Shown piece after piece: positions 1 to 30,662 of a stretch of DNA of 30,662 nt. The translations under genes were made by a program, and so were the position numbers. The stretch comes from a virus: IMG/VR virus record IMGVR_UViG_3300037323_000078, positions 1-30,662 of that record. One strand, 5' to 3'. The notes beneath the pieces were generated by a model. It was not told where the DNA came from. It did no database searches and saw only the letters and a program-made list of their open reading frames with translations. Position 1 is the first letter of the stretch. Each line of letters opens with the position of its first letter.

Positions 1-55
1 CTTTTGGATCTGTCAAACTTCTTAATTGTTCTTTTGTAATTGTGAAATCACTCAT
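1..55 (-). CDS. hypothetical protein, N-terminal fragment (cut by window edge)
   Basis: A leftward reading frame opens with an ATG at 55-53 and runs off the window, encoding MSDFTITKEQLRSLTDPK. The ATG overlaps the TGA of the upstream 87-residue gene in an ATGA junction, the usual sign of translational coupling, so the start is well supported. Only 18 residues are visible and no family can be assigned. It appears to be the second gene of a leftward unit that starts at the promoter near 332-371. Confidence 0.55.
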   Translation of the reverse strand, partial: MSDFTITKEQLRSLTDPK

Positions 56-315
56 CTTTTTATATTTAGTGTTAAATTAATTTCTTCATTTTCAAAACCT
101 TTTGCCTTCAAATATAATGCTTTTGTAGTCACGGTCATGTATTGCCAACCTTTAATACTGTCAATTTCATTAATTAGAGACGAAACTGGCATGTTTAAAT
201 CGATCGAAAGCGCTTTAACGTCATAAGTATCGAAACACAAAAGAAAGTGCTTTAAAACGTCTATTTTGCATTTATGCTTTGTGGGCGTGATTCCGTGTTG
301 TGCTATATATTTCAT
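52..315 (-). CDS. small hypothetical protein, possibly HTH-like
   Basis: This 87-residue protein is basic, without membrane segments or cysteine clusters. A central stretch (about residues 30-52, around DVKALSIDLNMPVSSLINEI) has the alternating helix, turn and helix pattern of a short DNA-binding fold, but this is only suggestive. It is the first leftward gene after the long intergenic region and has its own candidate promoter about 15 bases upstream. It is coupled to the next gene through an ATGA overlap. I do not recognise the family; an early regulatory role is a guess from size and position. Confidence 0.6.
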   Translation of the reverse strand: MKYIAQHGITPTKHKCKIDVLKHFLLCFDTYDVKALSIDLNMPVSSLINEIDSIKGWQYMTVTTKALYLKAKGFENEEINLTLNIKR

Positions 316-331
316 TTCGTAAAGATATTAA

Positions 332-371
332 TAAATATAGTTTATTTTTATTTTTTTAACGCTTTATTAAC
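332..371 (-). promoter_or_regulatory. candidate leftward promoter with upstream AATGTTAA box
   Basis: On the minus strand the octamer AATGTTAA, whose G pairs with position 371, lies 32 bases before TATATTTA (339-332). The latter matches the Bacteroidota -7 consensus TAnnTTTG at all but the last base. A second, weaker -7-like TATCTTTA sits at 327-320. The leader to the ATG at 315 would be about 10 bases. The same box and spacing recur at other promoters in the window. Confidence 0.5.
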
Positions 372-387
372 ATTTGCTTTTGACAGT

Positions 388-698
388 GTTCACGTAATGA
401 ACATAATGAACACTAAAACGAACACTTAAACAATTGATTGTTAGGTAGTTACGAGCAAATGAACAAAATGAACACAATTCAGAATATCTTTTACTTAATA
501 CATACGTACGCGTATAAGTATTATTTATTATATTAACAATATTATTCTTACATATATTATATATTACTATGTAGGAAGAAAAGCCTAAATCAAAAACAAT
601 ATTCAAAATTGCGTTCATTCTGTTTATTTGCTCGTAACTAATTGATTTGCAAATAGTTGCGCGTTCAAAACGTTGTTCATTATGTTCATTCCGTGAAC
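388..698. repeat. large imperfect inverted repeat with iterated AATGAACA motifs
   Basis: Two 100-base arms, 388-487 and 599-698, are inverted copies around a 111-base A+T-rich centre. The outermost 24 bases match at 23 positions, the innermost 42 at 37 (including TAGTTACGAGCAAAT, 446-460 against 640-626), and the 34 bases between them only at about 14, with identical spacing. AATGAACA or a close variant occurs four times per arm. This looks like an iteron-type or multi-site protein-binding region, possibly an origin or control region. No convincing gene lies between 316 and 836; the remaining content is a promoter at the left and a terminator at the right. Confidence 0.7.
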
Positions 699-764
699 AA
701 CATTGTGGCTTTTTTGTAAGTTTATACATAGGATTGGCGTTATTTTGTAGGAAAGTAAATGAAC

Positions 765-789
765 AAAAAAACCGCTTTTTAGGGCGGTT
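765..789 (-). terminator. intrinsic terminator of the leftward replication operon
   Basis: On the minus strand the stem AACCGC/GCGGTT (789-784 with 775-770) has an 8-base loop and is followed directly by a run of T. It lies 48 bases beyond the stop of the PAPS-reductase-like gene and fits the end of the leftward early operon. Confidence 0.7.
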
Positions 790-836
790 ACAAACTCCGC
801 AAAGACGATCAAGCAAGGGAACGTTACAGGAAATGG

Positions 837-1724
837 TTAGAAATTACATACGCAAGAAGTATCATCATCTGTATATAATTTCATTTTTATAGTTCTAGGT
901 AATTCTGCCATTTTTACTATGTCTTTAATTGATTTATGCCCTCTAAAAGAAGTGGATTCATATTTATTTTCTTCTTCTTCTTGCCATTTAATAAACCTTG
1001 TACCGTAAAGTATATTTTCAATTAAAGTATCCTCTGATTTTTTCCAGCATATTTCACAGTTACCATATTTACCATGTAATTCTAATTTAAAAGGTTGCTT
1101 TTTCCAATGTTTATTTAAATCTAATTGAGAAATTGGAGTGTAAAAATCAGTCAATAAAGGAAAAATTTTTTGTTTTTGCTCTTTAATTTCAGCCCAAGAA
1201 ATACGCTTTGGCATATCTTCTTTTCTAAAACCTATTGCAATTTTGTAATTATTAACCCCAAAAATATCATCACATAATTTTTTAGCTGGTAATGTTTTTA
1301 GGTTTTCAGAACAATAAGGAGCATCTTGATTTGGCAATCCATTAAAAATCCCTTTATTTTTATGTTCAATCATTTTAGAGAAAGTGGATGCTTTCATGTC
1401 TAAATCTTCCCAATCAACAATTTTATATTTTACTCCAGTTCCTAAATCTTTAGAATAAACTCCTTCTATTTTTACTAAAGGAATTTTCCAATGTTTTTCA
1501 ATATTTTTTAAAAAATTAATTGTTTCTGGTCGCTCCATTCCTGTATTGCAGAAAACAAAAACTTTTTCGTATTTAGAGTATTTTTCGTGAGTTTGAATGT
1601 GTCTTGCCATCATTGCCGAACTTCTACCACCAGAAACCGTAACCATCAACCCATCACTACCATTAACAATCGTTTGCAAGAATTGCGAGTTTTGTAATTC
1701 AATCATGTTTTTATTTCTCATCAT
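837..1724 (-). CDS. phosphoadenosine phosphosulfate reductase family (PP-loop) protein
   Basis: This 295-residue protein carries a PP-loop motif SGGRSS at residues 31-36, the nucleotide-binding signature of the PAPS reductase / adenine-nucleotide alpha-hydrolase superfamily. Cysteines at 59 and 138, a C-E-I-C pair at 223-226 and a C-terminal CVC suggest metal or redox chemistry. Family members activate or reduce adenylylated sulfur substrates or act in tRNA or DNA modification; which applies here is not visible. It is the last gene of the leftward replication operon, seven bases after the DUF3987 gene and before a terminator. Start codons at 1724, 1721 and 1706 are all possible. Phage homologues are common, but their role is unsettled. 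Confidence 0.8.
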   Translation of the reverse strand: MMRNKNMIELQNSQFLQTIVNGSDGLMVTVSGGRSSAMMARHIQTHEKYSKYEKVFVFCNTGMERPETINFLKNIEKHWKIPLVKIEGVYSKDLGTGVKYKIVDWEDLDMKASTFSKMIEHKNKGIFNGLPNQDAPYCSENLKTLPAKKLCDDIFGVNNYKIAIGFRKEDMPKRISWAEIKEQKQKIFPLLTDFYTPISQLDLNKHWKKQPFKLELHGKYGNCEICWKKSEDTLIENILYGTRFIKWQEEEENKYESTSFRGHKSIKDIVKMAELPRTIKMKLYTDDDTSCVCNF

Positions 1725-1731
1725 ATTTATT

Positions 1732-3030
1732 TTAACTATTTAAAATTTTATTAATACTTCCCACGCTAATTGAAAAATGTTTAGCCAATGCCCGCTGGCT
1801 CATATTAGGATCCTTTGTATGCAATAGTTTTACTTTTTCCGCTATTGTCATCCCTTTAGTATCAAATAGGATGTTTTTTGCCTCCTTTTCGCTAGAAACT
1901 TCTTTGCTGACTAATTCGTACTGAAACATAAAATATTTTACAAGCCGTATTGCTTTTTCAACTGACACCACATTTATTTGTGCCTCTCTTAATTTATGGA
2001 AGGGATAGACGTAAACGCTGTCTAGAATATGCATAAGTAAAATAAAACGACCGAAATATGTAGCCATCTTGCTGTATGCACTTTTTGTTCCGTTAGATAG
2101 TTCAGAGCCGTCCGAGATCATATCTTCAATCTTTCCATTGTAGTCAAACCAAAGATCTTTCGCCTCATTATCCATGTGGTAATAATCGACATTTAGATCA
2201 CCGTTTTCTTTTGTAAATTCTGTTTCCTTTATTAGTTCAAACATCCCACGGACATAGCTATCATAATTGTTTGAAACATTGCCAGCTACATCTTCTTTAG
2301 TCATTTTGCCTGTTTGAAAATTACCGCTTACAAATAAAAATCTATCCCAAAAACCATTGTCTTTTAATTGTTCCGTCATTAGACTAGTTAATATTTTAGG
2401 CTGAATACCTCCGAAAATTGGCAAATAAGGATCATAAAGTATAGACGACATTCCTACTCCTTTTCTGGCTGCTGAAATATCACTATACGAAAATGCAGAA
2501 AGATACTTTTCAATATCAGATCCTTTGTTGTACTTACCTGAATTTGCTACAAGTCCGCTAATTTCATCAAGAACAATTGCTACCCCTCTTAAGTTCTGAC
2601 TATGAATTTGTATGTATGCTTCGATAGTTGCGTCGCCAACATACAAACGTGGTTGTAATGGTTTATTTTCGCTTACATCGTCGCTATGCGCTTTGCATTT
2701 TGCTAGGTAGTCCTTATACATTTCTGATTCAATAGATCGTATCGGCTTCATAAATGGAGCGGTTGATGGTGTCTTTTTGCTTCCAGCTTCCCCAATTATA
2801 ATATTCCAGAATACCGCCCACTCTCTCCATGTATCACGTATCTGTATTGCTTTGCTGCGCCCTATGCAAATGCTGCAAGCTGTAATAAATGCCCCAGCCA
2901 TATAATTTGGATTACAACCTAACTTATCTCGTAGTTCTTGCATGTACTCGGTAACTTGTGAAGGAAATACATCTATAGGAAAGTTTTTGTAATCTTCTTT
3001 TTTTTCTAGTAACTGATCAAATTCTTTCAT
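1732..3030 (-). CDS. DUF3987 replicative helicase-like ATPase
   Basis: This 432-residue protein matches the DUF3987 pattern known from Bacteroidota mobile elements and phages. A P-loop-like GEAGSKKTP lies at residues 80-88, a Walker B-like LDEISGL at 154-160, and a conserved region around FWDRFLF follows. The last 23 residues (starting MSQRALAKHF) read as a helix-turn-helix. The usual P-loop glycine before K is replaced (SKK rather than SGK). Such proteins are thought to unwind DNA at phage replication origins next to a primase. A zinc-finger/TOPRIM protein is encoded two genes upstream, which supports a split primase-helicase. The gap to the methyltransferase gene is two bases. Confidence 0.8.
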   Translation of the reverse strand: MKEFDQLLEKKEDYKNFPIDVFPSQVTEYMQELRDKLGCNPNYMAGAFITACSICIGRSKAIQIRDTWREWAVFWNIIIGEAGSKKTPSTAPFMKPIRSIESEMYKDYLAKCKAHSDDVSENKPLQPRLYVGDATIEAYIQIHSQNLRGVAIVLDEISGLVANSGKYNKGSDIEKYLSAFSYSDISAARKGVGMSSILYDPYLPIFGGIQPKILTSLMTEQLKDNGFWDRFLFVSGNFQTGKMTKEDVAGNVSNNYDSYVRGMFELIKETEFTKENGDLNVDYYHMDNEAKDLWFDYNGKIEDMISDGSELSNGTKSAYSKMATYFGRFILLMHILDSVYVYPFHKLREAQINVVSVEKAIRLVKYFMFQYELVSKEVSSEKEAKNILFDTKGMTIAEKVKLLHTKDPNMSQRALAKHFSISVGSINKILNS

Positions 3031-3032
3031 AA

Positions 3033-3635
3033 TTAAAACATTGTTAATTGTGATTGATGAGTATTTAATCTTTTTAAACTTGCTTCGTAGTATTCTTTGT
3101 CAAGTTCACAAGACGTTAAGTCAAATTTAAGATTATGGCAAGCTATTGCAATTGATCCTGAACCTAAATGCGTGTCTAAAATTTTATCGTTTTCTTTTGC
3201 GTAATTCATTAAAAGCCATTCGTATAACTTTACTGGTTTTTGTGTAGGGTGTATTTTTTTTCCATTATATAATGCAGATGTTGTTCTGTATTTTTTTGCA
3301 TTCATATTAAATGATGTTAATGCTAACTCTCCGTCTGCCATTGTTGGTAGGTGTTCTATGTTTGGTTTATCCCAATATATAAAACATCTTGATGATGGTA
3401 TAAAATGGCTAAAATAATTTCCACCCCAAATAATGTAATTTTTAGAAACTCTAAAAAGTTCTTTAAAATATTCTTCACTTGGTATACCATTATCCCAATC
3501 TTTTGTTAAATCTTGATTGTTTCTACCTACATTTAAATTAACACCATAAGGCGGGTCAACTATTGCTAAATCAAAATAATTATCAGGGTAACGAGCCATT
3601 AACTCCATGTTACATTCGTTTGTTATTGTTATCAT
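3033..3635 (-). CDS. site-specific DNA methyltransferase (N-4/N-6 type)
   Basis: This 200-residue methyltransferase has the catalytic motif DPPYG at residues 27-31, a HPTQKP segment at 129-134 and the S-adenosylmethionine-binding motif DTHLGSGS at 154-161. The order, catalytic motif before SAM motif, is that of beta-class amino-methyltransferases modifying adenine N6 or cytosine N4. It is short for the class, so the target-recognition region is small. No restriction enzyme gene is nearby, so it is an orphan, most plausibly protecting phage DNA from host restriction or marking it for replication. The start overlaps the stop of the primase-like gene by four bases (ATGA). Confidence 0.88.
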   Translation of the reverse strand: MITITNECNMELMARYPDNYFDLAIVDPPYGVNLNVGRNNQDLTKDWDNGIPSEEYFKELFRVSKNYIIWGGNYFSHFIPSSRCFIYWDKPNIEHLPTMADGELALTSFNMNAKKYRTTSALYNGKKIHPTQKPVKLYEWLLMNYAKENDKILDTHLGSGSIAIACHNLKFDLTSCELDKEYYEASLKRLNTHQSQLTMF

Positions 3636-4468
3636 AAATACAAATCTGCTAAGTCATCTCCATTGGACAACGTTAAATTATTTTCAATTAAATCACTTAT
3701 CTCAATATTAAAACCCTGCTCGTTTAATTTAGCCGCGGTTTCTGACCATATACTAAAACATCCTTTGTCAGGGAACCCAAATATTTTTTTAAGTCTTAAA
3801 GGAGCTAAATACGCTACTTTAAAACCGTTCAGAGATCCGCAGGCCATCCAAGTCAATCGAGGTTCTTTTATTGACATTATTACTGCAGTCTTTTCACTTT
3901 CCACAATTGCAATATCTTTTGTCCGGTCATCATTTAATAAATGCAAACCAAATAAGCATTGTTTTAAATTGTAAGGCTTTTTATGCGCCCAACTTATGTG
4001 AGCTTTTCCGTTGGCATCTTTCAACCTCTTGCCTGTTACTGGATTATATTCCATAATTTTTCCAGATCTTATTCTTTCTAATTGGTCAATTTGCCAAAAA
4101 ATTACGCTCTTATTACTCCCAGTTAAAAAGTACATTTGCTCTGCTGCAAACACTTCTTTAAAGTCCAATTTACTTTGCAGAAATTTACTAAATGAATTGT
4201 AAGAGCCTTGACAATATAAATCTTGCATCTGTTGCAAAGGAATATAATCTGTTTTTATTTCTATTACTTCAAACTTTGGCGCTGCAATAGCTTCGTTGTC
4301 CTCTGGCTTCTTAAAATAACCGCAGTTACTTTCACGATCACAACGTCCAGCTGTCGCAACTTCGTTTCCTGTTTCCGTTTTAATGTACGGAACAAATGTT
4401 TTTTTGTTGCAAGATGGGCAAATGTCTTTTTTGCTTCCGAGCCTAAGGCTATATTTGTATCTGATCAT
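3632..4468 (-). CDS. primase-like protein with N-terminal zinc finger and TOPRIM-like region (DUF6371-like)
   Basis: The protein has 278 residues. The N-terminus holds a zinc-finger pattern with cysteines at 17, 20, 43 and 49, as in DNA primase zinc-binding domains. A TOPRIM-like core follows, with VESEKTA at 189-195 (catalytic glutamate) and PDKG at 233-236 (acidic motif). This arrangement is typical of Bacteroidota phage proteins that I recall as DUF6371. The likely role is primer synthesis with the DUF3987 ATPase. The ATG lies inside the TGA of the upstream 50-residue HTH gene, and its own stop overlaps the methyltransferase start, so the three genes are tightly coupled. Confidence 0.72.
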   Translation of the reverse strand: MIRYKYSLRLGSKKDICPSCNKKTFVPYIKTETGNEVATAGRCDRESNCGYFKKPEDNEAIAAPKFEVIEIKTDYIPLQQMQDLYCQGSYNSFSKFLQSKLDFKEVFAAEQMYFLTGSNKSVIFWQIDQLERIRSGKIMEYNPVTGKRLKDANGKAHISWAHKKPYNLKQCLFGLHLLNDDRTKDIAIVESEKTAVIMSIKEPRLTWMACGSLNGFKVAYLAPLRLKKIFGFPDKGCFSIWSETAAKLNEQGFNIEISDLIENNLTLSNGDDLADLYL

Positions 4469-4617
4469 AATAATTTTATTAAAACAATTTCACTTTTTTT
4501 CCAGTCGTTGCATTGCAATCTCTTATACAATGTAGTTCGGCTTATGCCTATTTCTTTTGCGACTTCTTCGAATGTAAAAGTTTCAAGGCGTCTTTTAATT
4601 TTTTGTGTTGTGTCCAT
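4465..4617 (-). CDS. 50-residue helix-turn-helix protein
   Basis: A short leftward ORF begins with ATG at 4617-4615, starts MDTTQKIKRRLE, and stops at 4465 in a TTATTATGA junction that contains the start of the primase-like gene. Residues about 15-36 (FEEVAKEIGISRTTLYKRL) match a classical resolvase/Fis-like helix-turn-helix. It is too small to be an enzyme; a DNA-binding regulator or replication accessory factor is likely. The four-base overlap and clear HTH make it a real gene despite its length. Confidence 0.72.
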   Translation of the reverse strand: MDTTQKIKRRLETFTFEEVAKEIGISRTTLYKRLQCNDWKKSEIVLIKLL

Positions 4618-4676
4618 TTCTATACATTTTAATTGTGAAAAAAGCCGCTACTCATGTAACGGCCATGCAAATATAT

Positions 4677-4883
4677 TTAATAACCTTCAAATAATTTTAT
4701 TTTTTCTGTTAAAGTTTTCAATCTTTTTGGATTATCTTGTGATATTAATAGATCATTGCGTTCTTTTTTCAAGACATCCATAGGTATGGCCTTGTATTTA
4801 TTGCAATTGTTGTATCCGTTCTTTGATTTTTTGCTGCATACTTTTCCATTAAGGTGCAGACAGTCTTTACATTCTATTTTCAT
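4677..4883 (-). CDS. small cysteine-rich hypothetical protein
   Basis: This 68-residue protein has an N-terminal cluster C-x2-C-x7-C with a further cysteine at residue 27 (ECKDCLHLNGKVCSKK, then NNCNKY). That suggests a small zinc-binding knuckle, followed by a lysine-rich helix. It overlaps the upstream 71-residue gene by 17 bases, so both belong to one leftward unit. I do not recognise the family; small zinc-finger proteins in phage early operons often bind host proteins or DNA, but nothing here proves that. Confidence 0.6.
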   Translation of the reverse strand: MKIECKDCLHLNGKVCSKKSKNGYNNCNKYKAIPMDVLKKERNDLLISQDNPKRLKTLTEKIKLFEGY

Positions 4884-5082
4884 AATTCATTTTTGAGTGG
4901 TAAATTTTATAATCTGGTTTATTATAATATATTAAACCATTAAAGTATTTATCAATAACATTCATAACCGGCACGGTTGAAAAATTAACTACTTTACCTA
5001 TACTTTTAAGTCTATTGTCGTCGCTATTTAAAAACAAATCTAATATTTGTTTTTGTGTATTTTTATCTATCGATCTTCTCAT
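4867..5082 (-). CDS. small hypothetical protein, HTH-like
   Basis: This 71-residue protein starts MRRSIDKNTQKQ. A helical N-terminal half contains a possible helix-turn-helix (residues about 23-45, KSIGKVVNFSTVPVMNVIDK), followed by a tyrosine-rich tail. It resembles short DNA-binding proteins in shape only. The gene overlaps the next one by 17 bases, and a 139-base gap containing a tRNA-like sequence separates it from the VRR-NUC gene. Function unknown. Confidence 0.55.
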   Translation of the reverse strand: MRRSIDKNTQKQILDLFLNSDDNRLKSIGKVVNFSTVPVMNVIDKYFNGLIYYNKPDYKIYHSKMNYENRM

Positions 5083-5097
5083 AATTTTTATTTTAGT

Positions 5098-5182
5098 GCA
5101 ATAACAGGATTCGAACCTTTTTATCCCAATTAAATTTATAAATAAATCTCACTAAATTATAAATTTTAAAATGAATTATTGC
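5098..5182 (-). other. tRNA-like or other structured RNA in an intergenic gap
   Basis: The minus strand of this 139-base gap can fold as a three-way junction. The ends pair perfectly over seven bases (GCAATAA with TTATTGC), an A+T hairpin pairs over ten bases (5166-5157 with 5141-5132), and the 3' side carries a T-arm-like hairpin with loop TTCGAAT and the sequence GGTTCGAATCC. Length (85 nt) and T-loop look like a tRNA, but the D-arm and anticodon arm are not recognisable. It may be a decayed tRNA, a tRNA mimic or an attachment-site relic. Confidence 0.3.
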
Positions 5183-5221
5183 TTAATCCAGCCTACCACA
5201 AAATAAGGCGGTTTAATTACT

Positions 5222-5551
5222 TCATAAATATTTCTGTATTTGATTGTTAAAATCTTCTAAGCTACGAACTAATATATAATTACTATTCATCGCTATCATT
5301 TTATTCTGTATTTTTATTTGTTCCTTCGATTGCTTGCCACTTTTATTTTTCACCTCTACCATAACACATAGTCCGTCTGGAAGATGAATAATAAGATCAG
5401 CTATTCCAGCAACTAGACCAGTTCTTTTTAGCTCAATAGCTTCTAATTTATTGCGTGTACCACCATTAGGAACCGAATGAATAATAAAATTTGGGTTTTT
5501 GTTATGAAAGTCTATAAATATTTCTTGCTGAATTTTAGATTCTTTTTTCAT
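5222..5551 (-). CDS. VRR-NUC domain nuclease
   Basis: This 109-residue single-domain protein fits VRR-NUC, a PD-(D/E)XK-type nuclease fold found alone in many phages. Features are an N-terminal glutamate (E10 in QQEIF), VPNGG at 27-31, the catalytic aspartate in GIADLI (D52), EVK at 66-68 and a downstream glutamine (Q78). Members cut branched or Holliday-type DNA in vitro. The start codon lies 17 bases inside the end of the upstream helicase gene; this helicase and VRR-NUC pairing recurs in phage replication modules and suggests they act together on branched intermediates. Confidence 0.85.
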   Translation of the reverse strand: MKKESKIQQEIFIDFHNKNPNFIIHSVPNGGTRNKLEAIELKRTGLVAGIADLIIHLPDGLCVMVEVKNKSGKQSKEQIKIQNKMIAMNSNYILVRSLEDFNNQIQKYL

Positions 5552-7118
5552 GCAAATGGTACAATTTAATTATTAGCTCACTAATAGGATTCTTTTTATA
5601 ACTTCCAATCAATTCTGAATTTTGAATAAACAATAATTCTTTATTGATTATTTTAGTCATTGTCTTAAAAAAATTACCGTTTTTTATTGTTGCCGATATT
5701 TGTTCCAGAGGTATCTCCGTATAAATAAAAAGGTCAACACATTGAACCAGCATTAATTCAACGGCAAAAGTTTTGTCTTTGGCGTATAATTCACAGTACT
5801 TGACAATCTTTTGCCCGCTCGGGTAAATTAACTCAGCTACATGAACATTTTCTTTTGATTTTTCTACTTCTCTTTTTTGCTTTTCATTTCCGCAAAAAGG
5901 GCAAATTATTATAGTAGCTGGAATAATCATGTCACATTCGACGCAAAAAGTAATATTCTCCAAAGCTTCTTTTTTAGGTAGACATGCGCTTTCATAATAA
6001 AAATGTTCGGCCCAGTTAACCGGATTGCTCCATTTTCCAAAGGTATCGACATTGCCACCAAGATCAATAAGAAGAAATTTGTCTTTAAATATCTTTTTTG
6101 TTGCTCGACCGCCTCGCCCCACCATCTGATGAAACTTTGATAAAGACGCTGTTGACATTGACAGTAACACCGCTTCAATTGTTGGCTCATCAAAACCAGT
6201 TGTGAACACCCCTGTATTAATTAATATAGCGTCACTCGTATCTTTATACCATTGCAAACATTCCGTTCTGCTACCGCTTTCTTCTTTGTTAACGCTGTCA
6301 AATATGCGTGCATTCTCGTAACCCTTCTCCTTAAAATCTTGCAACAAAGATAAATTATCTTTTGTCGATGCTGTAAAGATAATCGTTTTTTTACCCTTAG
6401 CAAATTTTTCGTAATTTGTAACAGCGCACATTTTTTTTGCGTGATTGTTAGCCCCCTTAAAATCATTTGTCTTGTTGTCAATTGACAAGCTAGAGCGATC
6501 AATTTGAGTATCTCTAAAGATTAATTCGGGAACCAAATTACCGTCTTCAATTAAATTTTCAATTGCGTAACCTTGAATAAAATTTTTATATATCTTATGC
6601 AATCCAAATTTTTGAGTATATTCCATTTCTTTGCCTTTGCCAATATTTCTAATTGTTTTTTCGGTTATTATTGTAGCTGGGGTTGCTGTGACCCCTAGAA
6701 TTTTAACGTGAGGAAAATGTACAAAAATCTTTTCAAAAAATAGCAAATGACACTCGTCAACTATTATAAGATCAATTTTAGGCAAAAAGTAAGGATTCTT
6801 TTTTAATCGATTAGCGATAGTTTCAACCATAGCCACATATACCTGTGACGAATGATTAAGATACTTTTTGGTAGCTACTACAGCTTCAGACTTCACTCCA
6901 ATTTGATAAAGTGTATTGACAGTTTGTTGAATGAGTTCGGTTCTGTGCGCCATAATTAAAATGCGCTTGTTGCTGCTGCCTATAAACTGTTTTGCAAGAA
7001 AAGAAAACAATGCCGTTTTGCCCCCGCCAGTTGCTAGGGAATAGCATATTCGTTCAACTGTCTCAAACTTTTTTAAAATTTCATTTACGGCTTGTTTTTG
7101 ATATGGTCTTGGCTTCAT
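5535..7118 (-). CDS. DEAD/DEAH-box superfamily 2 DNA helicase
   Basis: This is a 527-residue SF2 helicase. Motif I is GGGKT (31-35), motif II DECH (121-124), motif III TATP (144-147) and motif VI QMVGRGGR (331-338). A four-cysteine zinc knuckle follows at 392, 395, 406 and 409, and then a C-terminal accessory region. The ATG at 7118 (MKPRPYQKQA) is preferred because a longer reading from GTG at 7148 would overlap the candidate promoter. Phage helicases of this group unwind or remodel replication intermediates. It heads the leftward early operon and overlaps the VRR-NUC nuclease gene by 17 bases. Confidence 0.88.
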   Translation of the reverse strand: MKPRPYQKQAVNEILKKFETVERICYSLATGGGKTALFSFLAKQFIGSSNKRILIMAHRTELIQQTVNTLYQIGVKSEAVVATKKYLNHSSQVYVAMVETIANRLKKNPYFLPKIDLIIVDECHLLFFEKIFVHFPHVKILGVTATPATIITEKTIRNIGKGKEMEYTQKFGLHKIYKNFIQGYAIENLIEDGNLVPELIFRDTQIDRSSLSIDNKTNDFKGANNHAKKMCAVTNYEKFAKGKKTIIFTASTKDNLSLLQDFKEKGYENARIFDSVNKEESGSRTECLQWYKDTSDAILINTGVFTTGFDEPTIEAVLLSMSTASLSKFHQMVGRGGRATKKIFKDKFLLIDLGGNVDTFGKWSNPVNWAEHFYYESACLPKKEALENITFCVECDMIIPATIIICPFCGNEKQKREVEKSKENVHVAELIYPSGQKIVKYCELYAKDKTFAVELMLVQCVDLFIYTEIPLEQISATIKNGNFFKTMTKIINKELLFIQNSELIGSYKKNPISELIIKLYHLHEKRI

Positions 7119-7136
7119 TTTTCTATATTTAAGCAA

Positions 7137-7144
7137 CAAAGATA
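7137..7144 (-). promoter_or_regulatory. -7 element of leftward early promoter
   Basis: The minus strand reads TATCTTTG, a perfect TAnnTTTG, about 19 bases before the helicase ATG at 7118. No AATGTTAA box is seen at the usual spacing. Together with the rightward promoter at 7178-7217 it forms a divergent control region of about 80 bases. Confidence 0.5.
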
Positions 7145-7177
7145 ACACAACAGAAAAGATATATTTGTTAATAAAAT

Positions 7178-7217
7178 GTTAAAAGTTTTATTTATCCAAT
7201 CTACCTATATATCTTTG
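7178..7217 (+). promoter_or_regulatory. rightward early promoter with AATGTTAA box
   Basis: TATCTTTG at 7210-7217 matches the Bacteroidota -7 consensus. The G of AATGTTAA lies at 7178, 32 bases upstream. The predicted leader to the ATG at 7235 is about 10 bases. It would drive the rightward recombination genes. Confidence 0.55.
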
Positions 7218-7234
7218 CTTAAAACAAATTAGAT

Positions 7235-7375
7235 ATGGAAAATACAATCGAGTACTTGCTGTTAAGAATTGCAGCTTTAGAAAAAGAAAATGAATTACTA
7301 CAATTAGAATTGCATCGTGCAGCTCTGCAAATTTTAGTAAAAGATCCAATTTTTGAACAACCAATAAAAAAATAA
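7235..7375 (+). CDS. 46-residue leucine-rich coiled-coil peptide
   Basis: A short ORF starts at the first ATG after the rightward promoter (MENTIEYLLLRIAALEKEN) and stops one base before the next gene's ATG. Leucine and isoleucine spacing through residues 5-36 gives an amphipathic helix, with a polar tail ending PIKK. It resembles a small dimerising peptide; promoter proximity and tight spacing to the SbcC-like gene argue that it is expressed. Function unknown. Confidence 0.65.
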   Translation: MENTIEYLLLRIAALEKENELLQLELHRAALQILVKDPIFEQPIKK

Positions 7376-7376
7376 T

Positions 7377-8804
7377 ATGAAAGCAATATTAAAATCAATC
7401 GAGCTACAAGACTTCAAAGGAATTGAGTACAAAAAATTAGAGTTAGACCCAATCACAAACATGATTGAGTTGCCAAACGGATTTGGAAAGACAACTATCT
7501 ACGACGCTTATTGCTGGGTAATATTTAGCAAGAATAGCACGCAGTCGTCTAGATTCCAAATTGAGCCTTACAACAAAGAAAACCCAAAGACAAAAGTTAC
7601 TTTGATTTTAGATGTAGACGGTTCGGAGGTTGTTTTAGCAAAAGAAATAGGCAAGTGTTACTATAATGGTTTAGAGGTAAAAAAGAACGTTTACGAGGAT
7701 CTTTTGTCAAACATCTACAATGTAGAGACTTTGGAATTTTTGTCTAATCCTTTGGCGTTCATGTCGCTTAATTGGGAGGTAAGAAGAAATTATCTTACTG
7801 GATTGTTTTGCGAAAAAGTTTCTGAAGACAGCGAGTTTTCTTGGCTTATGAAATCAATGTCGATTTCTGATATTCGCAAGTCAAAAACTAAGCAGAAAAA
7901 AGAAGCTATGGACTTGCTCAAAAAGTCTGGAATTATTATTGAAACGCATCTTAAAAGCATTAGCGAAGTTGTGACGATTGATTATGTTGATTTAAAATTA
8001 CAACTAGAACAAAAGTCTAACGAATTAGAAAAAGCTAGCAATTATGACTGGTCCGTTTACTATGATGTTGACACTAAATTTAAGACAGCGACAAGGCTTT
8101 ACGCTGGATTAGTAGCGCAATACAAAGAAGCAGAACTCAAACTAAAAGTTGAGAATGATTCTAATCTAGAAGATAGTACCGGTTGTAGCTTGTGCGGAAC
8201 TAGAATAACTCAAAAATTGTTTGATGAGTTAAAAACCTCTAAAACAGTCAAGCTATTTGATTCTATTGCTGACTTAAAAGATCAGATCATTGCAAAAAGA
8301 GACTCAAATAAAATATTAAAAGATAAGTTCCAAGCATTAGAATTAAGCAAACCAAACGAAACGACTACTTTAGTTATTTCTGAATTGAAAAAAGGTATCG
8401 ATTTTTTAAAAATACAAATAAGCAAAGAGAATGACGTAGCATTGCTCAAAGACAAGATAGCTAAGGAACAGAAAGACTTGGACGCGCAAACAGCCTTAGT
8501 TATGTCAATTGAAGGCTTAATGGATCGCTTTAATACTTTTCTTACTGATAACTATTTCAAGTCAATTAACGAAAATTTTGAAGGATTGTTTTTTGATGTT
8601 GAAAACGAATGTAAATTAACAAACGCATCCGGAACCGAATTCAAAGATTTTTCTTTGTCAGAAAAAATTAACACCGGTGTTCAGATTGTTGCTGTATTGA
8701 GTAAAAAGATAGGTTTACAGTTCCCTATATGGGTTGACAATAGAGAAAGCGTAAGTGAATTGTTTAATATTGATACCCAAGTAATTAATCTAAAAGTAAA
8801 ATAA
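7377..8804 (+). CDS. Rad50/SbcC-like AAA ATPase
   Basis: This 475-residue protein has an N-terminal P-loop PNGFGKTT (33-40) in the RecF/Rad50/SbcC context (ELQDFKGIE before it). Charged helical arms enclose a zinc-hook-like CSLC at 270-273, and a C-terminal Walker B/D-loop-like VDNRESV lies at 453-459. It is much shorter than cellular SbcC but similar to phage gp46-like ATPases. These normally partner an SbcD-type nuclease, which is not encoded here; the MBL-fold protein three genes downstream could be a functional partner, but that is speculation. Likely role: processing DNA ends for recombination with RecT. Confidence 0.78.
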   Translation: MKAILKSIELQDFKGIEYKKLELDPITNMIELPNGFGKTTIYDAYCWVIFSKNSTQSSRFQIEPYNKENPKTKVTLILDVDGSEVVLAKEIGKCYYNGLEVKKNVYEDLLSNIYNVETLEFLSNPLAFMSLNWEVRRNYLTGLFCEKVSEDSEFSWLMKSMSISDIRKSKTKQKKEAMDLLKKSGIIIETHLKSISEVVTIDYVDLKLQLEQKSNELEKASNYDWSVYYDVDTKFKTATRLYAGLVAQYKEAELKLKVENDSNLEDSTGCSLCGTRITQKLFDELKTSKTVKLFDSIADLKDQIIAKRDSNKILKDKFQALELSKPNETTTLVISELKKGIDFLKIQISKENDVALLKDKIAKEQKDLDAQTALVMSIEGLMDRFNTFLTDNYFKSINENFEGLFFDVENECKLTNASGTEFKDFSLSEKINTGVQIVAVLSKKIGLQFPIWVDNRESVSELFNIDTQVINLKVK

Positions 8805-8805
8805 A

Positions 8806-9267
8806 ATGATAAGAGATTTTTGGACCACAAATTTAAATCCCGTGACTATGCAGCCACGGGAAAATATGCCGCGATCTACAGACTTTGAAGGCCCGCAAAA
8901 TGAATTAAGACACACAATTAGAGATCTTAATGTTGACGAGAAATACATTAGTCAATCATTGGCAATGGATATTTTAAATTTAGGCGCTAAAAAAATTAAG
9001 TCTTCAATTGAAGACTTAGGCATTGAAATTGAAATAAGTGTTTTTAATAAAAAAAGATTTTATAAAAGATGCGATATACAAGCTATACAAGCTGCACAGT
9101 CTGTTAAAAAACAAGATACATCTCTTTGGATTAGTAGCAAAGATTTAAGGCAAGAATTAGGACTAAATACCATGCAGTTATGGACCTTAGCGGTCAAAAA
9201 TAAATGGAAAAAGAAAAAGTTAAACGGTAATGTAAATCACTTTTTAATAAGCGAAGTGTTAACGTAA
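8806..9267 (+). CDS. hypothetical protein with possible C-terminal HTH
   Basis: This 153-residue protein begins one base after the SbcC-like stop codon, so the two are co-transcribed. The C-terminal third (about residues 103-150, including WISSKDLRQELGLNTMQLWTL) reads as a winged or excisionase-type helix-turn-helix. The N-terminal part is unremarkable. I do not recognise the family. A DNA-binding role in recombination, or control of the promoter immediately downstream, would fit its position. Confidence 0.62.
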   Translation: MIRDFWTTNLNPVTMQPRENMPRSTDFEGPQNELRHTIRDLNVDEKYISQSLAMDILNLGAKKIKSSIEDLGIEIEISVFNKKRFYKRCDIQAIQAAQSVKKQDTSLWISSKDLRQELGLNTMQLWTLAVKNKWKKKKLNGNVNHFLISEVLT

Positions 9268-9268
9268 T

Positions 9269-9310
9269 GTTAAAAAAATAGTATTATTGCTAGGTAATAG
9301 TTACCTTAGC
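9269..9310 (+). promoter_or_regulatory. candidate promoter/operator upstream of recT
   Basis: The AATGTTAA box (its G at 9269) lies 33 bases before TACCTTAG (9302-9309), a two-mismatch version of TAnnTTTG. The -7 region is embedded in an imperfect palindrome GCTAGGTAATAG/TTACCTTAGC (9289-9310), which could be an operator or hairpin. Confidence 0.4.
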
Positions 9311-9334
9311 AGTTCACAATTCAATAAATAAGTT

Positions 9335-10084
9335 ATGGAAGATTTAAAACAAAGATTTTTAGAAAAAGTTCAAAATTACGGTTGCAAAAATGATAGTTTA
9401 GCAGTCAATTATTTCACAAGATTAAATGCAGAATTACCAAAATCTTTTCCAGTAAAAACGTGGCAAAATATAAATTTTGATGACTTTTTATCGAAGTCAA
9501 TTGCCTATGCAAATATAGGTATAGACCCGTTGGCTCCAAAAACATTGTCTTTTACTTTGTTTGCAAATAAATTTACCGGAAAAACAGATGTGGTATTTAT
9601 TCAAGATGTAAAATGCATGGAAATTATCGCAAGAAGATATGGAGTTAATTGCCCGGTTAATATTACTGTCGAATTAATTTACTCAACGGATAAATTTGCG
9701 TTAGTAAAAAAAGATCTTACTAATCCGTCAGACGGCTACGCTTTATCAGTTACCAATGCTTTTGAACGTGGCGAAATAATTGGCGGAGTTTCATTGTCTG
9801 AGTATGAAAATCCAATCTACAATAAAGTTCGATTAATGTCGTTAAAAGAGATTGAAAAGCGTGTACGTACAACTGACAGCAAAGGCGCAGCTACATCTTT
9901 CTGGAGAGATTTTAAACCAGAAATGTGCGAAAAGACAATCGGAAAAAATGCTTGGTCAAAAGTAGCACTAGACACAACTGATTTAGCAGAATTTTATTCC
10001 GCAACAATTCAAGAAAACATTCCCGAAGAGTACATTCCAGAATCAACTGATGACTTACCTTTTGATCCAGATAATGAACTGTAG
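9335..10084 (+). CDS. recT: RecT-family single-strand annealing protein
   Basis: This 249-residue protein follows the RecT pattern. An N-terminal helical region leads to IGIDPLAPKTLSF (residues 57-69), a core with VFIQDVKCMEIIARRYG, and a C-terminal segment FWRDFKPEMCEKTIGKNAW where RecT proteins have the 'M..KTA' helix. The tail is acidic (ESTDDLPFDPDNEL). RecT anneals complementary single strands during phage recombination and replication. No classical RecE or YqaJ exonuclease is seen; the next gene, overlapping by 11 bases, encodes an MBL-fold protein, a pairing known from other phages. Confidence 0.82.
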   Translation: MEDLKQRFLEKVQNYGCKNDSLAVNYFTRLNAELPKSFPVKTWQNINFDDFLSKSIAYANIGIDPLAPKTLSFTLFANKFTGKTDVVFIQDVKCMEIIARRYGVNCPVNITVELIYSTDKFALVKKDLTNPSDGYALSVTNAFERGEIIGGVSLSEYENPIYNKVRLMSLKEIEKRVRTTDSKGAATSFWRDFKPEMCEKTIGKNAWSKVALDTTDLAEFYSATIQENIPEEYIPESTDDLPFDPDNEL

Positions 10085-10760
10085 TCTAAAAGTAATCGGA
10101 ACAGGTAGCAAAGGAAATTGCTACCTGCTTACCGTTGGCGATGAAGTTCTAGTAATCGAGGCGGGCGTAAATTTTACAGCTATAAAAAAGGCTTTAAATT
10201 TTGATTTAAGTAAGGTTGTGGGAGTTTTGATTACTCACGAACACGGCGATCATAGTTGCGCTGTTAAAGACTTTCAAAAGTTTGGTAAAGATATTTATTG
10301 TACTGTCGGAACTGCGGAAGCTCTAAAGTTAAAAGACTATAAAATTAATTTCACAAATCATTGGTATGCTGTTGGTAATTTTGCAGTTTGCCCTTTTTCT
10401 ACATTCCATGACGCTGCTGATCCATGCGGTTTTTTAATTGTATTTAACGGCAAAAGATTAGTATTTTTAACCGACAGTTCTGATCTACGAACTAAATTTG
10501 ACGATGTTGACTATTGGATCATTGAAGCCAATTATTCGAATAAAAAGTTGCAAAAATCAGGATTGGACAATAAAATAAAAAAAAGAATACAAGACACTCA
10601 CATGTCAATTGATAGGTGTAAAACTATTTTAGATTATCATAATGCAAAATTCGCAGTGCTTATTCATGCTAGTGAAAATCATGCTGATAAGAAGGAATTT
10701 ATTAAAAAAATACCGTACGCGATAGTCGCTGAGAATGGTATGGAGATTGAATTGAATTAA
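10074..10760 (+). CDS. MBL-fold metallo-hydrolase
   Basis: The 228-residue product starts at ATG 10074 (MNCSLKVIGTGSKGN), inside the end of recT. A longer in-frame start at 10050 would add residues not typical of the family. The diagnostic metal-binding motif THEHGDH lies at 54-60, with further histidines (HDAAD, IHASENH) downstream. The short N-terminal GTGSKGN strand is typical of RNase Z/YycJ-like enzymes. Close coupling to recT suggests a nuclease acting on DNA ends, possibly in place of the missing exonuclease. Confidence 0.85.
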   Translation: MNCSLKVIGTGSKGNCYLLTVGDEVLVIEAGVNFTAIKKALNFDLSKVVGVLITHEHGDHSCAVKDFQKFGKDIYCTVGTAEALKLKDYKINFTNHWYAVGNFAVCPFSTFHDAADPCGFLIVFNGKRLVFLTDSSDLRTKFDDVDYWIIEANYSNKKLQKSGLDNKIKKRIQDTHMSIDRCKTILDYHNAKFAVLIHASENHADKKEFIKKIPYAIVAENGMEIELN

Positions 10761-10776
10761 AAAAACAAAAACAGCT

Positions 10777-10800
10777 GTTATGCGATTGGCTTTTTATTTA
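10777..10800 (+). repeat. putative cassette left boundary 1
   Basis: GTTATGCG (10777-10784) is nearly the reverse complement (7 of 8) of CGAATAAC at the end of the following gene (11134-11141). After it comes TTTTTATTTA (10791-10800), which recurs in the same place after the second boundary (11270-11279). Confidence 0.4.
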
Positions 10801-10822
10801 TTAACTAATTAAATTTAAAAAT

Positions 10823-11140
10823 ATGATTACAGAGGAAAAATTTCAAGAAGCATTAAAAATTGTAAATGAATATATTTTACAATTAAATGCAGAAATAGAA
10901 AGAAAAGAAAATACAATAAAAAAAACAAAAGTAGAAGATTTTGTTTTAAAACATAGAGACAAAATAGGAAGTATAAAAGGCGTTAGAAGGCTTTTAAATT
11001 CTATGTCGGCTTATTCGGAGCATTTTCCATTTGTAGAGGATATTTTGGCAAAAGGAAAAGGTAATGTATATATTAGAGGATTTGGAGAAGAATCTTGGGA
11101 TGTTCTTCAGTTTTTGCTTTCCAACCAATCTGACGAATAA
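10823..11140 (+). CDS. hypothetical protein of putative cassette 1
   Basis: This 105-residue soluble protein has a charged helical N-terminus (residues 1-40, rich in E and K) and a C-terminal segment VYIRGFGEESWDVLQFLL. I recognise no family. Its TAA stop is part of the outer arm of the attC-like inverted repeat that follows, as often seen for integron cassette genes. It begins 62 bases after the MBL gene and may be an acquired accessory gene. Confidence 0.62.
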   Translation: MITEEKFQEALKIVNEYILQLNAEIERKENTIKKTKVEDFVLKHRDKIGSIKGVRRLLNSMSAYSEHFPFVEDILAKGKGNVYIRGFGEESWDVLQFLLSNQSDE

Positions 11141-11263
11141 CGGCTGACGCTATAAGAAGGCAGGGATTAAGATGCACACCCTTTTAGCCTTACACAAATG
11201 ATAATTAGTTGCACACCGCTTCAATTGCAGACCAAGCCCCTGCTTTTTTATAGCGTATGTTAT
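11137..11263. repeat. attC-like folded element / long inverted repeat
   Basis: Nested inverted segments pair across 127 bases: ATAAC (11137-11141) with GTTAT (11259-11263), ACGCTATAA (11147-11155) with TTATAGCGT (11248-11256), and GCAGGG (11160-11165) with CCCTGC (11238-11243). They are separated by small unpaired bulges, and the 72-base apex carries GCACACC twice. This stepwise layout resembles an integron attC site or a structured RNA. The outer boxes do not fully match the attC core GTTRRRY, so the identity is uncertain. Confidence 0.6.
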
Positions 11264-11705
11264 AGGGCGTTTTTATTTAAAAATTATGAATACTGAATTT
11301 AAAAAAAAAGTTTCTCAATTATTCCTTAAAAAAATTGACACAACTTATTTAAAGGGTTCATGTGGGGAGTTGGGAGAATCTGTCAAAACAATTGACTACG
11401 ACTACCTGAATGAACTTGTAAATGAAATAAGTGATATTGTTAGTGCTGATTATGAGCCAAAAAAATGTATCCCTGATGCTAAATATGTAAAAGATTTGGA
11501 GCATTTCAAAGATACAACTATTGGTTTATATGTAACCGACAAAGAGCCTGAACTATTATTTGAAGAAATATTTGTTCACTTAATTGAAAAAATAGGCATG
11601 GACGGAGAAAAGACATTTTCGGCGATGGATTATGATTATTATCGTGGATACTTTAACAAAGGTATAAAATTATTGATGTGGGAGATTTCTTAAATGCCCT
11701 ATAAC
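11259..11705. repeat. perfect 10-bp inverted boundaries around a single gene
   Basis: GTTATAGGGC (11259-11268) and GCCCTATAAC (11696-11705) are exact inverted copies flanking one ORF with little spare DNA on either side. In an integron cassette the first bases of the cassette are complementary to the left core of its own attC, and this arrangement shows exactly that. Confidence 0.6.
11286..11693 (+). CDS. hypothetical protein of putative cassette 2
   Basis: This 135-residue acidic soluble protein starts MNTEFKKKVSQLF, with a central SCGELGESVKTIDYDYLNEL and a C-terminal FSAMDYDYYRGYF segment. No signal peptide, membrane segment or known motif is visible. It starts 18 bases after the left boundary GTTATAGGGC and stops three bases before the matching right boundary, so it fills the bracketed unit. 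It is the last rightward gene before convergent late transcription. It is probably an accessory or defence-type moron; function unknown. Confidence 0.62.
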   Translation: MNTEFKKKVSQLFLKKIDTTYLKGSCGELGESVKTIDYDYLNELVNEISDIVSADYEPKKCIPDAKYVKDLEHFKDTTIGLYVTDKEPELLFEEIFVHLIEKIGMDGEKTFSAMDYDYYRGYFNKGIKLLMWEIS

Positions 11706-11748
11706 ATTCGTATAGGCGCAGTTTTAATTGCGCTTATACCTTGTTATA
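11699..11748. repeat. short attC-like hairpin between convergent genes
   Basis: The outer pair TATAAC (11700-11705) with GTTATA (11743-11748) encloses an 11-base stem, GTATAGGCGCA (11710-11720) with TGCGCTTATAC (11729-11739), with one G-T wobble. Its right half overlaps the 3' end of the lipoprotein gene. It could also act as a weak bidirectional terminator between convergent arms, though no T run follows. Confidence 0.5.
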
Positions 11749-12158
11749 ATCATCTTCCAATTCCAAATTATAGCAAATAGAAAAGTAAAAAATAATCCAG
11801 TAAACCAAACCCAATATGATACACCATCACTTTGGGTTTTTTTATTCTTTATTGACTTATAAGTAGTAAGCGTTTTATAAATTGTTGCTAGTTTATATCT
11901 TACTGAATCAACTATTTTTAACTTACTAACCTCTTTATTGTTTTGAGTAAAAGTTTCCTTTAAACCGTCTTTTTCTCTTGTGTAAACGAAACCTTTGTCA
12001 TTGTTGTATTCTCGATACAACATTTTAAAATCAGATAAATCTATAAGCGAGCTTGTGTCTACTAATTTTATTTTTTCTACTTCTTTAATTTGCTCTGTTT
12101 TTCTAGTACCGCATCCAACCACTAATGCCACCAAAAAGATACCAACTAATTTTTTCAT
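11724..12158 (-). CDS. u-spanin-like lipoprotein (lysis)
   Basis: This 144-residue protein has a lipoprotein signal peptide with lipobox VVGC (lipidated Cys16). A helical, charged periplasmic region (residues 20-112) follows, then a hydrophobic segment at about 115-134 (rich in W and F) and a basic tail RYKRN. An outer-membrane lipid anchor at one end and an inner-membrane helix at the other is the design of unimolecular spanins, which fuse the two membranes in the last step of lysis. Position next to the endolysin supports this. It is the last leftward late gene and ends convergent with the rightward arm. Confidence 0.65.
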   Translation of the reverse strand: MKKLVGIFLVALVVGCGTRKTEQIKEVEKIKLVDTSSLIDLSDFKMLYREYNNDKGFVYTREKDGLKETFTQNNKEVSKLKIVDSVRYKLATIYKTLTTYKSIKNKKTQSDGVSYWVWFTGLFFTFLFAIIWNWKMIITRYKRN

Positions 12159-12198
12159 ATAAATTTTTCATAATAATGTTTTCTTAATCTACTGCAAA

Positions 12199-12633
12199 TT
12201 ACGTGCCAAAGTATTGTTTAACCTCTGACTTTCTACGTCCTATTAATTCTTTGTCTTTTGTCCACATCATAATAGCTGCTGCTATTTTAGGGTCATTTGG
12301 ATTTATATTGACTAGTTTTAAAAATGTAGAACTAGAGAATCCTTTCTTTCCAATATTATATGCAATTGAAACAAGTGCATTAAATTGGTCCTGATTAACT
12401 GCTGATGTTACTTTGCTGTTTACATACTTGCCAAAATCATCAGCAACAAATAAACTTAATTTATTAGCTTCTTTTAAACAAAGTGACGCATCGCTCATCT
12501 TTACGCTTCTGCCATCCAAGTAATAAGTGTTGCCCATTGCAATAGTGGGTATTCCTTTAGTATCCAAATATGGCTTTAATCTTAATCCTTCTCTTAAATG
12601 TAAAGCTGTCAATCCCTTGTCATTTACTCTCAT
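12199..12633 (-). CDS. GH24-family endolysin (T4-type lysozyme)
   Basis: This 144-residue endolysin has the catalytic triad spacing of GH24: Glu15 (LREG), Asp24 (LDTKG) and Thr30, exactly E-x8-D-x5-T. It cleaves the MurNAc-GlcNAc bond of peptidoglycan. The start at 12633 is preferred because it makes a four-base ATGA overlap with the upstream gene. A longer reading to 12657 needs a TTG start and adds only eight residues. There is no signal peptide, so export depends on the holin. An A9G run just upstream could allow frameshift fusion to the preceding membrane protein. Confidence 0.85.
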   Translation of the reverse strand: MRVNDKGLTALHLREGLRLKPYLDTKGIPTIAMGNTYYLDGRSVKMSDASLCLKEANKLSLFVADDFGKYVNSKVTSAVNQDQFNALVSIAYNIGKKGFSSSTFLKLVNINPNDPKIAAAIMMWTKDKELIGRRKSEVKQYFGT

Positions 12634-12944
12634 ATCTTTTTTTTTAAACCGTTGCAAATACTTTGTAGGTCTTTATATTTTTTTTCTAAATCTCTAAACT
12701 TTTTTTCCCAAGCTTCTGAACTTTCAAGCAAAGTTAAATTTATCGATTCTAATTTTTCTAGCCGATTAAGCAACTTTTTATATTGCAAATCCTGATCTTT
12801 AATCCAAGAGTTATAGTTTTCCCGCATTGCCGTTGAAGCGTCAGACTGCTCTTTTTTTTCTGCAATATTACTTGTTCTTCGCCCAGTAATAAATAAAATT
12901 ATTCCTGTAAATATAGCCCCAATTATTTGAATAGTATCCTGCAT
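12630..12944 (-). CDS. membrane-anchored coiled-coil protein of the lysis cassette
   Basis: This 104-residue protein has one N-terminal membrane helix (about residues 5-21, IQIIGAIFTGIILFITG) followed by a long charged helix with coiled-coil character to the C-terminus (KLLNRLEKLESINL, then KKFRDLEKKYKDLQ). This is the shape of an inner-membrane spanin or an accessory lysis protein. It lies between holin and endolysin, stops inside the endolysin start codon, and ends with an A-rich slippery run. A terminator-like hairpin precedes it by 16 bases. Confidence 0.7.
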   Translation of the reverse strand: MQDTIQIIGAIFTGIILFITGRRTSNIAEKKEQSDASTAMRENYNSWIKDQDLQYKKLLNRLEKLESINLTLLESSEAWEKKFRDLEKKYKDLQSICNGLKKKI

Positions 12945-12960
12945 TTTTTAAAGATATAAA

Positions 12961-12985
12961 AAACGGGGATAATTAATCCCCGTTT
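12961..12985 (-). terminator. hairpin after holin gene (terminator-like)
   Basis: A perfect 10-bp stem, AAACGGGGAT (12961-12970) with ATCCCCGTTT (12976-12985), has a five-base loop. On the minus strand it is followed by a T tract. It lies just after the holin stop and ends 16 bases before the ATG of the next gene, so it may limit read-through or shape that gene's leader. Confidence 0.65.
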
Positions 12986-12991
12986 AAGAGT

Positions 12992-13159
12992 TTATTTTTT
13001 TGTTCCTGTAACTCCTGCATCCTTAGAAACTATAAGTCCAAGCGATACGGCTATTGTAGTAATTGCAGTTGCTACTTCTGACGTAATGTAGCCCATTTGA
13101 ACGGCTACTAATAAGATTGCTACGGCTATTCCCGCAACTGTTGTTTTCCAATTTTTCAT
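12992..13159 (-). CDS. phage holin, 55 residues
   Basis: A short leftward ORF starts ATG at 13159 (MKNWKTTVAGIAVAILLVAV). It has two hydrophobic segments (about residues 6-22 and 30-45) and the polar C-terminal motif SKDAGVTGTKK. The N-terminal NWKTT and terminal KD-x-VTG are familiar from small class II holins of Bacteroidota phages. It lies twelve bases after the tail-fibre gene and ahead of the endolysin, as expected for a lysis cassette. Holins make inner-membrane holes that time lysis. Confidence 0.75.
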   Translation of the reverse strand: MKNWKTTVAGIAVAILLVAVQMGYITSEVATAITTIAVSLGLIVSKDAGVTGTKK

Positions 13160-13171
13160 TTTATTTTTGTT

Positions 13172-15661
13172 TTAATTATATACTCTTATTTCTATTGAGG
13201 TGCTTTGTATTCTACCATCAAAAGGAGTGCTACCAAACCATGATGTTACAGCAATTATGTCTGAATCAAATCTACTTGCACCAATTTGATCTTCATAAGA
13301 AGCAACCGATTGTGATGTTACAACAAAAGTTTTATTTAAAGTAAATGCAGAAGATAATGTGCCAGCATAAACTCCTGCTGTGCTTCTTGTCCATACAACC
13401 GTACCTCCCAAAGTATTTTCTAAAACAGTAGCTACAGGCGCACTTGAACCTGTTTGAGTTAATAAAGCAACGTATATTTTATAGGGTTTTATTGCTTGAA
13501 CAAAAGCTGTTGTAGCTATTTGAGTGGTATTTGTTCCTGTTGCTGCCGTTGGTGCTGTTGGTGTACCTGTCAATGCTGCTGAACCGTTGAATGAGGTTGC
13601 TGATACTGTCCCGCTAAACTTACCATTACCTACTACGTCAATGTTTGCTGTTGGGTTGGGTTGGTTTATTCCTACAAAGCCGTTAGGTAATTCAGTGACA
13701 TTGCTATCCACAATAGATTTACTTCCTCCAAATTTAGAAAGTTTATTTACTGTTCCAAAACCGCCGATTTTATCATTTAATAAAAGGTCAACTTGTGATT
13801 TAATAACTAACTGTGATGGATTTACTGCTGCAACTGATGTGGGCTGCTTTAAAAAATTTATATTTTGATAGAAAGTTCCTTGATTAGACGTGTTGTTTAT
13901 GTTAAAATATGGAATATTGTTAACGGCATTTTGAATAAAAAAACCTGAGCCAATTTGAGCTAATAACATACTACTACTTGCGCTTGTTAGTTGCAACACC
14001 CCTGCCCCACTATCGCCTTTTATTTCAGCTTCTTTTTTAAATAAATATTTGTTGTCTGCATTTATAACTAGGTTATTTATTATGGTATTGCCCGTAATCT
14101 TATTTCCAAAAAACAATATATCTTTTGTGTTTAAAAAACCATAATTTACAGTGCCGCAATCGTCAAAAACATTAGATGTTATTGATTGCTTATTCATTTG
14201 CCAAGTTTGATTTATGCCTATATCATTGGAAATTTTAGAATAGTTTTTAAAATAATTACCTGTAACTATTACTCTTTCATTATCTCCATAAGGTTCACTG
14301 GCTTGTGCAGTAAAATCATAACAGTACGCTAATCCACTTCCCTCAAAATAATTGCCAGAAACTATAAGCTTGCCAGCGTTCCAAGATTGTTCTATAACCG
14401 CTAAGGAATGCCCAGTTAAAGTTGGGTCTAAAATATTAGTTTCAAACGCATGATTTCCGATTACTGAACTACCCATAAAAGTTTCGCCCAAAACAGCAGC
14501 GGGCGAGCTTAAATGAAAAAAAGACCCATTTAAAGCTCTAGCATAATTATTTACTATCTTAACTCCCTGACCTACTATGTTTTCATTAGGTATGTTAATA
14601 AAAGTGCAATTTTCTATTATTGAACCAAAACCAAAAATATTTATAGAAGTATTAAAATACCAAAAATAATTCGCTGTATTATTCGCTTTATTGCCGTCAA
14701 TATTTAGCTCTAAAATTTTTGCAACTCCTGGTGTTGGATACTGCCTTGTTTCAATTAAATTATATACCTTTCTAATATTAAAACCAGCATTATAATCCCT
14801 TTCTGGACCTTCTATAAAAGATCCTATTCTAAAATCTAAAGTAATTAAATTTCCATTTATTGCCGTTATCTTTCTTTTAGTAGTTGTATTCAATCGCCCA
14901 TTCCCATTATATAAATGCACTTCGTCCCCTAATTTCCAGTCGTTTGGAATTGCATTTATACTTAATGAAGTACTAAAACTATTTGCATCGTTTAATAAAG
15001 TACTTTTGCTTTCGTTTCCTCTTTTTAAAGTTGCCGAATTTCCATATATAGTTTGATTGTCTTTTAAATTTAATTGATTTTTTATTAAATAATTCCCTTT
15101 GTTAAAATCAATAATACCTCCGATTCCTGCTGCATCAATAGCGTTTTGAATCTGCAATGACTCATCGATAATTCCAAAACCTAAAGCCCCAAAGTCTTTA
15201 ACGTTAACCCTATTTTTGGTTTGCTTACCGTCCAAACTTGTTTGTAAATCTGTTACAGTTGAAATTGCTTGTACGCCCGTATGCGTGGTTCTATCTCGTA
15301 GCTGTGCATCTGTGCTATTTGCTGTTGCGCCTGTAGCTACACTGTTTAATTTTACCTTATCACTTGCATTCAGCAAGCCCGCTTCTGTTGTCGTTGCTTG
15401 AGGGACTACGGGACCGCTACCCGTAGAACTAAGTAATTGAAAAGTGTTCGCATTTTTATTTCCAATACTAATATTAGTATTCAGCGTACTTTTTAGAATA
15501 AATCCTAATTCTTTTGTCGTTGCGTCTTGAACGGTTACCCTAGTTGCGGATGATTTTTCAGTTGCGTTTGTCAATAAAATATTCTCAATTGGCGTTGCAT
15601 CCGCACTTTGAGAAATTGCCAAATATGGCAAAATAAGTAATAATAAAAGTAATTTTTTCAT
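13172..15661 (-). CDS. tail fibre/tailspike-like protein with right-handed beta-helix and signal peptide
   Basis: This 829-residue protein begins with a textbook Sec signal peptide (MKKLLLLLLILPYLAIS, with a Q after the likely cut). A fibre-like region full of TTATTEAG-type turns follows, then VNVKDFGALGFG, which opens a pectate-lyase-type beta-helix (about residues 150-560, with repeated N-G-N turns). The C-terminal part holds the tail-fibre repeat GTPTAPTAATGTNTTQIA. Such proteins bind or cleave host surface glycans. The signal peptide is odd, since virion proteins assemble in the cytoplasm. It is encoded between structural and lysis genes. Confidence 0.75.
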   Translation of the reverse strand: MKKLLLLLLILPYLAISQSADATPIENILLTNATEKSSATRVTVQDATTKELGFILKSTLNTNISIGNKNANTFQLLSSTGSGPVVPQATTTEAGLLNASDKVKLNSVATGATANSTDAQLRDRTTHTGVQAISTVTDLQTSLDGKQTKNRVNVKDFGALGFGIIDESLQIQNAIDAAGIGGIIDFNKGNYLIKNQLNLKDNQTIYGNSATLKRGNESKSTLLNDANSFSTSLSINAIPNDWKLGDEVHLYNGNGRLNTTTKRKITAINGNLITLDFRIGSFIEGPERDYNAGFNIRKVYNLIETRQYPTPGVAKILELNIDGNKANNTANYFWYFNTSINIFGFGSIIENCTFINIPNENIVGQGVKIVNNYARALNGSFFHLSSPAAVLGETFMGSSVIGNHAFETNILDPTLTGHSLAVIEQSWNAGKLIVSGNYFEGSGLAYCYDFTAQASEPYGDNERVIVTGNYFKNYSKISNDIGINQTWQMNKQSITSNVFDDCGTVNYGFLNTKDILFFGNKITGNTIINNLVINADNKYLFKKEAEIKGDSGAGVLQLTSASSSMLLAQIGSGFFIQNAVNNIPYFNINNTSNQGTFYQNINFLKQPTSVAAVNPSQLVIKSQVDLLLNDKIGGFGTVNKLSKFGGSKSIVDSNVTELPNGFVGINQPNPTANIDVVGNGKFSGTVSATSFNGSAALTGTPTAPTAATGTNTTQIATTAFVQAIKPYKIYVALLTQTGSSAPVATVLENTLGGTVVWTRSTAGVYAGTLSSAFTLNKTFVVTSQSVASYEDQIGASRFDSDIIAVTSWFGSTPFDGRIQSTSIEIRVYN

Positions 15662-15664
15662 AAT

Positions 15665-16156
15665 TTAAAAGAAGTTTATTTGAATTCTGTTACCTGTAAC
15701 CATTGTTTTTGTAATTGTTAGTTGATTATCTATTTGACTGTACTCGCCGCCCTGAGCAACCGTTCCTTCGTATAATTCTATTCTATTTAATAGCACTCTA
15801 TCAACTGTTAACCCTAAAGGTACTGTAAAAACGCTTGTACCTGCAAATATTTCTATTTGTGCCGCATTTCTTGTTAAACTAAAAAATAATTCTTTTCCTT
15901 TTACATAGTCGTCGGCCGTTTCATCTTCTTGAAGTAAATCCGCTTGTACGTTTACTTCGGCACCTGCTGCAATTCCCGCTAATTTTTCTTGTAAGAGAGT
16001 TGTAAAGTCATTTGATGACAAACCTTTTCCAGATTCTTTATCAACTTTTTGATCATATAACTCTAACGTCATTGCGTTAATTAGAGTGATTGCCGCTCGT
16101 AAAGTATCACCTAATCCATTATTAGGACTGCTTGTGTTTATGACTACTCTACTCAT
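15665..16156 (-). CDS. virion protein, possibly head fibre or adhesin-base
   Basis: This 163-residue protein starts at the ATG at 16156 (MSRVVINTSSPN), chosen for its four-base overlap with the upstream stop. The N-terminal segment NTSSPNNGLGDTLRAA and a middle stretch KVDKESGKGLSSNDFT resemble attachment or oligomerisation regions that I have seen in head-fibre and tail-fibre-associated proteins. The C-terminal half is beta-rich (FAGTSVFTVPLGL). It precedes the tail fibre gene by three bases, so it may be the fibre's attachment partner. Family not certain. Confidence 0.6.
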   Translation of the reverse strand: MSRVVINTSSPNNGLGDTLRAAITLINAMTLELYDQKVDKESGKGLSSNDFTTLLQEKLAGIAAGAEVNVQADLLQEDETADDYVKGKELFFSLTRNAAQIEIFAGTSVFTVPLGLTVDRVLLNRIELYEGTVAQGGEYSQIDNQLTITKTMVTGNRIQINFF

Positions 16157-16632
16157 GGTTTTCTCCAATTAAAATTAGACTTTGCTCTTAACGTACTAGG
16201 AGCTGGTCGTTCTGGTAAATTTAATAAATCTAAATAAGTCACCATTCTAATCTCAAGACCTACCGCTAATTTTAAATATCGATCAGCCATTTTTTTAAGA
16301 TCCTCGGGTGTCTGCTGCGTTTTTTCTGGAGTTACTAAATAAGCACCACTTTGTGAAACTTTTACAATACCTAGTTGCAGGTAAAAAGAACAAGTAAAGT
16401 ATGCTAAAATTATTTCTATGTAGTCATTGTATAATAGCAAATAATTTCCTTGCAATCCTGCAACGGAAGAATAATCAGTGACAATTTTTAAATATAACGC
16501 ATCGCCTAGTATTCTTTTTATCTCATTATTTTGAGCCATAAAAATAAAAGGCGAAATAGTGTCATTATCAATGTTTGCGTCAAATCCGCTTAATTTTGAA
16601 ATGCTAGATATGTCTGTTAATAATTTACTCAT
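16153..16632 (-). CDS. head-tail adaptor-like protein (DUF6712-like)
   Basis: This 159-residue, mostly helical protein starts at ATG 16632 (MSKLLTDISSISK), overlapping the portal gene end by eight bases. A segment FMAQNNEIKRILGDALYLKI and a helical core with many aromatics match my recollection of DUF6712, a Bacteroidota phage family found beside portal genes. Proteins in this position usually close the portal and connect the tail. The C-terminus has a proline-rich turn (LNLPERPAPSTLRAK). Function is inferred from location. Confidence 0.55.
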   Translation of the reverse strand: MSKLLTDISSISKLSGFDANIDNDTISPFIFMAQNNEIKRILGDALYLKIVTDYSSVAGLQGNYLLLYNDYIEIILAYFTCSFYLQLGIVKVSQSGAYLVTPEKTQQTPEDLKKMADRYLKLAVGLEIRMVTYLDLLNLPERPAPSTLRAKSNFNWRKP

Positions 16633-17734
16633 TTTCTGGTGATGTTTTTGAAACAATTACTTTTTCCTGACCAAAATTTACAAAGTCAATATCACAATTA
16701 GGATTTATTTTTTTAAATATTAAATTAAAATCGTCCAGCAATATCTCACGCAATGGATTAATAGTTCCTAAATATAAAGAATCTGTAGCCATGGCTATCT
16801 CGTCAGCATTGCTACTAAAACCGCTACTTCCGGGTCTTGAAAATAAAATATTCATTGCTTGGTGTGCGGCCATCAACTTAAACTCTGCCGTCTCGTCATA
16901 AGTGACAAACTGCTCGTTTCTGCCACGTGGTTCGATTGTATCAATTATGATTGCATCTTGTGGACCATCATTCAAGGATATTATTACACCGTCACCATTT
17001 TTTGTGCCGATATAATCTTCTTTAACCTTTGTTTTAATATCCTCTTCTTCTTCCTTTAAAATCATCCCCGCATTATTGACGTTAATGATTGTTTTGCCTT
17101 GGAAACCTCGCGTAATATGATTAACGGCGTCATCAATTAATGCGCTTTCAATTTGAGCGCTTTTAAACCCACTAAACCAATCAGGGAAAGGGAAAAAAGG
17201 CTCAGACGATAAAGTTTTAATGTGAATTATTTCAATTGCATTTTCGTTTGTATGCCTTGAGAACTTAGGCACAAATGAAGGCACAAACTTTGTCTTTTCG
17301 GTATAATCAAATGAATACCAGTAGCCTGTGACGTCCATGTAGTCAGAACTCTTTTTATTTATGTCAATCTGCAGACCAACTCTAACAGTGGGTGTATGCT
17401 TGATTTTAATTGGTTTACCCGCAAGGTTTATGACCTGGGGGAATGCGCTTCCGTCTCGCTTAAAATCAAGGCAAATCATTCTAAGATCAGCTTTACTGAT
17501 AAAATCATGCGGGTTTAAAGATCCGCTTTTGTCAATTAATCCATTACCTACAATATAATTGACAATTGTCTTAATTATAAATGCATTGGTCGGGCTGTCA
17601 TCATACGAGTCGCGATACTTCTTAAAGTTATTGTTATTCTCTCCGTTTAAAGTGTATTTTTGCGCTAAATTTGCCTTAGTAATGCCTTTATCGTATGCTG
17701 AATGTTCGGTATATGATACTCTTTTATTAGCCAT
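16625..17734 (-). CDS. portal protein
   Basis: This 369-residue protein has a portal-like layout: an N-terminal NAFIIKTIVNYIVGNG segment, a beta-rich middle with repeated PxVRVGLQ-type strands, and a helical C-terminal part (ETAEFKLMAAHQAMNILFSRPGSSG, then SLYLGTINPLREILLDDFN) like the stem/crown and clip helices of SPP1/HK97-type portals. The dodecameric portal is the DNA channel of the capsid. It is shorter than many portals (400-500). Unusually, its gene lies downstream of the major capsid gene. It starts one base before the stop of a small virion gene upstream. Confidence 0.62.
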   Translation of the reverse strand: MANKRVSYTEHSAYDKGITKANLAQKYTLNGENNNNFKKYRDSYDDSPTNAFIIKTIVNYIVGNGLIDKSGSLNPHDFISKADLRMICLDFKRDGSAFPQVINLAGKPIKIKHTPTVRVGLQIDINKKSSDYMDVTGYWYSFDYTEKTKFVPSFVPKFSRHTNENAIEIIHIKTLSSEPFFPFPDWFSGFKSAQIESALIDDAVNHITRGFQGKTIINVNNAGMILKEEEEDIKTKVKEDYIGTKNGDGVIISLNDGPQDAIIIDTIEPRGRNEQFVTYDETAEFKLMAAHQAMNILFSRPGSSGFSSNADEIAMATDSLYLGTINPLREILLDDFNLIFKKINPNCDIDFVNFGQEKVIVSKTSPENE

Positions 17735-18064
17735 TTAGTTGTAGAATTTTGTATTTAAGATTTTAGAGTAATTTTGCACACTTTCTGTTTCTCCTACGAT
17801 TAAAATCTTGCCTAAAGATACTATTTTTTCGCTAATATTCTCTATTAAAGTGTAGCTAATTTTGTCGCCAACGGCTGATACTGGGAAAGTTGCAAAAGTA
17901 ATCTTGTAATTTTCGTTGTCTAACAATGTAACTGTTGCTATTATCTGGCTAGCCACCTTTGTATTTTCATTAATTAGCAAAAATCTAAGCTGTTTTGATA
18001 GGTCTAGAATGTATCTAGGCACTATTTCAAATGATGGGGTTAAGTTTTGTCTTAGTATGTCCAT
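17735..18064 (-). CDS. small virion-associated protein
   Basis: This 109-residue, beta-rich protein ends directly against the portal start. It has no transmembrane segment or known motif; strands such as ASQIIATVTLLDNENYKI and KILIVGETESV suggest a compact beta fold. Given its position just upstream of the portal gene, it may be a neck or connector component. I do not recognise the family. Confidence 0.55.
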   Translation of the reverse strand: MDILRQNLTPSFEIVPRYILDLSKQLRFLLINENTKVASQIIATVTLLDNENYKITFATFPVSAVGDKISYTLIENISEKIVSLGKILIVGETESVQNYSKILNTKFYN

Positions 18065-18077
18065 AAGTTAAATAAAT

Positions 18078-18116
18078 GTTAAAAAATTATATATGTAGAA
18101 TTATAGCGTATCTTTG
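18078..18116 (+). promoter_or_regulatory. promoter of the reversed moron gene
   Basis: AATGTTAA (G at 18078) lies 31 bases before TATCTTTG (18109-18116), a perfect -7 element. It drives the rightward gene starting at 18141, inside the otherwise leftward late arm. Confidence 0.55.
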
Positions 18117-18140
18117 ACTCAACAAATAAAAACAATCGTT

Positions 18141-18413
18141 ATGAAAACTTCAACACTATTAAAAAGAATTGAAAAATTAGAATTAAGAAAAAACACATTA
18201 GTTTACGGTATGATTAATAATCTTTCAACTGGAGATATTATAAGACCTGTCTTTTCTCAAGGCCGCACTTGGAAACATTCATCTTTAGTTGATAAGTCAA
18301 GAGAATTAATTACTGTATTAACCCTTTTAAAATTAAAATTCGAAACAGGAAACGACGCTCCTAGAGGTGGTCAAACTGGATATCTTGTAAAAATAATAAC
18401 TAAAATAAATTAA
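18141..18413 (+). CDS. reversed accessory gene (moron), unknown function
   Basis: This 90-residue basic protein starts at ATG 18141 (MKTSTLLKRIEKLELR); the longer reading from TTG at 18114 would begin inside the promoter. The N-terminal helix is amphipathic; the middle has GDIIRPVFSQGRTWKHSSL and the C-terminus a short sheet-like GYLVKIITKI. It has its own promoter, the opposite strand from its neighbours and a hairpin behind it, which is the classic moron arrangement. Such genes are often expressed in lysogens or early infection. Function unknown. Confidence 0.68.
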   Translation: MKTSTLLKRIEKLELRKNTLVYGMINNLSTGDIIRPVFSQGRTWKHSSLVDKSRELITVLTLLKLKFETGNDAPRGGQTGYLVKIITKIN

Positions 18414-18415
18414 AA

Positions 18416-18440
18416 AACGCGCTGCCAGACACAGCGCGTT
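18416..18440. terminator. bidirectional terminator between convergent genes
   Basis: A perfect 9-bp stem, AACGCGCTG (18416-18424) with CAGCGCGTT (18432-18440), has a seven-base loop. The minus strand continues with a run of T, so it best terminates the leftward capsid transcript and more weakly the rightward moron. Confidence 0.75.
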
Positions 18441-18464
18441 CTAATTACGCAATAAGTCCCTCCT

Positions 18465-18977
18465 TTAAACTATTGGCAATAATGCTGCATTGTACGCCGT
18501 TACTCCCGCTGGTGCTAAGGTATAGGCTAAATCAATTTCTTTTGAATTAATTGTAACGGTAAAACCTTGAGAGTCTGATCCGCTTACTAATGTCATTACA
18601 TCGCATCCGTTTAAAGATCCAAGTACACGAATAACTCCGTTGTAATCTTCAATAAAGATGGTTTTTAAAATGCCTGAATCTGTTTGAATCTCGTTTCTTA
18701 AAGTCAGATCATTACCCGGAATAAAAAAAGTATTTACGCCTACATACTCGTTGGTTCTGGTTGCTTCATCAAACGTTCCTGTTTCAACTAGATTGTTTGC
18801 AGTTGCTCTAACCTCTACTCGGGCAATAGATAACGCGCCCATAATTGCAGGTAATGCAACCACACCCGCAACTGTATTTACAACTGGTGTGGATGCAAGG
18901 AAAGGTGCGAAAGACACAGCTTTAATTCCCTTCATTGGAGCCTTTCGGCTTATTAATCTTGATTTTGTAAGGCTCAT
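18465..18977 (-). CDS. structural protein, possible tail tube
   Basis: This 170-residue protein has a basic N-terminus (MSLTKSRLISRKAP), an alanine/valine-rich stretch and then a beta-rich body (IARVEVRATANNLVETGTF, GVNTFFIPGNDL, GVIRVLGSLNGCDVM). The mixed strand pattern and position after the major capsid gene suit a tail-tube or head-decorating protein, but I cannot match it to a family. It starts two bases after the preceding gene's stop and is the last gene before a strong terminator. Confidence 0.55.
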   Translation of the reverse strand: MSLTKSRLISRKAPMKGIKAVSFAPFLASTPVVNTVAGVVALPAIMGALSIARVEVRATANNLVETGTFDEATRTNEYVGVNTFFIPGNDLTLRNEIQTDSGILKTIFIEDYNGVIRVLGSLNGCDVMTLVSGSDSQGFTVTINSKEIDLAYTLAPAGVTAYNAALLPIV

Positions 18978-18979
18978 AA

Positions 18980-19363
18980 TTAAAGTGCTTTTACGTAAAT
19001 GTTCACGGTTGCTTTATAAGATACCGCTGCATTTGTTAGATAATTTGGATCATTAAAATTACCTACTTCAACATTTGTTGTAAGCGAAATTAATTGTCCG
19101 TAAGTTGTTACCGTTGCTGTTGCTAAAAAATCTAAAGCTATTAGATCAACAATTTGCTTATTAATTCCGATTGTTGAATGGTTAAAGATGGCTAGCATTG
19201 TAGCCTGTGGAGTTGCTGCTTCTACTGTTGTTTTTAAAATGCTTAACGTTACCGTTCGAACATATTCAAAATCATTAAAAGCCGCCACCGTTGGTCTAGT
19301 ATAACCTACTGGTATCTGTAAATCTGATAGGGAATTCAATGCCCCTAAATTTGAAATGGCCAT
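18980..19363 (-). CDS. structural protein of unknown role
   Basis: This 127-residue protein is rich in Ala, Thr and Val with few charged residues (DFEYVRTVTLSILKTTVEAAT, DLIALDFLATATVTTYGQL), like a virion component. It follows the major capsid gene by 46 bases, a space occupied by a terminator-like hairpin ending 17 bases before the ATG. Head-completion or tube-related roles are possible; no family recognised. Confidence 0.55.
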   Translation of the reverse strand: MAISNLGALNSLSDLQIPVGYTRPTVAAFNDFEYVRTVTLSILKTTVEAATPQATMLAIFNHSTIGINKQIVDLIALDFLATATVTTYGQLISLTTNVEVGNFNDPNYLTNAAVSYKATVNIYVKAL

Positions 19364-19380
19364 ATATTTTTTGTTTTAAA

Positions 19381-19401
19381 AGGGGTAATTTTCATACCCC
19401 T
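19381..19401 (-). terminator. terminator-like hairpin after the major capsid gene
   Basis: AGGGGTA (19381-19387) pairs with TACCCCT (19395-19401). On the minus strand it is followed by a short T tract (TTTT). It probably reduces read-through from the highly expressed capsid gene and ends 17 bases before the next ATG. Confidence 0.5.
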
Positions 19402-19409
19402 ATTATTTA

Positions 19410-20426
19410 CTATCCTCCGTAAAGCACACCGTCAGGGTGCGACATTACAGTTGCATCTAAAGTGTAGATTGTTCGAACAAACATTACATCACTATCGTTC
19501 GCTACTTTTCCAGTTTCGAATGAAGCCACATCTGATAAAGAATCAGTACTCAAAAAGATAACTGAAGGTCTTTGAACGTACACAAAACCTGTTGGGAATG
19601 GAACGAACTCTATAACAACTCCATTGAATGAAATTATTTCTGCTTTTCCTGTGCCAGTAACTAAGAAGTTCACTTGTTGCGCTGCTCCTACTGCATTGTT
19701 TGCAGTCAATATTAATTGCCTGTGCGCGTAAGGTGCGTACATAACTGGTAATTCTGGAGCTTCAAAACTTTCTGGCTTTACCGCTGCAAAAATCTTTCCG
19801 TACTCAGCCGCAATGTTTGACGCTGTTACTGTAGTTCCTGCTACTTTAATGTAAGCCCCCAAAGCTACTTCGTCAAACAATACTCTTGACAAAACTCCGT
19901 CTACTCCTGCTGGATCAGCTGTATATCCTGCTGCTGCTGCTTTTGCAGATGCAGAAATACTACCTTGTCCGGCTCCAGCTGTTAATCCCGCAATTGATGT
20001 TTGAGCACCTGCGGAAAATGCTGACCAAAATTTTAATTGAGCATCTTGTGAAGTTTTTGGTCCTGTTAATTGTAGAACCTGAGTATTAAACTCGTTGCTA
20101 TCAATGTTGAAAGCTCCAGCCGCCATGTCCTTATTAAAACGAGACTGTCTTAACGCTTCCATCTTAAACGTGTACTTGTACTCGATTTTTTTAGGATTAG
20201 CGACACGATCTCTTAAAACTGGTCCACCGCTTGAAGCTAATGCTTCTCCTGTATAGGCTTGACCTACTACATTTACGGAAGTTTCCGTGATAATTGTCGA
20301 TGCTTTTACGTCATCGGCAAAGTTTACAATACCTTTTTCAACCGTTTTGTTGGCAAAAAAGATTTCTTGAATAATAGGGGAGACTGCTTCTCCCCTAAGT
20401 GCTACTGGGCTGTAAGTTAATGCCAT
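19410..20426 (-). CDS. major capsid protein (HK97-like)
   Basis: The 338-residue product has the features of an HK97-fold capsid protein: an N-terminal region without a long delta domain, KASTIITETSVNVVGQAYTGEAL (an E-loop-like beta strand with long polar segments), an Ala/Gly-rich P/A domain (FSAGAQTSIAGLTAGAGQG) and C-terminal strands FVPFPTGFVYVQRP. Length, composition and proximity to a prohead protease and decoration-like protein support the call. It lies 30 bases after the upstream gene, preceded by an A-rich leader. Scaffold function may be supplied by the protease's coiled-coil tail. Confidence 0.8.
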   Translation of the reverse strand: MALTYSPVALRGEAVSPIIQEIFFANKTVEKGIVNFADDVKASTIITETSVNVVGQAYTGEALASSGGPVLRDRVANPKKIEYKYTFKMEALRQSRFNKDMAAGAFNIDSNEFNTQVLQLTGPKTSQDAQLKFWSAFSAGAQTSIAGLTAGAGQGSISASAKAAAAGYTADPAGVDGVLSRVLFDEVALGAYIKVAGTTVTASNIAAEYGKIFAAVKPESFEAPELPVMYAPYAHRQLILTANNAVGAAQQVNFLVTGTGKAEIISFNGVVIEFVPFPTGFVYVQRPSVIFLSTDSLSDVASFETGKVANDSDVMFVRTIYTLDATVMSHPDGVLYGG

Positions 20427-20456
20427 AGTTGTCTAATTTATTTGTTTTTTTAATTT

Positions 20457-20801
20457 TTAAGTGAAATACGCTATCCCACTTATTGTTCCTAAGTTATTTA
20501 ATGTTCTAGTAACAATAGCCCGAATATATCTATTCCTTAATCCTGAAAAAGGAATTGTAAAAACACTATTGCCTGAGCTTGCTGTTTGAGATGTTGTTTC
20601 AAGAGAATCCCAATTAATACCATCGTTAGATTCTTGCATTGAAATCACAACATCACCGGTACCTATTGAAGTTGTTTTAACTTGTAAGCCAACAGTTGCG
20701 GGATTGTATCTAATAGGTAACGTTTCCATGTCAACTGTATCGCCTGTAAAAGCGACTCCCGCAGGTGTTCCAGCCGGTATCATTTGAATTATCGTTCCCA
20801 T
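20457..20801 (-). CDS. decoration or capsid-associated protein
   Basis: This 114-residue, beta-sandwich-like protein contains strands SIGTGDVVISMQESNDGINWDS and FSGLRNRYIRAIVT, a pattern I associate with capsid-decoration or discoidin-like phage proteins. It lies directly between the prohead protease (one base away) and the capsid gene, the usual place for a decoration protein. No catalytic residues or signal peptide are seen. Confidence 0.6.
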   Translation of the reverse strand: MGTIIQMIPAGTPAGVAFTGDTVDMETLPIRYNPATVGLQVKTTSIGTGDVVISMQESNDGINWDSLETTSQTASSGNSVFTIPFSGLRNRYIRAIVTRTLNNLGTISGIAYFT

Positions 20802-21818
20802 TTACTTAGCTTTTTTGTCGCGGTATCTTTCCAATGCGCTCATTTCTTCAACGTTTTTCCCGTCAGAAGTTGCTTTCAATCCCTTCTTTAACTCCTCAGT
20901 CATTTCTATTGATACCTTTTTAATGGCAGCGTTTTCTTTTGACATCATAGTGTTACCCTCTTTTAGTGCTACAATTTGAGCTTTAAGATCATTGTTTTCG
21001 GCTTGCAAATCGTCCATCATTTTTGTCATGTCTGGTTTAGGATCTTCAGCTGCATCTTCTTCTACAAATGGAACCGCATCAATAACAAATCCGTTCTCGT
21101 CGGTTGTCATTACTAAGCCGTCAATTGTTTCGGTAATACCTGCAAATGGCACTCCGTCAATGTCAGTAAGCAAACCCCCAATTTCTTTTTTGTCTAGGTA
21201 ATAGGCTTTTTCGCCCACCATGTACATGTCTCCTAAGGCCTCGGCCATAAGTACTTTCTTAACTCTTGCGTTAAATTCTTCGTCTGTCATTTGTATCTTG
21301 TTTTCTTCTGTTAATACTGGTTCTAAGTATGCTTCTATTGAAAAGCCCATTATTTTTTTTGCTTTTACGTCCTCCCAAACTTCCGCGTTGTCAACCTTCT
21401 GAGCCAACACCCAGTCGCCTTTTCTAACTTCAAGACCTAATAATGTACCCTTATCTTTTTCGGGATCTTTCACTATCCAGCTTTCAAAACAATACATGTC
21501 ACTTCTGATTTTTCCATCATGGTTAACAGTAGCTCCGTTGTGACTATTATTTTTAAAAAAGTTTTGCTGCAAATTCTCAACCGTTTCCTCGCTGTAAAAT
21601 ACCATTGCGGGCTCTCCGTTTATATCTTTTCTTGGGATTAAAATGTTTGGTCTCATCGCAACTGAATAAATCACTTGCTTTTCTTCATCTGCAAATTGCA
21701 GCAATTTTGATTCGTCTTCAAACATTACTAGAGTAGTTCTTGTCGCAGGACTTTCAACCGTAGACATTCTAAAAACTCCTGTCTCTCCTTTCGTATATTG
21801 TAATTCGTATTTTTTCAT
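20802..21818 (-). CDS. XkdF-like prohead protease with coiled-coil scaffold tail
   Basis: This protein has 338 residues from ATG 21818 (MKKYELQYTKGE). The N-terminal half resembles XkdF-type phage serine proteases: SHNGATVNHDG (91-102, histidine candidates), FESWIV (111-116) and GFSIEAYL (158-165, serine candidate). The C-terminal third is acidic, then a coiled coil (MTKMMDDLQAENNDLKAQI), typical of a fused scaffolding domain that is cleaved during maturation. It is the first gene of the capsid operon and starts 16 bases after a terminator-like hairpin. The longer start at 21833 would add five residues. Confidence 0.78.
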   Translation of the reverse strand: MKKYELQYTKGETGVFRMSTVESPATRTTLVMFEDESKLLQFADEEKQVIYSVAMRPNILIPRKDINGEPAMVFYSEETVENLQQNFFKNNSHNGATVNHDGKIRSDMYCFESWIVKDPEKDKGTLLGLEVRKGDWVLAQKVDNAEVWEDVKAKKIMGFSIEAYLEPVLTEENKIQMTDEEFNARVKKVLMAEALGDMYMVGEKAYYLDKKEIGGLLTDIDGVPFAGITETIDGLVMTTDENGFVIDAVPFVEEDAAEDPKPDMTKMMDDLQAENNDLKAQIVALKEGNTMMSKENAAIKKVSIEMTEELKKGLKATSDGKNVEEMSALERYRDKKAK

Positions 21819-21834
21819 AATAATTTTTAACAAA

Positions 21835-21872
21835 AAAAAGCCTGCCCGAGTATCAAATCAGGTAGGCTTTTT
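21835..21872. terminator. terminator-like hairpin in the leader of the capsid operon
   Basis: AAAAAGCCT (21835-21843) pairs with AGGCTTTTT (21864-21872), extended by two more G-C pairs past a mismatch. T runs flank the stem on both strands, so it can terminate in either direction. It sits between a candidate promoter (21929-21959) and the protease ATG. Confidence 0.65.
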
Positions 21873-21928
21873 ATTCACAATTTAAAAAACAATAGAGTAA
21901 AATGCATCTTCACATTTTTTTGGATATG

Positions 21929-21959
21929 TAAATATAGTTATAATTTGTAAACTATACAA
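21929..21959 (-). promoter_or_regulatory. candidate promoter of the capsid operon
   Basis: On the minus strand TTG (21959-21957) lies 20 bases before TATATTTA (21936-21929), a close match to TTG-N19-TAnnTTTG. It lacks the AATGTTAA box, perhaps marking late rather than early control. A predicted leader of about 100 bases contains the terminator-like hairpin. Confidence 0.45.
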
Positions 21960-21966
21960 AAAAAAA

Positions 21967-21988
21967 CTCTATAAAATTAATTATAGAG
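21967..21988 (-). terminator. terminator of the isolated moron gene
   Basis: CTCTATAA (21967-21974) pairs perfectly with TTATAGAG (21981-21988). On the minus strand nine T residues follow, giving a strong intrinsic terminator 42 bases beyond the stop of the gene at 22031. Confidence 0.75.
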
Positions 21989-22030
21989 CTTTTGTATTAT
22001 TTTTTCTTAGGATTAATTAATACATATAAT

Positions 22031-22357
22031 CTAGTTATCGTAATATATAATCACACAGTCTTCCGTGCTATCATCTTCAAAATAATATTTTTTTAATTCT
22101 ATTTCTTCATTTCCAATACTAATGTGAAAATGATACCAATTGTTTTTTTTATCACGTTGCGGCACTACCTTGTTCTTATTGTCATCTATCTCCGCGTGTC
22201 TTAAATAAATGCATCCATCTTCAAGCTTATAAACTATTGCCTCATTAAAAAAAGAAGATTTTGAAAATATTTGCACATTAAAACATGAGTTTCCTTTACA
22301 TAATGTAAGACTATTAATAGCACCGTATATAGGCGTTTTTTCATTATTTTTTTCCAT
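22031..22357 (-). CDS. isolated accessory gene (moron), unknown function
   Basis: This 108-residue soluble protein is rich in charged and aromatic residues (KKNNWYHFHISIGNEEIELKK) and has a cysteine pair in LCKGNSCF. No family is recognised. It sits between tape measure and protease genes as its own unit, with a promoter carrying the AATGTTAA box at 22437-22478, a leader hairpin, and a strong terminator behind. This looks like a moron with independent expression, possibly for superinfection exclusion or defence; function unknown. Confidence 0.65.
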   Translation of the reverse strand: MEKNNEKTPIYGAINSLTLCKGNSCFNVQIFSKSSFFNEAIVYKLEDGCIYLRHAEIDDNKNKVVPQRDKKNNWYHFHISIGNEEIELKKYYFEDDSTEDCVIIYYDN

Positions 22358-22374
22358 AAGTTCTATAAATTATA

Positions 22375-22398
22375 AAAGCACCTTTATAGAGGTGCTTT
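22375..22398 (-). terminator. hairpin after the tape measure gene / in the moron leader
   Basis: AAAGCACCT (22375-22383) pairs perfectly with AGGTGCTTT (22390-22398) around a six-base loop, followed on the minus strand by TATAATTT. It lies downstream of the promoter at 22437-22478 and ends 17 bases before the moron ATG. Confidence 0.6.
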
Positions 22399-22436
22399 AG
22401 ATTTTGAATTGAAACGTATGTATTTATACGTTGGTA

Positions 22437-22478
22437 CAAATATAAGTATAAATCATTATTGTAAACAAGAACTTTAAC
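22437..22478 (-). promoter_or_regulatory. promoter of the moron at 22357
   Basis: On the minus strand AATGTTAAAG (G opposite 22478) lies 34 bases before TATATTTG (22444-22437), a perfect -7 element. A TTG at 22468-22466 sits 21 bases before it. Both the phage box and the general Bacteroidota -33 element are therefore present. Confidence 0.6.
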
Positions 22479-22491
22479 ATTTTATTATTAT

Positions 22492-24522
22492 TTAAAAACT
22501 ATTCTTATTAACTAATACTAACACTTCTTTTTGTGCTTTATTTATATCAGCCACGTTTACACTGACCAATATTGGTGGTTGATCCGCTTGTGCTCGCCCT
22601 AAACTCTGACCGATTTGATTTTCAGCTGTATTGTTAAATGCTACTGGCGGCGGTGCAGATACTCTACCTCCACCACCGCCGCCGCCTACACTTGAACCGC
22701 TTACGCTACCGCCACCACCTAGTGCGCTTAATCCTTTTGCGGTTGCGGCAATTATTCCAGCTATTCCAATACCCGCGCTAATTGTATTTTGTGTTACTAA
22801 AGCTGCTGCAGCTGCTACTGATGCCCCCGCCGTTGGGATAGCTAATGCCGCTCCTGACGCTGTCGCCGCAATGTTTGAAGCGTTTGTATTAACTACTGCT
22901 TTAGCAATTCCAACAGCTCCATCCGCAATTAATGCGCCTTTTTGTATAGCTTTATTTCTGCTAAATAAATTAGCAATCAAAGAAATTCCTGCTGATATAT
23001 TCTCGTTAGCTTTTTGCCTAATTGTCTTTTTAGTGTCTTCTAAAAACCTCTCTACTTCAATTTGTTTTTCAGCCGCTAACTTTGCCTTATCCGCTTCACT
23101 TGCAAAAAACTGATCATTTAATTCTGCTAAAACTCTTTTATGCTCAATCTCAACTTCCTCAGTCCCTAAATTTGCTAATTTTAACGCTTCTAATTTTATC
23201 GCATAAGCTTCATTTTCTGCCTGTACTTTTAATTCATTTTCAGATAGCAGCGCATTAGCTGTCGCCTTGGCAGCATCTGCTTGTACTTTTAATGCTTCAT
23301 CAAAAGATTTCTCATTGTCTAATGCAATTTTATTAAGTCTGTCAGTTTCTGCTTGTCTAATAGTTAAATCTATTGCATTTTGTTCTTCCCTTGCTTTATC
23401 CCTTAATGCTTTTGCTTCCGAATTTCTTTTTTCTTGTGCGGTTTTTTCAAGATCGTTAATAACTTTATTTTTTTCATTAACTTCTTTTCTTTGTGCTTCG
23501 TGATATATTTTGACACTTTCCGCTTCGCTAAATCTACCCTCGCTAATTCTGCTAAAATGCTCATTCCTTAATTCAATTTCTTTTTTTTGCGCTTCAGATA
23601 ATGTTGATGCGTTGCGCTCTAAATATCTTTGATTTTGTGCTAATGATTTTTCAGCTTGTTCTTTCGATTTTGTAATTGCTCTGTCAGTTTCTGAGGTTAT
23701 TCCAACAAAATCCGTAATGCTATTAATTATATTTTTTATCGTAGCACCTACACTTGCCAATGCAGGAACAAAATTTAAAACAACTGCTTTTACTTTATCA
23801 AAGTTTTGAACTAATGCTACAACCCCAACTACTAATAATCCTATTCCTGTGGCAGCTATTGCTCCTTTTAAAAACTTAAAACTTGTTGATGTAGCATCTA
23901 CTGAACCACCAAACAATTTAGTGGCTATTGTGGCTAATCCTGTGGCCGCAGCGTTTGCCTTATTTACAATTGTACTGTCGACAACTAAAGATTTCAATAC
24001 CCTGAATTGACCGCCTAATTCTGAAACGCTACTAATTGCGTCAGCAAAAGCCATGGCACTTTGAACTTTTAATAATGCTTTTTCGGTGTCTTCGGATTGA
24101 TCGCCAAATAATGCCATTCCAGCAGTGACTCCTTGAACTCCTACGGCTGCTATTTGAGCTGCGCCACCTAGCTTTTGCCCTAAGGTCGTGGCTGCTGCGT
24201 CAACCGTCCTGTCTGTTTCAATTTGTATTTTTCTGTAATTTGCAACGCTGGCCAAAAGTAGCTTATACTCCTCGCTTGCGGTTTGTCCAGCTAATGCTAA
24301 TTCGTACAGCCTGTCTTCGGCTTCTCCCATTCTAGCAGTAAGCGGCTTAATATCTCCGTAAACCTGCTCAAATGTTTGATCTAAGTCTTTGAATGCCTTT
24401 CCAGTTGATTTGGCACTCTCCTCTACTTGATCAAGTGACCCACCTAATTTGCTTGTTTCTACGCTTGCTTTTTGGGCGTTTGTGTCAAATATAATTTTAA
24501 CTTTTCTTTCTTGTTCTGCCAT
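22492..24522 (-). CDS. tail tape measure protein
   Basis: This 676-residue protein is mostly helical: a charged coiled-coil N-terminus (GGSLDQVEESAKSTGKAFKD), hydrophobic segments (about residues 130-240, e.g. IAATGIGLLVVGVVALVQ), long EAQKKEIELR/EKTAQEKRNSEAKA coiled coils, then a membrane-like Ala/Gly region and a Gly-rich tail with runs of glycine. These are the hallmarks of a siphovirus tape measure. Its length sets tail length; with about 1.5 angstroms per residue a tail near 100 nm is expected. It ends the tail operon and follows the large tail protein by one base. Confidence 0.85.
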   Translation of the reverse strand: MAEQERKVKIIFDTNAQKASVETSKLGGSLDQVEESAKSTGKAFKDLDQTFEQVYGDIKPLTARMGEAEDRLYELALAGQTASEEYKLLLASVANYRKIQIETDRTVDAAATTLGQKLGGAAQIAAVGVQGVTAGMALFGDQSEDTEKALLKVQSAMAFADAISSVSELGGQFRVLKSLVVDSTIVNKANAAATGLATIATKLFGGSVDATSTSFKFLKGAIAATGIGLLVVGVVALVQNFDKVKAVVLNFVPALASVGATIKNIINSITDFVGITSETDRAITKSKEQAEKSLAQNQRYLERNASTLSEAQKKEIELRNEHFSRISEGRFSEAESVKIYHEAQRKEVNEKNKVINDLEKTAQEKRNSEAKALRDKAREEQNAIDLTIRQAETDRLNKIALDNEKSFDEALKVQADAAKATANALLSENELKVQAENEAYAIKLEALKLANLGTEEVEIEHKRVLAELNDQFFASEADKAKLAAEKQIEVERFLEDTKKTIRQKANENISAGISLIANLFSRNKAIQKGALIADGAVGIAKAVVNTNASNIAATASGAALAIPTAGASVAAAAALVTQNTISAGIGIAGIIAATAKGLSALGGGGSVSGSSVGGGGGGGRVSAPPPVAFNNTAENQIGQSLGRAQADQPPILVSVNVADINKAQKEVLVLVNKNSF

Positions 24523-24523
24523 A

Positions 24524-26785
24524 TTAAAAATTTAAACCCGTTAATTTTGTCTTTCCGTCTGTCAAACTTATCGCCACATCAACTAATTGATACCTTTGTT
24601 CGCTTATAATAAATTCGTTTTGAGCTCTAAAACCTGTTGGAATGTTACTTTCGCCTTGTGCAAGATTGCTAAAATTCAAAAATATTTCGTTTGCTGGTAA
24701 ATTCAGCACAAACTCACTCTTATATGTATTGGGATCTAATAGCAATTCAATAAAACTATTGTAATAATTTAAAAATAAAGAATCTGTGTCTATGCCTATT
24801 GCTCCAAAAGCTAAGGTTTTACCATTAAATGAATTGCGGTAACTAGCTTCTAGCAACCCATACAAAGGTTGGTTTATTGTCGGCGTATATTCGATTGACA
24901 CAGGATTAAAATCAAGCCCTTTGGACTGCAAATAAAACAAAGTGAACTCTTCGTAAACTGGTTTATACCTAACAGCACCGCTATCCAATACAGTTGGCGT
25001 GTCTTTTGAGAACCCGTAACAACTTTTAACTCCAGACGGATGGCTAATTAAAATGCGCTGATTCATAATACTGTATTCGGTTTTAATCTCATACTTTGTT
25101 GGTTTGGGCACGGTCACTAATGGATAGACTAGTGAGCCAAAAGTTTCGCCATTAAAATATGTTCCGTCAAAATACTTTGAAGTGAAAGGAGTAAATGAAT
25201 ACAAATTATACTCGTTTGCTTTTTTCTTGTTTAATGTGGCTATATCAACGTATGAAGTATAATCCACTATTCTTTTTGAATACGGCTTGTTGTTTTCGTT
25301 AATATCTTCAGGCGTCAACCAGTACATTGATTGATCTGGTAGTCCTGTCGACACAACAGAGATGTTAAATGTTTTAAAAAAGTCTCGCAAAAAGTCAGTA
25401 CATTTCTTTTTTGGTAAGGCTGTAATTAAATTAAATTTATTACCGCCTAATGTGCTGGATTCTGTGTAATTACTCGACGTATGCGAATAGTTTGCCCTTG
25501 CTTCTCTAGGTCCAAAAATATTTCTTCTTGGGTAATCAAATCTTTGTATTGTTTGGTATTGCAAAAAATCCCACTTTAATAATGTAATTGGCATAATTTC
25601 AACGCGTAAAAACAAATCTCCATTTTGATCTAACATTGTTGGATTCTCTGCTCGAGTATCTGTTATACGAGAGGTAAAAATATTGCTTGTAATTTCTTGA
25701 CTGTCTAAAATTATACCCGTTGCATTATTAATTAAATTTACTTTAATTTTTGTTTCTTGTCCTTCAAGAGAAATTAAATTATTAAAAATTACATTTACGT
25801 CAAAACCGTCCGACCATCCGCCCTGCTCTCCTGAGTTAGCGTTATTACGATCACATTTAAAAACTCCGGTAGATGGATTCGAAGTCATTAACCATTTTAC
25901 ATTTGCTAGATCAGGAACGTTTATTGCTCCTGATTCTCTTTTAAAATCATAACGAAGTGCAATAATTGGATTGTAATTAATTAACGGGAATGCTTTTGCA
26001 TCAGGAACCACAAGACTTTCTGAGCTGCACCAAACAAAAATATCACGAACTTCTGGTCTTTCAAAAATTGGGCAAATTATTGGTGTACCTATTTTTAAAA
26101 TTAAGTGTTCCATAATTGTTATAAAACTGACAGCTGGTCTAACTTCTGCTAATGATATTTGATTGACCGTCGCTGCTGTTCTAATTTCTTTGAACGCAAT
26201 GTTATCAACAACATTAAGATTGTTTTTGTCGTATGTGAAAATTCTATTATTTGAAATAAAAGGGATGCCAAAGCGCATGGCGATATTAGTGCTAGGAATA
26301 AGAATATTAATTATTGATCTCATTCTATCACGTAAAGTAATATAATTCCATTCTACTTTTACGGCTTCATCAAATGCACCGTTAGCGTCTTGGAATAATG
26401 TTTGAACAGTTGTATCCCCAAGCCTATCTGTCAAACTAGTCAAGTTACTTGCAAAAGAAGTTTTTAAGGTTTTTTGATCTTGCAGTTCATAGTCAGACTC
26501 GTCAAAAGTAATTTTTCCAGATTGGAATAAAAATCCAGAAATATAAATCATTGAATCAAATTCGCCTGTCAAATTTGCACGTTGTATTTTTTCGTTTCCA
26601 ATAAATCCACAAAGTATTTTATTTTTGTCTGTAGCTTTTAAATTAAAAGACTGAGTAAATGGACTAAAAATCTTTGAAATGTCACTAAGGTCCTTTGACG
26701 TTAATTTAAAATTAATAAGTTCCGTTGGCTCTACGTCTAGTAAATAAAAATTATTGTCAGTGTGCTTGATGTATATTTGGATCAT
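24524..26785 (-). CDS. large tail/baseplate protein
   Basis: This 753-residue, beta-rich protein has no signal peptide or membrane helix. It begins MIQIYIKHTDNNFYLLD and has blocks such as FSPFTQSFNLKATDKNK and YFDGTYFNGETFG. I recall similar very large proteins next to tape measure genes in Bacteroidota siphophages, where they probably form the distal tail or baseplate hub. The N-terminal 120 residues resemble a tail-associated beta domain. It is encoded between another tail protein and the tape measure with one-base gaps, so stoichiometric tail assembly is likely. Confidence 0.6.
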   Translation of the reverse strand: MIQIYIKHTDNNFYLLDVEPTELINFKLTSKDLSDISKIFSPFTQSFNLKATDKNKILCGFIGNEKIQRANLTGEFDSMIYISGFLFQSGKITFDESDYELQDQKTLKTSFASNLTSLTDRLGDTTVQTLFQDANGAFDEAVKVEWNYITLRDRMRSIINILIPSTNIAMRFGIPFISNNRIFTYDKNNLNVVDNIAFKEIRTAATVNQISLAEVRPAVSFITIMEHLILKIGTPIICPIFERPEVRDIFVWCSSESLVVPDAKAFPLINYNPIIALRYDFKRESGAINVPDLANVKWLMTSNPSTGVFKCDRNNANSGEQGGWSDGFDVNVIFNNLISLEGQETKIKVNLINNATGIILDSQEITSNIFTSRITDTRAENPTMLDQNGDLFLRVEIMPITLLKWDFLQYQTIQRFDYPRRNIFGPREARANYSHTSSNYTESSTLGGNKFNLITALPKKKCTDFLRDFFKTFNISVVSTGLPDQSMYWLTPEDINENNKPYSKRIVDYTSYVDIATLNKKKANEYNLYSFTPFTSKYFDGTYFNGETFGSLVYPLVTVPKPTKYEIKTEYSIMNQRILISHPSGVKSCYGFSKDTPTVLDSGAVRYKPVYEEFTLFYLQSKGLDFNPVSIEYTPTINQPLYGLLEASYRNSFNGKTLAFGAIGIDTDSLFLNYYNSFIELLLDPNTYKSEFVLNLPANEIFLNFSNLAQGESNIPTGFRAQNEFIISEQRYQLVDVAISLTDGKTKLTGLNF

Positions 26786-26786
26786 G

Positions 26787-27944
26787 CTACAAGATATTAT
26801 TTATAAAGTTGTTCGTTTCTTCAAATTCAAGATTGTAAGATATGGAACTTTTCTCATTTAATCTAGTCTTTATTGTGAAATCATTTCCAACAAATCTAAC
26901 AGGAATTTGAGTAAATTTACTGTAAAATCCTAAATTATCAAGCGTTACAACATCACTATCTACAGTGATTGCTGTGTTGTCAACTGTAACAATCGTACTA
27001 TCTACAGTAATGCCCGTCTGAACATCTGTAAAAACATTATCGCCAAATATAATTAGGTATATCTTTGAGCTACTTTTCAACTCACGAATCTGATAATTAT
27101 TACTTTCGTCAATTAATCCAGTGTTAATAGCAAACTTTCTAAACCCGGTAGGAGATCCGTTTTGTTTTAAGTGCTGAATCTGACTATTAATCTGCAATGG
27201 GTTTCGGTAAGTGCTTGCAAACTCGTCTCTTTTGATTGGTTCCTGAGTGACAAACTTTCCAAAAGGAGTAAAAGTATCCCATAAACCTAATCTATTTATG
27301 TAAGCTAGCTTGCAAGTAACGCCTGTCTGCTGCAATCTTGTCGCTGGTACAAGTGTTTGCTGCAAGATTAAGCCATTGGCTCCAGATCCTGACTGCGAAG
27401 TCGCTGCGGTTGTAGTAAGATTAATAGTAAACTTGTCGTAATTGATTGATTTTGCAAACTTTCTGTCATTTTCCACGTCATTGTAACTACTGTAAGGGCC
27501 GCCTAATTGTTCAAATGAGTAACGATATCCAGAAGTAGCAAAGAAAGATCCTAATTGTTTTACGCTCTCTGTATCTACTTTGTAAACAATATGAAAGTAA
27601 ACCCCTTCCCCCGCTGTCGTCGCTCCTGAAGTTGTGTTGTACGCATATTGGGGGTTATTTTTATTGAGGTTAGAGCTTGTAATAAATGCTTTAATTTCGT
27701 TGTGTAGTTCAATTGCAATGTATTTGTCTGCTGGAGAAACTTTTTTCACATTGTTAAAAACAAGTCGTGGCGTATTTGGAAGGTCATCCGTCTGGAATCC
27801 TCTCCAAATGTAAACTTCAATAGTAACACTTGTAATACTTGCGTCTGCTAATTCATTTTGAAAATTAAAATGAACTGGAGACTCTGCTAAATAAATTTGA
27901 GCCTTAGTACTTATATTTGTTAATTCGGGTGTCGCTAATGGCAT
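26787..27944 (-). CDS. tail structural protein with heptapeptide repeats
   Basis: This 385-residue, beta-rich protein contains SVTIEVYIWRGFQTDD near the N-terminus and a Ser/Thr/Gly-rich centre (TTTAATSQSGSGANG). Near the C-terminus four tandem seven-residue units of the type TVDxxxV occur. Together with the adjacent 753-residue protein it belongs to the tail module. Fibre or distal-tail function is plausible. No family recognised. Confidence 0.58.
   Translation of the reverse strand: MPLATPELTNISTKAQIYLAESPVHFNFQNELADASITSVTIEVYIWRGFQTDDLPNTPRLVFNNVKKVSPADKYIAIELHNEIKAFITSSNLNKNNPQYAYNTTSGATTAGEGVYFHIVYKVDTESVKQLGSFFATSGYRYSFEQLGGPYSSYNDVENDRKFAKSINYDKFTINLTTTAATSQSGSGANGLILQQTLVPATRLQQTGVTCKLAYINRLGLWDTFTPFGKFVTQEPIKRDEFASTYRNPLQINSQIQHLKQNGSPTGFRKFAINTGLIDESNNYQIRELKSSSKIYLIIFGDNVFTDVQTGITVDSTIVTVDNTAITVDSDVVTLDNLGFYSKFTQIPVRFVGNDFTIKTRLNEKSSISYNLEFEETNNFINNIL
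26935..27018. repeat. four tandem 21-bp repeats inside a tail gene
   Basis: Units at 26935-26955, 26956-26976, 26977-26997 and 26998-27018 each start with a YTRTC-type pentamer and encode the heptapeptides TVDSTIV, TVDNTAI, TVDSDVV and TLDNLGF on the minus strand. The alternate units are closest to each other. Confidence 0.7.
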
Positions 27945-27945
27945 A

Positions 27946-28299
27946 TTAAACTATTGGGCTAATTAATAAATCAATCATATTTTTTATGTAAACATTAGTT
28001 GCGTCTGGAAGAAACTCTTCAATAGCATTAAGCATAGGCGTGTTAGTCAAATTATTTCTATTCTTTGGCGTTGGCTTTCCTTTTGGGGTATTGAATTGTC
28101 CGTAAAATTTTTCGGATAAAATTAAAACATCGAACGGCTTTACAGCGCGACCGATTGAGTCCCGTAAGTGATCTTTTTGTAACTTACTTACTTTTGAATT
28201 TCTAGCGGTTACAATTTTAATCAAGCGACCTAATTCAAGTAAACTATTCTTTGTTAGTACTTCCACTTCCTTCTGCTGTATTGTCTTTCGTGCCGCCAT
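27946..28299 (-). CDS. tail completion-like protein (HK97 gp10-like, second copy)
   Basis: This 117-residue basic protein has a motif KLQKDHLRDSIGRAVK (about residues 40-55) resembling the TGxLRxSI helix of HK97 gp10-like tail completion proteins. The ATG at 28299 lies 56 bases inside the upstream gene, an unusually long overlap, so a later non-ATG start cannot be excluded. It and its upstream neighbour may be diverged duplicates. Family assignment is tentative. Confidence 0.5.
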   Translation of the reverse strand: MAARKTIQQKEVEVLTKNSLLELGRLIKIVTARNSKVSKLQKDHLRDSIGRAVKPFDVLILSEKFYGQFNTPKGKPTPKNRNNLTNTPMLNAIEEFLPDATNVYIKNMIDLLISPIV

Positions 28300-28672
28300 C
28301 TGTTATCTTTAAAGATTTTAATAATTGCTTAATCTTATCAGTACCTACATTTGCCTGAGATATTGCCGACCTTCTTATCTCTCTACCTGTTCTTGTCTTG
28401 CCTTTTACCGTCGTCTCTCTGCCTTCTTCATCTTCAAAAATTACAGTCCATGGTAAATCCTTAGGTATTATTTTTTCAGCGTTTGCAATTAACTTGCTGT
28501 TAGTTCCGTAGGCTCCATAGAATAATTGTCGAAATTCAATTGATTTATTTCTGCCAATGTATGCCCCTCGCATTGTATCTTTTAACAATCCAGAATCAAC
28601 GCGAGCAGTATTTTTTGAAGCTCTTATAACTTCCCTTATGTACTGCCTAATTTGGGCGACACTATATTCCAT
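28244..28672 (-). CDS. HK97 gp10-like tail completion protein
   Basis: This 142-residue basic protein has the N-terminal motif DSGLLKDTMRGAY (about residues 26-38), the hallmark of gp10-like head-tail or tail completion proteins. A beta segment FRQLFYGAYGTN follows, then a charged C-terminal tail. It overlaps the tail terminator-like gene upstream by 11 bases and the following gene by 56. Such proteins join the capsid connector and tail. Confidence 0.6.
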   Translation of the reverse strand: MEYSVAQIRQYIREVIRASKNTARVDSGLLKDTMRGAYIGRNKSIEFRQLFYGAYGTNSKLIANAEKIIPKDLPWTVIFEDEEGRETTVKGKTRTGREIRRSAISQANVGTDKIKQLLKSLKITDGGTKDNTAEGSGSTNKE

Positions 28673-29120
28673 TTTGATGCATCATAAATGTTGCTGAAAA
28701 CTTAACGCCGTCGAGAGCATTTCGCTCGTCTTTTCTTACTGGCTCAAATGTTGAAATGCTGCCATCAACAATTTGTATATCTAAATCATTGTGATCTTTT
28801 AAAACTTCCATTAAAAAATTATTTGCTATACTGTCGGTAACACCAATATTATCAATGTAGTTTGTCTCAACCAGCAACTTTGATCCTGTTGAGGTCTTTG
28901 TGTCGTCGCGTTGATTTAATATTTCAAAAGCAATTATGTACTGCCTGTTGTACCAGTCAGGCGCTGGTCCAGATAACAACTGTATAGATACAAGAGGGTA
29001 AACATTTTCTTTTTCCACGTCAACTACGTCTTCATCTTTAAAACAGATAGTATTAACAAGCGGTATATCACCGTAAACTTCAATAATAAATGTTAATAAT
29101 TGTGATAATTGATTTGCCAT
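28662..29120 (-). CDS. tail terminator-like protein
   Basis: This 152-residue protein begins with a helix (ANQLSQLLTFIIEVYGDIP) followed by beta strands (VYPLVSIQLLSGPAPDWYN, QYIIAFEILNQ). The layout, helix then strands with ends near DGVKFSATFMM, resembles tail terminator or minor tail proteins of siphophages. It sits between a 58-residue gene and the gp10-like gene, an order common in tail completion modules. Start is ATG at 29120, sharing one base with the upstream stop. Confidence 0.55.
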   Translation of the reverse strand: MANQLSQLLTFIIEVYGDIPLVNTICFKDEDVVDVEKENVYPLVSIQLLSGPAPDWYNRQYIIAFEILNQRDDTKTSTGSKLLVETNYIDNIGVTDSIANNFLMEVLKDHNDLDIQIVDGSISTFEPVRKDERNALDGVKFSATFMMHQNGI

Positions 29121-29296
29121 TATGATATATCTTTATCGTCGTATAAAACAATGTAAGCATATTCCAAAGAGAACTGACCTACTACGTGCCCTTCGCTATT
29201 TAAAAATGTTAATCCAAAAAGCTCGTGAGATAATAACCTATCAAAATTTAACTTACAAACTTCCTCCCCTTTATAAAAAATTATTGCTTTTTTCAT
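29120..29296 (-). CDS. 58-residue hypothetical protein
   Basis: A leftward ORF starts ATG at 29296 (MKKAIIFYKGEEVC) and stops at 29120, sharing one base with the ATG of the tail terminator-like gene (TAATG). It is acidic with a beta-like pattern (HVVGQFSLEYAYIVLYDD), without membrane segments. Tight coupling to both neighbours supports expression. No family recognised; perhaps a small tail accessory protein. Confidence 0.55.
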   Translation of the reverse strand: MKKAIIFYKGEEVCKLNFDRLLSHELFGLTFLNSEGHVVGQFSLEYAYIVLYDDKDIS

Positions 29297-29303
29297 GTTT
29301 TTT

Positions 29304-29837
29304 TTATTTTACCCCTTCAATTATTCTTTGACCTGTTAAATAGTTTGCCCAAAAAAAGAACTCACTTACCTTCCATTGTTCTACTGCTTTATATTTTGTC
29401 ATGTCTCCTTTGCAGATCACATCCATCAATACAACATAGTTACCGAACCGTTCTACAAATTCCCTTTTTAATTCTGACCCCGTCGTCTCTTTTGCATCTT
29501 CACCGTAACTCGGGGGGTCAAAAATAAAATCATATAATTCATAATGCATTCTTTGCTGACAAAGAAACTCCATAATTATAAATGACATGTTGTGAATGTA
29601 AATAGTTTGCCACCATTTTTGCATTACAAATATAGAACAAAATTTACTATAATCTTCGTCTTCTAGGTACATTTCTGCATTAACCAATTGATCTAATGTA
29701 AGATCTTGTATATACTTGCACTTAAATTTCTTTGCAGGTTTTTTTTCAAGAAGTATCTTAGTCAAAAAATTACACCTTACATTCTCGCCTTGAGATCTTA
29801 TCTTTGCAAATCTATTTAATGTTATTCCTAGAATCAT
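29304..29837 (-). CDS. hypothetical phage protein, possibly tail-assembly chaperone-like
   Basis: This 177-residue protein is rich in aromatic residues and helices (DYSKFCSIFVMQKWWQTIY, IIMEFLCQQRMHYELYDFIF), and its end EQWKVSEFFFWANYLTGQRI resembles C-terminal segments of tail-assembly chaperone-type phage proteins. No catalytic signature is seen. Position upstream of the tail module fits. It is three bases from the preceding 25-residue ORF. The call is tentative. Confidence 0.52.
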   Translation of the reverse strand: MILGITLNRFAKIRSQGENVRCNFLTKILLEKKPAKKFKCKYIQDLTLDQLVNAEMYLEDEDYSKFCSIFVMQKWWQTIYIHNMSFIIMEFLCQQRMHYELYDFIFDPPSYGEDAKETTGSELKREFVERFGNYVVLMDVICKGDMTKYKAVEQWKVSEFFFWANYLTGQRIIEGVK

Positions 29838-29840
29838 ATA

Positions 29841-29918
29841 TTATCCTTTAGGGTTGCAGTTTACGGATCCGAATAAATAATTTGATACTATGTCGTATAT
29901 TCCTTCTAGTAATTTCAT
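29841..29918 (-). CDS. 25-residue ORF
   Basis: ATG at 29918 gives MKLLEGIYDIVSNYLFGSVN and six more residues to TAA at 29841. The short distances on both sides (three bases to each neighbour) suggest a real coupled micro-ORF, perhaps amphipathic and membrane-associated. Too short for a family call. Confidence 0.38.
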   Translation of the reverse strand: MKLLEGIYDIVSNYLFGSVNCNPKG

Positions 29919-29921
29919 AAG

Positions 29922-30038
29922 TTATAAATTAAAAATTAAACGTAAAATAAATAAGATAGATTCTAATACTAACCACATAATCGGAAGGTAAAACACACCT
30001 AATATAATCGTTACTAAAATAAAGTTTTTGTTTTTCAT
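29922..30038 (-). CDS. 38-residue small membrane protein
   Basis: ATG at 30038 opens a 38-residue peptide (MKNKNFILVTIILGVFYLPI) that is almost wholly hydrophobic, with one or two membrane helices. It stops three bases before the next micro-ORF. Small membrane peptides of this kind occur in phage genomes with unknown roles (inhibitory, lysis or exclusion). Confidence 0.48.
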   Translation of the reverse strand: MKNKNFILVTIILGVFYLPIMWLVLESILFILRLIFNL

Positions 30039-30050
30039 AATTTTATTGTT

Positions 30051-30239
30051 TTAATTTGCTTTTCTTTCGTTGTATTTTTGCTGAGATTCTTTACCGATAA
30101 AAACATTTTGCGGTATATTATACTCTTCTATTTGTCTTTCTGATATTAAAGAATAGTCTAAATTATTTTTTTCTACAAATTTTATTGCAAATTCTAAAGT
30201 CGCAAAGTTTCTGTTTGTGATTGTAAAGATAGTTTTCAT
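30051..30239 (-). CDS. 62-residue hypothetical protein
   Basis: This small protein starts MKTIFTITNRNFATLEFAIK, with a beta-alpha pattern and a basic, polar C-terminus (GKESQQKYNERKAN). No motif is recognised. It is the first gene after the terminase stop, with a candidate promoter (30277-30327) between them, and it leads the run of tiny ORFs. Confidence 0.5.
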   Translation of the reverse strand: MKTIFTITNRNFATLEFAIKFVEKNNLDYSLISERQIEEYNIPQNVFIGKESQQKYNERKAN

Positions 30240-30276
30240 AATATTGATTTTTTAGTGTTTCGCCTTATTGCTGGTG

Positions 30277-30327
30277 TAAATATACACAAGCAATTTAGTT
30301 ATTCAGCCAAACAAACAGAACTTTAAC
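30277..30327 (-). promoter_or_regulatory. candidate promoter downstream of terminase
   Basis: AATGTTAAAG on the minus strand (G opposite 30327) is identical to the box at 22478. The clearest -7-like element, TATATTTA (30284-30277), lies 43 bases after it, longer than at the other sites. TAAATTGC at 30297-30290 fits a 30-base spacing but matches less well. Confidence 0.35.
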
Positions 30328-30333
30328 ATTATT

Positions 30334-30662
30334 TTAACCTTTCATGTATTTCTTATACTTGTCACTAAACATTGAAACCAATATGTACCTCAGCGTATCG
30401 CAGGCGTGACCAAACTCCTGGTAACTTTGACCAGTCAATTTATCTTTAATTACTTTCTTGTTAACTTTTCCTTCTTCATTTTCTGTACAATACTGATAAT
30501 CATTAATTGAATTACGACATTTAGAATCAAACGCAATTGTAAGTCCATCAACCTCTCCAGCTAATAATTCATTTGTAAAGTTTCGGGACATGATGACTGA
30601 TGGATTAGCACGCGGAATCCTAAAATCTGGACGCATTGATTTTAAATATCCTTTAATCAATA
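30334..30662 (-). CDS. terL: terminase large subunit, C-terminal part
   Basis: The visible 108 or more residues are the C-terminal nuclease part of a phage terminase. A polar stretch (VIMSRNFTNELLAGEVDGL) precedes KDKLTGQSYQEFGHACDTLRYIL, the segment with the final acidic residue of the RNase H-type nuclease active site (here D in HACDTLRY). It ends at 30334, and the frame continues beyond the right edge, so the first ATG seen is not necessarily the start. The subunit cuts concatemeric DNA and drives packaging. Its gene heads the late arm. Confidence 0.8.
   Translation of the reverse strand, partial: LIKGYLKSMRPDFRIPRANPSVIMSRNFTNELLAGEVDGLTIAFDSKCRNSINDYQYCTENEEGKVNKKVIKDKLTGQSYQEFGHACDTLRYILVSMFSDKYKKYMKG

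Follow-up and report, generated by a model that had tools for sequence, protein, structure and literature searches.

Integrons, the IntI/attI/attC systems that include the sedentary chromosomal ones, carry single-gene cassettes with one folded site each, which are co-directional in chromosomes. Their site core begins with GTT, the recombinase gene adjoins the array, and R'/R'' complementarity belongs to the circular cassette. The system described here shares all of these traits. It differs in that its recombinase lacks the IntI-specific insertion, in that an outer stem of 14 individually matched bases stands in place of the 7-base GTTRRRY, in the constant mismatch at position 11 of that stem, and in the transcription of the recombinase towards the array in the chromosomal arrays examined. 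Reviews place Bacteroidota among the integron-bearing phyla. In the portion of PMC8138268 available to us, the insertion is described as essential for integron function, and an "integron-like" subgroup of tyrosine recombinases is said to include insertion-less members. That portion gives no substrate for those members; here, by contrast, insertion-less recombinases are tied to cassette arrays.

Phages have also been drawn into this picture. Qi et al. (2023, PMC9892861) described integrase-less phage arrays and methyltransferase cassettes, and found that attC2 of Polaribacter phage P12002L is active with IntI1 in E. coli. The arrays reported here resemble these in being phage-borne without an integrase and in their methyltransferase cassettes. 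However, a recombinase from a phage clade adjoins them in 27 viral loci, their genes are inverted relative to the site, and they were found with a model of our own rather than with IntegronFinder/HattCI.

Two further reports concern resistance genes. The accessible part of PMC7473080 notes the adjacency of xerD and tet(X) in Flavobacteriaceae and Acinetobacter without a mechanism. The accessible part of PMC13148043 reports that Riemerella aph(3')-IVb, together with flanks of 27 bp before and 140 bp after it, integrates independently of homology during transformation, and that the 140 bp downstream fold like an attC. Neither of these parts names a recombinase-plus-attC system or a link to phages. 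The pairing of recombinase and site reported below is likewise not described in the literature searched, a search with most subscription journals and preprints outside its scope.

A short array beside a phage lysozyme gene

The window, by which we mean the whole stretch of 30,662 nucleotides that was analyzed, is an IMG/VR virus record (30.7 kb) with portal, lysozyme, RecT, and other phage genes, and it represents a Bacteroidota-phage contig. Its array interval lies between a metallo-beta-lactamase-fold gene on the plus strand and the convergent 144-aa and lysozyme genes on the minus strand, and contains two genes without known function and two hairpins (Table 1). The second hairpin overlaps the 3' end of the 144-aa gene.

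Table 1. Positions of the array, its cassettes and its neighboring genes in the window
Feature	Positions	Strand	Remarks
Metallo-beta-lactamase-fold gene	10050..10760	+	Pfam Lactamase_B_2; 91% identical in L002; conserved phage gene at the array's left (distal) edge, with other genes next to it in L002
Array left edge, GTTATGCGATTGGC	10777..10790	+	3/6 variable bases match the cassette 1 end
Cassette 1 gene, 105 aa, function not assigned	10823..11140	+	Stop codon within the TAAC of attC-like site 1
attC-like site 1, 125 nt, TAAC...GTTA	11138..11262	+	R1 75.3 bits, E 8e-15
Cassette 2 start, GTTATAGGGCGTTT	11259..11272	+	10/10 complement of 11696-11705
Cassette 2 gene, 135 aa, function not assigned	11286..11693	+	Phage L155 has a homologue among its cassette genes
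Cassette 2 end, AAATGCCCTATAAC, R'' side	11692..11705	+	Pairs with the cassette 2 start
Short attC-like site 2	11702..11746	+	Fold z -3.75; pattern matches
144-aa gene adjoining lysozyme, putatively spanin-like	11724..12158	-	Conserved in L002
Phage lysozyme	12199..12657	-	Pfam Phage_lysozyme

Neither cassette gene resembles a known family. The cassette 1 gene had no match in Pfam or PHROG and no homologue in viral contigs; the cassette 2 gene had no Pfam or PHROG match and no relative in viral contigs by protein search; and no relatives of either turned up in 299 genomes, in a search run without a positive control. A homologue of the cassette 2 gene was spotted by eye among the cassette genes of phage L155 and then checked by BLASTP (E 3e-10 over 57 aa, 30% identity, with GSCGELG in common). 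At the DNA level, comparison of the whole interval with phage and plasmid records gave chance matches only, and Rfam holds no family for the attC-like site.

An earlier note on this DNA had proposed two attC-like folded elements, with the stop codon of the first gene inside one of them. Both elements were borne out, and the TAA at 11138-11140 does lie within the opening TAAC. Site 1 folds into a long stem whose z is only -1.5 against shuffled sequences because its loop is long, and it is a strong member of the structural family described below, of whose 21 seed sequences it is also one. Site 2 folds far better than its shuffles (0/200 as good). The note's shared 10-mer after both left boundaries, TTTTTATTTA, is likewise present at 10791 and 11270, with one further copy at 17352. 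Elsewhere in the window (448-638), a long inverted pair, GTTACGAGCAAATG...TATTTGCTCGTAAC, stands 187 bp apart without a matching array context.

Cassette ends match across the gene

In cassette 2, GTTATAGGGC (from 11259) is complementary at 10/10 bases to GCCCTATAAC (up to 11705), and the longer ends comprise ten base pairs, a single G-against-T mismatch, and three more base pairs. In cassette 1, the start GTTATGCGAT and the reverse complement of the end GTTATTCGTC agree at three of six variable positions. The claim that both genes are bracketed by inverted repeats therefore stood for cassette 2 and fell for cassette 1, whose reported 7-of-8 match does not extend. A matched left end for cassette 1 (10777 against 11141) was rejected on this count, and 10777 may at best be an eroded or exchanged distal cassette end rather than the matched partner of 11141.

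The same pairing was examined at consecutive sites in other loci by comparing each cassette start with the cassette's own end and with the other half of its own site. With three sets pooled, the six variable bases agreed perfectly in 78 of 153 intervals within the cassette and in 0 of 215 comparisons within one site. The first loci contributed 26/58 versus 0/82, the 15 phage contigs retrieved by single attC patterns 18/35 versus 0/53, and the viral loci with a recombinase 34/60 versus 0/80. Per-position agreement in the 58 first intervals was about 0.6 to 0.8 within the cassette and about 0.3 to 0.4 within the site. At position 11, agreement drops to 0 to 5% of cases, the start usually having G and its partner T; past this mismatch three bases pair again, and then pairing falls away. 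The covariance model R1 (see below) was built partly from elements chosen by end complementarity; 39 of the first 58 intervals, and the 35- and 60-interval sets, do not come from its seed loci.

The full rule, as taken from other loci (GTTR, 6 bases, G/A at position 11, two of the three next bases, and a hairpin after), has exactly one match in the window, at 11259/11702, compared with 0.007 per strand in Markov sequences. The cores keep GTTR and leave the next bases free (GTTATAG in the window), in agreement with the remark of the earlier note that they do not fully match GTTRRRY. To judge from these comparisons, the end rule is what a circular cassette leaves behind when it is opened within a folded site: the cassettes are bounded by folded attC-like sites, and R'/R'' pairing is proper to the cassette circle rather than to the site as it stands in the array.

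This pattern bears directly on a simpler reading, in which the hairpins are only terminators around accessory genes (morons), and ordinary homologous recombination exchanges these genes from phage to phage. Phages often carry accessory genes with terminators, the second hairpin of the window is stable, and the cassette starts are T-rich. A hairpin followed by a run of T, however, requires pairing confined to that hairpin, whereas here the outer bases pair and covary across the gene, hundreds of bases apart. Also, the same sites form long arrays adjoining a recombinase in chromosomes. Because the ends covary with the cassette, the terminator reading is strongly disfavored and we regard it as highly unlikely, even though the window and a close relative have in common the flanks that homologous exchange needs.

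A close phage with other genes at the same position

That relative, phage L002, provides a natural experiment. Its metallo-beta-lactamase gene is 91% identical to that of the window, and the 144-aa gene is almost the same in both. Between these conserved flanks, at the position of the window's array, L002 carries two genes (62 and 91 aa) that are quite unlike those of the window. The last hairpin is the same in both phages. The bases outside it differ, and in L002 they match the start of that phage's own last gene segment, giving the matched ends GTTATCTGTAG ... (A)TTACAGATAAC. To judge from this comparison, gene and ends were exchanged as one unit. The earlier note had suggested looking for phages in which the 10777-11705 interval is absent at these exact boundaries; L002 has other genes there. 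Neither of the two results by which the note would have been refuted turned up, and one of them, that the elements serve as terminators with no link to gene content, does not agree with ends that covary with the cassette.

The short site 2, common to the window and L002, appears as a constant proximal (anchor) site and recurs in L004-L006. Given the polarity of chromosomal arrays and the constancy of this site, the proximal end of the window's array is probably the short site and the distal end the poorly matched left edge.

A family of folded sites in phages and Flavobacteriaceae

Related phage loci, found via the lysozyme gene, carry arrays too (L004, L006, L008, L016, L019, L022, L030, and L037), and in nine related phages (the window, L002, L008, L016, L019, L022, L028, L030, and L037) the array adjoins the lysozyme gene within a few kilobases. 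Twenty-one long elements, including that of the window, align over 132 columns with an invariant TAAC...GTTA, and 16 of 22 stem pairs in this alignment (the inner stem) show compensatory changes. R1, the covariance model made from these 21 sites, recovers its seeds and finds additional sites. It has at least one match (E up to 1e-4) in 142 of 199 genomes from the family of one Flavobacterium strain taken as the center of the sample, as well as in dozens of phage contigs, and no match in 105 kb of unrelated, partly AT-rich DNA. Arrays in which the same elements separate different genes without known function, which the earlier note had proposed to look for, are thus widespread. Several intervals of Polaribacter phage P12002L obey the end rule and yet R1 has no match there, so R1 misses some site types.

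The arrays display several further features. In L004 and L006, two units stand in tandem. Both units have a left site, and they have one short right site in common (CGTATA(A/G)GCGC...GCGCTTATACCTTGTTATA), a layout that looks like duplication of a segment bearing an array. In several phage arrays (L019, L022, and L107), an open reading frame starts inside the site and crosses G/TTA (e.g., MKVQNSNSVKPDTQSCQTAV... in L022), and so the N-terminus could come from the upstream site. DNA methyltransferases recur as cassette cargo (L022:2628-3395, L053:2755-4047, L107:8244-8963, and L219:29248-32126), in phages and, in L053, with an adjacent gene without known function, hinting at a trade in defense and counter-defense.

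An insertion-less recombinase adjoins arrays in chromosomes and a plasmid

The earlier note had reported that no integron integrase is present. This holds for the window, where no tyrosine recombinase was found, and for the first 11 array phages checked, which also had none. For the system as a whole it does not, since arrays elsewhere adjoin a dedicated IntI-related recombinase. At locus L053, the gene for the tyrosine recombinase P0001 is followed by direct and inverted repeats, then by a cassette whose matched ends enclose a methyltransferase gene and one more gene, and then by a site. In genome G132, a 310-aa recombinase precedes a stretch of about 16 kb in which sites separate over a dozen genes without known function, all pointing the same way; genome G164 has a similar array and recombinase, and a Chryseobacterium plasmid (L112, NZ_CP041688.1, 13974-24096) carries both as well. 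The repeats between the L053 recombinase and its first cassette, and an inverted repeat in the plasmid, are at most candidates for an attI. Also in the plasmid, an inverted GTTGGGAAAAATCG...CGATTTTTCCCAAC recurs near 15122, 17217, 19598, and 22670, each time followed by the same GGCCAGCTCGGCTTCGCC, and may be a second site type.

Recombinases and sites occur together more often than expected. Among the sites listed, 17 of 58 recombinase genes lie no more than 15 kb from one, against about 1.1 expected. Across the 199 genomes, the two-by-two table of site and recombinase occurrence reads 111/31/15/42 (Fisher p 1e-11, uncorrected for relatedness or genome size).

These enzymes approach known models without reaching their cut-offs. 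Against the integron integrase model TIGR02249 (cut-off 265), recombinases scored 211 and 196 bits, with the alignment gap falling exactly at the extra region of IntI, and P0001 scored 214.6 bits on NCBIfam NF040815 (cut-off 220). Aligned with two IntI proteins, the recombinases are some 30 to 40 residues short at the IntI insertion, which is missing in all aligned chromosomal and plasmid homologues and, by inspection, in the phage ones.

The absence of the insertion matters for the view that the window holds an ordinary CALIN, a cluster of attC lacking integrase, with cassettes that a classical IntI had captured. With two attC-like sites and zero tyrosine recombinases, the window might be taken for a CALIN, and such clusters are known in phages, including the Polaribacter phage, where the end rule also appears; one of two tested attC sites recombined with attI1 via IntI1 (PMC9892861). 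Yet an IntI model found no protein over its cut-off in five array-bearing genomes, the enzymes adjoining arrays lack the IntI insertion, and the cores are GTTR followed by free bases rather than GTTRRRY. Capture by a classical IntI seems to us quite improbable.

HUH-type enzymes use hairpin ends, and the hairpin ends seen here would suit single-strand transposition by IS200/IS605 or REP-associated HUH enzymes. A fixed recognition sequence, however, does not predict ends that are matched individually for each cassette, and where array neighborhoods were examined, the gene close by encodes a tyrosine recombinase, which makes movement by HUH enzymes extremely improbable in our view.

Phage recombinases and inverted cassette genes

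A search of viral contigs with an alignment of the recombinase gave 80 loci. Sites were found in 27 of these, 91 upstream and 2 downstream of the recombinase gene, all on the recombinase strand. The other 53 loci had no array in reach. The recombinase-bearing phages L010, L015, and L023 had no R1 sites in the stretches searched. Phage recombinases are compact, at about 266 aa, and one of the contigs, L209, is a phage with a head maturation protease. In a phylogenetic tree, the sampled array-linked phage enzymes form a clade of their own (92/97), with L185 apart from it, and a clade beside it holds most chromosomal and plasmid enzymes (93/94). L052 and the tet(X3)-linked enzyme are unplaced; IntI is separate, its placement being weak and some branches long.

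Gene orientation also separates the two groups. In bacterial cassettes (chromosomes and plasmid), the gene lies opposite to the R1 strand in 41 of 42 intervals, whereas in phage cassettes it lies on the R1 strand in 10/10, 34/35, and 56/60 intervals (100/105 in total, versus 1/42 in bacteria). Bacterial arrays are therefore unlikely to be the usual source of phage cassettes, and the earlier suggestion that the window's cassettes were acquired from the host is unlikely as stated; the orientation points to a phage pool instead.

A possible link to tet(X)

The recombinase family reaches a known resistance gene. In an Acinetobacter plasmid (L116:3001-5130, NZ_CP060813.1), tet(X3) follows a truncated recombinase related to P0001; this xerD-like gene and P0001 share 48% identity. 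The ends of tet(X3) resemble those of a cassette, and past its stop codon the sequence begins like an attC. On the two sides of tet(X3) stand GTTATGTGCCATTTTT and AAAAACGGCTACTAAC; these agree with the outer part of the rule (the position-11 mismatch, then TTTTT) and not with bases 5-7. These features suggest that tet(X3) may have been a cassette of this integron-like system.

A proposed model for cassette exchange

We consider it very likely, on the strength of sequence comparisons, that the array interval of the window is a short integron-like array whose cassettes are joined at folded sites by an IntI-related, insertion-less recombinase acting in trans. The reading of the earlier note, in which single-gene cassettes lie between folded attC-like sites, is supported by the arrays, by L002, and by the covariation of the ends. 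In the proposed model, each cassette would consist of one gene and one attC-like site. In the circular cassette, the site would be a hairpin whose outer stem arises from pairing between the two ends of that cassette (GTTR, 6 bases, one conserved mismatch, and 3 bases). A small asymmetric internal loop would follow, and beyond it an inner stem with a variable loop. The IntI-related tyrosine recombinase without the IntI insertion would join the site of the circle to a site in the array, with exchange at or near G|TTR. Such an exchange would separate the ends of neighboring cassettes and keep complementarity within each cassette.

In the window, the fixed site would be the short hairpin at 11702-11746, where the 144-aa gene close to lysozyme has its 3' end; cassettes would be added next to this hairpin and would erode at the opposite edge, near 10777. 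A chromosomal integron of the host, a co-resident phage, or a part of the phage outside the contig would supply the recombinase. From the arrays and their ends, we infer that recombination takes place, that single strands fold, which strand is chosen, where crossover falls, and that an enzyme of this family serves the window's phage. The system appears to work like an integron, and "phage-associated variant of integron" is the best label for it; we call it a variant because it departs from integrons in both the GTTRRRY core and the IntI insertion.

Implications

More broadly, we think it probable, with less confidence than for the window itself, that Bacteroidota and their phages have a separate kind of integron, served by an insertion-less recombinase. 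Phages would have their own recombinase clade and an inverted cassette pool, with phage operons growing from the 3' end (beside the lysis genes in the window's group), and the bacterial form would have helped to mobilize resistance genes such as tet(X).

If insertion-less recombinases move cassettes, then the structure taken to define integron integrases is not required for this activity, and searches that demand the insertion may miss a system present in most of the sampled Flavobacteriaceae-family genomes. The matched ends with their fixed mismatch would be a testable rule for predicting cassettes. The system also offers a testable mechanism for the association of xerD with tet(X), whose meaning the literature leaves open. 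Finally, phages would gain a precise way to trade accessory genes.
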